Source: Parvibaculum sp. (GTDB taxonomy: Bacteria; Pseudomonadota; Alphaproteobacteria; Parvibaculales; Parvibaculaceae). Taken from it: a stretch of 64,000 bases of DNA. Of the stretch, positions 1 through 64,000 are shown one piece after another. The notes beneath the pieces were generated by a model. The model was not told where the DNA came from. It saw nothing but the letters and a program-made list of their open reading frames with translations, and made no database searches. Position 1 is the first letter of the stretch; the number at the start of each line of letters is the position of its first letter. A program made the position numbers and the translations under genes. The DNA lies in the NCBI RefSeq assembly GCF_030651915.1, contig NZ_JAUSBV010000002.1, forward strand, positions 386,414 to 450,413, read 5' to 3'.

Positions 1-240
1 GAGGCGCCTTACCTGCCCGAAGGCGTCACGACCTGCTGCTATGCCAAATCCGAAAAGAGCTGGACCGCCGATCCCGATGGCGTGCGCTGGGAAGCCTTCT
101 ACACGCTGCATCAGATGGATGAATTCGGCAGCGGGCCTGAGCTTTCGGCGCTCGATGCGACGCCTGAGGATCAAGCCGCCTGCGGCTGCGCGCCGGTCTC
201 TGCCAAGCCTGAAGCGGCGCCGGTCTCCGTCTGCTGCTGA
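1..240 (+). CDS. ArsI/CadI-type VOC dioxygenase, C-terminal part (cut by window edge)
   Basis: Reading frame 1 is open from the first base to the TGA at 238-240 and gives the last 79 residues of a protein. It contains TTCCYA with a vicinal cysteine pair, then KSWTADPDGVRWE, the DPDG..WE ending usual for vicinal-oxygen-chelate (glyoxalase fold) proteins. In the ArsI C-As lyase/CadI family a Cys pair at this place binds trivalent arsenic and the Glu is a metal ligand; that is family knowledge. A Cys-rich tail (CGC near the end, terminal CC) fits metal or arsenic binding. The N-terminal half lies outside the window, so the exact substrate class (organoarsenical lyase versus general cadmium/arsenic-induced VOC protein) is undecided. 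Confidence 0.7.
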   Translation, partial: EAPYLPEGVTTCCYAKSEKSWTADPDGVRWEAFYTLHQMDEFGSGPELSALDATPEDQAACGCAPVSAKPEAAPVSVCC

Positions 241-254
241 GCCTGGATACGAAA

Positions 255-286
255 CGGCCCGCGCTGTCCGAGGACGGCGCGGGCCG
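255..286. terminator. GC-rich hairpin between convergent genes
   Basis: A 10-bp perfect stem (CGGCCCGCGC with GCGCGGGCCG) encloses a second small stem GTCC-ga-GGAC. It lies 15 bases after the ArsI-like stop and ahead of the convergent small membrane gene. No strong T-run follows, so it may be a transcription barrier for both genes rather than a classical intrinsic terminator. Confidence 0.5.
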
Positions 287-318
287 GATCCTTGCTCCCC
301 TTCAGGAGCGGCAGGGTC

Positions 319-612
319 TTATTCGACCGCTTCTTCCTCGGCGGCGGCATCGTCTTCGCCGGTCACGTAGTCATAGGCGTCCCCAGCGGCCTCGCCGGTG
401 GCCTCGGCCGCATCCTCGACGGCTTCGACGGTGGCGTCGGCCGCATCGCCCACGGCATCCATGGTGGCGTCTGCGGCGTCGCCGGCATCTTCCATCATGC
501 TGTCTGTGGTCTCGCCCATGGTGGCGTCTTCAGGGTTCATCATCCGGTAGCCGATCACCAGCACGACGGCGAGCACGATGATGGCAATGGCGGTCTTCAT
601 GAAGTTGGACAT
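319..612 (-). CDS. small single-pass acidic membrane protein
   Basis: The product has 97 residues. Residues 4-22 form one hydrophobic helix, and the rest is an Asp/Glu/Ala-rich tail with a repeating D-A-A-D-A-T pattern (about residues 40-80), which probably forms an acidic amphipathic or extended rod. I chose the ATG at 610-612 because AGAGGA lies 7 bases upstream; an in-frame ATG two codons earlier is too close to that site. An open frame continues much further upstream, but that part is a shadow of mmsA. No enzymatic family is recognised. Acidic Ala-rich tails after a single helix are common in envelope stress or filler proteins of alphaproteobacteria, but I do not assign a function. Confidence 0.6.
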   Translation of the reverse strand: MSNFMKTAIAIIVLAVVLVIGYRMMNPEDATMGETTDSMMEDAGDAADATMDAVGDAADATVEAVEDAAEATGEAAGDAYDYVTGEDDAAAEEEAVE

Positions 613-958
613 GATCATTTCCTCTTGGCGGTCGTTTCGCCCGTTTGTTTCACCCCGGCCGCCAAATCCTTGCGGCCTGCAAAGGCCCCCCCGGCTTCTC
701 CCGCACGGTTTCGACAGGCGCCCGGAGGCAATGTTAGTGATGATTTGGACCGAAAGGCCACAGTGAAACGGCCGATTATGAGGATTCTTTCGCCCTGTTG
801 ACGTTAGGTCACGGCCGTCCGGGCCGGATTCGGGCTCACCGGGTCCCAAATCGCCTCCCACGGGCCTTGCCGCGCCGTTGACGCGCGCGTTAAACAGACC
901 CCGGACAAGCACAAAAGGGAGGCGCGGGCCCCGCGGAAGCGGGCTTGCGGCGAAGCGT
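613..958. other. divergent intergenic region, no gene seen
   Basis: This 346-base stretch separates the leftward small membrane gene from rightward mmsA and must hold both promoters. TTGACG occurs at 799-804 and 878-883, but I see no convincing -10 at the proper distance from either. No coding frame with good codon use is present. Confidence 0.4.
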
Positions 959-2458
959 ATGGCGAATGACCTGACACATTTCATCGGCGGCAAACATGTC
1001 GCGGGCACGAGCGGGCGCTTTCTCGACGTCACCAATCCGAATACCGGCGAGGTGACCGCGCGGACGCCGCTGGCGAGCGCCGCCGAGCTGCACGCCGCCG
1101 TCGAGGTCGCGGCCAAGGCCTTTCCCGACTGGGCGGCGACCAATCCGCAACGCCGCGCCCGCGTCATGTTCGAGTTCAAGCGCCTGCTCGAAGCCAACAT
1201 GAACGAGCTGGCCGAGCTGCTGTCATCGCAACATGGCAAGGTGATCGCCGACTCGAAGGGCGACATCCAGCGCGGCCTCGAAGTGATCGAGTTCGCCTGC
1301 GGCATCCCGCATCTGATGAAGGGCGAGTTCACCGAAGGCGCCGGCCCCGGCATCGACATGTATTCGATGCGCCAGCCCTTGGGCGTCTGCGCCGGCATCA
1401 CGCCGTTCAACTTTCCGGCGATGATCCCGATGTGGATGTTCGGCGTCTCGATCGCCTGCGGCAACAGCTTCATCTGCAAGCCGTCGGAGAAGGATCCGTC
1501 GGTGCCGATCCGTCTTGCTGAACTTTTCATGGAAGCTGGCGCGCCGGCCGGCGTGTTGAACGTCGTCAATGGCGACAAGGAAGCGGTCGATGCGATCCTG
1601 ACCGATCCGACGATCCAGGCGGTCAGCTTCGTCGGTTCCTCCGACATCGCGCAATATGTCTATGCGACAGGCGCAGCGCATGGAAAGCGCGTGCAGGCGA
1701 TGGGCGGTGCCAAGAACCATGCGATCATCATGCCCGACGCCGATATGGATCAGGTCGTCAACGAGCTGATCGGCGCCGGCTACGGTTCGGCCGGCGAACG
1801 CTGCATGGCGATTTCGGTTGCGGTGCCCGTCGGCGAGGACACGGCCAACCGGCTTGTCGAGAAACTCGTGCCGCGCGTGCAGGCGCTGAAAGTCGGCATC
1901 TCGAACGCTGCCGACAGCGATTACGGGCCGCTGGTCAGCAAGGCGCATCTCGAAAAGGTCAAATCCTATATCGACATGGGCGTCAAGGAAGGTGCGAAGC
2001 TGCTGGTCGACGGCCGCGGCTTCAAGCTGCAGGGTTATGAAAACGGCTTCTTTCTCGGCGGCTCGCTGTTCGACCATGTGACGGCCGACATGCAGAGCTA
2101 CAAGGACGAGATTTTCGGACCCGTGCTGCAGGTCGTGCGGGCGAAGGATTTCGAGGAAGCGGCCGCGCTGCCGACCAAACATCAATATGGCAACGGTGTC
2201 GCGATCTTCACGCGCGACGGCGATGCGGCGCGCAGCTTCGCCTCGAAGGTTCAGGTCGGCATGGTCGGCATCAACGTGCCGATCCCGGTGCCGCTGGCCT
2301 ATCATACCTTCGGCGGCTGGAAGCGCTCGGCCTTCGGCGACACCAATCAACATGGGCCGGAAGGCGTCAAGTTCTGGACCCGCGTCAAGACGGTCACCTC
2401 GCGCTGGCCGACCGGCCTCAAGGAAGGTTCCTCCTTCGTCATTCCGACGATGAAGTGA
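959..2458 (+). CDS. mmsA: methylmalonate-semialdehyde dehydrogenase (CoA-acylating)
   Basis: The 499-residue aldehyde dehydrogenase oxidises methylmalonate or malonate semialdehyde to propionyl- or acetyl-CoA with NAD+ and CoA, in valine, beta-alanine and inositol breakdown. It shows the GITPFNFP motif near residue 145 and the catalytic cysteine Cys282 in GSAGERCMA, where this family has R-C in place of the G-x-C of ordinary aldehyde dehydrogenases. The ATG at 959 gives the usual family length of about 500; an in-frame ATG 27 codons upstream would add a basic, non-conserved leader. No other catabolic gene for valine is adjacent, so it seems to be a single-gene unit, with a hairpin 44 bases after its stop. 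Confidence 0.93.
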   Translation: MANDLTHFIGGKHVAGTSGRFLDVTNPNTGEVTARTPLASAAELHAAVEVAAKAFPDWAATNPQRRARVMFEFKRLLEANMNELAELLSSQHGKVIADSKGDIQRGLEVIEFACGIPHLMKGEFTEGAGPGIDMYSMRQPLGVCAGITPFNFPAMIPMWMFGVSIACGNSFICKPSEKDPSVPIRLAELFMEAGAPAGVLNVVNGDKEAVDAILTDPTIQAVSFVGSSDIAQYVYATGAAHGKRVQAMGGAKNHAIIMPDADMDQVVNELIGAGYGSAGERCMAISVAVPVGEDTANRLVEKLVPRVQALKVGISNAADSDYGPLVSKAHLEKVKSYIDMGVKEGAKLLVDGRGFKLQGYENGFFLGGSLFDHVTADMQSYKDEIFGPVLQVVRAKDFEEAAALPTKHQYGNGVAIFTRDGDAARSFASKVQVGMVGINVPIPVPLAYHTFGGWKRSAFGDTNQHGPEGVKFWTRVKTVTSRWPTGLKEGSSFVIPTMK

Positions 2459-2501
2459 CCGGTCCGACGCTTATTTGGGTGGGTATCTGTTGCAAAAATG
2501 G

Positions 2502-2520
2502 CGCTTCCCTTCCGGAAGCG
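2502..2520 (+). terminator. possible terminator hairpin after mmsA
   Basis: CGCTTCC-cttcc-GGAAGCG forms a perfect 7-bp stem and is followed by TCATTT. The T-run is weak, so termination is only suggested. It sits between mmsA and the chosen NAT start, which argues against the longer NAT reading frame that would begin at 2475. Confidence 0.35.
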
Positions 2521-2561
2521 TCATTTCCATATGGGACGGAGCTTTTCCGACGGAGCCGGCT

Positions 2562-3398
2562 ATGACCGAAGACACAACAATCGACCTCGATTCCTATTTC
2601 GCCCGTATCGGCTATGACGGCCCGCGGGCACCCACGCTCGACACGTTGAAAGCGCTGCACTACGCCCATGCGCTATCGATTCCCTTCGAAAATCTCGACG
2701 TACTGGCGAAACGTCCGGTCAATCTCGACCTGCCGTCCTTGCAGAGGAAGCTCGTGACGGAGAAGCGCGGCGGCTATTGCTTCGAGGTGAATGCGCTTTT
2801 TGCGGCGGTGCTTGGCGAACTCGGCTTCGACGTCACCACGCTGATCGGCCGCGTGCGCTGGATGGCGCCGGAGAATGCCGACACCGCGCGCTCGCACATG
2901 CTGATGCGGGTCGAACTGCCGGAAGGCCCCTTCGTTGCCGATGTCGGTTTCGGCGGCCTCACCATGACCGGCCCGATCCGCTTCGAGACTGGCATCGAGC
3001 AGCAGACGCCGCATGAGCCGCGCCGGTTGCTCACCCATGAAGACGGCTTCGAGCTGCAGGCGAAGATCGCGGGCGAGTGGACGCCGATCTACCGATTCAC
3101 GCTGGAGCCGCATCGCCGCAGCGATTATGAGGTCGCGAGCTGGTACACCTCCACGCATCCCGGCTCGATCTTCGTGCAATTCCTGATGGCGGGCCTGCCG
3201 CGCGAGGGCCAATGGCTGTCGCTCTTCAATTGCGATTTCAAGATTCGCAGCCTCGACGGCAAGGCCGAAGCGCGGAAACTCGAAAGCGTGGACGAGATCG
3301 CCGACGTGCTCGGCACCTATTTCGGCATCCCGCTTGCCGAGGAGGACAAGGCGCTGGCGCTCGCGCCCTATTTCGAGCAATGGCGGGCGATGGGTTGA
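2562..3398 (+). CDS. nat: arylamine N-acetyltransferase
   Basis: This cytosolic enzyme of 278 residues transfers acetyl from acetyl-CoA to arylamines, hydrazines and hydroxylamines. The full catalytic triad is visible: Cys73 in RGGYCFE, His112 in RSHMLM and Asp127 in VADVGFGG. The N-terminal helical part and the FENLDV motif (about residues 43-48) are standard for the family, as is the length. I start at ATG 2562; the frame is open to 2475, but that leader would contain the hairpin at 2502-2520 and is not like NAT. The gene stands alone between mmsA and a convergent MazG-like gene. Physiological substrate is unknown. Confidence 0.92.
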   Translation: MTEDTTIDLDSYFARIGYDGPRAPTLDTLKALHYAHALSIPFENLDVLAKRPVNLDLPSLQRKLVTEKRGGYCFEVNALFAAVLGELGFDVTTLIGRVRWMAPENADTARSHMLMRVELPEGPFVADVGFGGLTMTGPIRFETGIEQQTPHEPRRLLTHEDGFELQAKIAGEWTPIYRFTLEPHRRSDYEVASWYTSTHPGSIFVQFLMAGLPREGQWLSLFNCDFKIRSLDGKAEARKLESVDEIADVLGTYFGIPLAEEDKALALAPYFEQWRAMG

Positions 3399-3401
3399 AC
3401 G

Positions 3402-3710
3402 TCAGCGCGGCTCGAAGCGCCATTTGCGTGAAATGGCCGGCGCAAGGTCGATACCGTTCCTCCGCGCGAACAACAGGATGTGGCCGAGCAGGTCCGCCGT
3501 TTCGTCGGCCAGCGCCTCGCGCAGTTCCGCCTCGCCAAGGCCGCGCTTGCGCCCACGATCGGTCAGCTTCATCCAGACCTGTGTCAGCTCGCCCAGCTCC
3601 TCTTGAAGTTTGAGGATGAACCAGTCCTCGTTTCGCGTTATGCCGTTTGTGGCGGCGTAGCGTTGCGACGCTTCCTCGAACTGTCCGGCGAGCCTGACCA
3701 GATGCTGCAT
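3402..3710 (-). CDS. MazG-like nucleotide pyrophosphohydrolase
   Basis: A 102-residue all-alpha NTP-PPase. It has the metal-binding EELGE motif (about residues 37-41) and, after a basic loop, E-T-A-D (about residues 69-72), the ExxE...ExxD signature of MazG/dUTPase-like pyrophosphohydrolases. Such enzymes hydrolyse nucleoside triphosphates to monophosphate and PPi and are thought to clean the nucleotide pool. It is a single-domain version and much shorter than the two-domain MazG of E. coli. The gene is convergent with nat (3-base gap) and divergent from zapE. Substrate is not predictable from sequence. Confidence 0.75.
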   Translation of the reverse strand: MQHLVRLAGQFEEASQRYAATNGITRNEDWFILKLQEELGELTQVWMKLTDRGRKRGLGEAELREALADETADLLGHILLFARRNGIDLAPAISRKWRFEPR

Positions 3711-3787
3711 ATGCGTGAACCCTTCGATCGGTGGAACCGGATGATGGCCGAGTCGCTATGTTCGTGCAATGTTCTCTTCGACGGCGC

Positions 3788-4909
3788 ATGAGTTCCGGAC
3801 CGCTTTCCAGCTATCGCGGCAAGGTTGCGCGCGGCGAAATCGCCGCGGACGCGGCGCAGGCGCATGCCGCCCAGCATCTGCAGCACCTCGCCGACGAACT
3901 CGCCGAATGGACGCCCGGCAAGAAGGTCGGACCCTTCGCCTGGGCCGGCTTCGGCAGGCCGGTGACGCCGCCCGAAGGTATCTATGTCTGGGGCGGGGTC
4001 GGCCGCGGCAAGTCGATGCTGATGGATCTGTTTTTCGACACGGTGGTCATCGAGCCGCGCCGCCGCGTGCATTTCCATGCCTTCATGCAGGAAGTTCATG
4101 AACGCATTCACGCATGGCGGCAGCAGGAGAAGGCGGGGACGGTCAAGGGCGCCGACCCGATCCCGCCGGTCGCCGATGCCATTGCGCGCGAGGCGGCACT
4201 GCTCTGTTTCGACGAGTTCCAGGTCCACGACATTGCCGATGCCTCGATCCTCGGCCGGCTTTTCGCGCAGCTTTTCGAACGCGGTGTCGTCGTCGTCGCG
4301 ACATCGAACCGGGCGCCGGACGGGCTTTACGAGGGCGGTCTCAACCGTCACCGCTTCCTGCCCTTCATCGATCTGGTCAAGGAACGGATGGATGTGCTGC
4401 ATCTCGACAGCGATACCGATTACCGGATGGACCGGATCAAGGGGCTGCCGGTCTATCACGCGCCGCTCGGGCCCGATGCCGATGCCGCGCTCGACCGGGC
4501 GTTCACGGCGCTCACCGACAGGGTGCATGGCGATCCGATCACACTCGCCTTGAAGGGGCGTGCCGTCGAGGTGCCGGAAGCGGCGCATGGCGTGGCGCGG
4601 TTTTCGTTTTCCGATCTATGCGCGAAACCGCTCGGCGCGGCCGACTATCTGAAGATCGCGCAGAGCTTTCACACCGTCATCATTCGCGATGTGCCGGCGA
4701 TGGGGCCGGAGCGGCGCAACGAGGCTAAACGTTTTGTCACGCTGATCGACGCGCTTTACGAGGCAAAGACCAAACTCATTCTATCGGCCGCCGCGCTGCC
4801 GCAAGCGCTCTACGAAAAAGGCGACGGCGCGTTCGAATTCGAACGCACGGCGTCGCGGCTGATCGAGATGCAGAGCCTCGACTATCTGGCGCTCGGAAGC
4901 GCCGACTGA
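3788..4909 (+). CDS. zapE: cell division protein ZapE (AFG1-like ATPase)
   Basis: The product has 373 residues and belongs to the AFG1/LACE1 P-loop ATPases. Walker A is GGVGRGKS with Lys75, Walker B is LLCFDEF, followed by ATSNRAPD as sensor region. In E. coli ZapE associates with the Z-ring late in constriction and under low oxygen; mitochondrial relatives act in inner-membrane protein quality control. Three starts are possible (3731, 3758, 3788); 3788 gives MSSGPLSSYRGKV, closest to the family N terminus. The gene is often near mdh-sucCD in alphaproteobacteria, as here. Confidence 0.85.
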   Translation: MSSGPLSSYRGKVARGEIAADAAQAHAAQHLQHLADELAEWTPGKKVGPFAWAGFGRPVTPPEGIYVWGGVGRGKSMLMDLFFDTVVIEPRRRVHFHAFMQEVHERIHAWRQQEKAGTVKGADPIPPVADAIAREAALLCFDEFQVHDIADASILGRLFAQLFERGVVVVATSNRAPDGLYEGGLNRHRFLPFIDLVKERMDVLHLDSDTDYRMDRIKGLPVYHAPLGPDADAALDRAFTALTDRVHGDPITLALKGRAVEVPEAAHGVARFSFSDLCAKPLGAADYLKIAQSFHTVIIRDVPAMGPERRNEAKRFVTLIDALYEAKTKLILSAAALPQALYEKGDGAFEFERTASRLIEMQSLDYLALGSAD

Positions 4910-4913
4910 CGGC

Positions 4914-5546
4914 TTAGAGCTTTTTGGACGGCGGGAGCGACGGGCGCAGGCCAATCGCTGTCGTGTCGGCCGGGGCCGGGCTTTCGGCAATTTGCGCCGG
5001 GAAGGGGCGCTGCGGTTCCATGTCCAGTCGATAGTCGAAGGACTGACCGAAGGTTGCCGACATCATACCGAAGGAAACAGTCTCGCGCGGTTTGCCGCGT
5101 GCTGCCTCGCGGGCGATTTCGAGCGAGAATTCATGTGCCGCGCGGCGGTCCACGGGTACGAAACCCAGCACATGCGGATCGAGTTCGGACGCGGCGACGC
5201 GGGTTTCCTGCTTGCGGCCGTCGGGGCCTTCGAGCAGCGCGATCACGCCGCCGAAATCATCGCGTGTCGCATCGGAACCGCGCTCTTCGCAGAAGTCGCG
5301 GCCATTGCGCAACAGGCTTTCGAGAAGGCGGCAGTCCTTGCCGGTTAAGGCCGACACGACATGTTCGCCGAGATCGCGGCCGGTCATGATGGTGGAGGAA
5401 ATGCCGGCGACCGTCAGAAGCTGGCCGACGGTCAGTGCGCCGATGGCCGGCGCCGCACAGCCTGAAAGGCCGATGCAAACTGCAATCGCGAGAACCGTCT
5501 TGCCGGTTCCGCTCCGCCGATCCTGGCGGGTCCGCTCAACTGACAT
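4914..5546 (-). CDS. predicted lipoprotein, function unknown
   Basis: The 210-residue product starts with a basic n-region (to about residue 15), a hydrophobic segment VLAIAVCIGLSGC with a lipobox LSGC, so the mature protein would be lipidated at the Cys near residue 30. The mature part has no domain I recognise. A short Gly/Ala-rich hydrophobic stretch (about residues 34-52, IGALTVGQLLTVAG) could dip into the membrane, and there are two further cysteines (DCRLLESLLRNGRDFCEE) that could form a disulphide. The tail is Pro-rich. It is convergent with zapE (4-base gap) and divergent from mdh. Conserved but uncharacterised proteins of this style are common in Hyphomicrobiales. Confidence 0.7.
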   Translation of the reverse strand: MSVERTRQDRRSGTGKTVLAIAVCIGLSGCAAPAIGALTVGQLLTVAGISSTIMTGRDLGEHVVSALTGKDCRLLESLLRNGRDFCEERGSDATRDDFGGVIALLEGPDGRKQETRVAASELDPHVLGFVPVDRRAAHEFSLEIAREAARGKPRETVSFGMMSATFGQSFDYRLDMEPQRPFPAQIAESPAPADTTAIGLRPSLPPSKKL

Positions 5547-6853
<1,307 letters not shown>

Positions 6854-6884
6854 GGCGGTCCGCCCGCTTTGGGGACACGATGCA

Positions 6885-6912
6885 GGGGCGGACCTTCGGG
6901 CCCGCCCTTTTT
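6885..6912 (+). terminator. intrinsic terminator of mdh
   Basis: A stem GGGCGG/CCGCCC (extended by CC/GG across one mismatch, loop TTCG) is followed directly by TTTTT at 6908-6912, 32 bases after the mdh stop. This is the clearest rho-independent terminator in the TCA block. Confidence 0.85.
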
Positions 6913-6970
6913 GCTGCCGGGATATTATGACATTCTTGATGCCAACAACTTGCGGCTTCGTCATTTCATG

Positions 6971-6989
6971 ATTAATGTATTACATTAAT
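6971..6989. promoter_or_regulatory. 19-bp perfect palindrome before the MBL hydrolase gene
   Basis: ATTAATGTA-T-TACATTAAT is a perfect inverted repeat with 9-bp arms, 29 bases before the start codon of the MBL gene. Its position next to the ribosome-binding site and its AT-rich arms fit an operator of a dimeric repressor (TetR, MarR or GntR type). No regulator gene is adjacent. Confidence 0.55.
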
Positions 6990-7017
6990 TAGTGCTGCCA
7001 AACGGGAGGGCAAGGCG

Positions 7018-8094
7018 ATGAAGCGGATCTGGATTTTCGGCGCGGGCGGGGTTGTGGCACTGGTGCTTGTCGCCTTCGGGATCGTCTGGTTCTCGCCGGC
7101 CGCGCAAGATGCCGTCTTGCGGCGCGTCGTCGCCGCCAATGTCGGCGTCAATGACGCGGTGCTTGCGCCCGGCGCCCTGCATGTCGTGCTTTGCGGCACC
7201 GGCTCGCCCATGCCCGATCCGGAGCGGGCCCAGTCCTGTGCCGCCGTCTATGCCGGTGGCAAGCTGTTCATGGTCGATGCGGGGCTTGGCGGCTGGGACA
7301 GGCTCGCGGCCTTCCAGCTTCCGGTCGGCGGCATTACCGGCGTCCTCATCACCCATTTCCACTCCGACCATATCAGCGGCCTGCCCGATATCGCGCTCAA
7401 CACATGGGCGGCCGGCCGGCGCGAGGCGCTGGCCCTTTACGGCCCGCCCGGCATTGAGGATGTCGCCGCCGGTTTCGACCTTGCCTATTCGCATGATGAC
7501 GGCTACCGGATCGCGCATCATGGCCCCGACTTTTTTTCCGAGGCCGGCGCGCAGTCCCGCCCCATCGTGGTCGAAGTCCCCGACCGCGACAGCGCGGTCA
7601 CCGTGTTCGACGAGGATGGCGTGAAAATCACCGCCTTCCGGGTGTCGCACGAGCCGGTCGATCCGGCCTATGGCTACCGGATCGACTATCAGGGCCGCTC
7701 GGTCGTGTTCAGCGGCGATACCGGCAAGGACGCCAATATCGCCCGTTTCGGTGTCGGCGCCGATGTGATCATCCATGACGCCCTGGCCCCCCACATGGTG
7801 GCTCTTCTGGAGGAGGGCTTGGCCGCCCGCGGCGACCGCCGCGCCAAGGTCATGCACGACATTCCCGACTATCACGCAACGCCGGTCGAGGCCGCCGAAG
7901 TCGCCAATCAGGCGGGCGCCAAACTGCTGGTCTACAGCCACATTGTGCCGCGCTTGCCCAATGCGCTGGCGCATCGCGTTTTTCTGCGCGGTGTTTCCGA
8001 TGTGCGCCCGAACGGCGTGATGATCGGTTATGACGGGCTCTATCTCGAACTGTCGGCAGGCTCCGACCGGATCGTCCAGCGCGACCTGCGCTGA
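7018..8094 (+). CDS. membrane-anchored MBL-fold metallo-hydrolase
   Basis: The 358-residue protein begins with a single membrane helix (about residues 4-26), so the catalytic domain is probably periplasmic. The domain is RNase Z/arylsulfatase-like: the first strand ends in GTGSPMPDPERAQS, the metal motif HFHSDH is at about residue 113, later ligands are SGDTG (Asp), and H in VYSHIVPR. Such proteins hydrolyse phosphodiesters, sulfate esters or lactones; the substrate cannot be told. The start has GGGAGGG 9 bases upstream. It sits alone between the mdh terminator and the sucC leader and is preceded by a perfect 19-bp palindrome, so it is likely regulated independently of the TCA genes. Confidence 0.8.
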   Translation: MKRIWIFGAGGVVALVLVAFGIVWFSPAAQDAVLRRVVAANVGVNDAVLAPGALHVVLCGTGSPMPDPERAQSCAAVYAGGKLFMVDAGLGGWDRLAAFQLPVGGITGVLITHFHSDHISGLPDIALNTWAAGRREALALYGPPGIEDVAAGFDLAYSHDDGYRIAHHGPDFFSEAGAQSRPIVVEVPDRDSAVTVFDEDGVKITAFRVSHEPVDPAYGYRIDYQGRSVVFSGDTGKDANIARFGVGADVIIHDALAPHMVALLEEGLAARGDRRAKVMHDIPDYHATPVEAAEVANQAGAKLLVYSHIVPRLPNALAHRVFLRGVSDVRPNGVMIGYDGLYLELSAGSDRIVQRDLR

Positions 8095-8104
8095 GGCGGG
8101 GCGG

Positions 8105-8117
8105 TGACGTTACGTCA
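8105..8117. promoter_or_regulatory. palindrome TGACGT-T-ACGTCA upstream of sucC
   Basis: A perfect 13-base inverted repeat with 6-bp arms lies 10 bases after the MBL stop and about 210 bases before sucC. It has no T-run, so it is more like a protein-binding site than a terminator. Confidence 0.4.
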
Positions 8118-8129
8118 TCCCCTATCCTG

Positions 8130-8154
8130 CTGACGCAATTGAATTTTGTGTCAG
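8130..8154. promoter_or_regulatory. inverted repeat CTGACGCAA-N7-TTGTGTCAG
   Basis: The 9-bp arms match at 8 of 9 positions around an AT-rich centre (TTGAATT). It follows the TGACGTTACGTCA palindrome by about 25 bases, and both contain a TGAC half-site, so they could be two sites for one regulator of sucC. Confidence 0.4.
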
Positions 8155-8196
8155 TTGCCGTGACGGTGGAGTGACTGGCGGCCTGCCTTCTGCCGG

Positions 8197-8224
8197 TTGC
8201 ACCCGTCCGCTCGGGTGGTATAAC
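8197..8224 (+). promoter_or_regulatory. sucC: weak sigma-70-like promoter candidate for sucC
   Basis: TTGCAC and TATAAC are separated by 16 bases, about 100 bases before sucC. The -10 matches well, the -35 poorly. A perfect tandem of two 9-base units GCTATCGGG follows at 8243-8260 in the leader. Confidence 0.3.
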
Positions 8225-8324
8225 TCGCGGCCATCCGACCTAGCTATCGGGGCTATCGGGCAAGCGATCTTTCCTCTCCCGGCGCACGGGTTCCCGCGAC
8301 GCCGACCAGCCGGACGGTTTTTCC

Positions 8325-9494
8325 ATGAACATTCACGAATACCAGGCCAAGGCCGTGCTCGCGAGGTATGGCGTGCCGGTGCCGCGAGGCCATGCGGCCT
8401 TCTCGCCCGAAGAAGCCGTGGCGAAAGCGAAGGAACTTGGCGGCCCGGTCTGGGTCGTGAAGGCGCAGATCCATGCGGGCGGCCGCGGCAAGGCCGGCGG
8501 CGTCAAGGTCGTGAAATCGGTCGACGACGTGAAGTTGGAAGCGGCGCGGCTCCTCGGCTCGACGCTGGTCACGCATCAGACCGGCCCGGACGGCAAGCAG
8601 GTCAATCGCCTCTATATCGAGGAAGGCTCCTCGATCGCGCGCGAACTCTATCTCTCCATCGTCGTCGACCGCGTGACGTCGCGCGTCTCCTTCATCGTCT
8701 CGACCGAAGGCGGCATGGACATCGAGGAAGTGGCGAAGAAGACACCGGAAAAAATCCTCAGCTTCTCCATCGATCCGGCTTCGGGCATCAGCGGCTTTCA
8801 CGGCCGCAAGGTTGCTTACGCGCTCGGCCTCGAAGGTGACCAGGTGAAGCAGGGCGTGGCGTTGATCGACAAGCTCTACAAGGCCTTTGTCGGCGAAGAC
8901 ATGAGCATGCTCGAAATCAATCCGCTGGTCGTCACGGGCGAGGGCAATCTTATCTGCCTCGACGCGAAGGTGAACTTCGATTCCAACGCGCTCTACCGCC
9001 ACAAGGACATCGTCGAGTTGCGCGACCTCACCGAAGAAGATCCGGCGGAAGTCGAAGCTTCGAAATACGATCTCAACTACATCAAGCTCGACGGCCAGAT
9101 CGGCTGCATGGTCAATGGCGCCGGCCTTGCCATGGCGACCATGGACATCATCAAGCTCTACGGCTCCGAGCCCGCCAACTTCCTCGATGTCGGCGGCGGT
9201 GCGACCAAGGAGAAGGTGACGGCGGCGTTCAAGATCATCCTGTCGGACAAGAATGTCGAAGGCATTCTGGTCAACATCTTCGGCGGCATCATGCGTTGCG
9301 ACATCATCGCGGAAGGCGTTGTCGCTGCAGCGAAGGAAGTCTCGCTCGGCGTGCCGCTGGTCGTGCGCCTCGAAGGCACCAATGTCGATCTTGGCAAGAA
9401 GATCATGGCCGATAGCGGCCTGCCGATCATTTCTGCGGACAACCTCGCCGATGCGGCCGAGAAGATCGTCAAAGCCGTGAAGGAGGCCGCATAG
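8325..9494 (+). CDS. sucC: succinyl-CoA ligase (ADP-forming) beta subunit
   Basis: The 389-residue ATP-grasp subunit binds the nucleotide and, with SucD, interconverts succinyl-CoA and succinate with substrate-level phosphorylation. The start [21 protein letters not shown] is canonical, [10 protein letters not shown] (about residues 46-55) is the nucleotide loop, and [11 protein letters not shown] and GGGA.KEKV of the second domain are present. Length is normal. The TAG stop is followed immediately by the GTG start of a lipoprotein gene whose Shine-Dalgarno lies inside the sucC end (GAAGGAGG), so sucC is not directly joined to sucD as usual. Confidence 0.97.
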
Positions 9495-10265
9495 GTGCTT
9501 TCGATCTGGACCAGATTTGTCCTGTTCGCTTGTAGCCTGCTTCTGGCAGCTTGTGGAGAGAACACGGTTGAACTTGGTTCGGATTGGGCGAGCGTATGCC
9601 CTGGTACGGAACAGCCGTCATTGGAGAAAATCAGCGCATTTGCAGGGGCTCACAACCTGATCCCTTTTTCGTCCGAGGAGATTGCCGAGATTGGCGCCAA
9701 ATTCGTTGAGGCGAGTTTGACCCGGAAGAACGATGAAAGCGCGGGCGATCCTGGTTCGCTGGAACGCGCGGAAACTGACTATGCCGACCTGCATGGATGG
9801 TGGTTGGATCGTGATAAGACGGTTTCAATTTCCTTTAATCGAACAAGGGTGAAGTTCGGGAACTCCCCTTGGTTTTCGGCATGCGTCATCAAGGGGATGG
9901 TGACGAAGGAAAGCGCAGTTTATCTCATTGCTCATTTCAAAAGTGGCTTCGTTCAGGGTAGTTCCAATGCCATGCGCCGTTATGTTTATCTGAGTGGAAT
10001 GGATGACCGGCATACGACATCCGGCAGGCTGTTAAAGTTCAATAAAGGGCAGATTTATGCAGGGCCAGAGAACGTTTATGAGCAACTAGTATCCGCACAT
10101 ATGGGAACGGGTCCTGCCATAGATTTCTCAAAAGATGAGACGGATCGTCTTGGCGGAGACTATGAAGCGCCTGAAGCGCTTTCCGAGGAAGATGTGGAAA
10201 AGGTTGGTGAGGCCCTCGATGATCCGGTTTTTCTACTCTACTCGGTCAATGGCTCAGGTGTTTGA
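9495..10265 (+). CDS. orphan lipoprotein encoded between sucC and sucD
   Basis: The 256-residue product starts with a signal peptide ([13 protein letters not shown]) and lipobox LAAC with Cys20, so it is probably an envelope lipoprotein. The mature part has no family I recognise; it contains several aromatic/Trp-rich strands ([20 protein letters not shown]) and may be a beta-rich single domain. The GTG start directly follows the sucC stop, and GAAGGAGG is 8 bases upstream, which makes translational coupling likely. Codon use is less GC-rich than in the flanking genes (many GTT, AAA, TTA), which suggests recent acquisition. The sucD gene resumes 65 bases later with its own ribosome-binding site. 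Confidence 0.75.
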
Positions 10266-10330
10266 CGTCGGAATTTTCTTCGCTCGGGCTTCGAACGCAA
10301 AATCTACGCACTAGGTTGATAGGAAATATA

Positions 10331-11206
10331 ATGTCCGTTCTCGTCGACAAGAACACCAAGGTCATCTGCCAGGGCTTCACAGGCAATCAGGGTACGTTCC
10401 ATTCGGAACAGGCGATTGCCTATGGCACGAAAATGGTCGGCGGCGTCAGCCCCGGTAAGGGCGGCTCGAAGCATCTCAATCTGCCGGTCTTCGACACGGT
10501 GGCGCAGGCGGTCGAAAAGACCGGGGCGACGGCCTCAGCGATCTATGTTCCGCCGCCTTTCGCGGCCGATGCGATCCTCGAGGCGATTGATGCCGGTATC
10601 GAGCTTGCCGTCTGCATCACCGAGGGCATTCCGGTTCTCGACATGGTCAAGGTGAAGCGGGCGCTGCAGGGTTCGAAGACGCGCCTTGTCGGCCCCAACT
10701 GCCCCGGCGTCATCACGCCCGGCGAATGCAAGATCGGCATCATGCCCGGCCACATCCACAAGCCGGGCTCGGTCGGCATCGTCTCGCGCTCGGGCACGCT
10801 GACCTATGAAGCCGTGGCGCAGACCACGGCGGCCGGTCTCGGGCAGACCACCTGCATCGGCATCGGCGGCGATCCGGTCAACGGCACCAATTTCATCGAC
10901 TGCCTCGAGATGTTCCTTGGCGATCCGGCCACGACCTCGATCATCATGATCGGCGAGATCGGCGGCTCGGCGGAGGAAGATGCGGCCGAGTTCCTGAAAG
11001 CCTCGAAGATCAAGAAGCCGGTAGTCGGCTTCATCGCCGGCGTCACGGCGCCCCCGGGCCGCCGCATGGGCCATGCGGGCGCGATCATTTCGGGCGGCAA
11101 GGGCGGCGCGGAAGACAAGATGGAGGCCATGCGCTCGGCCGGCATCACGGTCGCCAAGTCGCCTTCGGCGCTCGGGACCACGCTGGTCGAGGTGCTGAAG
11201 GGCTGA
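10331..11206 (+). CDS. sucD: succinyl-CoA ligase alpha subunit
   Basis: The 291-residue subunit binds CoA and carries the phosphorylated histidine. The N terminus [23 protein letters not shown] is canonical, GGVSPGKGG and the CoA-binding Rossmann part follow, and the active His248 sits in [11 protein letters not shown]. The ATG at 10331 is preceded by AGGAAA. An upstream in-frame ATG at 10262 overlaps the lipoprotein stop but would add 23 unrelated residues. It works with SucC in the TCA cycle. Confidence 0.97.
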
Positions 11207-11372
11207 TTTTTGGCTGTTTTCGGCGATTTTCACGGGGTTTCCGGGTTTTCCGGGAGCCCCGCGGCGCGTTTGAACCCTTTGTTGACGCCGGTCCTGCTAA
11301 TTTGTCATCGGTTTACTATATTCTGGTTCTCTAGGGTCGGTTTGCGCGCTTATCTGGTCTGGTTCCAGAATG

Positions 11373-11418
11373 TGCCTACAAGGCAAATCGCATTGACGCT
11401 GGATTGCCTCTCTGGCAA
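11373..11418. promoter_or_regulatory. tandem operator-like dyads in front of the HTH-OdhA gene
   Basis: Two dyads share the form TGCC-N5-GGCAAAT. The first is at 11373-11388 (TGCC-tacaa-GGCAAAT), the second at 11405-11420 (TGCC-tctct-GGCAAAT); their centres are 32 bases apart, about three helical turns. A TTGACG (11393-11398) lies between them, and the second dyad ends 8 bases before the start ATG at 11428. This geometry fits a repressor that straddles a promoter. Confidence 0.5.
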
Positions 11419-11427
11419 ATTTTAAGC

Positions 11428-14400
11428 ATGAAACTCTCCGAATGGCTGGAATCCAACAATCTGACGGCAAGCGCCTTTGCCGAGCAGCTTGGCGTTTCGG
11501 TGTCCACGGTCACGCGCTGCATGAACGGCCAGCGGCGGCCCGAATGGCCGACGCTCGACGCCATTCTCAAGGCGACGGGCGGCGCGGTGACGCCCAATGA
11601 TTTTCTCTCCGGCGAAACGGCTCTTCAGGCGCCCGCAACTCCCGCTCCGGCGCCTTCGTCACATGGATCGGTTCCGATGAGCAGCAACGGCGCGAACGAC
11701 CGCTTCGAGCGGACATCCTTTCTCTACGGCGCCAACGCCGTTTTCGTCGAAGGGCTTTACGCGAAATACCAGCACGATCCGCAATCGGTCGATGCCGAGT
11801 GGCGCGCCTTCTTCGACGGTCTCGACGACAGCCCGGAAGATGTGTTGCGGGAAGCGCGCGGTGCCTCGTGGCGGCGCGATGACTGGCCGCCCGCCGCCAA
11901 TGGCGAGCTTGTCAGCGCGCTTGACGGCAATTGGGGCGCACCGGAATTCGTCTCCGGCAGCATGAAGCAGAAGATTGCCGAGCGCGCGCCGGCCGCCAGC
12001 CAGGACGAGATCCGGGCCGCGACACTCGATTCCGTCCGTGCGCTGATGATGATCCGTGCTTATCGCATTCGCGGCCATCTCGATGCCGATGTCGATCCGC
12101 TCGACCTGCGGCCCAAATCGCAGCATCCCGAGCTGCAGCCCGAAAGCTACGGCTTCGGGCCCGACGATCTCGACCGGCCGATCTTCATCGACAATGTGCT
12201 CGGTCTCGAAACGGCAACCGTGCGCGAAATGCTCGACATTCTGCGCCGCACCTATTGCGGCACGCTGGCGGTCGAGTTCATGCATATCGGCGATCCGGAA
12301 GAGAAGGCCTGGATTCAGGAACGCATTGAAGGACCGGACAAGGAAATTGCCTTCACCGATATGGGCCGCTCGGCGATCCTCGACAAGATGATCCAGTCCG
12401 AAGGCTTCGAGAAGTATTGTGGCGTCAAATATGTCGGCACCAAGCGTTTCGGGCTTGACGGCGCGGAAGCGATGATCCCGGCGCTCGAGCAGATCATCAA
12501 ACGCGGCGGCGCGCTGGGCGCCCGGGAGATCGTGTTCGGCATGGCGCATCGCGGGCGCCTCAACGTTCTTGCCAATGTGATGTCGAAGCCCTATCGCGCG
12601 ATCTTTCATGAATTCAAGGGCGGTTCGTCCAATCCCGAAGACGTCGACGGTTCGGGCGACGTCAAATATCATCTTGGTGCATCATCGGACCGCGAGTTCG
12701 ACGGCAACAAGGTGCATCTGTCGCTGACCGCCAATCCCTCACATCTCGAAATCGTCGATCCCGTCGTGCTCGGCAAGGCGCGCGCCAAGCAGGATCAGCA
12801 TCACGATCGTCAGCGCGGCAGCGTCATTCCGCTGCTGATCCACGGCGATGCGGCATTTGCGGGGCAGGGTATCGTTGCCGAATGTCTTGGCCTGTCGGGC
12901 CTGAAGGGTCACCGCACTGGCGGCTCGATCCATTTCATCATCAACAACCAGATCGGTTTCACGACGAGCCCGATCTACAGCCGCTCCTCGCCTTATCCGT
13001 CCGATGTCGCGAAAATGGTGCAGGCGCCGATTTTTCATGTGAACGGCGACGATCCGGAGGCAGTGGTTCATGCCGCCAAGATTGCAACCGAGTTCCGGCA
13101 GCGTTTCAACAAGCCCGTCGTCATCGACATGTTTTGCTACCGCCGCTTCGGTCACAACGAGAGCGACGACCCAAGCATGACGCAGCCCTTGATGTACCAG
13201 AAGATCAAGGATCATCCGACGACATTGCAGGTTTATTCGAACCGGCTCGTCAGCGAAGGGTTGATGACGCGGGAGGAGGTCGACGCGCGCATCGCCGGAT
13301 TCCGTGCGGAGCTCGATGGTGAGTTCGATGCGTCGAACAATTTCCGTCCCAACAAGGCCGACTGGCTCGATGGCCGCTGGTCCGGCTTCGGCCGTGCCGA
13401 AGGCGAGGCGCGACGCGGCGAGACGGAAGTCGGGATCGACAGGCTGCGCGAGATCGGCCGCAAGCTGACCGAGGTGCCCGAAGGTTTCAACGTTCACAAG
13501 ACGATCCAGCGCTTTCTCGAAAACCGCCGCAAGTCGATCGAAACGGGCGAGGGCATCGACTGGTCGACGGCGGAGGCACTGGCCTTCGGTTCGCTGCTTG
13601 ATGAGGGCATCAAAGTGCGCCTTTCCGGTCAGGACAGCGAACGCGGCACTTTCGTCCAGCGCCACTCGGTGCTCAACGATCAGGAAAACGAGGATCGCTA
13701 CATTCCGCTCAACAGCATTTCCGAACAGGCGGAGTTCGAAGTCATCAACTCGATGCTTTCGGAAGCCGCGGTGCTCGGATTCGAATATGGCTACAGCCTT
13801 GCCGAACCCAATGCGCTGGTGCTCTGGGAAGCGCAGTTCGGCGATTTCACCAATGGCGCGCAGGTCGTGATCGACCAGTTCATCTCGTCGGGCGAACGCA
13901 AATGGCTCCGCATGTCGGGCCTCGTGCTGCTGCTGCCGCATGGCTATGAAGGGCAGGGGCCGGAACATTCCTCGGCACGTCTCGAACGTTTTTTGCAGTC
14001 CTGCGCCGAAGACAATATGCAGGTTGTCAACTGCACGACGCCGATGAATTACTTCCATGTTCTGCGCCGGCAGATGCACCGCAAGTTCCGCAAGCCGCTC
14101 GTCATGATGACGCCGAAGTCGCTGCTGCGCCACAAGCGGTGTGTGTCGAAGCTTGAGGAATTCGGACCGGGCTCCTCGTTCCACCGCGTGCTCTGGGACG
14201 ACGCTGCGCTGCTGCCTGACCAGAAGATCAAGCTGGTGGACGACAAGGAAATCAAGCGCGTCGTGCTCTGCACCGGCAAGGTCTATTACGATCTTTACGA
14301 GGAACGCGAGCGGCGCGAGATCAACGATATCTATCTGATGCGTGTCGAGCAGCTCTATCCCTTCCCGGCCAAATCGCTGATCACCGAGCTTTCGCGGTTC

Positions 14401-14622
14401 CCGCAGGCTGAGTTCATCTGGTGTCAGGAAGAGCCGAAGAACATGGGCGCCTGGTTCTTCATGGAGCCCAATATCGAATGGGTGCTCGATCATGTCGGGG
14501 CGCGTTATCGTCGCGCTTCCTATGTCGGGCGGCCGGCCTCGGCGGCGACGGCGACAGGCCTTCTCAGCAAGCACAATCAGGAATTGAACCAGTTTCTTTC
14601 GGAAGCACTGAAGATCGATTGA
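11428..14622 (+). CDS. sucA: 2-oxoglutarate dehydrogenase E1 with N-terminal helix-turn-helix domain
   Basis: E1 decarboxylates 2-oxoglutarate on thiamine diphosphate and succinylates the lipoyl group of SucB. From ATG 11428 the product has 1064 residues. Residues 1-62 look like a Cro/YdaS-type HTH ([20 protein letters not shown], then [11 protein letters not shown]), residues 63-83 are an Ala/Pro linker, and E1 starts at about Met84 ([22 protein letters not shown]). E1 motifs include [23 protein letters not shown]...NNQIGFTT for thiamine diphosphate, and the normal C-terminal domain. No stop separates the HTH from E1, so translation from 11428 must make a fusion. An internal ATG at 11677 with a weak GGATCGG could give normal E1 of 981 residues. 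The dyads at 11373-11420 lie just upstream. Confidence 0.92.
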
Positions 14623-14662
14623 GGTTTCGGGGCGAATCCGGTTTCGGAAAGGCAAGAGACGT

Positions 14663-15907
14663 ATGGCGACGGAAATTCGCGTGCCCACGCTGGGCGAATC
14701 GGTGACGGAAGCGACCGTCGCGAAGTGGTTCAAGAAGCCGGGCGATCAGGTCACGATCGACGAGCCGCTGGTCGAGCTCGAAACCGACAAGGTGACGGTC
14801 GAGGTGCCGGCGCCGAAGTCGGGCGTGCTCTCCGAAATCATGGTCAAGGACGGCGAGACGGTCGAGGTTGGCGCGCTCCTGGGCGAGATTGGCGAAGGCA
14901 AGGGCAAGGCCGCGGCGCCTGCCGCCGCGCGCAAGGAAGAACCGAAAAAGGAAGAGCCGAAAAAGGAAGAGCCGAAGAAGGCTGAAGCGCCCAAGTCCGA
15001 AGCCAAGGCGCCGGCCAAACCCGCCGATGCGCAACCCTCGCCGGCGGTGCGCCGCGTTGCGGCCGAGAACGATCTCGATGTGTCGAAGATCGACGGCACG
15101 GGCCGCGGCGGCCGCGTTACCAAGGAAGATGCCGAGGCCGCCGCGAAATCGGGCGGTCAGGGCAGGTCTGAAGCGCCGGCTGCGGCGCCCGCGCCGCGCG
15201 ACGACAGCGCGCGCGAGGAACGCGTGAAGATGACGCGCCTGCGCAAGACCATCGCGACACGTCTCAAGGAGGCGCAGAACACGGCTGCCATGCTGACCAC
15301 CTTCAACGAGGTGGACATGTCGGGCGTCATGGCGCTGCGCACGCAATACAAGGATCTCTTCGAAAAGAAGCATGGCGTGCGCGTCGGCTTCATGGGCTTC
15401 TTCGTCAAGGCCGTCATTCACGCGCTGCGCGAAATCCCGGCCGTCAATGCCGAAATCGACGGCGAGGAACTGGTCTACAAGAACTACTACAATATCGGCG
15501 TCGCGGTCGGTACCGATCGCGGTCTTGTCGTGCCGGTGTTGCGCGAGGCGCAGGACCTGTCTCTGGCCGAGATCGAAAAGGAAATCAACGCGCTCGGCAG
15601 CCGCGCCCGCGACGGCCAGCTCAAACTCGAAGAACTGCAGGGCGGCACCTTCACGATTTCGAATGGCGGCGTCTACGGCTCGCTGATGTCGACGCCGATC
15701 CTCAACGCGCCGCAATCGGGCGTGCTTGGCATGCACAAGATCCAGGAACGGCCGGTCGCCATCGGCGGCAAGGTCGAAATCCGGCCGATGATGTATCTGG
15801 CGCTGTCCTACGATCACCGCATTGTCGACGGCAAGGAGGCGGTCACCTTCCTGGTGCGCGTCAAGGAATCGCTCGAAGACCCGCAGCGCCTGCTGCTCGA
15901 CCTCTGA
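14663..15907 (+). CDS. sucB: dihydrolipoyl succinyltransferase (E2 of 2-oxoglutarate dehydrogenase)
   Basis: The 414-residue E2 core forms the oligomeric centre of the complex. Domains in order: lipoyl domain (1-77) with the lipoylated Lys43 in [12 protein letters not shown]; a highly charged linker (about 85-120) made of repeating K-K-E-E-P units; the E3-binding domain (about 123-160, [11 protein letters not shown]...[10 protein letters not shown]); and the acyltransferase domain (about 185-414) with catalytic His385 and Asp389 in [10 protein letters not shown]. The gene begins 40 bases after sucA and ends 9 bases before lpd, so sucA-sucB-lpd is one operon. Confidence 0.97.
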
Positions 15908-15916
15908 GGTAAATTC

Positions 15917-17308
15917 ATGGCAGACGCATTCGACATCGTGGTGATCGGCGCTGGCCCGGGCGGCTATGAATGCGCGATCAAGGCCGCCCAGCTCGGCCTC
16001 AAGGTCGTGGTGGTCGAAAAGCGCGACCGGCTGGGCGGCACCTGTCTCAATATCGGCTGCATCCCGTCAAAGGCGCTGCTGCATGCCTCGGAACTTTTCC
16101 ACGAGGCGGGCCATGCCTTCGAAGGCATGGGCATCGAGGTCGGCAAGCCGAAGCTCAATCTGAAGCAGATGCTCGCCTTCAAGGATGAGGCGATCGACGG
16201 CAACACCAAGGGCATCGAGTTCCTGTTCAAGAAGAACAAGATCGAATGGGTGAAAGGCGAGGGCGTCATCGAGGCGGCCGGCAAGGTCAAGGTTGGCGAC
16301 CGCACGCTCGAGACGAAGAATATCGTGATTGCCACCGGCTCGGATGTCGCGAAGCTGCCGGGCATCGAGATCGACGAAAAGACGGTGGTTTCCTCGACCG
16401 GCGCGCTCGAACTCGACAAGGTGCCGGGCAAACTGCTGGTCATCGGCGGCGGCGTCATCGGGCTCGAACTCGGTTCGGTCTGGGGTCGTCTCGGCGCGGA
16501 AGTGACCGTCGTTGAATTCCTCGACAACATCCTGCCGGGCATGGATGGCGAGGTGGTCCGCAACTTCACCCGCATCCTCAAGAAGCAGGGCTTCACGCTG
16601 AAGCTCGGCGCCAAAGTCACGAAAGTCGAGAAGCAGAAATCGGGACTCAAGGTTTCGGTCGAGCCGGCCAAGGGCGGCGATGCCGAAACGCTCGATGCCG
16701 ATGTCGTGCTGGTCGCGGTCGGCCGCACCGCCTATACGGCCGGCCTCGGTCTCGACAAGGTCGGGGTCAAGACCGATAAACGCGGCCGCGTCGAGGTCGA
16801 TGAAAGCTACCGGACGAATGTCGAAGGCATCTATGCGATCGGCGACGTGATCGCCGGCCCGATGCTGGCGCACAAGGCGATGGAAGAGGGCGTGACACTG
16901 GCCGAGAAGCTTGCCGGCCATTACGGCGCGGTCAATTACGAGGTCATTCCGGGCGTCGTCTACACCGCGCCCGAAGTGGCAAGCGTCGGCCAGACCGAGG
17001 AACAGTTGAAGGAAGCGGGCATCGACTACAATGCCGGCAAGTTCCCGTTCACGGCCAATGGCCGCGCCAAGGCCAACAAGACGACCGATGGTTTCGTCAA
17101 GATCCTCGCCGACAAGAAGACCGACCGCGTGCTCGGCGTTCACATTATCGGCGTCAATGCCGGCGAGCTGATCGCGGAAGCCGCCATCGCGATGGAGTTC
17201 TCGGCAAGCTCGGAAGACATTGCCCGCATCTGTTTTGCCCATCCGACGCTGTCGGAAGCGGTCAAGGAAGCGGCACTCGCCGTCACCGGCCTGCCGATCC
17301 ATATGTGA
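15917..17308 (+). CDS. lpd: dihydrolipoyl dehydrogenase (E3)
   Basis: The 463-residue FAD flavoprotein reoxidises dihydrolipoyl groups and reduces NAD+. The FAD motif [10 protein letters not shown] is at the N terminus, the redox-active disulphide is Cys43/Cys48 in [13 protein letters not shown], a second Rossmann motif [10 protein letters not shown] is near residue 178, and the C-terminal dimer motif HAHPTLSE appears as [14 protein letters not shown] with the catalytic His. It closes the sucA-sucB-lpd operon and converges on xerC with a 4-base gap. Confidence 0.97.
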
Positions 17309-17312
17309 GGCG

Positions 17313-18293
17313 TCACCGCCGCCCCTTCGCCTTGTCGTAAATCTCCAGCAGCCGCGCCGGATCGACCTCGGTATAGATCTGCGTCGACGACAGGCTGGCA
17401 TGGCCCAGCAATTCCTGGATGGCGCGCAGATCGCCGCCGCCGGCCAAGAGATGTGTCGCGAAACTGTGGCGCAGCGCATGCGGGCTTGCCGTCTCCGGCA
17501 GGTTGAGGCCGCGCCGGAGATCGATCATGGTCTGGCGCACCTGGCGTTGATCGAGACGGCCGCCCCGCGCGCCGACGAAAAGCGGATCGGCGGGCGCCAG
17601 CGCATGCGGGCAAAGTTCGAGATAGGCATCCACCGCCTGCCGCGCCGCCGGCAGCACCGGCACCAGCCGTTCCTTGTTGCCCTTGCCGGTGATGCGCAAC
17701 ACATCTTTCAGCGGTGCGTCGCGGCGCGCGAGCCCCAGCGCTTCGGAGATGCGCAACCCGCAGCCATAAAGCAGCGTCAGCACGGCGACATCGCGCGCCG
17801 CTTTCCAGGGCGCGATGTCGGCCTCCCTGGCGCCGTCGAGCAGCGTCTCGGCGCCCTTCATCGTCAGCGGTTTGGGGATGCCGTGCGGCAGCTTCGGCGC
17901 ACGCAGCGCCTTCAGCGTCGCATTGGCGAGGATGCCGGTGCGGTCGAGAAAGCCGAAAAAGGAGCGCAGGCTCGACAGCATGCGCGCCACGCTGCGGCTG
18001 GTGAGGCCCTCGCCCCGGCGATGGCTGACAAAGGCGCGAAAGTCGCGCAGCTCGAGCGAGGCCAGCGCCTTCAGATCGGCCGGCCCGCCCAGATGATCGA
18101 CCAGGAATTCGAAGAAGCGCGTCAGGTCGCGGTGATAATTGATCAGCGTCGCCTCGCTGACGCGGCGCTCGCCAAGAAGATGCGCATACCAGTTGCGGAT
18201 TTCGCGGCGCGCGTCGTCATGGGCGGGAATGGTCCGCGCGGCGTCGTCGGGCGTCGGTGCGCCCGTCACCTCGCGGGCGGCAGGTCGAGCCAT
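17313..18293 (-). CDS. xerC: tyrosine recombinase XerC
   Basis: The 326-residue recombinase acts with XerD at dif to resolve chromosome dimers. It has the N-terminal SAM-like core-binding domain (about residues 30-120: ATLINYHRDLTRFFEFL) and the catalytic domain with Arg in GCGLRISEAL, a Lys in the beta-hairpin (GKGNKERLVP), HALRHSFATHLL and the nucleophile Tyr in SSTQIYTEV. The ATG at 18291-18293 overlaps the 3' end of the DUF484 gene by 28 bases, so the two are co-transcribed, as is common for this pair. Nothing suggests a phage or integron integrase. Confidence 0.93.
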   Translation of the reverse strand: MARPAAREVTGAPTPDDAARTIPAHDDARREIRNWYAHLLGERRVSEATLINYHRDLTRFFEFLVDHLGGPADLKALASLELRDFRAFVSHRRGEGLTSRSVARMLSSLRSFFGFLDRTGILANATLKALRAPKLPHGIPKPLTMKGAETLLDGAREADIAPWKAARDVAVLTLLYGCGLRISEALGLARRDAPLKDVLRITGKGNKERLVPVLPAARQAVDAYLELCPHALAPADPLFVGARGGRLDQRQVRQTMIDLRRGLNLPETASPHALRHSFATHLLAGGGDLRAIQELLGHASLSSTQIYTEVDPARLLEIYDKAKGRR

Positions 18294-19006
18294 TGGCGCA
18301 CACAGTGTTCGACGATGCGGGCCAGGAATTCGAGCAGGTCGATCGCCTGATCGGGATGGAACTGTTCGGCGTCGAAGCCGCCCAGCGCCAGCAGGCCCGG
18401 CGGCGTCGATGGTGAGAAGTCGAGGCGCACCAGCGCTTCGGAATTGACGTCCTCGGCCAGTCCGCCGTAAAGGCCGCGGCTGCCGCGCACATGGGCGGCA
18501 AGGCGGCAATTCGTGCCCAGACCCAGAATGCGGTCGACGCCGCCCGGCTCCAGCACGCGCACGCCGCGAATGCCGATGCCGGCAACGCCGTTCGCCGTTT
18601 CGATGCAGAGCGTCGCGGCGCGCACGCCGAGCATGCGGGCAAGCCCGTCGGGGCTGGTCGCGAATTCGATCAGATGTTCGAAGCTTCCGGCATCGATCAG
18701 CCGCAGCGCCACGGCATGAACCTGTTCGCGGGCGAGGCTGTTCAGCGACGAGGCCTCGATCAGCTCCGACTGGATGTCGCGCAGCATCCGCACCTGGTTC
18801 TGCAGACGGCCGATCATGAAATGCTGCATGTCGAGCACGTTGCGCCCGGTCGATTGCGAGGGCGGCACCAGCGCGGCGATCAGGTCGGGATCGTTGGCCA
18901 GCAATTCGGGATGCCGCCGCAGATAGGCTGTGACGTCGCTCGCGGTGATCGCGAGCGGGGCGTCGTCGATCCGTTGGGCTTCCGGTCTGTCGTTGTGCTG
19001 GCTCAT
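18266..19006 (-). CDS. DUF484 family protein (GAF-like)
   Basis: The product has 246 residues. The N-terminal part (about 15-50, ASDVTAYLRRHPELLANDPDLIAAL) and the following amphipathic helix typical of DUF484 precede a GAF-like domain (about 100-230). Family members lie next to xerC in many proteobacteria, and this one overlaps xerC by 28 bases. No enzymatic residues are known; a role linked to recombination or signalling is inferred from the gene neighbour only. The start ATG at 19004-19006 has GAGATGCTGAGACC upstream, a modest ribosome-binding site. Confidence 0.85.
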   Translation of the reverse strand: MSQHNDRPEAQRIDDAPLAITASDVTAYLRRHPELLANDPDLIAALVPPSQSTGRNVLDMQHFMIGRLQNQVRMLRDIQSELIEASSLNSLAREQVHAVALRLIDAGSFEHLIEFATSPDGLARMLGVRAATLCIETANGVAGIGIRGVRVLEPGGVDRILGLGTNCRLAAHVRGSRGLYGGLAEDVNSEALVRLDFSPSTPPGLLALGGFDAEQFHPDQAIDLLEFLARIVEHCVRQWLDLPPAR

Positions 19007-19068
19007 GGTCTCAGCATCTCCCAGGGAGCGTTTCCAGTTTCTTTCGGCCGGCGCATTAATTCGTGCGG

Positions 19069-19725
19069 TCAGAGAATTTTCTGGCCGGTTTTTTTCCAAT
19101 CGGCGAGGAAGAGTTCGATGCCCTTGTCGGTCAGCGGATGCTGAACAAGACCTTTCAGCACCGAAGGCGGCACGGTTGCCACATCGGCGCCGGCGATGGC
19201 GGCGTCCTTGACATGGTTGGCGTTGCGGATCGAGGCGGCCAGGATCTCGGTCGTCAGGGCCGGATAATTGTCGTAAATGGCGCGGATTTCGTGAATGAGT
19301 TCCATGCCGTCGATATTGACGTCGTCGAGGCGGCCGATAAAGGGCGACACGAAAGTCGCGCCGGCCTTGGCGGCCAGCAGCGCCTGGTTGGCCGAGAAGC
19401 ACAAGGTTACGTTCACCATGCTGCCTTCGCCGGTCAGCACCTTGCAGGCTTTCAAACCGTCCCAGGTCAACGGCACCTTGACCGCGATGTTCTTGGCGAT
19501 CTTTGCCAGCTTGCGGCCTTCGGCGATCATGCCGGGCGCGTCGAGCGCCGTTACCTCGGCGCTGACCGGTCCTTCGACCGTGCCGCAGATCTCGGTGATG
19601 ACCTCGATGAAGTCGCGTCCCGATTTGGCGATCAGCGAGGGATTTGTCGTCACCCCGTCCAGCAGGCCGGTCTCGGCAAGCTCGCGAATGTCGGCGATGT
19701 CGGCGGTGTCGACGAAAAATTTCAT
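19069..19725 (-). CDS. transaldolase-like fructose-6-phosphate aldolase
   Basis: The 218-residue TIM-barrel protein belongs to the short transaldolase/FSA subfamily. The start [13 protein letters not shown], the TTNPSL motif (about 26-31) and the Schiff-base Lys83 in AVKVPLT are all present, as is SPFIGRLDD. Small members are either fructose-6-phosphate aldolases or true transaldolases of the pentose phosphate pathway; alphaproteobacterial copies are usually annotated as transaldolase. The ATG at 19723-19725 follows AGAAGAAG. It stands 62 bases ahead of DUF484-xerC in the same direction. Confidence 0.9.
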
Positions 19726-19925
19726 GGGTGCTTCTTCTGCGGCGAGGGAGGGGCGCGGGTCTCGGTTCGGCGGCCAGTCTAGTGCAGTCGCGGCCGGAAG
19801 GCTTGTCCTTTTGCCTTGCCGCGCGATCTCGCGCAAGGCAAGTCGTGCCGCTTGCTTTATGAGGCGTTACAGTGTCGCCTCGGTTTTGAAATGACCCCCT
19901 GTGCGCGATCGCCCGAACAAAACGT

Positions 19926-22127
19926 ATGGCCTCCGAAATATCCACAAGCCCCAACCGCATGGCGCCGCCCGAAAGCGTTGCCGTGCTGGTGCCGCTGGCA
20001 TTGCCGGAACCCTATGATTATGCGGTGCCGGCGGGGTTAACCCTTTCGCCGGGCGATTATGTTGCGGTGCCGCTCGGCGCGCAGGAACTGATCGGTGTCG
20101 TCTGGGGGCCGGGCAGCGGCGCAATCGAGCGCAAGCGATTGAAATCCGTCAGCGAGCGGCTCGAGGCGCCGCCCATGCCCGAGGCGCTCAGGCGTTTCAT
20201 CGACTGGGTCTCGGGCTACACGCTGGCCCCGCGCGGTTCGGTGCTGAGGCTGGCGATCCGGGCGCCGGGTGCGCTCGAGCCGCCGCGGCTCAGGATCGCC
20301 TACCAGCTCACCGATGCCCGCCCGGCGCGGATGACGCCGGCCCGCCTGCGCGTCGTCGAAACGGCCGGCGACGGTTTTGTCCGCACTGTGCGCGAGCTGG
20401 CCGAGGCGGCCGGCGTTTCGGACGGCGTCGTGCGCGGGCTGGTCGAGGCCGGCACGCTCACCCCTGTCGAAATGCCGGCGGAAGCGCCGTTCCCGTCGCC
20501 CGAACCCGATGCGCAAGGCATGGCGTTGTCGCCTGATCAGGCCGAGGCCGCCGCGGCGCTGGTCGCCAGCGTTGCCGCCGGCGCCTATTCGGCGACGCTG
20601 CTCGACGGCGTCACCGGCTCGGGCAAGACCGAGGTCTATTTCGAGGCCGTGGCCGAGGCGCTCCGGCGCGGCGCGCAAGTGCTGATCCTGCTGCCCGAGA
20701 TCGCGCTGACCCAGCAATTTCTCGATCGTTTCGAGCAGCGCTTCGGCTGCCGCCCGGCCGAGTGGCATTCCGATCTGTCGACGCGCGAACGGGCGCGGGT
20801 CTGGCGCGGCGTTGCCGAAGGCCGCGCCCGCGTGGTGGTCGGCGCGCGTTCGGCGCTCTTCCTGCCCTTTCCGGAACTCGGTCTCATCATTGTCGATGAA
20901 GAGCACGAGGCGGCCTTCAAGCAGGAAGACGGCGTTGCCTATCATGCGCGCGACATGGCCGTGGTGCGCGCTTCGCTCGGCGCCTTTCCGATCGTGCTGA
21001 GTTCGGCCACGCCCTCGCTCGAAACCGTCGTCAATGCCGATCAGGGCCGCTACCGGCGGCTGCGTCTTGAAGCGCGGCACGGCGTCGCCGAGATGCCGCA
21101 GATCGAGGCGATCGACATGCGCCGCGATCCGCCGGAACGCGGGCGCTGGCTGTCGCCGCGCCTCGTGATCGAAATGACGCGGGCGCTCGAGGCCGGCGAA
21201 CAGGCGATGCTGTTTCTCAACCGCCGCGGCTATGCGCCGCTGACGCTCTGCCGCAGTTGCGGCCATCGCTTCGAATGCCCGCAATGTTCGAGCTGGCTGG
21301 TCGAACATCGTTTCCGCCGCGAGCTGGCCTGTCATCATTGCGGCTACACCGCGCCGGTGCCGACGTCCTGTCCGGCGTGCGGCGAGCCGGAGGCGCTGGT
21401 TGCCTGCGGCCCGGGCGTCGAGCGCATCGCCGAGGAAGTCGCCACGCTTTTTCCGGATGCGCGCACTGCCATCGTTTCTTCCGACAATCTGCGCGGGCCG
21501 GCCGCGCATCGGGCGGTCTTCGCCGCCATCGAGGCGCGCGAGATCGACATCATTGTCGGCACCCAGATTGTCGCCAAGGGCCATCACTTTCCCTGGCTGA
21601 CGCTGGTCGGCGTCGTCGATGCCGATCTCGGTCTCGAAAATGGCGATCTGCGCGCCGCCGAACGCACCTTCCAACTGCTGCAGCAGGTGGCGGGCCGGGC
21701 CGGTCGCGCCGAGCGGCCGGGCCGCGTCTTCCTGCAAACCTACATGCCCGAACACGGCGTCATGCGGGCGCTCTGCTCGGGCGACCGCGATGCCTTTCTC
21801 GACCGCGAAGCGCAGGCGCGCGAGCGGGTCCATCTGCCGCCGTTCGGCCGGCTGGTCGGCGTCGTCGTCGCCTCGGCCGATGCGGAGCTGGCGCGGCGCA
21901 CCGCCCGCGACATGAGCCGCTGCGTGCCGAAAGCCGATGAGGTTTCGGTGCTGGGGCCGGCGCCGGCGCCGATGGCGCTGCTGCGCGGCCGCACGCGGCT
22001 CAGGTTTCTGGTCAAGGCCGGCCGCAACATCAATGTGCAGGCCTTCATGCAGGCCTGGCTCGGGCCGCTCAAGCTGCCGAACGCGGTCCGCGTCTCGGTC
22101 GATATCGATCCCTACAGCTTCATGTAA
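19926..22127 (+). CDS. priA: primosomal replication protein N' (PriA helicase)
   Basis: The 733-residue superfamily-2 helicase restarts stalled replication forks. The N-terminal 3'-DNA-end-binding domain is present (LPLALPEPYDYAVPAG style start), Walker A is GVTGSGKTE with Lys234, the DEEH box is IIVDEEHEAAF, and zinc-binding cysteines occur as CRSCGHRFECPQC and CHHCGY...CPACG, inserted between the helicase lobes. The length is normal. It is divergent from the transaldolase gene and precedes the atp operon, an order common in alphaproteobacteria. Confidence 0.95.
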   Translation: MASEISTSPNRMAPPESVAVLVPLALPEPYDYAVPAGLTLSPGDYVAVPLGAQELIGVVWGPGSGAIERKRLKSVSERLEAPPMPEALRRFIDWVSGYTLAPRGSVLRLAIRAPGALEPPRLRIAYQLTDARPARMTPARLRVVETAGDGFVRTVRELAEAAGVSDGVVRGLVEAGTLTPVEMPAEAPFPSPEPDAQGMALSPDQAEAAAALVASVAAGAYSATLLDGVTGSGKTEVYFEAVAEALRRGAQVLILLPEIALTQQFLDRFEQRFGCRPAEWHSDLSTRERARVWRGVAEGRARVVVGARSALFLPFPELGLIIVDEEHEAAFKQEDGVAYHARDMAVVRASLGAFPIVLSSATPSLETVVNADQGRYRRLRLEARHGVAEMPQIEAIDMRRDPPERGRWLSPRLVIEMTRALEAGEQAMLFLNRRGYAPLTLCRSCGHRFECPQCSSWLVEHRFRRELACHHCGYTAPVPTSCPACGEPEALVACGPGVERIAEEVATLFPDARTAIVSSDNLRGPAAHRAVFAAIEAREIDIIVGTQIVAKGHHFPWLTLVGVVDADLGLENGDLRAAERTFQLLQQVAGRAGRAERPGRVFLQTYMPEHGVMRALCSGDRDAFLDREAQARERVHLPPFGRLVGVVVASADAELARRTARDMSRCVPKADEVSVLGPAPAPMALLRGRTRLRFLVKAGRNINVQAFMQAWLGPLKLPNAVRVSVDIDPYSFM

Positions 22128-22394
22128 CGGCAAGCGTGACCCGCAAGGTCAAGCGGACGCTGCGGCAGGCCCGGCGCGGGCCCGCAGCGATGCCCAAAAT
22201 GCCGCAGGGCCGGCCATTTCCGGGCGTTCCTGTTGCGCCGGCGAAGGCCATGTGTTACCTAACGCGCGGCCTCGGGGGCAGGGCACTTTCCCGCGTTTCT
22301 TCGGGCTGAAATAAGCTAGCGATTTCAAATAGTTGGCGGCAGGCTCCGGCCTCGCGCGCCGGCCCTCACGACAAAGCACAGGCGAGCGCCGCAC

Positions 22395-22951
22395 GTGTCA
22401 TCAGATCACCCCGTTTCCGGCATGGCCGGCCGTTATGCGACGGCCCTGTTCGAACTGGCCGAAGCGCAGAACGCGCTCGACGCTGTTGCGGCCGATCTTG
22501 CCGCGATCGCCGCCATGCTGGGCGCGAGCGGCGACCTGACGCGCCTCGTCAAGAGCCCGATTTTCAGCGCCGACGAGCAGGGGCGCGCCTTTGCCGCCGT
22601 GCTCGACAAGGCCGGCACTTCGACGCTGGTCAAGAATTTCGTCGGCCTCGTCATCCGCAACCGCCGTCTCTTTGCGCTGGCCGACATGATCGCGGGCTAT
22701 CGCGCGATCCTCGCCCGCAAGCGCGGCGAGATGACGGCCGATGTGACCTCGGCGCATCCGCTCAATGATGCGCAGGTCGAAGCCCTCAAGGCGTCCTTGA
22801 AGACGGCCACGGGCAAGGACGTGCAGATCGACACCAGCGTCGATGCCTCGCTTCTCGGCGGCCTGATCGTCAAGGTCGGCAGCCGCATGATCGACTCGTC
22901 GCTGAAGACCAAGCTCAATTCTCTCCAGATTGCCATGAAAGAGGCCTCCTG

Positions 22952-22952
<1 letters not shown>
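22395..22952 (+). CDS. atpH: ATP synthase delta subunit
   Basis: The 185-residue delta subunit (OSCP type) forms part of the peripheral stalk linking F1 to Fo. [12 protein letters not shown] at the N terminus, [13 protein letters not shown] in the middle and [22 protein letters not shown] at the C terminus are characteristic. The gene starts with GTG at 22395 (CAGGCGAG upstream); the internal ATG at residue 15 would truncate the conserved first helix. The stop overlaps the atpA start. The 267 bases upstream hold the operon promoter, which I cannot pinpoint. Confidence 0.95.
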
Positions 22953-24481
<1,529 letters not shown>

Positions 24482-24504
24482 GCGCGCGTAAAAGGTAAGG
24501 GCGA

Positions 24505-25389
24505 ATGGCCAGCCTCAAGGACCTTAGAAACCGCATCGCCAGCGTCAAGGCGACGCAGAAGATCACCAAGGCGATGCAGATGGTCGCCGCCGCGAAACTG
24601 CGCCGTGCGCAGGAAGCGGCGGAAGCCGCGCGTCCCTATGCCGAGCGCATGGACCGCGTGCTTGCCAATCTCTCGGCCGGCATGGCCGGCCGCGCCGATG
24701 CGCCGGCACTCCTGGCCGGCACCGGCAGCGACAAGGTGCATCTGGTTGTCGTCGCCACCGCCGATCGCGGTCTCTGCGGCGGTTTCAACTCCTCGATCGC
24801 GCGTCTCGCCCGCACGCATATCCGCAAGCTGATCGGCGAAGGCAAGACGGTGAAGATCCTCACCGTCGGCCGCAAGGGCCGCGATGCGCTGCGCCGCGAT
24901 TTCGGCGACAAGATTATCCGGTCGTGGGAATTCACCGGCATCCGCCAGATCGGTTTCGCACAGGCCGAAGATATTTCGCGCGCCGTGCTGGAGCTTTTCG
25001 AAGCCGGCGAGTTCGATGTGGCGACGCTTTTCTATTCGAAATTCGTCAACGTCGTCAGCCAGATCCCGACCGCCCAGCAGCTGATCCCGGCCAGCGTGCC
25101 GGCGGGTGCCGGCGGCGGTGTCGATCTCGGCGGCGCGGTTTACGAATACGAGCCCGACGAGACCGAGATCCTGAAGGACATTCTGCCGCGCAACCTGTCG
25201 GTGCAGATTTTCCGCGGGCTGCTCGAAAACGTGGCGGGTGAATTCGGCGCCAAGATGTCGGCCATGGACAGCGCCACCCGCAACGCCGGCGACATGATCA
25301 AGAAGCTCAACATCACCTACAACCGTTCGCGGCAGGCGATGATCACCAAGGAACTGATCGAAATTATCTCGGGCGCTGAAGCGCTCTAG
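24505..25389 (+). CDS. atpG: ATP synthase gamma subunit
   Basis: The 294-residue central-stalk rotor subunit. The N-terminal coiled helix [31 protein letters not shown] and the C-terminal helix ending [21 protein letters not shown] are typical; SDRGLCGG-like motif appears as [11 protein letters not shown]. It is followed by a 135-base gap holding a palindromic repeat before atpD, whereas atpG and atpD are often only a few tens of bases apart. Confidence 0.97.
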
Positions 25390-25492
25390 AGCAATTCCAG
25401 GAAAAGTGGAAACCGGTTTTCCGTCCGGAATTGCGTAATACCAATGGTTAGACCGGTTCATCGATTCAACGAAGCGATGAACCGGTCTAGAA
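25385..25492. repeat. palindromic repeat between atpG and atpD
   Basis: The element has two modules. Module one is a nested hairpin: GCAATTCC (25391-25398) pairs with GGAATTGC (25427-25434), and inside it GGAAAA pairs with TTTTCC. Module two is a perfect inverted repeat with 15-bp arms, TAGACCGGTTCATCG (25449-25463) and its complement (25475-25489). Both ends carry CTAGA. The first module closely resembles the GAGCAATTCC...GGAATTGC palindromes that are abundant in rhizobial genomes. It lies inside an operon, so it will be transcribed and could protect or process the mRNA between atpG and atpD. Confidence 0.75.
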
Positions 25493-25503
25493 CGATCCCC
25501 TAA

Positions 25504-26961
<1,458 letters not shown>

Positions 26962-26984
26962 TCCGTCCGACAAGGTGAAGTTCG

Positions 26985-27383
26985 ATGGCTGACAAGCTGC
27001 AATTCGATCTCGTCTCGCCCGAGCGCCTGCTCTTTTCGGGCCAGGTCGACATGGTGGCGATTCCCGGCGCCGAGGGCGACATGGGCATCATGGCGGGCCA
27101 TGCGCCGGTCATGTCGACGCTGCGTCCCGGCATCGTCAATATCGACGAGGCCGGCAAGCCGCAGCAGCGGATTTTCGTGCGTGGCGGTTTTGCCGAAGTG
27201 ACGCCCAAGGGCCTCACTGTGCTGGCCGAGTTCACCGTGCCGCTGGCCGAGCTCGACGCTGCCGCGCTCGACCGCGAAATCGCCCATGCGCAGGAAGACG
27301 TCACCGACGCCAAATCCGACGCCAAGCGTCAGGCGGCGCAGGAAAAGCTCGACCACCTGAAGCAGCTCCGCCAGGTGATCTGA
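26985..27383 (+). CDS. atpC: ATP synthase epsilon subunit
   Basis: The 132-residue regulatory subunit has the N-terminal beta-sandwich (KLQFDLVSPERLLFSGQVDMVAIPGAEGDMGIMAGHAPVM) and the short C-terminal helical pair that can inhibit ATP hydrolysis. It begins 23 bases after atpD and closes the operon. A large inverted repeat follows in the 3' region. Confidence 0.95.
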   Translation: MADKLQFDLVSPERLLFSGQVDMVAIPGAEGDMGIMAGHAPVMSTLRPGIVNIDEAGKPQQRIFVRGGFAEVTPKGLTVLAEFTVPLAELDAAALDREIAHAQEDVTDAKSDAKRQAAQEKLDHLKQLRQVI

Positions 27384-27751
27384 GGATCGGCGATTGCACG
27401 CTCTTTCCACCCTCCCCCTGAGGGAGGGTCAAACCGCTGCAAGCGGTTTGGGGAGGGGTGCTCCGTTGTCGGCGGATGCAGGAATCTCGATTATGCGTCG
27501 CAGTTCCCCGCTTACCCCTCCCCGAAATTTCCTTCGCTGACGCTCAGCAAATTTCGACCCTCCCTCAGGGGGAGGGTGGAAAAAGAAGCAGTGGATAGCG
27601 CCCCAACCCCTTGCAAAGCCCCGCATTTTCCGCCCATGCGGCAATCGGCCTCGCGGGTCTTCACCGCGTCATGCTCCTGATTATATAGTTTTTGTGTCAC
27701 AAGGGTCGGCCGCGTGGCCGCCCGAACGGGCCCTCAAGGGCAAAGGAACGC
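27384..27751. other. intergenic region after atpC
   Basis: The 368-base gap is filled mostly by the composite inverted repeat at 27404-27582. The remaining part up to the ferritin-like gene includes TATATAGTTTTTGTGTCACAAG near 27681-27703, the only AT-rich patch and the likely promoter zone of that gene. I see no coding frame. Confidence 0.6.
27404..27582. repeat. composite inverted repeat with 27-bp perfect outer arms
   Basis: The outer arms (27404-27430 and 27556-27582) are perfect complements beginning TTTCCACCCTCCCCCTG. Each arm folds on itself because it contains CCCTCCC...GGGAGGG. Inside, GGGGAGGGGT (27450-27459) is complementary to ACCCCTCCCC (27514-27523). The segment between outer and inner arms differs on the two sides: AAACCGCT-gca-AGCGGTTT on the left, and an AAATTTC...GAAATTT-like hairpin on the right. 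Repeats of this CCCTCCC type with exchangeable inner hairpins occur between genes in many alphaproteobacteria. It may also terminate the atp transcript. Confidence 0.75.
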
Positions 27752-28576
27752 ATGACCCGTCACTGGACGCTCGACGACATCGCCTGGCAGGATTTCGACC
27801 CGACAAAGGTCGATCCCGAGATCCTGCGCGCCGTCAAGGCGGCCGCGATGGTCGAATTCAACGCGCCCGATTACGTGACCTATCTCTGCAACGTCTTTTC
27901 CGACCGTCCCGACATCAAGGAAACGATCCACAAATGGGGCGCGGAGGAAGTGCAGCACGGGCAGGCGCTGGCGCGCTGGGCCGAATTGGCCGATCCCGAT
28001 TTCAATTTCGATGAAGCCTTCAAGCGTTTTCGCGACGGCTATTCGATCCCTGTCGACGCCATCCAGTCGGTGCGCGGCAGCCGCGGCGGCGAGCTGATCG
28101 CGCGCTGCGTCGTCGAGAGCGGCACCTCGTCTTACTACGCCGCCATCAAGGATGCGACCGACGAGCCGGTACTGAAACAGATCGCGGCCAATATCGCCGC
28201 CGACGAATTCCGCCACTACAAACTTTTCTATGACGGCTTCAATGCGCTCGACGAGGCAAAGCCCTCGATCCTCGCGCGTATCCGCGTTGCGCTCGGCCGC
28301 ATCTCGGAAGCCGATGACGACGAACTGGCCTGCGCCTATTACGCCGCCAACACGCCGGCCGATGGCAGCGTGCCTTATGAGCGTGTGCGTTTTGCGAAAG
28401 CCTATGAGAAGCGCGCGCTCGGCCTTTATCGCCGCCAGCATGTCGAGCGGCTGATCTCGATGGTCGGCAAGGCCGCCGGCCTCCGGCCGCAGGGCCGGCC
28501 GATGCGCGCGGTGATCGCGCTGGCCTGGCGCTACTGGCGTTTCCGCAACTGGCGTCTGGCGCGTGCGGCGGTCTGA
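27752..28576 (+). CDS. ferritin-like di-iron domain protein
   Basis: The 274-residue helical protein has paired Glu/His motifs of di-iron four-helix bundles: Glu in MVEFNAPDY (about residue 35), EEVQHGQAL (about 68-76), Glu in VVESGTSS (about 121) and ADEFRHYKLF (about 152-161). The EExxH and DExxH motifs fit the ferritin-like/acyl-ACP-desaturase-like superfamily. It could be an oxidase, hydroxylase or iron-handling protein; the substrate is unknown. The C-terminal 40 residues are basic and Trp/Arg-rich (WRYWRFRNWRLARAA), suggesting membrane or nucleic acid contact. ATG 27752 follows AAAGGAAC. There is no operon partner. Confidence 0.75.
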   Translation: MTRHWTLDDIAWQDFDPTKVDPEILRAVKAAAMVEFNAPDYVTYLCNVFSDRPDIKETIHKWGAEEVQHGQALARWAELADPDFNFDEAFKRFRDGYSIPVDAIQSVRGSRGGELIARCVVESGTSSYYAAIKDATDEPVLKQIAANIAADEFRHYKLFYDGFNALDEAKPSILARIRVALGRISEADDDELACAYYAANTPADGSVPYERVRFAKAYEKRALGLYRRQHVERLISMVGKAAGLRPQGRPMRAVIALAWRYWRFRNWRLARAAV

Positions 28577-28591
28577 ACCGCGCCGTCCGTT

Positions 28592-28677
28592 TCAGCCGGC
28601 CGGGCGCCGTTCCATTTCATCCTCGACATAAAGAAGTGCCGCTTCGCCGTCTTGTGCCGCGCCGGCAAGGGCCGGGG
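28592..28677 (-). pseudogene. C-terminal stub of a LytM-like gene
   Basis: The minus strand reads about 29 residues ending EAALLYVEDEMERRPAG-stop, which align with the last part of the intact LytM-like protein to the right (QAALLYFADKTTGPPGT). Everything upstream of this C-terminal piece is missing; the stub abuts the other stub at 28678. Divergence from the intact copy is considerable, so the duplication is not recent. Confidence 0.6.
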
Positions 28678-28770
28678 CGACGCTGGGACTATGCCGACTA
28701 CGCCTTCCGGACGCGAATTCTTCCGTTGGCGGAGGAAATGCGGGCGATCGGAGCCGGTTGGGAGGAGTGA
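28678..28770 (+). pseudogene. C-terminal stub of a four-helix sensor-like gene
   Basis: The frame encodes RRWDYADYAFRTRILPLAE and on to EE-stop, about 30 residues that match the C terminus of the intact gene at 29827-30912 (RRWDYADYAFRTRIMPLAD). There is no start codon or upstream domain. It lies back to back with the LytM-like stub, mirroring the order of the intact divergent pair with its whole middle deleted. Confidence 0.7.
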
Positions 28771-28797
28771 AGCGTCTGCCGGCTGCGGTGCCGCGCT

Positions 28798-29586
28798 TCA
28801 CGTTCCGGGCGGTCCGGTTGTCTTGTCCGCAAAATAGAGAAGGGCGGCCTGGCCGGTATCGACGCCATCTTCCAGCGCGGGGGCTGCCATGTCGGGCATT
28901 GTGCCGAGTTCGGTGTCATGTTGGATGCTGTCGCCGCGCGCCACGGCAATATTTCCGAGCCCGGCCAGCGTCAGCCGCTCGGCGGTCTCGGTCTCGATGA
29001 TGACGACGCCGAGATAGCCTTGGAAGGGCGCGGCATAGACGATGCGGCCTGCGGCGGGACTGCGCAGCATGCATCCGTAGGGCACGGGCACCACATAGCT
29101 CGTTGCGTGGCGTTTCGCCGTGCCGTTCGGTTCGGAAAGAGCGCCTGGCGGAGCCTTTGTCCAGATCCTGTTGGCGTCCCAGCTGGCGACGCGACCCGAC
29201 TTGTCGAAGCAGCCGGGCCGGACCGAGGCCTCGACCTGCGCGACAAGCGTCACGACTTCCGCCGCGATATCAACTGACTGTGCGAGCGAAAGATCCTCGC
29301 TTGTGAGCAAGGTCGCCAGGCGCGATGGAGCGGCCGGCGGTGCCGCGAAGGTTGAGAGGTCGGTGCAGAAGGCGGCGAAAGTGTCGTGGCTTTCCGGATG
29401 CCCCGTTCCGCGCAAACAGTCGATGAGATGAGCGGGGCCTGAAAACGAGGGTCTTTCAAGCGGTCGCGGAATTGTTTCTTCAACGACATCGCTATAGGCC
29501 ATGCTGAAAAGGCGATAGGCCGCGCTCCGCGTGTCTTCGCTTAGAACAAAGAAGAAAAAAACGATAGCGAGCAATATGCGTGTCAT
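28798..29586 (-). CDS. degenerate LytM (M23)-like periplasmic protein
   Basis: The 262-residue protein has an N-terminal signal or anchor helix (ILLAIVFFFFVLS), then a Cys-containing central region (about 40-150), and a C-terminal beta-domain (about 165-262). That domain reads SPAAGRIVYAAPFQGYLGVVIIE...LAGLGNIAVARGDSI...LLYF, which follows the LytM/EnvC strand order, but the zinc ligands HxxxD and HxH are absent. Such degenerate LytM proteins activate cell-wall amidases rather than cut peptidoglycan (family knowledge). I use ATG 29586 because a GGAGGA lies 10 bases upstream. The gene is divergent from a four-helix protein, and a stub of its relative lies just downstream. Confidence 0.6.
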   Translation of the reverse strand: MTRILLAIVFFFFVLSEDTRSAAYRLFSMAYSDVVEETIPRPLERPSFSGPAHLIDCLRGTGHPESHDTFAAFCTDLSTFAAPPAAPSRLATLLTSEDLSLAQSVDIAAEVVTLVAQVEASVRPGCFDKSGRVASWDANRIWTKAPPGALSEPNGTAKRHATSYVVPVPYGCMLRSPAAGRIVYAAPFQGYLGVVIIETETAERLTLAGLGNIAVARGDSIQHDTELGTMPDMAAPALEDGVDTGQAALLYFADKTTGPPGT

Positions 29587-29592
29587 GGACAA

Positions 29593-29609
29593 GGCATCCT
29601 CCGGATGCC
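29593..29609 (-). promoter_or_regulatory. hairpin covering the ribosome-binding site of the LytM-like gene
   Basis: On the minus strand GGCATCC-GGA-GGATGCC is a perfect 7-bp hairpin, and the Shine-Dalgarno GGAGGA is its loop plus first stem bases. It ends 6 bases before the start codon. If it folds, it would lower initiation. Confidence 0.4.
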
Positions 29610-29826
29610 GGACCGTCCCCGCCGTCCATGTCGCCTGTTGATTGGCACCCGGACGCTTGCCGCCTTTTCATCTGCCCACAAAAAACATGTGGTGGCCAGC
29701 GAATTCGGATGAACAGGTGAAACGTGAATTTGCGGCGACTTAAACAGTTCGGACTTCCCATGACCCAATATTAAGCGCTAGATATGAACAAATGGGTGGC
29801 CGGGCGACGAAATCGGTGAGGTTTTC

Positions 29827-30912
29827 GTGCCGCTTGTTGTTACTCAGGATACGGAAAATGTCCGGCGCTCTCGCAATGGGTTGACGCCGGATGCCGCTGG
29901 CAGGCGGCAATCGCCCGATTTCCGCGCCAATCGCTCGCCGTTCCGGAAAATAGCATTGATGAATGTCGTCGGCGTTCCGCTCTCCCGGGGCGGTTGGTTG
30001 CTGATGATGTCGATTGCCGCTGCTCTTGTTGCAGCCGGGCTGGCGGTGGCCATTCTGGTCGGGGTAAATCCTGCGGAGTGGAGCAAGTTGTCGGTGCGCG
30101 CGCCCGATGCGCTTTCGCGCATTGGTGAAGTCCGAGCATCGGAAGACCGCGGCGCGGCCGGCTTCGAGAGACTTCTTGTCGAAGCGGCCGTTTCCCGGCA
30201 GGTCAGCCTTATTGCGCTGCAGGGCTATCTTCTGACCGGCGCGGCGGGCTTCAAGGCCGAATGGCAGGTTGCCGTCGCCAGGTTGCAATCCGCGGCGGAA
30301 GGACTTGAAACCGATTCCGGTTTCTGGACCGATGGGCAGCATCTCGTTCAGCTGGTCGAGATGAAGCGGCTTGTCGGACAGTTCGTCGCCGAGCAGCAGG
30401 CGGTGGCGGAGATGATCGGAACCGTCACCCGTTTTCCCGGACGTCAGCTTTTCAACGAGGATGTCGGACCGGCGCTTGCCGAGGCGCAGGCGATCTGCGC
30501 CGACGTGCTGGGCGCCATGCTGGCCGGTTCCACGCCTGAAGATGCTGCGGCGATCGATCCCGTGGCGCGTTTGCGCGGCGATCTTCAGGCAATGAGAGCG
30601 GCGCTTGCGATCTATGCGGCCACGGATGGCAATGTGGCAATGCCGGATCCCGCCAGTCCGGCGCGGCTTGCGGCCATGATCGACACGCTTCATGCCATCC
30701 GTATGGATGTTCCGGCCGCGATCAGGCCGAAGCTCGACAGGCTCGCCTACCTCATCGGGTCATCCGACGAAAACCTGCAACGAATTTCAGCCCTGCGGAC
30801 AAGCCGGCGTTGGGACTATGCGGATTATGCCTTTCGCACACGGATCATGCCGCTGGCCGACAGGCTCCGTGCCATCAGCGACGTCTGGGAGGGAGGCGTC
30901 AAACGGGAATGA
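29827..30912 (+). CDS. membrane-anchored four-helix sensor-like protein, copy 1
   Basis: The 361-residue protein has a basic cytoplasmic N terminus (1-55), one membrane helix (about 58-80) and a long helical region that resembles the periplasmic four-helix ligand domains of chemoreceptors and CHASE3 sensors (VSLIALQGYLLTG, then HLVQLVEMKRLVGQFVAEQQ). No HAMP, methyl-accepting, kinase or GGDEF output follows, so it is a sensor domain without an output module. I choose the GTG at 29827 because MPLVVTQD matches MPFVVNRD at the start of copy 2 and GAGG lies 5 bases upstream; ATG 29959 is an alternative. It is divergent from the LytM-like gene. Function is not known. Confidence 0.65.
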   Translation: MPLVVTQDTENVRRSRNGLTPDAAGRRQSPDFRANRSPFRKIALMNVVGVPLSRGGWLLMMSIAAALVAAGLAVAILVGVNPAEWSKLSVRAPDALSRIGEVRASEDRGAAGFERLLVEAAVSRQVSLIALQGYLLTGAAGFKAEWQVAVARLQSAAEGLETDSGFWTDGQHLVQLVEMKRLVGQFVAEQQAVAEMIGTVTRFPGRQLFNEDVGPALAEAQAICADVLGAMLAGSTPEDAAAIDPVARLRGDLQAMRAALAIYAATDGNVAMPDPASPARLAAMIDTLHAIRMDVPAAIRPKLDRLAYLIGSSDENLQRISALRTSRRWDYADYAFRTRIMPLADRLRAISDVWEGGVKRE

Positions 30913-31031
30913 CCGGCGACAAGCCTGCCTCTCGCCCGGGGTCTCTCCGGCCGCCCGTCGCCCAACGCGATGATGGTGCGCCGCCGGCCCCATGGATTGA
31001 CCGCGCCGGGGGCGATGCCGGCAGGAATGAG

Positions 31032-32081
31032 ATGCCCTTTGTCGTCAACCGCGATGCGGAGTTTCACTGGCGCACCCGATACCGGCTTCAATCGGGTGTG
31101 CGGGAACGGCCGCACCCGGCAAGCCATGCGGCGGCGCGTGCCGTCGATAGTCGCGCGCCTTCGGGCGACGTTTCCGATGCGCCCCAACGCCTGTTCGCGT
31201 GGCCGCGTCCGCACTGGTGGTGGGCATGGCTTGCGGTTTCTCTTTCCATACTCGGCGGCGGGATCGCGCTTGTGACCTCCGGCGAGCGCGGCGTGGCGAT
31301 CTGGACGGCGCCGGCCGGGCATGATGCCGCGCGGATGGCCGATGGCGATTTCGAGACGGTGCGCGCCGCTCTTTCCACGTCCCGCGAGACCAGCCTTGTT
31401 GCCCTTCGCGGCTATATGCTGACCGGCGGCGCGGGGTTCGGTGCCGAGTGGCGCGATGCGGTGGCGCGCCTTCAGGCTGCGACCAACGCGCTCGAAATCC
31501 AGTCCATGTCGTGGACCGACGGGTTGATGCTGGTTCAACTTGTCGAGATGAGGCGGCTGGTCGACGGCCTTGTCGAGGAACAGCAGGCTGTCGCCGCGCT
31601 GATCGGCACCGCCGGCCGCTATCCCGGATTGCAGCTCCTCAACGAAGATGTCCGCCCGGCGCTCGACGAGGCCCAGCGAATCTGCGTCGAGGTGCTCGAT
31701 GTCATGCTGGCGGTTTCGTCGCCCGAGGATGCCGGCGCCATCGGTCCCTTTGCGAAACTGCGCGGCGATCTCGACGGTCTCCGTGCCGCGCTTTCGCGCT
31801 ATGCAAGTGGTCGTGAAGCCCTGCCGCCCGCCGCCGCGCGCCCGGCTGAACTTTCCACAATGCTGAACGAGGTTGCCGCCGCCCGCGCCGGCGCGCCAGC
31901 CGCGGTCCAACCGAAAATCGACCGGATCGTTTTGCTGCTCCAGACCGCGCAGGAAAAACTGGAACAGGCGCTTTCGCTCCACGTCCACCGCGACGAGGCG
32001 GAACACGCCTATGCGACACGCGTCGTGCCGCTCGCCGAGGCGCTCCAGCGGGTTGTCGCGGCGTGGGTGGGGGCGCGTTGA
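31032..32081 (+). CDS. membrane-anchored four-helix sensor-like protein, copy 2
   Basis: This 349-residue paralogue of copy 1 shares the layout of basic N terminus, single membrane helix (WAWLAVSLSILGGGIAL, about 60-80) and helical domain with TSLVALRGYMLTGGAGFGAEWRDAVARL-type helices and LVQLVEMRRLVDGLVEEQQ. The ATG at 31032 has AGGAAT upstream and begins MPFVV like copy 1. An earlier in-frame ATG at 30909 overlaps the copy 1 stop (ATGA), so a longer, translationally coupled form is possible. The C terminus has diverged (YATRVVPLAEAL) but keeps the same helix. Like copy 1 it lacks any output domain. Confidence 0.6.
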   Translation: MPFVVNRDAEFHWRTRYRLQSGVRERPHPASHAAARAVDSRAPSGDVSDAPQRLFAWPRPHWWWAWLAVSLSILGGGIALVTSGERGVAIWTAPAGHDAARMADGDFETVRAALSTSRETSLVALRGYMLTGGAGFGAEWRDAVARLQAATNALEIQSMSWTDGLMLVQLVEMRRLVDGLVEEQQAVAALIGTAGRYPGLQLLNEDVRPALDEAQRICVEVLDVMLAVSSPEDAGAIGPFAKLRGDLDGLRAALSRYASGREALPPAAARPAELSTMLNEVAAARAGAPAAVQPKIDRIVLLLQTAQEKLEQALSLHVHRDEAEHAYATRVVPLAEALQRVVAAWVGAR

Positions 32082-32122
32082 TCGCGTCCGGCAGCGGCCG
32101 GGTGCCGGGTTCGGCGCGAAAA

Positions 32123-32225
32123 CGGGGATAAATTATTTTTCAGGCGGGGATAAAGCATGCTCCCGGACCCGGTTATCCCCGGGCCGGCGGCCATTTATGA
32201 CAGTTTTGTGACAGTTCAGTGACAG
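32123..32225. repeat. short repeats in a convergent intergenic region
   Basis: CGGGGATAAA occurs at 32123-32132 and 32145-32154, and the complementary TTATCCCCG at 32173-32181. Then TGACAG occurs three times at 32198, 32209 and 32220, exactly 11 bases apart, about one helical turn. The region lies between the stops of the copy 2 sensor gene and rppH, so a promoter role for either gene is unlikely. Confidence 0.5.
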
Positions 32226-32247
32226 AGGGGGTGTTTTTGCCGCCAAT

Positions 32248-32784
32248 TCACTGTCCCGGTACCGCCAGCGGACCCAGTTCGACGATCAATTGTTCGTAGA
32301 CAGAGCGCTTGAACGGCACGATCAGGCCCAGCAATTCGTCGAGCGGTACCCAGGCCCATTCGCTGAATTCCTGGTGATCGTCGGCGGCAATATCGATGTC
32401 CCGGTCCGTCCCCAGAAAGCGCATCGCGAACCATTTCTGCTTCTGCCCGCGATATTTTCCTCTCAGCGCGATGCCGGCGAGATGCGGCGGCAAATCGTAA
32501 GTGAGCCAGTCCCTCGTCTCGCCGATGATGCGTGCCTTGTCGGTTCCGGTTTCCTCTTTCAGTTCGCGCAGTGCCGCATCGCGCGGCTCTTCGCCGTCGT
32601 CGATGCCGCCCTGTGGCATCTGCCAGGTCAGCGCGGCGCCCGTCAATTCGTGCGCGCCGCCGCTCATCATTCGATTGCCGGCCCAGACGAGGCCATCGCG
32701 ATTGATCAGCATGATGCCGACGCAGGGGCGATAGGGCAGCGTTGCGGGATCGACCGGCGTGGTGTTGTCGCTGTGGCGCGGCAT
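32248..32784 (-). CDS. rppH: RNA pyrophosphohydrolase
   Basis: The 178-residue Nudix enzyme removes pyrophosphate from 5'-triphosphate RNA to start mRNA decay. The Nudix box is intact (GGIDDGEEPRDAALRELKEETG pattern with GGxD, REL and EETG), and PYRPCVGIML and GQKQKWFAMRF are RppH hallmarks. Family members of the Ap4A hydrolase type look alike, but the QKQKWF motif favours RppH. It is the last gene of the minus-strand series and starts 20 bases after the YibQ-like gene. Confidence 0.92.
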   Translation of the reverse strand: MPRHSDNTTPVDPATLPYRPCVGIMLINRDGLVWAGNRMMSGGAHELTGAALTWQMPQGGIDDGEEPRDAALRELKEETGTDKARIIGETRDWLTYDLPPHLAGIALRGKYRGQKQKWFAMRFLGTDRDIDIAADDHQEFSEWAWVPLDELLGLIVPFKRSVYEQLIVELGPLAVPGQ

Positions 32785-32803
32785 GGCGGTTGTTCTTCCT
32801 TCG

Positions 32804-34024
32804 TCAGTTCGCGACGGCGGTCACGGGAACCAGAACGAAGTTCCTTTCGCCGAGCGTCGCCGCCCATTTCGCCACGGCATCGACCGTCACCGGGAAACCC
32901 GAGGCGACGCCGATCGCGACACCGTCGGCTGCCACCTCTTCCAGCACGTCGAGCGAGGTTGCGATCACTTGCGGGTTCTGCACCGGATCAATGATCCGCG
33001 TCGCGAGCACAACGGGCATGCCGGCGTCGCGCGCGAGCTGCGGCGCGACGCTGCGTGCCGAGGCGCCGTTGTCGACATAGAAAAGCCCGCGCGCCTTCAG
33101 CGTGCCGATCATCGCCTCGACAGCGACAACCGATGTCGTGAAGCGGGCACCCTGATAGTTCATCACGCCGGCATAACCGGTGAAGCGGCTCATCAGCCAT
33201 TCAAGCCGCGTCAGGTTTTCTTCCGGCGAAAGACTGGTCAGAAGCGTGTAGGGACCGGGATCGTTCTGCGGATAACCGAACGGCTCCATCGGCAGTTCGA
33301 GCAGCACTTCATGGCCGGCGGCGCGCGCTTTCGATATCCAGTCCTGGAGGTTGGGGCCGTAGGGCGCGAATGACAGTGTCACTTCGGGCGGCAAGGTCTC
33401 GATGGCATGCGCCGTCGCGCTTTCGCTGATCCCCATGCCGCTGACGACAATGGCGACACGCCGCGTCGCCGGCGTGCCGGCGGGCACGGGCCGCGCATAG
33501 ACCTGGTAGGGGCGGCGGCCATCCGGTGCGATTTTCGGCAGCGGTCCTTGTGCGGAATTTTCAACCAGCGCCGGATCGGGGACCGGCGGCAAGACGATCG
33601 GCGGCGCGGTGTCACGCAAGGTGTCGCCGCCGGAGACGCTTTCGGCACCGACGATGCGCACCTGCGATGCGACGTCCTCGGCAATCGTGCTCTCCTCGAG
33701 CCGCCGCGCCGCGTCGACCAGGGCCTGCTCTTCGTCGCTCAGCTCGTCGGATATTTCCGGTACGGTCGCGGCAATGTCGTCGTCCGCATTGACGTCGGTC
33801 TCATCTGCGACCGGCGTCTCGACCGTTTCCTCGACCGCCAGCGCGAGGCGCACCACGGGTTCGCCGGCCAGACGATTGTCGGCAAGAAACAGCCAGACAA
33901 GCGTGCCGCCATAGACAAGCGCGACAAGAAGAGTTGCCACGGCCAGAGCGCCGAATCCGATCCGCTCGCTCTGCGCTTGCCCGTCGCTCAGGCCAGCGCT
34001 CTTCGCCCCTATCTTCGCACCCAT
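32804..34024 (-). CDS. divergent polysaccharide deacetylase (YibQ-like)
   Basis: The 406-residue protein has a membrane helix near the N terminus (about 22-45), a low-complexity acidic segment (about 55-125) and a C-terminal NodB-like barrel of the divergent polysaccharide deacetylase family (RVAIVVSGMGISE, VTLSFAPYGPNLQ, EVLLELPMEPFGYPQNDPGPYTLLT, YVDNGAS). The gene order envC-(ctpA)-yibQ is old; in E. coli yibQ follows envC. Activity and substrate are not established for the family. Start ATG at 34022-34024 leaves 49 bases after ctpA; the upstream open frame overlaps ctpA and is not used. Confidence 0.85.
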   Translation of the reverse strand: MGAKIGAKSAGLSDGQAQSERIGFGALAVATLLVALVYGGTLVWLFLADNRLAGEPVVRLALAVEETVETPVADETDVNADDDIAATVPEISDELSDEEQALVDAARRLEESTIAEDVASQVRIVGAESVSGGDTLRDTAPPIVLPPVPDPALVENSAQGPLPKIAPDGRRPYQVYARPVPAGTPATRRVAIVVSGMGISESATAHAIETLPPEVTLSFAPYGPNLQDWISKARAAGHEVLLELPMEPFGYPQNDPGPYTLLTSLSPEENLTRLEWLMSRFTGYAGVMNYQGARFTTSVVAVEAMIGTLKARGLFYVDNGASARSVAPQLARDAGMPVVLATRIIDPVQNPQVIATSLDVLEEVAADGVAIGVASGFPVTVDAVAKWAATLGERNFVLVPVTAVAN

Positions 34025-34073
34025 GCTTGCAATTCGTCTCCGGCTGCGACGGGGCGTTTCGGACAACCCATTC

Positions 34074-35405
34074 TCAGTTGGCCATGGCGCTCGATGTCGT
34101 GCCGCCGATAAAGGCAGCGTCTTTGCGAACACCGTTCATCAGATCGATGGCGTAGAGAAGTTGCCGGTCCTCGGCCTTGTCCTTGGGCACGAAGCTGTCG
34201 GAGCCGCCTTGCTCGTCGCCTTCTTCGGCCGCCAGATGGCCGGGCAGGGCCGACTCGCCGATCGTGCTGGCTTTCTTCTTCGTCTCGTCGTCGGGATCGG
34301 TCTGGAGGACGATGATGTCCGGCTCGATGCCCTTGGCCTGAATCGAGCGGCCGGCCGGCGTGTAGTAACGCGCCGTCGTCAGGCGCAAGGCGCCGTCGGA
34401 GCCGAGCGGAATGATTGTCTGCACCGAACCCTTGCCGAAGGAGCGCGTTCCCAGAACCGTCGCGCGGCGATGATCCTGAAGGGCGCCCGCCACGATTTCG
34501 GAGGCGCTGGCCGAACCGCCATTGACGAGCACGATGATCGGCTTTCCGCGCGTGATGTCGCCGGAGCGCGCGTTGTAGCGTTGCGTGTCTTCGGCATGGC
34601 GGCCGCGCGTCGAAACGATCTCGCCGCCATCCATGAAGTCGTCGCTGACCGAGATTGCCTGATCGAGCAAGCCGCCCGGATTGTTGCGCATGTCGATGAT
34701 GTAGCCCTTCAGGCGCGCCTGACCGATCTCTTTCGTCAGATCGGCAATCGCCTTGCCGAGCAGGTCGGACGTCTGTTCGTTGAACGATGTGATGCGGATA
34801 TAGCCGATGTCGCCCTCGCGATTGAAGCGCACCGACTTGATGGTGATGATGGCGCGCGTCAGCTTCACGTCGAAAGGCTCGTCACGGCCCTGGCGGACGA
34901 CCGTCAGCGTCACCGACGAGTTGGACGGCCCGCGCATCTTGTCGACTGCGTCGCTCAGCGTCATGCCGAGGATCTGCGTGCCGTCGATATGGGTGATGTA
35001 ATCATTGGGGCGCATGCCGGCGCGGCTGGCCGGGGTGTCGTCGATCGGTGTGACCACCTTGACGACGCCGTTTTCCATCGTCACCTCGATGCCGAGGCCG
35101 CCGAATTCGCCGCGCGTCTGCACCTGCATGTCGCGGAAGCTCTTGGGCGTCAGATAGCTCGAATGCGGATCGAGCGAGGTCAGCATGCCGTTGATGGCCG
35201 ACTCGACCAGTTTGGAGTCGTCTGTCGGTTCGACATAGTCGGCGCGCACGCGCTCGAAAACGTCGCCGAACAGGTTCAACTGGCGATAGGTGTTCTGATC
35301 ATTGGCATAGGCCGCCGAATTCAGCGCGCCGGGCTGGAAGGCCAGCAAGGCGCCGACGGACAGGCACAGGCCGACGGTGAAACCGGCGAAAACAGACTTG
35401 TTCAT
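34074..35405 (-). CDS. ctpA: C-terminal processing peptidase (S41)
   Basis: The 443-residue periplasmic serine protease has a signal or anchor helix (about 5-24), a PDZ domain (about 95-175, GGLGIEVTMENGVVKVVTPIDDTPASRAGM) and the S41 protease domain with the Ser-Lys dyad: Ser in NGGSASASEIVAGAL and Lys in RSFGKGSVQT. Such proteases trim C termini of envelope proteins and of peptidoglycan hydrolases. Its ATG directly follows the envC stop (TAA-ATG), so the two are translated together. Confidence 0.95.
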   Translation of the reverse strand: MNKSVFAGFTVGLCLSVGALLAFQPGALNSAAYANDQNTYRQLNLFGDVFERVRADYVEPTDDSKLVESAINGMLTSLDPHSSYLTPKSFRDMQVQTRGEFGGLGIEVTMENGVVKVVTPIDDTPASRAGMRPNDYITHIDGTQILGMTLSDAVDKMRGPSNSSVTLTVVRQGRDEPFDVKLTRAIITIKSVRFNREGDIGYIRITSFNEQTSDLLGKAIADLTKEIGQARLKGYIIDMRNNPGGLLDQAISVSDDFMDGGEIVSTRGRHAEDTQRYNARSGDITRGKPIIVLVNGGSASASEIVAGALQDHRRATVLGTRSFGKGSVQTIIPLGSDGALRLTTARYYTPAGRSIQAKGIEPDIIVLQTDPDDETKKKASTIGESALPGHLAAEEGDEQGGSDSFVPKDKAEDRQLLYAIDLMNGVRKDAAFIGGTTSSAMAN

Positions 35406-36752
35406 TTACCCACTTGCCTTCTTGTCACTCATCGTCAGCCAGGGTCGGGGATCGATCGGGCTGCCGTCTTTCCGGATTTCAATATAGAGCGCGGGGCCGC
35501 GGCGTGCTGTCCCGTTGCGTCCCGTTTCGTCATTTCGTGCGGCCGGATCGTCGCTGGACGGCGATGAACCCATCGTGCCGACGGGCTCGCCGGCTAGAAT
35601 GCTTTGGCCCACCGCACCGTCGATCCTCGTCATGCCCGCCAGCAGCACATGGTACCCTTCGCCGACCGATATGATCAAGAGTTGCCCGTAGCGGCGAAAC
35701 GGGCCCGCATAAGAGATTCTACCGTCAAAAGGGGCAATAATGTGTGCATCCGGGCGCGTTTCGATGATCAGCCCCTGATTGGTGCCGCCGATCCCGTCCG
35801 GTGCGCCGAAGTGCTGGACGATCCTGCCGGCCACCGGCGGGCGGATCAGCCCCTTGGCGTCCGAAAACAGCCGCGAGGAGGGCATGGCCGGCGGTCCGGC
35901 GGGCGGCCGCAGCACGGCCATGCGGGCATCTGCCGGCTCGGCGCTTGAGGGCGCTGCCGGCGGTTTTGCCGCCGCTTGCATCTGGGGTCGCGGCTCGGGC
36001 CGGTGCATCGGCAGTCTTTCGGCCGCACCGGCTTCCAGGCGTGCAATGAGGTCGGTCAGGTCGGTCGCCTGCCGCGACAGGCGCTCGGCGCGGGCCTGTT
36101 CGCTTTCCACCGCTTCGCTCAGCTTTGCCTGTTGTTCGAGCTTGCGCTGCAGCAGGGCCTCAAGCGTTGTCCTTTCGCCATCGAGCAGGACCTTCGTCTC
36201 GCCGAGCGTTTCGCGTTCGGCCATGATGTCGCGCCGCAGCCGCGCCAGCTCATCGAGGCGCAGGCGCAGTTCGGCGGCTTCGGCCTGAAGTTCGGGGACG
36301 GCGGCGCCGAGCAGCATGGCACTTCTGGCGGAGGCCAGCGCGTCGTCGGGGCGCACGGCCAGCGCCGGCGGCGGCTGCCGGTCAAGGCTTGTCAGTGCGG
36401 CGAGCAGTTCGGCCATTGCGGCGCGGCGGCGTTCGAGTTGAACGGTGACCATCGCCTCGGCGGTGCGCAATTCCTGCAAACGGTCCTCCGAGGCCGAAAC
36501 GTCGGCTTCCCGCGTTTGCACGCGCGCCGCCGTTTCGATCAGCGCGCGACGTATCTCGTCTGCTTCCCGGCGGGCGGCCTCGGATTGCGCCTCGAGCGCT
36601 TTCCTTTTCTCGAGGCTCGATTCGATCTGCCGTTGCAGGGAGTCGAGTTCGCCGGGTTCAGCGATCTCGGCCTGCGCGCCATGAAGTCCGCTTGCGCCCA
36701 GTGCCGCCGCCAGCAGCAGCACCTTCGGCCGGATGTGCAGGAAATCAGGCAC
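35406..36752 (-). CDS. EnvC-like murein hydrolase activator
   Basis: The 448-residue protein has a signal peptide (VLLLAAALGASGLHGAQA), a long coiled-coil (about 30-250, continuous heptads rich in E/R/A/L), a Pro-rich linker and a C-terminal LytM domain (about 310-448: GRIVQHFGAPDGIGGTNQGLIIETRPDAHIIAPFDGRISYAG). The domain lacks the zinc ligands (HLLAGM replaces the HxH strand), as in E. coli EnvC, which activates amidases during septum splitting. Start overlaps the gpmI-like 3' end by 8 bases. Confidence 0.9.
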   Translation of the reverse strand: MPDFLHIRPKVLLLAAALGASGLHGAQAEIAEPGELDSLQRQIESSLEKRKALEAQSEAARREADEIRRALIETAARVQTREADVSASEDRLQELRTAEAMVTVQLERRRAAMAELLAALTSLDRQPPPALAVRPDDALASARSAMLLGAAVPELQAEAAELRLRLDELARLRRDIMAERETLGETKVLLDGERTTLEALLQRKLEQQAKLSEAVESEQARAERLSRQATDLTDLIARLEAGAAERLPMHRPEPRPQMQAAAKPPAAPSSAEPADARMAVLRPPAGPPAMPSSRLFSDAKGLIRPPVAGRIVQHFGAPDGIGGTNQGLIIETRPDAHIIAPFDGRISYAGPFRRYGQLLIISVGEGYHVLLAGMTRIDGAVGQSILAGEPVGTMGSSPSSDDPAARNDETGRNGTARRGPALYIEIRKDGSPIDPRPWLTMSDKKASG

Positions 36753-38310
36753 TGATCCGGCTCTGCGCTTCGCTCGCCGCGAGCAGCGAACGACCGGTCA
36801 TCCCGGGCGGCGCGCGCAGCCCGAGAAGCTGCAGCAGCGTCGGGGCGACATCGGCAAGGGTGCCGCTGTCCATTGTCAGGCCGCGCGGTCCGCCGGCCAG
36901 CACGAAGGGTACGTCGGACGTCGTCGTTGCGCGCCAGGGGCCGCCGGTTTCCGGATCGATCATCAATTCGGCTTTGCCATAGGTACCGCAAAGCGCCAGA
37001 ACGCCGCCGCGTTTTTCAATCTGTGCGGCGATCTTTCCGAGACATTTGTCGACCGCCTCGATGGCGGCGATGGTCGCGCGCATATTGCCGGTGCGCCCCA
37101 GCATGGCGGCATTGGCGAACTCGACCACAATGACGTCGCGGTCGCGCGCCTTGAGCGCGGCAAGCACTTCGGCCGTCAACGTCGCCGATGCAAGCTCGGG
37201 ACGCTTGTCGATGCGCGCCGGCGTTTCGGCGACGAGCACGGTCTCGCCCGGAAAGAGTTCCGGATGGCCGCCGCGTGCGAAGTTCCAGAAATTGCTCTCG
37301 ACCGCGGTTTCCGTCAGCACCAGCTGCGTCTGCCCGCCGCGCGACAGGGTTTCGCTGAAGCTGGCGCCGAAGGTGGCGCTTTGATAAAGCGCTTCGACGC
37401 TGTCGCCGGGGGGCGCGCCCATGCTGACGAGCGAACAGGTGCCGCAAAACGCCGGCGCCCGTTGTGTCAATCCCGTTCCGACCGGATCGACAAGCGCGTT
37501 CATCAACAGCTGCGCGTCGTTCGGCTGCAGGTTGACCAGCAACAATGCGTCGTCCTGCCGGAACCCGCGATAGCCGGGGGCAAGCGCCGGCGGTATGCGG
37601 TCGTCGCTGAGACCCTTGCGATAGCATTGATCGAGATAGGCGGTCGGATATTCGGCCACCGGGCCGGTCGCCTCGGCCAGCGCGTGCCAAGCCTCGGCGA
37701 GCGCCGCCGGATCGGCATTTTCGTCGAAGCCGTAGGCGCGGCCCATGATGCTGGCGAGCGCCGCATTTTGGGCACCGGCGATGTCGTCGAGAAATTCGGC
37801 CAGATGTTCGATGCCGCTTTGCGGCCTTGTGTCCTGGCCGTCCATGACCGCATGGATGCAGACCTTGACGCCCTCATGGCTCAACAGCGCCGCCAGCACC
37901 GCCATATGACGTTGCTGTCCGGCAATGCCCGATGGCGTCACCATGCCGATCAGGTGCACGGCGCCGCCCAGCGGCCTGACGCGAGCGATCAGCTTTTGCA
38001 GCGTCGGATGGGTGGCGAGGCTTGCCGCGCCATTGCCATGCAACCGGCGCGCGATGGCGGTTGCCGATTGTTCGAAGGCACGGCCCGCGCCCAGCGTTGC
38101 ATAGGCGGCTTGCGGATAGGCCGCGCCGCCGGGCGCAATGCCGATCGCGCCGCCCGCCGCCGCCAGAAATGTGCGCGGCGCGGTTGCGGCAAGCCGGTCG
38201 TATATCGGCGTCCGTGCCAGCGCGATGGCGTTTGCCTCGCGCTCCGCCCGGACGCCCCAGCCGTCCAGCAGAGCCAGAACAAGGGGTCGAACGCCGGTCA
38301 TTGAAGCCAT
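36745..38310 (-). CDS. phosphoglycerate mutase (iPGM) homologue lacking the active site
   Basis: This 521-residue frame is a full-length homologue of cofactor-independent phosphoglycerate mutase: LLDGWG (residues 14-19), LGAGR (73-77), VMDGQDTRP (155-162) and GRTGNMRATIAAIEAVDKCLG (405-425) hold the family framework. However, the metal ligands are gone except Asp16. The nucleophile Ser of MGNSEVGH aligns with Pro66, Asp/His of NxDMVGH with Ala402/Arg406, Asp-His of TADHGN with Thr443/Tyr444, and the HTAHT motif with residues 459-464 (no His). The substrate arginines of DGRDTPP and NFRPDRARQ are also lost. The gene is intact and overlaps envC, so it may be a pseudoenzyme kept for another role. 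Start may be 38301 instead. Confidence 0.88.
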   Translation of the reverse strand: MASMTGVRPLVLALLDGWGVRAEREANAIALARTPIYDRLAATAPRTFLAAAGGAIGIAPGGAAYPQAAYATLGAGRAFEQSATAIARRLHGNGAASLATHPTLQKLIARVRPLGGAVHLIGMVTPSGIAGQQRHMAVLAALLSHEGVKVCIHAVMDGQDTRPQSGIEHLAEFLDDIAGAQNAALASIMGRAYGFDENADPAALAEAWHALAEATGPVAEYPTAYLDQCYRKGLSDDRIPPALAPGYRGFRQDDALLLVNLQPNDAQLLMNALVDPVGTGLTQRAPAFCGTCSLVSMGAPPGDSVEALYQSATFGASFSETLSRGGQTQLVLTETAVESNFWNFARGGHPELFPGETVLVAETPARIDKRPELASATLTAEVLAALKARDRDVIVVEFANAAMLGRTGNMRATIAAIEAVDKCLGKIAAQIEKRGGVLALCGTYGKAELMIDPETGGPWRATTTSDVPFVLAGGPRGLTMDSGTLADVAPTLLQLLGLRAPPGMTGRSLLAASEAQSRISA

Positions 38311-38419
38311 GTTGATCCAGAAAATACGCGCGCCATCGAGCGTCGAATCGCTGCGCCCTCGGCGAGCGGAATGTCAAATTAGTGCATGTGCTGCAGGGTG
38401 TCCACTTGCCCGCCATCGG

Positions 38420-38902
38420 TCAGGCGCGATGATAGGGGTGACCGGAAAGTATCGTTACCGCACGGTAAAGCTGCTCCGCCAGCATCACCCGCGCCAGCAT
38501 ATGTGGCCAGGTTGCGGGACCGAAGGCGAGAATATGGGCGGCGCTGTCGCGGATCTGCGGGGCGAGGCCGCCGGCGCCGCCAATCAGGAAGGCGACATCG
38601 CTCGTGCCGCCGTCGCGCCAGTCGCCCAGACGTTTTGCAAATGCTTCGCTCGGTTCGGCGCGGCCGCGTTCGTCCAGCGCCACGATCAACGCGCCTTTGG
38701 CGGCGGCGGCCTGCAGCAATTCGCCTTCACGCGCTTTCAGGGCGGCGTCGCCAAGGCGGCGCTTTTCCTCCACCTCGACAAGTGGTGCGGTTGCGATGCC
38801 GATGGCGCGGCCGCTCGCGTCGAGGCGGGACAGATAGTCGTCGAGGAGTTGCTTTTCCGGTCCGGCACGCAGCCGGCCCACGGCACAGATTTGAACGCGC
38901 AT
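38420..38902 (-). CDS. rlmH: 23S rRNA pseudouridine-1915 N3-methyltransferase
   Basis: The 160-residue SPOUT methyltransferase modifies helix 69 of 23S rRNA in assembled ribosomes. The knot region FLIGGAGG...[30 protein letters not shown] and the terminal HPYHR are typical. ATG 38902 has GGGAG immediately upstream; an earlier in-frame start would add 10 residues. It follows rsfS as in most bacteria. Confidence 0.95.
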
Positions 38903-38981
38903 ATACTCCCCGTCCGGCCCGGCGCCGGTCAATTGCGAACGCGGGGAGAAGCGCCTGGCGCGGTCGTGAGGGAGCGTCGCC

Positions 38982-39314
38982 TCAGACGGCCAGCTGGTCC
39001 GCCGGGATATCGGCCGACCACATCTTCTCCAGCTTGTAGAACTCGCGCACCTCCGGCCGGAAGACGTGGATCAGCACGTCGCCGCCGTCGATGAGCACCC
39101 AATCGCCCTGTTTCATGCCCTCGACCTGCGAGGTTCCGAAGCCCGCTTCCTTAAGGCGGCGGACGAGATGGTCGGCCACGGCGCCGACATGGCGCTGCGA
39201 ACGGCCGCTCGCCACCACCATGTGATCGGCAATGGGCGTCTTTCCGGCGAGGTCGATGGAAACAATGTCTTCTGCCTTGTCCTCATCCAGGCTCTTGATG
39301 ACGAGCGCGAGCAT
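38982..39314 (-). CDS. rsfS: ribosome silencing factor RsfS
   Basis: The 110-residue core binds L14 and blocks subunit joining in starved cells. [42 protein letters not shown] and [35 protein letters not shown] are characteristic. The frame is open upstream to 39563 and would add a Lys/Arg/Ala-rich segment, but the only starts there are TTG or CTG; I use the ATG at 39312-39314. Its Shine-Dalgarno is weak, so an N-terminal extension remains possible. Confidence 0.9.
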
Positions 39315-39620
39315 GGCGGACGATCTTTCGGCGGCAGCCGCTTGCGCGGCGGATCGGGCTGCTTCGGCCCCCGCCGCCTCGGCGGCTTTCGGGGTCTTCC
39401 TCGATGCGGCGCGCTTTGCGACGCCGCCTTGCTTTGTGGTACTTGCCCTTGCGGGCTGACGCTGGACCTTGCGGTCCGTTGATTGACTGGTCAGGAACAG
39501 GCTCCTTGTTCTGGTGACTCCGACAAGGCCCGCGTCCGATGGCGGACACCGGCCTACCGACAATAGGGTTCGCGGGCGTCAAGTTCAATGACCGGATTTA
39601 CAAGCTTCTGCGACGGCCCG

Positions 39621-40232
39621 TCACGTCCGCCGCGGCCAGCCGCCATGACGGCGGATTTCGGTCGCCGATTGGCGGTTTTCCGGCCCTTCGAGAAAGATCA
39701 GCGCCGGCGGCGCGCGGCCGGCCAGCAGATGGCCGTCGCTGGCATCGAACGTGTAGGCCCGGAGCGCCGTTGCGGCGGGCGACAGGCGCGCCTTCAGTGT
39801 GTATCCCGGCCTTGGATAGACGGCGATCGGCGCGAGGCCCACGATTTCGCGCCAACGCTGCCAGCGCGGCAATTCGATCATGTTGTCGGCGCCCATCAGC
39901 CAGACGAAGCGAATGTCGGGATGGCGTTCCGCCAGCGCCGCCAGCGTGTCGACGGTGTAGCGCGTGCCGAGGCGGGCTTCGATGTCCGACACGCAGATAC
40001 GCGGGTCCTGCGCCATCGCCTCGGCCGAGGCGATGCGGTCGGCATAGGGCGCCATGCCGGTTTCGGACTTCAGCGGATTTCGCGGCGAAACCAGCCACCA
40101 GACACGGTCGAGATGAAGCGCGCGCAGGCACATTCGCGTGACATGCAGATGGCCCTCATGCGCCGGATTGAAGGAGCCGCCGAGTAGGCCGACCCTCAGG
40201 CCCGGTGCCAGCAGCTCGCCGCGCCGCGTCAT
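39621..40232 (-). CDS. nadD: nicotinate-nucleotide adenylyltransferase
   Basis: The 203-residue nucleotidyltransferase joins nicotinate mononucleotide and ATP to deamido-NAD. The GGSFNPAHEGHLH motif (18-30) is the adenylyltransferase HxGH signature, and SATEIRR near the C terminus is the usual second motif. It starts 13 bases after proA in the same direction. No other NAD genes are nearby; this obg-proBA-nadD-rsfS order is standard for the group. Confidence 0.95.
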   Translation of the reverse strand: MTRRGELLAPGLRVGLLGGSFNPAHEGHLHVTRMCLRALHLDRVWWLVSPRNPLKSETGMAPYADRIASAEAMAQDPRICVSDIEARLGTRYTVDTLAALAERHPDIRFVWLMGADNMIELPRWQRWREIVGLAPIAVYPRPGYTLKARLSPAATALRAYTFDASDGHLLAGRAPPALIFLEGPENRQSATEIRRHGGWPRRT

Positions 40233-40245
40233 GTGCGTTTGTCTG

Positions 40246-41535
40246 TCAGGGCCGCACCTGGCCGTTGCCGCGCACCATGTATTTGAAACTGGTCAGTTGC
40301 TCGACGCCGACCGGCCCGCGCGCATGGAACTTGCCGGTGGCGATGCCGATCTCGGCACCCATGCCGAACTCGCCGCCATCGGCAAATTGTGTCGAGGCAT
40401 TGTGCAGCAGGATGGCGCTGTCGAGTTCGGTCAGGAAACGGCGCGCCGTCGCCGCATTTCCCGTCACGATCGCTTCGGTATGTGCCGAACCGTATTCGAC
40501 GATATGCGCCATCGCTGCATCGATGCCACCGACCACGCGCACCGCGATGATGGCGTCGAGATATTCGGTGATCCAGTCTTCTTCCGTTGCCGGTTTGACA
40601 CGCGTGTCGACAGCGCGCGTGGCGGCGTCGCCGCGCACCTCGCAGCCCGCGGCCAGCAGCGCCTCGACCAGCGGCTTCAGATGTGTCGCGGCACAGGCCT
40701 CGTCGACCAGCAGCGTTTCGGCGGCGCCGCAAATGCCGGTGCGCCGCAGCTTCGAATTCAGAACGATGTTGCGCGCCATGTCGAGATCGGCGTCGCGGTC
40801 GACATAGACATGGCAGATCCCTTCGAGATGGGCGAAGACCGGCACGCGTGCCTCATCCTGCACACGGGCAACAAGGCTCTTGCCACCGCGCGGCACGATG
40901 ACATCGAGATGACCGTCAAGCCCGCGCAGCATTTCGCCGACGGCGCCGCGATCAGCGACCGGAACCAGCTGGATGGCCGCTTCGGGCAGGCCGGCCGCGA
41001 TGATGCCTTCGAGCAGTGCGGCATGGATCGCCTTGCTTGAACGCAGGGCTTCCGAGCCGCCGCGCAGGATCGCCGCGTTGCCGGATTTCAGGCAGAGCGC
41101 GCCGGCATCGGCCGTCACATTGGGGCGGCTTTCATAAATGATGCCGATGACACCGAGCGGTGTGCGGACGCGCTCGATATGCAAGCCGTTGGGGCGGTCC
41201 CATTCGGCGATCTTGGTGCCGACGGGATCGGGCAGGGCGGCGATTTCCTCCAGCGCGCGGGCAATCGCCTCGACGCGTTTCGTGTCGAGTGTCAGACGGT
41301 CGATCATCGCGGGCGCCAGACCATTTTTCACGGCATCCGACACGTCGTCGGCATTGGCGGTCAGAATGTCGTCGACATTGGCGCGCACGGCCATGGCGGC
41401 GGCCAGCAGCGCGGCGTCTTTCTGCTTGGTCGGGATGCGCGCGAGCGTGGTCGCGGCGGCGCGCGCGGCGCGGCCGATCCCGGCCATCAGGGCGGCGACG
41501 TCCTGCTTTTCCGTGCTCATTTTCACGATCGTCAT
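40246..41535 (-). CDS. proA: gamma-glutamyl phosphate reductase
   Basis: The 429-residue NADPH-dependent aldehyde-dehydrogenase-fold enzyme makes glutamate semialdehyde for proline synthesis. [29 protein letters not shown] and the catalytic Cys in [14 protein letters not shown] are present. The ATG at 41533-41535 has AGGAAGGGG upstream; a second ATG five codons later is an alternative. It works with ProB, the preceding gene. Confidence 0.96.
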
Positions 41536-41604
41536 GGGGCGGTCCCCTTCCTCTGCACGCGGCCTCGCGAAGTATCTCAGGCCGCCGCGCCGGTTTCAAC
41601 GGTC

Positions 41605-42726
41605 TCAGCTTTTCTTCAGCACCAGATCGTCGCGATGGATCATTTCGGCGCGACCGGAATAACCAAGCAATTCCTCGATTTCACCACTCGAATGACCGGC
41701 GATCTGTCGCGCATCGGCACTTGAATAGGCAACGAGGCCGCTGGCGATTTCGCGGCCCGCGCCGTCGCGCACGCTGACCGCGTCGCCGCGGTCGAACGTG
41801 CCGTCGACCGCAACGACGCCGGCCGGCAGCAGGCTGCGGCCCTGCACCAGCGCCTTGACGGCGCCGTCATCGATCACCAGCGTGCCGAGGCTTTTCAGCG
41901 ATCCCGAGATCCAGCGCTTGCGCGCCGCATAGGGCGTCGAATGGGCGGCGAACCAGGTGCAGCGCGCGCCTTCCTCGACGGCTTGCAGCGGATGCAGACG
42001 GCGGCCGTCGGCAATCGCCATGCGGGCACCGCCTTCGGTGGCGATGCGGGCGGCCGCGAGTTTCGTTTTCATGCCGCCGCGCGAATACTCGCTGGCGGCG
42101 CCGCCGGCCATCGCTTCGATTTCGGGCGTGATCTCGGCGATTTCCGGCAGATGCGTCGCGCCGGGCAGATGGGGCGGTGCCGTGTAGAGGCCGTCGACAT
42201 CGGAAAGCAGGACCAGGCAATCGGCCGACATCATGCTGGCGACGCGGGCGGCGAGGCGATCATTGTCGCCATAGCGGATTTCGGTCGTCGCCACCGTGTC
42301 GTTCTCGTTGATGACGGGTACCGCGCCGAGTTTCAGCAGTGTCGAGATGGTCGAGCGGGCATTGAGATAGCGGCGGCGCTCTTCGGTGTCTTCCAGCGTC
42401 ACCAGAATCTGCGCGCAGGAATGGCCATAGGCCGACAACATTTCCTGGAACGCATGCGCAAGCCCGATCTGGCCGACCGCGGCGGCGGCCTGGCTTTCCT
42501 CGAGCTTCAGCTTGCCGGGCGCCAGCTTCAGCGCGCGCCGGCCGAGCGAAATGGCGCCGGAAGAAACGATCAGCACTTCCTGGCCGCGCGCCCGCATGCG
42601 CGCCACATCTTCGACCAGCGCCTGCAACCAGGTGCGGTTGAGCTTGCCGGTTTCGGCATCGGTCAAGAGCGCCGAGCCGATCTTGACGACAACGCGCTGC
42701 GCTTGCGCGAGATATGAGGTGCTCAT
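41605..42726 (-). CDS. proB: glutamate 5-kinase
   Basis: The 373-residue protein phosphorylates glutamate as the first, feedback-controlled step of proline synthesis. The amino-acid kinase domain ([32 protein letters not shown]) is followed by a PUA domain (about residues 280-373), as in the long form of the enzyme. It overlaps the obgE stop region by 4 bases (ATGA). Confidence 0.96.
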
Positions 42727-43769
42727 GGCTTCCAGCCCTCTTCGTCCTCGTCCTGCGCTTCGGCCTTGCGTTCGCGCGCCCGGTTTTCCGCGATCGCATC
42801 GGCAACGAGCCGCAGCACGGCGGTCACGCCCTCGCCCGAAACGCCCGACAGGAGATGCACCTTGCCGCCGCTCACTTCTTCCAGCCGCTGCTTCTTCTCG
42901 GCGCGTTCCTCTTCGGTCAGCGCATCGGCCTTGTTGAGGGAGAGAATTTCGGGCTTGTCCTCGAGGCCGGCGCCATAGGCTTCGATCTCGCCGCGAATCA
43001 CCTCATAGGCTTCCGCCACATCGTCCTGCGTCCCGTCGACCAGATGGATCAGGATGCTGCAACGTTCGAGATGGCCGAGAAAACGATCGCCGAGGCCGGC
43101 GCCTTCATGCGCGCCTTCGATCAGGCCCGGAATATCGGCCAGCACGAAGCTGCGCGTATCGACGGTGACGACGCCGAGACCGGGATTGAGCGTGGTGAAA
43201 GGATAGTCGGCGATTTTCGGTTTGGCGGCGCTGACGGCGGCGAGGAAGGTCGACTTGCCGGCATTGGGCAGCCCGACAAGACCGGCGTCCGCGATCAGCT
43301 TCAGCCGCAGCACGATCCATTTCTCGATCCCGTCCTGACCGGGATTGGCGTGGCGCGGCGACTGGTTGGTCGAGCTCTTGAAATAGGCATTGCCGAAGCC
43401 GCCATTGCCGCCCTTGGCGAGCACGATGCGCTGGCCCAGTTCGGTCATGTCGGCGATCAGCGTCTCGCCGTCTTCCTCGAACACCTGCGTCCCGGCGGGC
43501 ACCTTCAGCACCACATCGGCGCCATTGGCGCCGGAGCGGTTCTTGCCCATGCCATGCATGCCGGTCTTGGCCTTGTAATGCTGCTGGAAACGGTAATCGA
43601 TCAGCGTGTTGAGACCCTCGACGCATTCGATCACGACCGAGCCGCCGCGGCCGCCATCGCCGCCGTCGGGTCCGCCATATTCGATGAACTTCTCGCGCCG
43701 GAAGCTGACGGCGCCAGCGCCGCCATTGCCCGAACGGATAAAGATTTTCGCCTGGTCGAGAAATTTCAT
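42723..43769 (-). CDS. obgE: GTPase ObgE/CgtA
   Basis: The 348-residue ribosome-assembly and stress GTPase has the glycine-rich Obg domain ([26 protein letters not shown]...GGPDGGDGG), then the G domain with [22 protein letters not shown] and the SGV(S)GEG motif. I start at ATG 43767-43769 (MKFLDQ), which overlaps the stop of the GNAT gene upstream (ATGA). Confidence 0.96.
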
Positions 43770-44299
43770 TGGCGATCCCATTTCTCGCGATGGAGAGCGT
43801 AACTGTATTGTTCGATCTCGGCGCCGCGCGGGTTGGACCAGATCGTACTTTCCCCGATGCGCCGGAAACCAAGTTTCTCCAGTATGTGCCCCGAGGCAGG
43901 ATTGTCAGATGCGTGGCCGGATTCGATCAGGGTCAATCCCAGCTCGTCGAATGCAAATGCAACTACTGCTTCCGCCGCCTCCGAGGCGAAACCCCGCCCC
44001 CAGCTCATCTGGTCGAACCAGTATCCGAGCTCGCCCCGGCCTTCACGCAGCTCGTCGATGTCGGTGCATCCGATCATTGTGTTCTTGTGAACGACCGCAA
44101 ACCGGTAGGCTTCGCCGCGTTCCCATTCGCCGGAAATCTGGGCGATCCACTCACGGCAGTTGTCGAGCGTCGATGGATAGGGAGCAAGGCGTAGCATCCT
44201 GATCACGTTCCAGTTGGACTTGATCTCATGCATGCGTTCGGCGTCGCTCGCCGTGAATTGCCGCAGCTGCAAACGCGCGGTATCCAGTATCCGTTCCAT
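43766..44299 (-). CDS. GNAT acetyltransferase (RimJ/RimL type), copy 1
   Basis: The 177-residue product has the RimJ/L-like start ([20 protein letters not shown]), the acetyl-CoA loop in [19 protein letters not shown] (about 99-117) and the terminal strand FRRIGES. Such enzymes acetylate protein N termini or small amines; the substrate is unknown. It sits between obgE and a second GNAT gene (2-base gap), and shares about the same length and motifs with it, so the pair probably arose by duplication. Confidence 0.85.
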
Positions 44300-44300
44300 C

Positions 44301-44825
44301 CTACACGTCCGTTCGCGCCAGCCGCATGGTCAGGCAGCGCAGATTTTCCTGCCGCGCCACGCACCAGCGGTGCTCCTCGCCAGTATAGCGGAAGCCCAGT
44401 TTCGTCAGCACGCGGCCCGAGGCATGGTTCTCGGCAAAGTGACCGGAGATGATCGTTTCCGCACCGAAGCGGACGACCGCGTCCGTCAGTACGGCGCGCG
44501 CCGCCTCGGTTGCATAGCCGCGGTTCCAGAAGGGCTCGCCGATCCAGTAGCCGATCTCATGCGTGCCGTCGGCATGGGCCTGAACGCCGCAACCGCCGAC
44601 GAAACCATCGCCATCGGTCACCGCATAGCCGAACTCCTCACCCTCCTGGCGCATCGCCGTCTGTCGCGCAATCCATTCATGCGCCATGTCGAGCGTGTAG
44701 GGAAAGGGCATGCGCGCAAGCATCCGGGCGACATTCCAGTTATTGGCCAGCGCGGCCAGCCTTGCAGCGTCGTCGTCGCGCAGCGGCCGCAGCAGCAATC
44801 TTTCCGTTCTCAGTTCTTCCTGCAT
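44301..44825 (-). CDS. GNAT acetyltransferase (RimJ/RimL type), copy 2
   Basis: The 174-residue protein has RTERLLLRPLRDDDAARLAALANNWNVARML at the N terminus, FWNRGYATEAARAVLTDAV as acetyl-CoA loop and FRYTGEE near the C terminus. NWNVARMLARMPFPY parallels [14 protein letters not shown] of copy 1. The ATG at 44825 has GGAAGGAA upstream; the open frame continues to 45065 but through the terminator region and part of rpmA, and is not used. Confidence 0.85.
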   Translation of the reverse strand: MQEELRTERLLLRPLRDDDAARLAALANNWNVARMLARMPFPYTLDMAHEWIARQTAMRQEGEEFGYAVTDGDGFVGGCGVQAHADGTHEIGYWIGEPFWNRGYATEAARAVLTDAVVRFGAETIISGHFAENHASGRVLTKLGFRYTGEEHRWCVARQENLRCLTMRLARTDV

Positions 44826-44857
44826 CGGGGAATTCCTTCCAACCCCGAAAGGGCACG

Positions 44858-44888
44858 AAAAAAGGGAGATGGCGGCCCATCTCCCTTT
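44858..44888 (-). terminator. intrinsic terminator after rpmA
   Basis: A perfect 12-bp stem (44861-44872 with 44877-44888, loop CGGC) is followed on the minus strand by a run of T. It separates the ribosomal protein pair rplU-rpmA from the GNAT-obgE operon. A second perfect 8-bp hairpin, CGCCACCT-tgcg-AGGTGGCG, lies at 44903-44922, closer to the rpmA stop. Confidence 0.85.
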
Positions 44889-44934
44889 CGTATTTCGATG
44901 GTCGCCACCTTGCGAGGTGGCGTTCACCCCGCGA

Positions 44935-45213
44935 TCAATCCGCCGCGTTCGACGGCATCGCCGCCGGGACGACCGACACGAAGGCGCGGCCGTTCTTGCG
45001 CTTGCGGAACTCGACGGTGCCCTCGCGGGTCGCGAAAATCGTGTGATCCTTGCCGATGCCGACATTGTCGCCCGGATGCACCTTGGTGCCGCGCTGGCGT
45101 ACGATGATGTTGCCGGAAATGACGTTCTCGCCGCCGAACTTCTTGACGCCGAGACGGCGGCCGGCGCTGTCGCGACCGTTGCGGGAGGAACCGCCTGCCT
45201 TTTTGTGAGCCAT
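44935..45213 (-). CDS. rpmA: 50S ribosomal protein L27
   Basis: The 92-residue protein starts [22 protein letters not shown], the standard mature N terminus that reaches the peptidyl transferase centre, with no leader of the Firmicutes type. It follows rplU by 20 bases. Confidence 0.98.
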
Positions 45214-45233
45214 GTGTCTCTACTCCCTGCCGC

Positions 45234-45545
45234 TTAGCCGGCGATGTCGAGGATCCTGACCAGCGTCAGGTCCTGGCGGTGGCCGTTCTTGCGGCGATAA
45301 TTCTGACGGCGACGCTTCTTGAAGATCGTCAGCTTCGGCCCGCGGGTCTGTTCGACCACTTCGGCCTTCACTGTGGCGCCCTGAACGAGCGGGCTGCCGA
45401 CTTTCGGCGCACCTTCGCCGCCGACCATCAGCACATCGCCGAGATCGATCTTGTCGCCGGCCTTCGCCTCGATCCGCTCGATTTCGAGCACATCGTCTTT
45501 TGCGACCTTGTATTGTTTGCCGCCGGTCCGGATGACTGCGAACAT
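45234..45545 (-). CDS. rplU: 50S ribosomal protein L21
   Basis: The 103-residue protein has the L21 start [14 protein letters not shown] and the signature [18 protein letters not shown] (about 74-91). It is the first gene of the rplU-rpmA operon. Confidence 0.98.
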
Positions 45546-45665
45546 CGCTTAACCCACCATGTAACGAAAAAAGCCCGACGCGCCACCCTTGAAAGCGGCA
45601 CGGGCCGAATTGGCGGGCAATATACAGGGGGAAGATGGCCTGTCAAGCCGCGGAAGGGCTTGATT

Positions 45666-46463
45666 TCAGGGCTTTTCAGCCGCTTTCAGGTCGTCGGCCG
45701 TGCGCTTGACGCAGAGAACCAGAAAATAGAGCGAGACCGCCCAGAAGCCCCAGAAAGCCGCGGGCGCGGCCTCGGCGGGCGCCAGTGCCGGGGTGCTGGC
45801 CAGCACCAGCCAGAGCGCCAGACCGGTCCAGAGCGCCGTCATGGCCAGCGTCAGGGGCCGGAGCGCCTCGACCCGGAACGGGTGGACGAATTTCAGCGGT
45901 ACGAAGGTCAGGATGCCCAGGGCCCCGATTACCGCCAGATTGATCCATGGGCCGCTGCCGGCAATGAAGAAATAAAGCACCACCAGGTTCCAGACCGCCG
46001 GGAAGCCCGAGAAATAATTGTCGCTGGTCTTCATCTCGCGATTGCCGAAGCAATAAAGCGAGGTCGTCATGATGAAGGCGGCGGCCGGGATTTCCCAGCC
46101 GGGCGGCACCATGCCGAAACGGTAGATCAGCAGCGCCGGGATCACCGTATAGGTCAGATAGTCGATCACGAGGTCGAGCACGGCGCCGTCGAAGCGCGGC
46201 GCATATTCGCTGACGCGGACCTTGCGGGCCATCGGCCCGTCGAAGCCGTCGATGATCAGCGCGGCGCCGAGCCAGAGCAGCGCCAGATGGAGATCGCCGG
46301 CGATCAGCGCCGCGATCGCCAGCAGGCCGGTGACGACGCCCGAGGCCGTGAAAGCGTGAACCGCCCAAGCCGCCGCAACGCGGCCTTCGGTTTCGGATGG
46401 TCGTCGGGGTCTGCCTCGGTGCCGCTCATGGGAAATGAGTCTAGCAGGCAGGGCGCGCTTCAC
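45666..46463 (-). CDS. pcs: phosphatidylcholine synthase (CDP-diacylglycerol:choline)
   Basis: The 265-residue membrane protein has about seven hydrophobic segments and the CDP-alcohol phosphotransferase motif in Pcs spacing: DGFDGPMARK, then DGAVLDLVIDYLTYTVIP with the metal aspartates. Pcs makes phosphatidylcholine in one step from choline and is typical of rhizobia and other alphaproteobacteria with host or membrane-rich lifestyles. The start at 46463 is approximate; the first 25 residues are basic and could be shorter. It is adjacent to, but 120 bases from, rplU and is probably its own unit. Confidence 0.85.
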   Translation of the reverse strand: MKRALPARLISHERHRGRPRRPSETEGRVAAAWAVHAFTASGVVTGLLAIAALIAGDLHLALLWLGAALIIDGFDGPMARKVRVSEYAPRFDGAVLDLVIDYLTYTVIPALLIYRFGMVPPGWEIPAAAFIMTTSLYCFGNREMKTSDNYFSGFPAVWNLVVLYFFIAGSGPWINLAVIGALGILTFVPLKFVHPFRVEALRPLTLAMTALWTGLALWLVLASTPALAPAEAAPAAFWGFWAVSLYFLVLCVKRTADDLKAAEKP

Positions 46464-46575
46464 CTATGGGCCTGAAATCAGGGGCGAGAAAGCCTTGTGC
46501 CGCGCGCCGCCCGCGTCTACATTCCGCGCCGTTTCGACCATGCGGGCGGCCTTTACGGTCCGGCCCGTCCTCTGC

Positions 46576-46705
<130 letters not shown>

Positions 46706-46804
46706 GAAGAGCGGATGCGGCGAGAACCTAGGTTCGACAAAACGCGCCAGCGTTTTGGGGCGAGCGGCTTGGCCGCTCTACCGCTAAGCCGTCAGGTTAA
46801 GGAC

Positions 46805-47046
46805 GAAAACAGGCCAAAGCCTGTTTTCGCCAATCCCACCCTCTCTTCGACCCCTTCCGGGTCGTCCGCAATCGTCGCTCAACCGCCTCTCAGCACATTG
46901 CGGAACGTCATCGAGATGCGCCGTCCGCGTGGTCGCTTCTTGCCCTCGACAATGTCGGCCATGCGCGCCGGGGTTTCATGCGTCCAGTCGTAGCGCGCCG
47001 CACCGGTCAGGATCAGCAGCGCGCGCGGTTCGAGCATGACGGCATG
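46805..47046. repeat. direct repeat copy 1 (alkB 3' region)
   Basis: This stretch of 242 bases is a diverged copy (roughly four-fifths identical by eye) of 48418-48658. It begins with the hairpin GAAAACAGGC-caaa-GCCTGTTTTC, continues through the intergenic segment and ends inside the alkB coding region. The TetR/DUF1772 genes lie between the two copies. Confidence 0.8.
46879..47046 (-). pseudogene. truncated 3' fragment of alkB
   Basis: The minus strand encodes about 56 residues ending RRISMTFRNVLRGG-stop, which align with the C terminus of the intact AlkB-like protein (RRVSMTFRNVRRGG). The HxD metal motif and the whole N-terminal two thirds are missing. The frame runs on into unrelated bases up to 47127 and overlaps the TetR gene, so it is not a functional gene. 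Confidence 0.85.
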
Positions 47047-47104
47047 TCCGCCGGCCTGCGCAAGAGCCGACCGCAGCGATGCGCCTTCGCCCTGTCGAGC
47101 GAAC

Positions 47105-47746
47105 CTAGGGCAGCAACAAAGCCACAAGAGCGTCGGTCAGCCAGGTGGCGTATTGCGCGGGTGAAAGGCCTTCCACGTTCGTTACGAACAAGAAGAGCTC
47201 GGGACTGGCCAGCCGGACAAGGCTCGCTATGGCAGTGTCGCGATCGATTCTGAGTGGCCCGTGCCTGAGCAGGGCATCGACGAGTATCGCAAGATTGAGT
47301 GTGCGGCCTCGATGCAGCCCAACATAAAGTTCTTTCAACGCCGGTTCAGATTCTGCTGCGGCGCGAACCACGGCCATCAGCGGCGCAACGCGTCGGAGGA
47401 CCTCGACAATGTCCTTGGCAAAGAGCGCGATTTGGCTGCGTTGATCAAGCGCCTCCAATACTGCGCGCGGTCCAGCCTGATCCATGAGGGCGGTTCCCGG
47501 CTGGAGACCGCGAACCGACGCGACGACGACCGCCTCTAGAAGAGCGAACTTGCTGCCAAATCCGGCATAGATCGTCTCGACGGAAACGCCCGCCCGCCGG
47601 GCAATGGCGGCGATGGTGGCCTTTTGCCAACCCTCCCGGATGAAGAGGTCCTGGGCTGCCGAGAGCACGGCGGCGCGCGTATCGGACGCCTGGGCGGCAC
47701 GGTGAACCGAGCGATATTTTCGTCTGGGCTTGACGGGTTGTGTCAT
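47105..47746 (-). CDS. TetR family transcriptional regulator
   Basis: The 213-residue protein has the TetR helix-turn-helix (about residues 22-68, AVLSAAQDLFIREGWQKATIAAIARRAGVSVETIYAGFGSKFALLEAV) and a ligand-binding helical domain. ATG 47744-47746 is used; a TTG further upstream is possible. It is divergent from the DUF1772 gene across 92 bases of AT-rich DNA, the usual place for its operator, so it probably represses that gene and itself. The inducer is unknown. Confidence 0.9.
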   Translation of the reverse strand: MTQPVKPRRKYRSVHRAAQASDTRAAVLSAAQDLFIREGWQKATIAAIARRAGVSVETIYAGFGSKFALLEAVVVASVRGLQPGTALMDQAGPRAVLEALDQRSQIALFAKDIVEVLRRVAPLMAVVRAAAESEPALKELYVGLHRGRTLNLAILVDALLRHGPLRIDRDTAIASLVRLASPELFLFVTNVEGLSPAQYATWLTDALVALLLP

Positions 47747-47838
47747 TTGGATACATATATACTGCAATTAATACGCTGTCACTATATCAATTCCAGACCG
47801 CCTGATGAAACGGGCTGCTGAGCGAAGGAGTTTGCGAC

Positions 47839-48300
47839 ATGCCAACGATGACGACGGCTCTGCAGGTCCTCGGCCTGCTGCTGATTTCTCTCATAGTGGG
47901 TTCGATGTTCGGAATCTGGGGCGGCTACAATCCCGCGACCTTTTCGCCGGCGACCTTCGTCGAGGTGCATCAAGGGGCCGTCCGCGGGCTCAACGTATTG
48001 CTGCCCTCGATGGGTCTTGCCTGCATATTGGTCGCCGTGACGTTGGCTTGGCTCGGACGCGGAATGCCACAATCGCGCTGGCTCTACATCGCGGCGGCCG
48101 TTGGAATGGTAGCGGCCGCGCTGATCACGCGCTTTGGCAATCAGCCGATCAACGCCGTCATCATGACATGGGGGGCAGTCCCGCCCGACGGGTGGCAGAT
48201 GTTCCGGGATACCTGGTGGAAGTGGCATCAGGCGCGTTTGGCCGCAGGCTTCTCCGGGGAACTGCTGCTCATCGCCGCGATATTCACTCACCGAGGCTAG
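47839..48300 (+). CDS. DUF1772/anthrone-oxygenase-like membrane protein
   Basis: The 153-residue protein has four hydrophobic segments (about 8-28, 52-72, 80-100, 132-150) and the motif FGNQPINA...W followed by RDTWWKWHQAR (about 98-135), as in DUF1772 proteins, some of which are anthrone oxygenases of polyketide pathways. Here the gene is next to a TetR regulator only, so a role in tolerance to some small molecule is more likely than polyketide synthesis. That is inference. It lies within the cassette flanked by alkB 3' repeats. Confidence 0.65.
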   Translation: MPTMTTALQVLGLLLISLIVGSMFGIWGGYNPATFSPATFVEVHQGAVRGLNVLLPSMGLACILVAVTLAWLGRGMPQSRWLYIAAAVGMVAAALITRFGNQPINAVIMTWGAVPPDGWQMFRDTWWKWHQARLAAGFSGELLLIAAIFTHRG

Positions 48301-48417
48301 ACCCGGAAGCTAAAGCTGGCCCTCCGATGATATTGCCGGTCGCGGGCTGATAGCGCGAACTCGAACGCTATTTCAAATCAGGTTCCGGCAAGGCCGCGGC
48401 GATGAAGAGGTTTCTCT

Positions 48418-48658
48418 GAAAACAGGCCAAAGCCTGTTTTCGCCAATCCTACCCTATCTCCGACCGGCTTCAGGATGGCCTGCATCCCGCTCAACCGCCT
48501 CTCCGCACATTGCGGAACGTCATCGAGACACGCCGCCCGCGCGGTAGCCTCTTGCTGTCGACAATGTCGGTCGCGCGTGCCGGGATTTCATGCGTCCAGT
48601 CGTAACGCGCCGCACCGGTCAGGATCAGCAGTGCGCGCGGTTCGAGAATGAGCGCATG
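48418..48658. repeat. direct repeat copy 2 (alkB 3' region)
   Basis: This copy includes the same GAAAACAGGC hairpin and continues without interruption into intact alkB. It is the counterpart of 46805-47046, and together they bracket a cassette of about 1.37 kb. Confidence 0.8.
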
Positions 48659-49063
48659 CTTTTCGCCGTTCTCTCGATGACGAAATCGCATCTCGCAGGC
48701 CGACAGCAGGCTCAGCGACGCAATCCGGTCGGCGAAGCAGGGCACGCAATCGACATGCGCGCTGATGCCCTGTCCCGGCAGATATTCATTGGCGATCATC
48801 TGATCCGGATGGCGCCCGAATGCCGTTCCGGTTTTCAGCCGCGCGCAGACCGGCGACAGCCAGTCCGGGAGGGTGCCGAGAAAAGCATCGGCGGTCACTG
48901 CGCGGGCGCGGTAGTCGTAGCGCCAGCCGAAATGCTGCACGCGCCGCTTCATCTCGGTGTTCCATTCGCCGGTGTCGAGCGTGCCGACGAGTTCGCGTTC
49001 CTCGGCGGCGGTGACGAAGTCCGGCAGATAGATCGCACCCTGCGGTAGCTGAATCGCGTTCAT
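48491..49063 (-). CDS. AlkB-like 2-oxoglutarate/Fe(II) dioxygenase
   Basis: The 190-residue protein belongs to the AlkB family of alkylated nucleic-acid repair enzymes. The facial triad is His103-x-Asp105 (ISAHVDC) and His158 (YDWTHEI), and RRVSMTFR supplies the 2-oxoglutarate-binding arginines (178 and 184). It is somewhat shorter than E. coli AlkB and resembles the ALKBH-like subgroup; whether DNA, RNA or protein is the substrate is open. The ATG is preceded by a region with no clear Shine-Dalgarno. Its 3' region is duplicated at 46805-47046. Confidence 0.85.
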   Translation of the reverse strand: MNAIQLPQGAIYLPDFVTAAEERELVGTLDTGEWNTEMKRRVQHFGWRYDYRARAVTADAFLGTLPDWLSPVCARLKTGTAFGRHPDQMIANEYLPGQGISAHVDCVPCFADRIASLSLLSACEMRFRHRENGEKHALILEPRALLILTGAARYDWTHEIPARATDIVDSKRLPRGRRVSMTFRNVRRGG

Positions 49064-49152
49064 GCCGACCGATTTTCAACGCGCTATGCTGTGTTTTCAA
49101 ATCGAATTCGCCATGTGGGTCGCGGCGATGGCTTTTGGGAGTGGCAGGGACC

Positions 49153-49629
49153 ATGAGAAAGCACAGTTATTTTGCCTCCCGTTTTCGCGAGGGCTGGCCG
49201 GATCCGGAGGAGATTGCGCCTTATTTTCTCGCCCCTCCCGGGAAGCGGTGGTTCTTCGAGACGCGGAACGACAGTGCCGGCCTGACGGCCGAAGGCGTCG
49301 ACGGCACCGGCCATTTCGGTCCGGCCGACCCGCGACGCATCACGATCTATCTCGACATGTGGGGACATCCGGGACTCGGCGTGCAGCTCACCTGGCGCAA
49401 ATGGGGTGGTGGCAATAACGAGACCTACTATTCCAGCGGCGACATTTCGCGTCTCGGCGAGCATGTGCGCAACCTCCATGACACGTTGCTGCCGGTCGGC
49501 TTGTTCATTCCCTATGAGGATGCATGGGTGGCCGTGAAAGCATTCATCGAGACGGAGGGCAGGAGGTCGGAGAGCATCGCGTGGATAGAGGAACGCGCGC
49601 TCCCCGCCGGGACGTTTCCTTCGCCATAG
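49153..49629 (+). CDS. hypothetical protein
   Basis: The 158-residue product is soluble, Trp/Tyr/Gly-rich in its middle (YLDMWGHPGLGVQLTWRKWGGGNNETYYSS) and has no signal peptide. The strand-rich core with a C-terminal helix looks like a small immunity-type or SMI1/KNR4-like alpha/beta protein, but I cannot name a family, and no toxin gene is adjacent. ATG 49153 has AGGGA at the proper distance; a GTG-like upstream start at 49135 is possible. Confidence 0.6.
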   Translation: MRKHSYFASRFREGWPDPEEIAPYFLAPPGKRWFFETRNDSAGLTAEGVDGTGHFGPADPRRITIYLDMWGHPGLGVQLTWRKWGGGNNETYYSSGDISRLGEHVRNLHDTLLPVGLFIPYEDAWVAVKAFIETEGRRSESIAWIEERALPAGTFPSP

Positions 49630-49657
49630 ATGCTTGTCATTTAATACGCTGGCTCCA

Positions 49658-49694
49658 ACAAAAAACGCCGCCCCCGGATCATCCGGGGACGGCG
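49658..49694 (-). terminator. katG: intrinsic terminator after katG
   Basis: CGCCG-c-CCCCGGAT pairs with ATCCGGGG-a-CGGCG (49666-49694, one mismatch) and is followed on the minus strand by TTTTTTG. It lies 27 bases beyond the katG stop. Confidence 0.85.
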
Positions 49695-49720
49695 CATGTT
49701 GCTAAACGCAAGCCCGAGTA

Positions 49721-51922
<2,202 letters not shown>

Positions 51923-51937
51923 TTATAATTATTCTAA
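51923..51937. promoter_or_regulatory. katG: PerR/Fur-type box in the katG promoter
   Basis: TTATAAT-T-ATTCTAA matches the PerR consensus TTATAAT-N-ATTATAA at 13 of 14 specified bases. It overlaps a TATAAT on the minus strand (katG direction) and lies 40 bases before the katG ATG. TAATTA-ttc-TAATTA is also a direct repeat here. Confidence 0.55.
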
Positions 51938-52130
51938 TTAAAATATACCGCGCTCCACGCTAAAAACAAGCCAATTTTTTGGAATACAAGCTGAAGGGCC
52001 AGGACGCCGGTCGGGGCCGATCTCCGGCCATCGTGGGCTTCTTCAAGGCGAGAGTCTTCAAGAATGCGACGTCGATCGTGCCGGCCGGCGCTGTGCCCGA
52101 CATTGACAGGCGGGTCTCCGCTGACCACTA

Positions 52131-52149
52131 TTGGCATTATTAATGCCAA
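52131..52149. promoter_or_regulatory. palindrome TTGGCAT-TATTA-ATGCCAA
   Basis: A perfect inverted repeat with 7-bp arms lies 21 bases before the start of the DsbA-like gene. The frame through it is open, so an upstream TTG or ATG start would put it inside the coding region; its position fits an operator for the downstream gene. Confidence 0.45.
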
Positions 52150-52169
52150 CAATTAAATCGGGGCGGGCG

Positions 52170-53324
52170 ATGCGGACGAAGATTGCAACCAGGGTGTCCG
52201 CATTGATCACCAGTCCGCGCCTCCGGGCCTTGGGGCGCCGGCGTCATGCCCTGATGCGGCGGCTTTCCGGGCGGCGGCCGGTCATCCATTATTTCCATCA
52301 GGCGGGCGATCCCTACAGCGTGCTGGCCATCCAGGCAGTGCCGCTGTTGCGGGCGCGCTACGATGTCGAGGTCGAGGTGCATGCGGTTTCCGCGCCCGAC
52401 ATGGCAGCGGCGCCCGAGCCCGACATGCTGAAGGCCTATGGGCTGCGCGATGCGGGCTTGTCGGCGCGGCTAGCCGGATTTTCGCTCGATGCCGACATTT
52501 CGGCGCTCGCGCCCGATGCCAGCCCCAAGGCGCTGGCCGCAGGCGACCGCTTGCGCCGCAAGCTCGGTCATTATCTCGGCGCGGTCTTCTCTTTCGAGGG
52601 CGAGTGGTATTGGGGCCTCGACCGGCTCGATTTTCTCGAACAGCGGCTGGTGCCCTTCCGCCGCGCCGATGCGCCGAAAGGTTTCATCGCGCCGCGCCGC
52701 GAAGTGACGCTCAAGCCGGTGAAGGCGCCCGCGCGCGCGCCGGTTTTCGAGGCCTTCATTTCCTTCCGCAGCCCCTACACATACCTGGCCATCGAGCGTG
52801 TGACGAAACTAGCGGCGCATTACGGCGCCGATCTCCGCTGGCGCTTCGTGTTGCCGATGGTGATGCGCGGGTTGCCGGTGCCGCTGGCCAAGCAGCTCTA
52901 TATCGTGCGCGACTGCAAGCGCGAGGCCGAGCGTCTCGGGCTTCCCTTCGGTCGCGTCGCCGATCCGGTCGGCGCCGGCACCGAACGCGGGCTCGCGGTG
53001 CTGCATCACGCAATCCCGGCCGGCAAGGGGGCGGCTTTCGCGCAATCCTTCCTGCAGGGCGTCTTTGCCGAAGGGATCGACGCAGCGTCCGACACGGGCC
53101 TCATCCGGTTTGCCGCACGGGCGGGGCTCGATGCCGCCTTTGTCGAAAAGGCGCTGGCCGATCCGTCCTGGCGCGAGGTCGCCGAGCAGAACCGCGCCGA
53201 CATGTTCGCCGGCGGCGCCTGGGGCGTGCCGTCCTTCCGCGTCGAAGGCGGGGCGATGCATTGGGGCCAGGACCGGCTCTGGGTCGTCGAGGAGGAACTG
53301 CGGGCGGCCTGCGAAAAACCTTAA
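52170..53324 (+). CDS. tandem DsbA-like/2-hydroxychromene-2-carboxylate isomerase family protein
   Basis: The 384-residue protein holds two thioredoxin-fold DsbA-like halves. The first starts VIHYFHQAGDPYSVLAIQAVPLL (about 45), the second VFEAFISFRSPYTYLAIERVTKLA (about 190); each has S-P-Y or D-P-Y in place of the CxxC of DsbA. The second half carries VLPMVMRGLPVP, KREAERLGLPFG and AGGAWGVPSFRVEG, typical of HCCA isomerase/GST-kappa proteins, which use glutathione. A basic N terminus (first ~40 residues) has no clear signal peptide. ATG 52170 follows GGGGCGGG. The substrate is unknown; the duplicated layout is less common than single-domain members. Confidence 0.75.
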   Translation: MRTKIATRVSALITSPRLRALGRRRHALMRRLSGRRPVIHYFHQAGDPYSVLAIQAVPLLRARYDVEVEVHAVSAPDMAAAPEPDMLKAYGLRDAGLSARLAGFSLDADISALAPDASPKALAAGDRLRRKLGHYLGAVFSFEGEWYWGLDRLDFLEQRLVPFRRADAPKGFIAPRREVTLKPVKAPARAPVFEAFISFRSPYTYLAIERVTKLAAHYGADLRWRFVLPMVMRGLPVPLAKQLYIVRDCKREAERLGLPFGRVADPVGAGTERGLAVLHHAIPAGKGAAFAQSFLQGVFAEGIDAASDTGLIRFAARAGLDAAFVEKALADPSWREVAEQNRADMFAGGAWGVPSFRVEGGAMHWGQDRLWVVEEELRAACEKP

Positions 53325-53755
53325 GCCCGCTTCTTCAGCGCCAGCGCCAGCAGCACAGCGACGACCGGAATGATGACAAGCGTTGCGTAAGCCTCCGGCG
53401 GCCGGTCGGGGCCGTCGCCCGGTTTGAACACCCATTGGTTGAGCGCGATGATCGTCCGCTCGACCAAAATCAATGCCAGCAGCAGCGGCACCAGGCTGCG
53501 GTAGCGCCATGACACCGCCAGCATCGTCAGGCCCCAGACGATCTGCGTCGCGCCGACCCAGGCAAAAACGCCGATGATCGTGTTCGCATTATGCGTCAGG
53601 TCGAGGCCGGCGATCACGCCGGCGCCGCCATCGGGCAGGAAGGCGTGGATGGCGCCCGGCCCGACCGTCAGAATGCCGAGCAGCGTCAGCCCCCAAGGCG
53701 CGACGGGATGTCCGCGATAGGCCGCGTTGGTGCTGTCGGGCAGAAGGGCCGCCAT
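53321..53755 (-). CDS. four-helix integral membrane protein, function unknown
   Basis: The 144-residue protein has four hydrophobic segments (about 20-40, 58-80, 84-102, 122-141) and no catalytic motif I recognise. Its stop overlaps the 3' end of the convergent DsbA-like gene by 4 bases. The neighbour on the other side, a sulfatase, is transcribed in the same direction but 46 bases away, so it may share its transcript. Confidence 0.7.
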   Translation of the reverse strand: MAALLPDSTNAAYRGHPVAPWGLTLLGILTVGPGAIHAFLPDGGAGVIAGLDLTHNANTIIGVFAWVGATQIVWGLTMLAVSWRYRSLVPLLLALILVERTIIALNQWVFKPGDGPDRPPEAYATLVIIPVVAVLLALALKKRA

Positions 53756-53801
53756 GCTGGTTCTCCGGTCGATATAGCGCTTTGGTTTCCGGCAGCGGCG
53801 T

Positions 53802-55475
53802 TCAGCCCGCCCAGTAGATATATTCGTCGTCCTCGGTCGCTTCTTCCTCCAGCGTCTTGTCGATCGTCACCGGCATTTCGCCGACCGCCGGGAACAGCGG
53901 TTCGCGCTGCGTCGCGTCATGGGCGTCGAGCAATCCGGTCATTTCCGCCACGCGCTCGGGATAGAGCTCGGCGAGATTGACCTTTTCAGTCGGATCCTCA
54001 TTGAGATTGAACAGCCAGGTCCGCTCGGGCTTCGTCGTCACCTGCAACTTCCAGCCGTCCTTCTGCACCACGCGGTAATAGGCATTGCGCCAGAAGAGCG
54101 CCCGGTCGGGCGCGGCGCCGGCATCGCCCGCATAGGGCAGCAGGTCGACACCGTCGATGACGCGGTCGTCCGGCAGGTCGCCGCCCGCCGCCGTCACGAG
54201 GGTCGGGAAGAGATCGATATGGGCGACCGGCGTTTCGCGCGTCGTCCCCGGTGCGATCGTGCCGGGCCATTGCACGAAAAAGGGCACGCGAATGCCACCT
54301 TCGAAAAAGGTCAGCTTCCAGCCGCGGAAAGGCGCGTTGACGTCCGGAATGCCGATATAGCCGGGTCCGCCATTGTCGCTGGAGAAGATCACGATGGTGT
54401 TGTCGTCGAGGCCGTTATCCTTCAGCGCCGCGAGCACGCGGCCGACGCTGCGGTCGAGCGCGCGGATCATCGCGCCGTAGACGCGCAGCCGCTCATCCTC
54501 GATTTCGGCCAGCGCGTCGTAGTCTTCTCTCGATGCCTGCAAAGGCGTGTGAACGGCCCAATGCGCCAGATAGAGGAAGAAGGGGCGGTTGCGGTTGGCC
54601 TCGATCGCCTTCACCGCCTCGTCGGTATAATAATCGGTCAGATAGCCTTTCGGCTCGAACCACTCGCTGCCGTTGTAAGACGTCGCATAGCGCATGCGGG
54701 CCCAGAGAAACTGGTCGATCGGATCGAAGGGCAGTTTGGCGTTGACGACATCGGGGCTGTCTTCGGGCAGAAAGAGCCCGCTTTCCAGCATCACGGTTTC
54801 GTCGAAGCCCTGCGCGTTGGGCCGGAACTCTTCCGAATTGCCGAGATGCCACTTGCCGATATGAATGTTGTGATAGCCGCGCGGTTTCAAGGCTTCGGCG
54901 AGCGTGATTTCCGAACCCGGCAATCCCTGTTCGGCGAAGGGCGGCTGGCGCTTGACGGCTTCGGCGTCGAAGAGCATTTCGTGCCGCCTGCTGCCGTCAT
55001 TGTAGAAAAGATCCATGATCCGCGTCATGCCGGGTGGCGTCGGCGTGAACTCGAAGCCGGTGCGCGTGCCGTAGCGGCCGGTCAGCAGCGCCGCGCGCGA
55101 GGGCGCGCAGGCGGCCGTGCCGGAATAGGCGCGGGTGAAATTGGCGCCGTTCCTGGCGATTGAATCGATATGCGGCGTCTGCACAATGCCGTCCGCGGCG
55201 CCGCCGCCGAAATAGCTGATGTCGTTGAAGCCGAGATCGTCGGCCAGAATGAAGACGATGTTGGGCGGGCGCTTGCCGGCCGCTTCGGCGGCGACTTCCG
55301 GTCCCTGCTGCCAGAGAATGTCGCGATTGGGCAGCACCACGGTTGCGTCGCGCGCCCGCGTGGCGACGAAATAGAGGATCAGGTCCTTGCGGAAGACAAA
55401 GGCGGTGCCGGCAACGGCTGTCAGCGCCACCACGCCGGCGAGCGCATAAGCCTGCCATTTCTTCAATCCCGTCAT
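53802..55475 (-). CDS. arylsulfatase (formylglycine type)
   Basis: The 557-residue sulfatase has an N-terminal membrane helix (about 9-27) and therefore acts in the periplasm or on the membrane. The metal Asp pair is in ILADDLGFNDI (79-80), and the modification site is Cys123 in CAPSRAALLTG, converted to formylglycine by a maturase not encoded here. The later motifs GKWHLGN, HWAVHTP and SSDNGGPGY are intact. Such enzymes release sulfate from aromatic or alkyl sulfates or sugars. It lies next to a haloalkane dehalogenase and DUF1330 gene in the same direction, which suggests a small xenobiotic or lipid-related cluster. Confidence 0.88.
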   Translation of the reverse strand: MTGLKKWQAYALAGVVALTAVAGTAFVFRKDLILYFVATRARDATVVLPNRDILWQQGPEVAAEAAGKRPPNIVFILADDLGFNDISYFGGGAADGIVQTPHIDSIARNGANFTRAYSGTAACAPSRAALLTGRYGTRTGFEFTPTPPGMTRIMDLFYNDGSRRHEMLFDAEAVKRQPPFAEQGLPGSEITLAEALKPRGYHNIHIGKWHLGNSEEFRPNAQGFDETVMLESGLFLPEDSPDVVNAKLPFDPIDQFLWARMRYATSYNGSEWFEPKGYLTDYYTDEAVKAIEANRNRPFFLYLAHWAVHTPLQASREDYDALAEIEDERLRVYGAMIRALDRSVGRVLAALKDNGLDDNTIVIFSSDNGGPGYIGIPDVNAPFRGWKLTFFEGGIRVPFFVQWPGTIAPGTTRETPVAHIDLFPTLVTAAGGDLPDDRVIDGVDLLPYAGDAGAAPDRALFWRNAYYRVVQKDGWKLQVTTKPERTWLFNLNEDPTEKVNLAELYPERVAEMTGLLDAHDATQREPLFPAVGEMPVTIDKTLEEEATEDDEYIYWAG

Positions 55476-55502
55476 CTCGCGTCTCCCCTTGTGCGCCGAT
55501 CG

Positions 55503-56405
55503 TTACGTTGCGGCGATAAAACGCAGAATATGCTCGCAGAGTTCAGCCGGCACGTCTTCCTGAATGAAATGATGCGCCTGCGGAAAAACATGATGCGGCT
55601 GGCCCTTCGCGCCCGGAATGCGCTTCTGCATCGCCTTGTCGGCGCCCTTGGCCACCGGATCGAGCGCGCCGAACAGCGTCAGGAAGGGCTTGTCGAAACG
55701 TTCGAGGTTTTTCCAGGCTTCGCGGTTCAAGGGCACACCCGGATTGTCGGGTTGCACCGCGATCAGCAGCGGAAAGGAAACGATGCCGGCCATATAGGCG
55801 TCGGACGGGAAGGGCGCGATATAGGCCGCAAGCTCGCCGGCGGTGATTTCATGCACCATGCCGGGCGGCAGCATTTCGGCCAGCGGAAAACGCGTCGCCG
55901 CGCGCATCATGCCGACCCACATTTTCATGAACTCGCTTTCGCCCTCGCCCGTTGGCAGGCCGGTGTTGGACGCAATCACGCGGGCGAAGCGCTCGGGATA
56001 TTTCGACACCAGATAGAGGCCGATCGTACCGCCCCAGTCCTGGCAGAAGAGGGTGATGTCCTTGAGGTCCATCCCGGTCAGCCATTTCGACATCCAGTCG
56101 TAGTGGCGCGCCAGCGTGTAGTCGGCTTTCGCCGCCGGCTTGTCGGAGCGCCCGCAGCCGACAAGGTCGACCGCGATGACGCGGTGGCCGGCCGCCGTCA
56201 GCACCGGGATCATCTTTCGATAGAGATAGGCCCAGGTCGGATTGCCATGCATCAGCAGGATCGGCGCGGCATCGCGCGGGCCTTCATCGACATAATGAAT
56301 GCGCAGCGCCGTGCCGTCTTCATCGCGTACATTGTGGTAATGCGGCGCGAAATCATAGCCTTCGAGCCTGGCGAAACGTTCGTCGGGCGTGCGCAGCACT
56401 TCCAT
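55503..56405 (-). CDS. haloalkane dehalogenase
   Basis: The 300-residue alpha/beta hydrolase hydrolyses carbon-halogen bonds. HGNPTW (53-58) supplies the oxyanion and halide-binding Trp58, the nucleophile Asp123 is followed by Trp124 in CQDWGG, the acid is Asp249 in GALDP, and the base is His279 in AHHFIQED. The Trp pair and position of the acid fit haloalkane dehalogenases of subfamily I; epoxide hydrolases share the fold but usually lack this halide pair. It is followed by the sulfatase with a 27-base gap. The natural substrate is unknown. Confidence 0.85.
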   Translation of the reverse strand: MEVLRTPDERFARLEGYDFAPHYHNVRDEDGTALRIHYVDEGPRDAAPILLMHGNPTWAYLYRKMIPVLTAAGHRVIAVDLVGCGRSDKPAAKADYTLARHYDWMSKWLTGMDLKDITLFCQDWGGTIGLYLVSKYPERFARVIASNTGLPTGEGESEFMKMWVGMMRAATRFPLAEMLPPGMVHEITAGELAAYIAPFPSDAYMAGIVSFPLLIAVQPDNPGVPLNREAWKNLERFDKPFLTLFGALDPVAKGADKAMQKRIPGAKGQPHHVFPQAHHFIQEDVPAELCEHILRFIAAT

Positions 56406-56410
56406 CCGTG

Positions 56411-56872
56411 TCAGCCCCTGGTGATCGCTTCGAGCAGCGGCTGCAGCCGGCCCAGCACGCCATCCTGCAACACCGTTTCGATGTTGAGCTGGCCTTTCAG
56501 GCCGGCATCGCGATGCACCGAAATCTCCTGCCATTCCGGCGACATCGACATCTCGAACATCGCCTTGCGGGTCGGATAGGTTGCGATCGCGATTTCGTCC
56601 CAGAGTTCCTCGACCTGGCCCAGCGCCAGAAAACTCACGTCGGCGGCGAAAAAGGCGCCGCCGCCGAATTTCGGCAACAGCTTCGACACGGCGCGGCCAT
56701 AGATCTGATAGGCGTCGCGGCCGCTCAGGTCGCAGGGCCGCCCGTCCTTGTATTCGGCGCGCTCCTTGAACTTCAGCAGGTTGACCATGAAAATCGGGCC
56801 TTTCGGGCCCGGCGCCATCATTTCGCGGATGTGATCGGGATCGCTCGGGAAGACTTCGTTGACAACCTGCAT
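56411..56872 (-). CDS. DUF1330-like ferredoxin-fold protein
   Basis: The 153-residue protein has PIFMVNLLKFKERAEY (about 27-42), IYGRAVSKLLPKFGG and WDEIAIATYPTRKAMFEMSMSPEW, the pattern of the DUF1330/dimeric alpha-beta barrel group. Such proteins are small and poorly characterised; some bind or process small molecules. It starts the three-gene minus-strand group ending with the sulfatase, with only 5 bases before the haloalkane dehalogenase, which implies co-expression. Confidence 0.75.
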   Translation of the reverse strand: MQVVNEVFPSDPDHIREMMAPGPKGPIFMVNLLKFKERAEYKDGRPCDLSGRDAYQIYGRAVSKLLPKFGGGAFFAADVSFLALGQVEELWDEIAIATYPTRKAMFEMSMSPEWQEISVHRDAGLKGQLNIETVLQDGVLGRLQPLLEAITRG

Positions 56873-57025
56873 GACGCACCATTCCTGGAAGGGCGGCCGG
56901 TATGGCCGCGCCGCCAATATATTGGCATGAATACTGTCATAAGTTCAAGTGCGGCGCGGCGCCGGCGGTCCGGACCGGCCATGTGTCGCAGTGGATTTGC
57001 GCCGGAAAACGCGTATCTTTCCTGA

Positions 57026-58099
57026 ATGCGGTATCCGACCAGAACCAATCTGCTGCGGGCGAGCGCGGCGCTTGTCATCGCGGTGGCGGGCTATTTCATC
57101 TGGCAGTCCCTCACCAATGGCGGTCTGCCCGAAGGTTTCGCCGGCGGCAACGGGCGCATCGAGGCGGTCGAGATCGACATCGCGGCCAAGTTGCCCGGAA
57201 GGGTGCAGGAAATCCTGGTCGACGAGGGCGATTTCGTCGCCGCCGGACAGGTGCTGGTGACGATGGACACGGCCTCGCTCGCCGCCCAGCTCCGTCAGGC
57301 CGAGGCCCAGTTGCAACAGGCGCTGATCGGCGTCGAGAGCGCCAAAAGCCAGGTCCGGCAGCGCCAGGCCGAAAGATCGGCCGTCGAGGCGCTGGTCGCC
57401 CAGCGGGTTGCCGAGCGCGATGCGGCGCAGAGCCGTCTGACCCGCACCGAACAACTGGCCGCCCGCGGCACCACCTCACGCCAGGTGCTCGACGATGATC
57501 GTGCCCGCTTCCAGGCGGCCAAGGCGGCGGTCAGCGCGGCGGAAGCCCAGCTCGCCGCCTCCGATGCGGCGATCGCCACGGCCCGCTCGCAGGTCGTCGG
57601 CGCCGAGGCTGCCGTCCAGGCGGGCCATGCCACGGTCGAGCGGCTCGATGCCGAGATCGAGGACGGCACGCTCAGGGCGCCGCGCGCCGGCCGGGTGCAG
57701 TATCGCGTCGTGCAGCCGGGCGAAGTGATCGCGGCCGGCGGCAAGGTGCTCAACATCATCGATGTCAGCGACGTCTACATGACCTTCTTCCTGCCGACCG
57801 AACATGCCGGCCGCGTGGCGCTGGGGGCCGAGGTGCATCTCGTTCTCGACGCGGCGCCGCAATATGTCATTCCGGCGCGCGCGACCTTCGTGGCCGATGT
57901 CGCGCAGTTCACGCCGAAGACGGTCGAAACGGCCGAAGAACGCGAGAAGCTGATGTTCCGCATCAAGGCACGGATCGATCCCGCGCTTCTCGACAAGCAT
58001 ATTCGCGACGTCAAGACGGGGCTGCCCGGCATGGCCTATGTGCGCCTCGATCCGCGACTCGAATGGCCGGCCGCGTTGCAGATCAAGCTGCCGGAATGA
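57026..58099 (+). CDS. HlyD/EmrA-type membrane fusion protein
   Basis: The 357-residue periplasmic adaptor has an N-terminal membrane anchor (about 9-27), a split lipoyl domain (about 40-75 and 215-245: [20 protein letters not shown] and [18 protein letters not shown]), a long alpha-hairpin of Gln/Ala-rich heptads (75-205) and a beta-barrel domain. The stop overlaps the ATG of the ATPase gene (ATGA). With the RbbA-like ATPase and the permease it forms an export or envelope system like the yhiI-rbbA-yhhJ operon of E. coli. Confidence 0.92.
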
Positions 58100-60855
58100 C
58101 GGCGCAGGCGCCCGTCGCGCGGCTGGACGATGTCACGCTGCGCTATGGCCGGCAATGCGCGCTCGATGCCGTCACGCTCGACATTCCGGCCGGGCGGATG
58201 GTCGGGCTGATCGGGCCGGACGGCGTCGGCAAGTCCAGCCTGCTGGCGCTGATTGCCGGTGCCCGCGCGCTGCAGCAGGGCCGCGTCGAGGTCTTTGGCG
58301 GCGACATGGGCCGCGCGCGGCATCGTCATGCGGTCGGTCCGCGCATCGCCTATATGCCGCAGGGCCTCGGCCGGAATCTCTATCCGACGCTGTCGATCTT
58401 CGAGAACATCGATTTCTTCGGACGGTTGTTCGGTCATGGCCGCGCGCAGCGCGAGGCCCGCATTGCGGCGCTGCTCGACAGCACCGGGCTCGCACCCTTT
58501 GCCGGCCGGCCGGCCGGCAAGCTCTCGGGCGGGATGAAACAGAAGCTCGGTCTCTGCTGCGCGCTGATCCACGATCCCGACCTGCTGATCCTCGACGAAC
58601 CCACCACCGGCGTCGATCCGCTGTCGCGCCGGCATTTCTGGGAGCTGATCGCGCGCATCAGGGCCGGGCGTCCGCAGATGAGCGTCGTCGTGGCGACGGC
58701 CTATATGGAGGAGGCCGAGCGCTTCGACTGGCTGGTGGCGATGGATGCGGGCCGGGTGCTGGCCAGCGGCACGCCTTCGGACCTGCGCGCGCGCACCGGC
58801 GCGGCCTCGCTCGAGGCCGCCTTCATCGCGCTGCTGCCCGAGGCGAAGCGCCGCGCGCACCGGCCGGTCGAGATTCCGCCGCGCGCGCCCGATGCCGATG
58901 GCGAGGTCGCAATCGAGGCGCGCGATCTCACCATGCGCTTCGGCGATTTCGTCGCCGTCGACAAAGTGAGTTTCCGGATCGGACGCGGCGAGATCTTCGG
59001 TTTTCTCGGCTCGAATGGCTGCGGCAAGACGACGACCATGAAGGTGCTGACGGGTCTGCTGACTGCCAGCGAGGGCGAGGCCCGGCTTTTCGGCCAGCCG
59101 GTCGATGGCGACGGCATCGGCGTCCGCCGCCGCGTCGGCTACATGTCGCAGGGCTTCTCGCTCTATTCCGAACTGACGGTGCGGCAGAATCTCGAGCTCC
59201 ATGCGCGGCTTTTCCAGGTGCCCGAGGCCGGGATCGCGGCGCGGATCGCGGAGATGACGCAGCGTTTCGATCTTGCCGACGTGCTCGACGTGCTGCCCGA
59301 CAATCTGCCGCTCGGCCGGCGCCAGCGTCTGTCGCTGGCGGTCGCGATGATCCACCGGCCGGAAATGCTGATCCTCGACGAGCCGACATCGGGCGTCGAT
59401 CCGGTGGCGCGCGACAGCTTCTGGCGCATGCTGGTCGAGCTGGCGCGGCGCGACAAGGTGACGATCTTCATCTCGACCCATTTCATGAACGAGGCCGAAC
59501 GCTGCGACCGCATCTCGCTGATGCATGCGGGGCGTGTGCTGGTCAGCGACACGCCGGCCGCCATCACCGCGGCGCATGGCGTCGAAACGCTGGAAGACGC
59601 TTTCGTCGACTGCCTGATGGAAGCCGGCGCCGGCGCTGCCGAGACGGCGCCGGATGCCGTGCCTGCGGCGGCGCAAGAAACGATGCCCGAAGCCGCGCCC
59701 GTCACGGCGCCGGGCCGAACCTCCTTCCGGCGCTTCTTCGATCCGCGCCGCATGTTCAGCTATACGCGACGCGAGACGCTGGAGCTGCGGCGCGATCCGG
59801 TCCGTGCCACGCTGGCGCTGATCGGCAGCGTGGTGCTGCTGTTCGTGATCGGCTACGGAATCAATTTCGATGTCGAGGACATGACCTTCGCGGTGCTCGA
59901 CCGCGACCGCACCACGACCAGCCGCGACTATGTGCTGAACATTTCAGGCTCGCGCTATTTCACCGAGCGGCCGGCAATTGTCGATTACGACGATCTCGAC
60001 CGGCGCATGCGCGCCGGCGAACTGAGCCTTGCCCTCGAAATCCCGCCGGGTTTCGCCCGCGATATCGCGCGCGGGCGGCATGTCGAAATCGGCGCCTGGA
60101 TCGACGGCGCCATGCCGACACGGGCCGAAACCGTGCAGGGCTATGTCCAGGGCATGCATCTGCACTGGCTGCAGATGCAGGCGGCGAAGGCGGGCCTCGC
60201 CCCGGCGGCGCTGGTCGATATCGAAACGCGCTTTCGCTACAATCCGGATGTCAAAAGCCTCGTTGCGATGGTCCCGGGCGTCATTCCGCTGCTGCTGATG
60301 CTGATCCCGTCGATGCTGGCGGCGCTCAGCGTGGTGCGCGAAAAGGAGCTCGGCTCGATCGTCAATCTCTATGTGACGCCGGTGACGCGGCTCGAATTCC
60401 TGATCGGCAAGCAGCTGCCCTATGTGGCGCTGGCGATGCTGAATTTCCTGCTGCTGGTGCTCTTCGCGGTGTTCTTCTTCGAGGTGCCGCTGACCGGCAG
60501 CATCCTCACCCTGACGGCGGCGACGCTGATCTATGTCTTTTCGGCCACCGCCATGGGCCTGTTGATTTCGGCGGCCATGCGCAGCCAGATCGCGGCCATT
60601 TTCGGCACCGCCATATTGACGATCCTGCCGGCGGCGCAGTTTTCGGGCCTGACCGATCCTGTTTCCTCGCTGGAGGGCATGGGGGCGCTGATCGGGCAGA
60701 TCTATCCGACCACGCATTATCTGACGATCTCGCGCGGCACCTTTTCGAAGGCGCTCGGTTTCGCCGATCTGCAGGCTGCCTTCGTGCCGTTGCTGATCGC
60801 GGTGCCGGTACTGATCGCGGCCAGCGTCGTGCTGCTGAAAAAGCAGGAGCGCTGA
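58096..60855 (+). CDS. RbbA-like ABC transporter: two ATPase domains fused to a permease
   Basis: The 919-residue protein has ABC domain 1 (about 10-230: [34 protein letters not shown]), ABC domain 2 (about 270-500: [35 protein letters not shown]) and an ABC-2 membrane domain (about 560-919) with the usual large periplasmic loop. The second signature motif is LPLGRRQ rather than LSGGQ, the same change seen in RbbA. RbbA is linked to ribosomes in E. coli, but this operon context (fusion protein before, permease after) is that of an exporter. Confidence 0.92.
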
Positions 60856-60860
60856 AACCG

Positions 60861-61982
60861 ATGCGCCTTTCGAACATCCTCCATCTCGGCGTCAAGGAAC
60901 TCAGGAGCCTCGGTCGCGACCCGGTCATGCTGGGGCTGATCGTTTATGCCTTCACGCTGGCGATCTATGCGGCGGCGACCGCGCTGCCCGAGGCGCTGCA
61001 CAAGGCCTCGATCGCGATTGTCGACGAGGACCGCTCGCCGCTTTCGGCCCGCATTGCGGACGCCTTCTATCCGCCCTATTTCATTTCGCCCGTGGTGATC
61101 GACCATGCCGAAATGGATGCGCGCATGGATGCGGGCCTCGACACCTTCGCCCTCAACATTCCGCCCCATTTCCAGCGCGACGTGCTGGCGGGGCGCGCGC
61201 CCGTGATCCAGCTCAATGTCGATGCGACGCGCATGACCCAGGCCTTTGCCGACAGCGGCTATATTCAGTCGATCGTCGCGGGCGAGGTCGCGGGCTTCGC
61301 CGCGCGCTACCGCGCCGAAACCGAGCTGCCGGTCGAGCTTGCCCTGCGGGCGCGCTTCAATCCGGGGCTCGACAAGTCGTGGTTCGGCTCGGTCATGGAA
61401 GTGATCAACAATGTGACGCTGCTCGCCATCGTGCTGACCGGTGCGGCGCTGATCCGCGAGCGCGAGCACGGCACCATCGAACATCTGCTGGCCATGCCGG
61501 TGACCCCCTTCGAGATCATGACCGCCAAGCTCTGGGCGATGGCGCTGGTCGTCGCCGTCGCCTGCGGTCTGTCGCTGATCTTCGTCGTGCAGGGGCTTCT
61601 CGCGGTGCCGATCGAGGGCTCGGTGGCGCTCTTCCTCGCCGGCACGCTGTTCCACCTTTTTGCGGCCACCTCGATGGGCATCTTCCTCGCGACCGTCGCG
61701 CGCTCGATGCCGCAATTCGGCCTGCTGATCATCCTGGTGCTGGTGCCGCTCGAAATGCTCTCGGGCGGCATGACGCCGCGCGAGAGCATGCCCGACATGA
61801 TCCGCACCCTGATGCTGGTCGCGCCCAACACGCATTTCGTGATGCTGGCCCAGGCCATTCTCTATCGCGGCGCCGGCTTCTCGGTCGTCTGGCCGCAATT
61901 CCTGGCGCTGGCGCTGATCGGCACGGTGCTCTTCGCCGCCGCGCTGGCCCGCTTCCGTTCGACCATTTCCAGCATGGCGTGA
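60861..61982 (+). CDS. ABC-2 type permease (YhhJ-like)
   Basis: The 373-residue protein has an N-terminal helix (about 20-42), a periplasmic domain (about 45-180) and five to six C-terminal helices (about 185-370), with the REREHGTIEHLLAMPVTPFEIMTAKL motif of ABC-2 permeases. It starts 5 bases after the fused ATPase-permease gene and is the second permease half of the exporter. The stop is followed by the slipin-gene fragment. Confidence 0.92.
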   Translation: MRLSNILHLGVKELRSLGRDPVMLGLIVYAFTLAIYAAATALPEALHKASIAIVDEDRSPLSARIADAFYPPYFISPVVIDHAEMDARMDAGLDTFALNIPPHFQRDVLAGRAPVIQLNVDATRMTQAFADSGYIQSIVAGEVAGFAARYRAETELPVELALRARFNPGLDKSWFGSVMEVINNVTLLAIVLTGAALIREREHGTIEHLLAMPVTPFEIMTAKLWAMALVVAVACGLSLIFVVQGLLAVPIEGSVALFLAGTLFHLFAATSMGIFLATVARSMPQFGLLIILVLVPLEMLSGGMTPRESMPDMIRTLMLVAPNTHFVMLAQAILYRGAGFSVVWPQFLALALIGTVLFAAALARFRSTISSMA

Positions 61983-61990
61983 GGGCCGCT

Positions 61991-62084
61991 CCTCAATCCC
62001 TCTTGCGCATCGCCTTGATCAGGTCCATCGGCAGCGGGAAGACGATGGTGTTGGTCTTCTCGCCGCCAATGTCATGCAGCGCCG
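61991..62084. repeat. direct repeat copy 1 (slipin 3' end)
   Basis: The 94 bases match 63351-63444 at about 82 positions, without gaps. The match covers the last 30 codons and stop of the slipin gene and stops abruptly at 62084, where the lipoprotein cassette begins. Confidence 0.8.
61993..62084 (-). pseudogene. truncated 3' fragment of the slipin gene
   Basis: The minus strand encodes ALHDIGGEKTNTIVFPLPMD and on to KRD-stop, which aligns with the C terminus of the intact slipin (ALHDIAGEKTNTIVFPLPMD). No other part of slipin is present. The longer frame upstream comes from lipoprotein-gene bases read backwards. Confidence 0.85.
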
Positions 62085-62206
62085 GCGCGCGAGTACTCAC
62101 TGCCGTCTCTGTTCTTGCATATCCCCGTTCTGGCGATACGGTTTGTGTACGGAAATTACGGTATGCCGCGCGAAGCGGGCGGCGGCGTCTTCTCTGTCGA
62201 GGGCAT

Positions 62207-63325
62207 ATGACGATCCATTCACGGCGCAATATTCTTTGTGTTCTGCGAAGCGCACGGATCGGTGCGGCGATCCTGCTCGCGGCCGTCATGCTGACGCTCG
62301 GTAGTTGCAAGCCACCGCGCCATATCGGTCCGCCGCCCGATATCCGGATCACCTCCGCATCGCTTTCGGCCACGGGCGGCACGGTCGTCTTCGGCTTCGA
62401 CGACCGGCGGGGCGGCGCGAACCGCAAGCGCCTCGGGCTTTTCGATGTCGCAAGCCGCTCGATCCGGCTTGTCGACCAGCCGGAGAATTTCAGGTGGGGC
62501 TCGCCGGTCTTCGCGCCAGCGGGTCGCAAGCTCGCTTTCACATCATACTGCTTTTATGACTGCACGCCGGAGGAGTTCGGCTACCACGTCGGTATGCTCG
62601 ATCTCGACACCGGCGCCTGGCAAATCGTCACGGCAGATGGACGCAACAATATGCGACTGTCACCGAACTTCTCGCAGGATGGGAAATCGATCCTGTTCGT
62701 CTCGGCGAAAGCCGAATGGAACAAGGAAGGCGGATCGCGCCCGAAAGGTTTCTTCGGTGTTTCCTCGCTGTCGCTCGAAACGCGGCAGGAGCGGCAATTG
62801 CTGCCGAACGCTGCCGAAACCACCACGTTTCAGAGCGTCGGACGGCCCACGCTGATGGCCGGCGGCGACGTTCTCTTCACCTGCATGGCGCCATTCAAGG
62901 GCGCCTTCGAAGAGATGGCGGGTAGGATGAACCTGCGCAATACACACAATTTTGCGTGCAGACTGCGCCCTGATGGCAGTCTCGGCATCGTTCCCGGCCT
63001 CGAACGACAATACGCCAACTCACTTTCCGCCTCGGCCGATGGAAAGCGCATCGCTTTCATTGCCCGGTCATCGCCCGGCAAGCAGGGACGGGGATTTGGC
63101 TCCGACCTTTTCGTCCATGAGGCAGGCGTCATTCGTGAGACGACACAGCTTGGGACCCATGCCTATCTGACCGACATTTCGGACGATGGCGCGGTCGCGC
63201 TCTTTCTCGCCGACGACACACGAAAGAAGAACTGGTCGATCTGGTTGCACCGCGTCGGCGCCGGCGAGACGCGCGAAATCCTGACGCCCGATGCCCTGCA
63301 CCTGTTTCTCGGTGCAACCGACTAG
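62207..63325 (+). CDS. TolB-like beta-propeller lipoprotein
   Basis: The 372-residue protein has a basic n-region, hydrophobic segment and lipobox LGSC (Cys30), so it is probably a lipoprotein. The rest is made of TolB/PD40-like blades, for example GSPVFAPAGRKLAFTS, MRLSPNFSQDGKSILFVS, SLSASADGKRIAFIA and LTDISDDGAVALFLAD. Such propellers bind proteins or oligomers in the envelope. It has no operon partner and lies in a cassette bounded by slipin 3' repeats. ATG 62207 follows GAGGG. Confidence 0.75.
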   Translation: MTIHSRRNILCVLRSARIGAAILLAAVMLTLGSCKPPRHIGPPPDIRITSASLSATGGTVVFGFDDRRGGANRKRLGLFDVASRSIRLVDQPENFRWGSPVFAPAGRKLAFTSYCFYDCTPEEFGYHVGMLDLDTGAWQIVTADGRNNMRLSPNFSQDGKSILFVSAKAEWNKEGGSRPKGFFGVSSLSLETRQERQLLPNAAETTTFQSVGRPTLMAGGDVLFTCMAPFKGAFEEMAGRMNLRNTHNFACRLRPDGSLGIVPGLERQYANSLSASADGKRIAFIARSSPGKQGRGFGSDLFVHEAGVIRETTQLGTHAYLTDISDDGAVALFLADDTRKKNWSIWLHRVGAGETREILTPDALHLFLGATD

Positions 63326-63350
63326 ATGCCACCTACCCGGTGTGTTTCGC

Positions 63351-63444
63351 CCTCAATCCCGCCGGCGGATCGTGTCCATCAGGTCCATCGGCAGCGGGAA
63401 GACGATGGTGTTGGTCTTCTCACCGGCAATGTCGTGCAACGCCG
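63351..63444. repeat. direct repeat copy 2 (slipin 3' end)
   Basis: This copy is the 3' end of the intact slipin gene and is the counterpart of 61991-62084. The two bracket a cassette of about 1.27 kb. Confidence 0.8.
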
Positions 63445-64000
63445 AGAAATAGCGCAGCTGCATCGCGCGCGGATCGCCGGCGAGGATGCGGCCGGCCTCG
63501 ACCAGCTTTTCGGCCGCCTGCTGTTCGCCCTCGGCATTGATGATCTTGGCGCGACGGAAACGTTCGGCTTCGGCCTGCTTGGCGATGGCGCGGATCATGC
63601 TCTCGTCGATATCGACATGCTTGATCTCGACATTGGCGACCTTGATGCCCCAGGCGTCGGTCTGGCTGTCGAGGATTTCCTGGATGTCGGCATTGAGCTT
63701 GTCGCGCTCGGCCAGCATTTCGTCGAGCTCGTGCTTGCCGAGCACCGAGCGCAACGTCGTCTGCGCGAGCTGGCTTGTCGCCTCGGCGTAGTTTTCGACA
63801 TTGAGGATCGCCTTGCCCGGATCGACGATGCGGGAATAGATCACCGCATTGACGCGCACCGAGACGTTGTCGCGTGAGATCACGTCCTGGGTCGGCACGT
63901 CTTCCACCGTGGTGCGCAGGTCGGTCCTGACCATCTGCTGGATGACCGGGATGATGATGATGAAGCCCGGCCCGGCAATGCGGGTGAAGCGGCCCAGCGT
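63353..64000 (-). CDS. slipin/stomatin-like SPFH protein (cut by window edge)
   Basis: The visible 215 residues are the C-terminal part of a band-7/SPFH protein: FTRIAGPGFIIIIPVIQQMVRTDLRT at the window edge, then the SPFH domain (DNVSVRVNAVIYSRIVDPGKAILNVENYAEATSQLAQTTLRSVLGKHELDEML) and a coiled-coil with the QAEAERFRRAKIINAEGEQQAAEKL motif. The last 30 residues end in FPLPMDLMDTIRRRD. Such proteins form membrane rings and partner with NfeD proteases; the partner and the N-terminal membrane helix lie outside the window. Confidence 0.9.
   Translation of the reverse strand, partial: TLGRFTRIAGPGFIIIIPVIQQMVRTDLRTTVEDVPTQDVISRDNVSVRVNAVIYSRIVDPGKAILNVENYAEATSQLAQTTLRSVLGKHELDEMLAERDKLNADIQEILDSQTDAWGIKVANVEIKHVDIDESMIRAIAKQAEAERFRRAKIINAEGEQQAAEKLVEAGRILAGDPRAMQLRYFSALHDIAGEKTNTIVFPLPMDLMDTIRRRD

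Follow-up and report, generated by a model that had tools for sequence, protein, structure and literature searches.

In a group of Parvibaculum genomes, the E1 component of 2-oxoglutarate dehydrogenase carries a fused helix-turn-helix (HTH) domain at its N-terminus; this fusion is conserved, its HTH is under selection, and two inverted repeats upstream of the gene are strictly associated with it. The evidence points to a dedicated autoregulatory head, which is a narrower function than the coupling of 2-oxoglutarate flux to transcription proposed in a first-pass annotation of the locus, because the palindromes are found at the promoter region of the fused gene itself and the searches did not clearly point to a large regulon. 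It is considered likely that a dimer of the HTH-E1 protein would bind both repeats and thereby repress its own E1-E2-E3 operon, a reading built on sequence comparisons. The first-pass annotation had overlooked the palindromes as well as the parallel fusions of related HTH domains to other enzymes. The features of the locus are collected in Table 1, with positions given in the window, i.e. the whole 64,000-nucleotide stretch of Parvibaculum DNA that was analysed.

Table 1. Positions of features at the HTH-E1 locus and the observations on which each of them is based.
Feature	Position	Strand	Basis
Inverted repeat A (GTGCC-TACAA-GGCAA), candidate operator 1, upstream of TTGAC	11372..11386	.	present in 16/16 fusions
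TTGAC, -35-like, between both repeats	11393..11397	+	invariant in 16/16; putative -35 reading
Inverted repeat B (TTGCC-TCTCT-GGCAA), candidate operator 2	11404..11418	.	32 bp from repeat A
Cro/C1-type HTH, residues 1-62	11428..11613	+	Pfam HTH_31 and HTH_3, dN/dS, AlphaFold2
Ala/Pro-rich linker, residues 63-83	11614..11676	+	dN/dS 0.49; 19 or 21 codons in 16 copies
ATGGA, possible retained Shine-Dalgarno (GGA)	11663..11667	+	ends 9 nt before ATG; invariant in 16/16
E1 (odhA/sucA), full length, possible internal start ATG at 11677	11677..14622	+	NF006914
E2 (odhB/sucB), next gene, probably same operon	14663..15907	+	ORF of 414 aa, named by eye
E3 (lpd), next gene, probably same operon	15917..17308	+	ORF of 463 aa, named by eye

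A single open frame on the plus strand (11428-14622, 1064 aa) runs through both parts of the protein without a stop or frameshift, and matches in Pfam and NCBIfam bear out the in-frame fusion of an HTH to a full-length E1 described in the first-pass annotation. Two Pfam profiles, HTH_31 (34.2 bits, cut-off 27) and HTH_3 (25.8 bits, cut-off 23), recognise the N-terminal domain in the HTH-E1 protein. The earlier description of this domain as Cro/YdaS-like holds for its Cro/C1-type part; membership in YdaS (PF15943) was rejected at 12.8 bits against a cut-off of 30, using residues 1-83 alone, and since the YdaS profile is below its cut-off, 'Cro/C1-type' is the safer label. An AlphaFold2 model of the HTH, generated from 61 residues and an alignment of 15 rows, has a mean pLDDT of 91.0 and presents five helices (residues 3-9, 14-21, 25-32, 40-50 and 56-59). 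Among the matches listed by Foldseek (50 PDB chains), the structural neighbours of this model are mostly HTH regulators and include the YdaS N-domain, HigA and P22 c2, none of the matches reaching E<=0.001.

The remainder of the protein is an E1 that matches the NCBIfam model NF006914 with 1419.6 bits (cut-off 764). The Pfam domains PF16078, PF00676, PF02779 and PF16870 are all over their cut-offs in the HTH-E1 protein, with 2-oxogl_dehyd_N matching residues 96-135 and the E1 domains following. In the overall alignment, residues 199-1063 are colinear with the Escherichia coli E1 (2jgd), and the N-terminal segment 92-132 aligns weakly with residues 8-48 of 2jgd (16.4 bits). By the marker PF16078, which has a single match each in genomes G000 and G011 among the matches listed, the fused gene appears to be the sole E1 of both. 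Elsewhere in the window, a 256-aa ORF whose function was not recognised (9495-10265) lies between genes that resemble sucC and sucD by eye; sucC and sucD usually adjoin.

Of the 27 Parvibaculum genomes, 15 contain this open frame, with 16 copies altogether, three of which (those of G013 and G005 and one of two in G012) are cut inside E1 by contig ends. Owing to this recurrence, the fusion is no sequencing artefact: a frameshift, a missed stop or an assembly error is ruled out, neither a stop nor a frameshift was found at 11600-11680, where the first-pass annotation had suggested that one might be hidden, and a stop between HTH and E1 is present in 0 of the 16 HTH-bearing copies. G012 holds two different HTH-E1 copies on two contigs (L068, L069), which may represent a mixed assembly because its contamination amounts to 6%. 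Unfused E1 genes were detected in eight other Parvibaculum genomes and in all ten genomes searched from the rest of the family. In a further Parvibaculum genome, G015, the gene begins at a contig end, and E1 was not matched in G010, G021 and G022, each of which is less than 90% complete. The comparison of E1 N-termini across relatives, which had been recommended previously, thus yields an HTH that is conserved in 16 copies and lacking in 18 other E1 genes of the family. In a tree of 34 of the 35 E1 rows (G030 was under the length limit), all fusions fall into a single group that requires one change of state (support 97/92). Outside Parvibaculum, no E1 fusion was found among the matches listed for a profile of the fused HTH, termed A1, in 385 sampled genomes of the Alphaproteobacteria, 298 of which contain PF16078; A1, which might miss a very different HTH, was found in an E1 frame only in the two Parvibaculum genomes of this sample, again among the matches listed.

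Selection was estimated from the 16 copies, with dN/dS values of 0.082 for the HTH (residues 1-62), 0.49 for the linker, 0.20 for E1 residues 84-140 and 0.066 for E1 residues 201-1064. The difference between 0.082 and 0.49 indicates that the HTH codons are selected as protein and that the HTH is maintained as a protein domain next to a weakly constrained linker. There is next to no likelihood that the HTH is not translated in practice, with E1 made from Met84 and the upstream frame open by chance; the ATG at 11677 and the GGA preceding it are invariant and no Shine-Dalgarno sequence is visible by eye before 11428, but the frame is open with a conserved start ATG and the low dN/dS extends over 62 codons in 16 copies.

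A product starting at Met84 may nevertheless arise in addition, as the first-pass annotation envisaged when it proposed an internal start giving a normal E1. Met84 is invariant in every copy although its flanking residues vary. Codon 80 is GGA throughout and represents the sole all-GGA column among 68 conserved glycine columns, in which GGA accounts for 59 of 1052 codons, 16 of the 59 being located at codon 80. Likewise, the nucleotides ATGGA are invariant although residue 79 is His, Asn or Asp. This invariance of the ATG and of ATGGA suggests that the Shine-Dalgarno-like GGA and the old E1 start may still be used and that two products are possible; the internal start would probably also give plain E1, leaving only part of the pool with an HTH. 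The ATG inside ATGGA opens an out-of-frame, five-codon frame whose stop is the TGA overlapping the E1 ATG, and either the GGA or this out-of-frame ATG could be behind the conservation of ATGGA.

The two inverted repeats are located immediately 5' of the HTH start, 32-33 bp apart and with TTGAC between them. A scan of 300 bp upstream, with one mismatch allowed, recovered both repeats in 16/16 fusions (A at -56 to -58, B at -24 or -26) and either repeat in 0/18 unfused genes of the family; it covered 18 of 19 unfused genes, G015 being excluded for its contig-end start. The presence of the repeats follows that of the HTH. All 20 arm columns of the aligned upstream region are invariant; among the spacer columns this holds for 1 of 10, and among the other columns for 15 of 90, the five of TTGAC included (Fisher p 7e-13, a descriptive value, the sequences being related). 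The imperfect GTGCC arm of repeat A is kept in all 16 fusions, which fits sequence-specific binding and not RNA pairing. In sequence, the repeats resemble the footprint that a DNA-binding dimer would leave. A consensus scan of 11180-11720 found no sigma-70 promoter, a sigma-70 consensus promoter was accordingly rejected, and the promoter is assigned only by TTGAC.

Two other explanations of these repeats can be weighed against the same alignment. It is highly improbable that they are RNA hairpins in the leader instead of operators: TTGCC-N5-GGCAA could give a 5-bp stem with a 5-nt loop, but compensatory changes are absent, no arm varies, not even the mismatched one in repeat A, the end of repeat B is 9 nt away from the start codon and this repeat might lie outside the transcript, and no Rfam family was matched at the gathering score in the 18 loci scanned, among them four fusion loci. 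It is also very unlikely that the HTH is without a DNA role, be it as a protein-binding or tethering head or as a relic, and that a different regulator acts on the repeats. Protein binding is known for Cro/C1 folds, but the strict tracking of the HTH by the repeats (16/16 versus 0/18) is unexpected for another regulator, the same pairing of HTH and palindrome recurs in the HTH-MeaB fusions described below, and a dN/dS of 0.08 beside a linker of 0.49 is not expected of a relic.

The unfused genes display a different upstream element. A G+C-rich hairpin (GGTGCGGG...CCCGCACC) that is not seen in the fusion clade lies just before the unfused E1 start (L072-L090) and has no match to an Rfam family. 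Its alignment comprises 13 of the 18 unfused genes; G003 and G007 lack the hairpin by eye, and the others omitted are close copies. Seven pairs are predicted, one of them with a two-sided change, and a riboregulator is not claimed because only this one pair of the seven has changed on both sides.

In the preferred autoregulatory reading, the binding of DNA, its repressing effect, the shared operon and a response to free E1 are inferred. As E1 is a homodimer, each dimer would bring two fused HTHs together, a pair that could bind a palindrome. The HTH-E1 dimer is proposed to occupy the two 15-bp repeats (arms TTGCC/GGCAA with one GTGCC, 5-bp spacer) that flank TTGAC, and occupancy of both sites would keep the E1-E2-E3 operon from being transcribed. 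The output of the complex would be set by the level of E1, most likely of E1 that is not engaged with E2. The N-terminal segment of E1 binds E2, and because the HTH adjoins this segment, the capture of E1 by E2 is the preferred guess for how repression might be released, with a ligand effect as a possible alternative.

A broader role for HTH-E1, in which the repeat is bound at other promoters and the state of 2-oxoglutarate or thiamine diphosphate is coupled to a regulon, is regarded as unlikely. Genome G000 contains 24 distinct KTGCC-N5-GGCAA positions, and counts of TTGCC-N5-GGCAA are somewhat higher in ten fusion genomes (6-17) than in eight unfused genomes (4-16), but these ranges overlap. 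Among the 22 other positions in G000, 20 were examined, and 17 of them fall inside ORFs of at least 150 aa and 3 outside, a split that is weak evidence, with ORFs listed mechanically in G+C-rich DNA. Additionally, the list contains no second pair spaced by about 32 bp, the nearest further pair lying 68 bp apart inside an ORF. Neither the motif counts across genomes nor the motif positions in G000 give a clear sign of a large regulon.

Relatives of the fused HTH occur in other Alphaproteobacteria. Profile A1 identified them in 33 of the 385 sampled genomes (E 1e-6), and a second, broader profile derived from part of the A1 matches did so in 46 (1e-7); several are N-terminal heads of enzymes. 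Pfam scans of ten proteins assigned one RibBA, three glutamine-synthetase-like proteins, one MeaB, one aspartate/ornithine carbamoyltransferase and one NarJ-like protein (Nitrate_red_del), the remaining three being one RuBisCO-like protein with a different HTH and two without a second domain; three of these proteins scored under the HTH_3 cut-off of 23 (21.0, 21.8 and 19.6). Further partners were named by eye for their likeness to the Pfam-scanned ones, namely RibBA in G077, G299 and G223, glutamine-synthetase-like proteins in G203, G345 and the second genes of G077 and G299, and MeaB in G044 and G177. The RuBisCO-large-like protein of G308 (L155) has an N-terminal HTH_3 of another, better-scoring subtype, and this fusion was excluded from the counts.

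Within one family of the Alphaproteobacteria, 24 of the 32 small genomes carry the HTH fused to the GTPase MeaB (25 places; L148, L151, L157, L209-L233). Near the ATG of this fusion, TAACC-N5-GGTTA is exact in 22 of the 25 places and has one change in the other three, and the spacers vary; 18 places were examined first and seven more later, four of the seven being exact. HTH-MeaB, belonging to another family, would represent an independent parallel to HTH-E1 and its palindrome. The HTH-carbamoyltransferase of G225 (L152), whose partner resembles aspartate carbamoyltransferase (PyrB) by eye, has TTACC-N5-GGTAA 42 bp before the start. The RibBA fusions (riboflavin synthesis; L143, L145, L146, L150, L205-L208) have mostly imperfect TTNAG-N5-CTTAA-like repeats, with TTTAG as the arm in G105. 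In the spacing scan, three of four RibBA genes have a repeat, one (G223) with unlike arms, and within one family one of four has an exact repeat. The recognition helix carries Gln in the RibBA type and Arg in the E1 and MeaB types. N5-palindromes with the arms TACCC and TATCC precede two fusions whose partner was not recognised. Two of the seven glutamine-synthetase-like fusions have a repeat, both G+C-rich and perhaps due to chance, and no repeat was found upstream of the NarJ-like fusion (0/1) or of G323 with its unrecognised partner (0/1).

For a statistical comparison, an N5 palindrome was counted if its arms were of at least 5 and it lay within 80 bp. It is present in 12 of 20 non-redundant fusion genes (shuffled mean 2.38, with 0/300 shuffles as high) and in 5 of 20 standalone HTH genes (shuffled mean 2.45, 26/300 as high). 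The fusion set consists of one E1, four RibBA, seven glutamine-synthetase-like, two MeaB, one carbamoyltransferase, one NarJ-like and four genes with unrecognised partners. Together, the 20 fusion and 20 standalone genes draw on at most 41 of the 56 places of the broader-profile search; they leave out another 15 copies of E1, G044 (which nearly duplicates G275), the standalone G028 gene, and weaker places. A spacing of 5 is the peak (15/23 fusion genes), and the values for spacings 7 (12) and 3 (8) are partly high because arms that are long also enter the counts at adjacent odd spacings. The N5 spacing had been noticed before its statistical test; the MeaB family alone is a test made afterwards and is the fairer one of the N5 pairing.

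The domain content of HTH-E1 fits the class of trigger enzymes. PutA, a trigger enzyme, binds DNA by a ribbon-helix-helix, and the E1p of Azotobacter vinelandii, which is not known to have a fused HTH domain, reportedly binds the fpr promoter. Like these and other trigger enzymes, HTH-E1 would be a metabolic enzyme that also acts on DNA, from which it differs by a Cro/C1 HTH in place of the ribbon-helix-helix of PutA and by having a fused domain at all when compared to the Azotobacter E1p. Enzymes with HTH heads are already known, examples being BirA, BzdR as a derived case, and PutA. The group II biotin protein ligases represented by BirA are working enzymes with an N-terminal DNA-binding HTH and have group I relatives without it, an arrangement similar to HTH-E1 and its HTH-less relatives; BirA controls biotin genes, whereas the only target seen for HTH-E1 is its own gene, as a candidate. 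BzdR, as portrayed in PMC3602430, shares with HTH-E1 the order of a DNA-binding head, a linker and an enzyme-derived C-terminal part, in its case derived from shikimate kinase. It has lost enzyme activity according to the same paper, whereas the E1 of HTH-E1 is full length and, by PF16078 among the matches listed, the only one in G000 and G011. For AcrIIA15, PMC10901769 describes an N-terminal HTH (residues 1-56) joined to an effector and binding both inverted repeats of its promoter, IR1 upstream of the -35 and IR2 between the -35 and -10. HTH-E1 resembles it in having an N-terminal HTH on an effector and likewise two repeats, which flank TTGAC, with no -10 assigned here. AcrIIA15 is a 170-aa inhibitor that dimerises via its HTH, whereas in HTH-E1 the partner of the HTH is a large enzyme of the TCA cycle that forms dimers of its own, and the binding of repeats is demonstrated for the autorepressing AcrIIA15 and predicted for HTH-E1. 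Word searches of open-licence PMC papers retrieved, among the matches listed, no E1 with a fused DNA-binding domain and none of these fusions.

If true, autoregulation by HTH-E1 would place a feedback loop made of a single protein at the metabolic branch where the TCA cycle and nitrogen assimilation part. Beyond Parvibaculum, the balance tips somewhat towards an HTH head, portable and some 60 residues long, that was joined repeatedly and independently to the starts of unrelated metabolic proteins in Alphaproteobacteria (E1, RibBA, MeaB, a carbamoyltransferase, glutamine-synthetase-like enzymes and a NarJ-like chaperone) and that would borrow the oligomeric state of its host; in many cases, a private 15-bp palindrome at the start of the host gene would allow the enzyme to count and to limit itself. 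The arms differ by clade (TTGCC, TAACC, TTACC, TACCC, TATCC) at a constant 5-bp spacer, so that a recognition code is testable, and a small HTH head together with its palindrome could be engineered to render an enzyme self-limiting. Given the parallel fusions, the joining of an HTH head may be a general way for an enzyme to gain its own regulator in one step.
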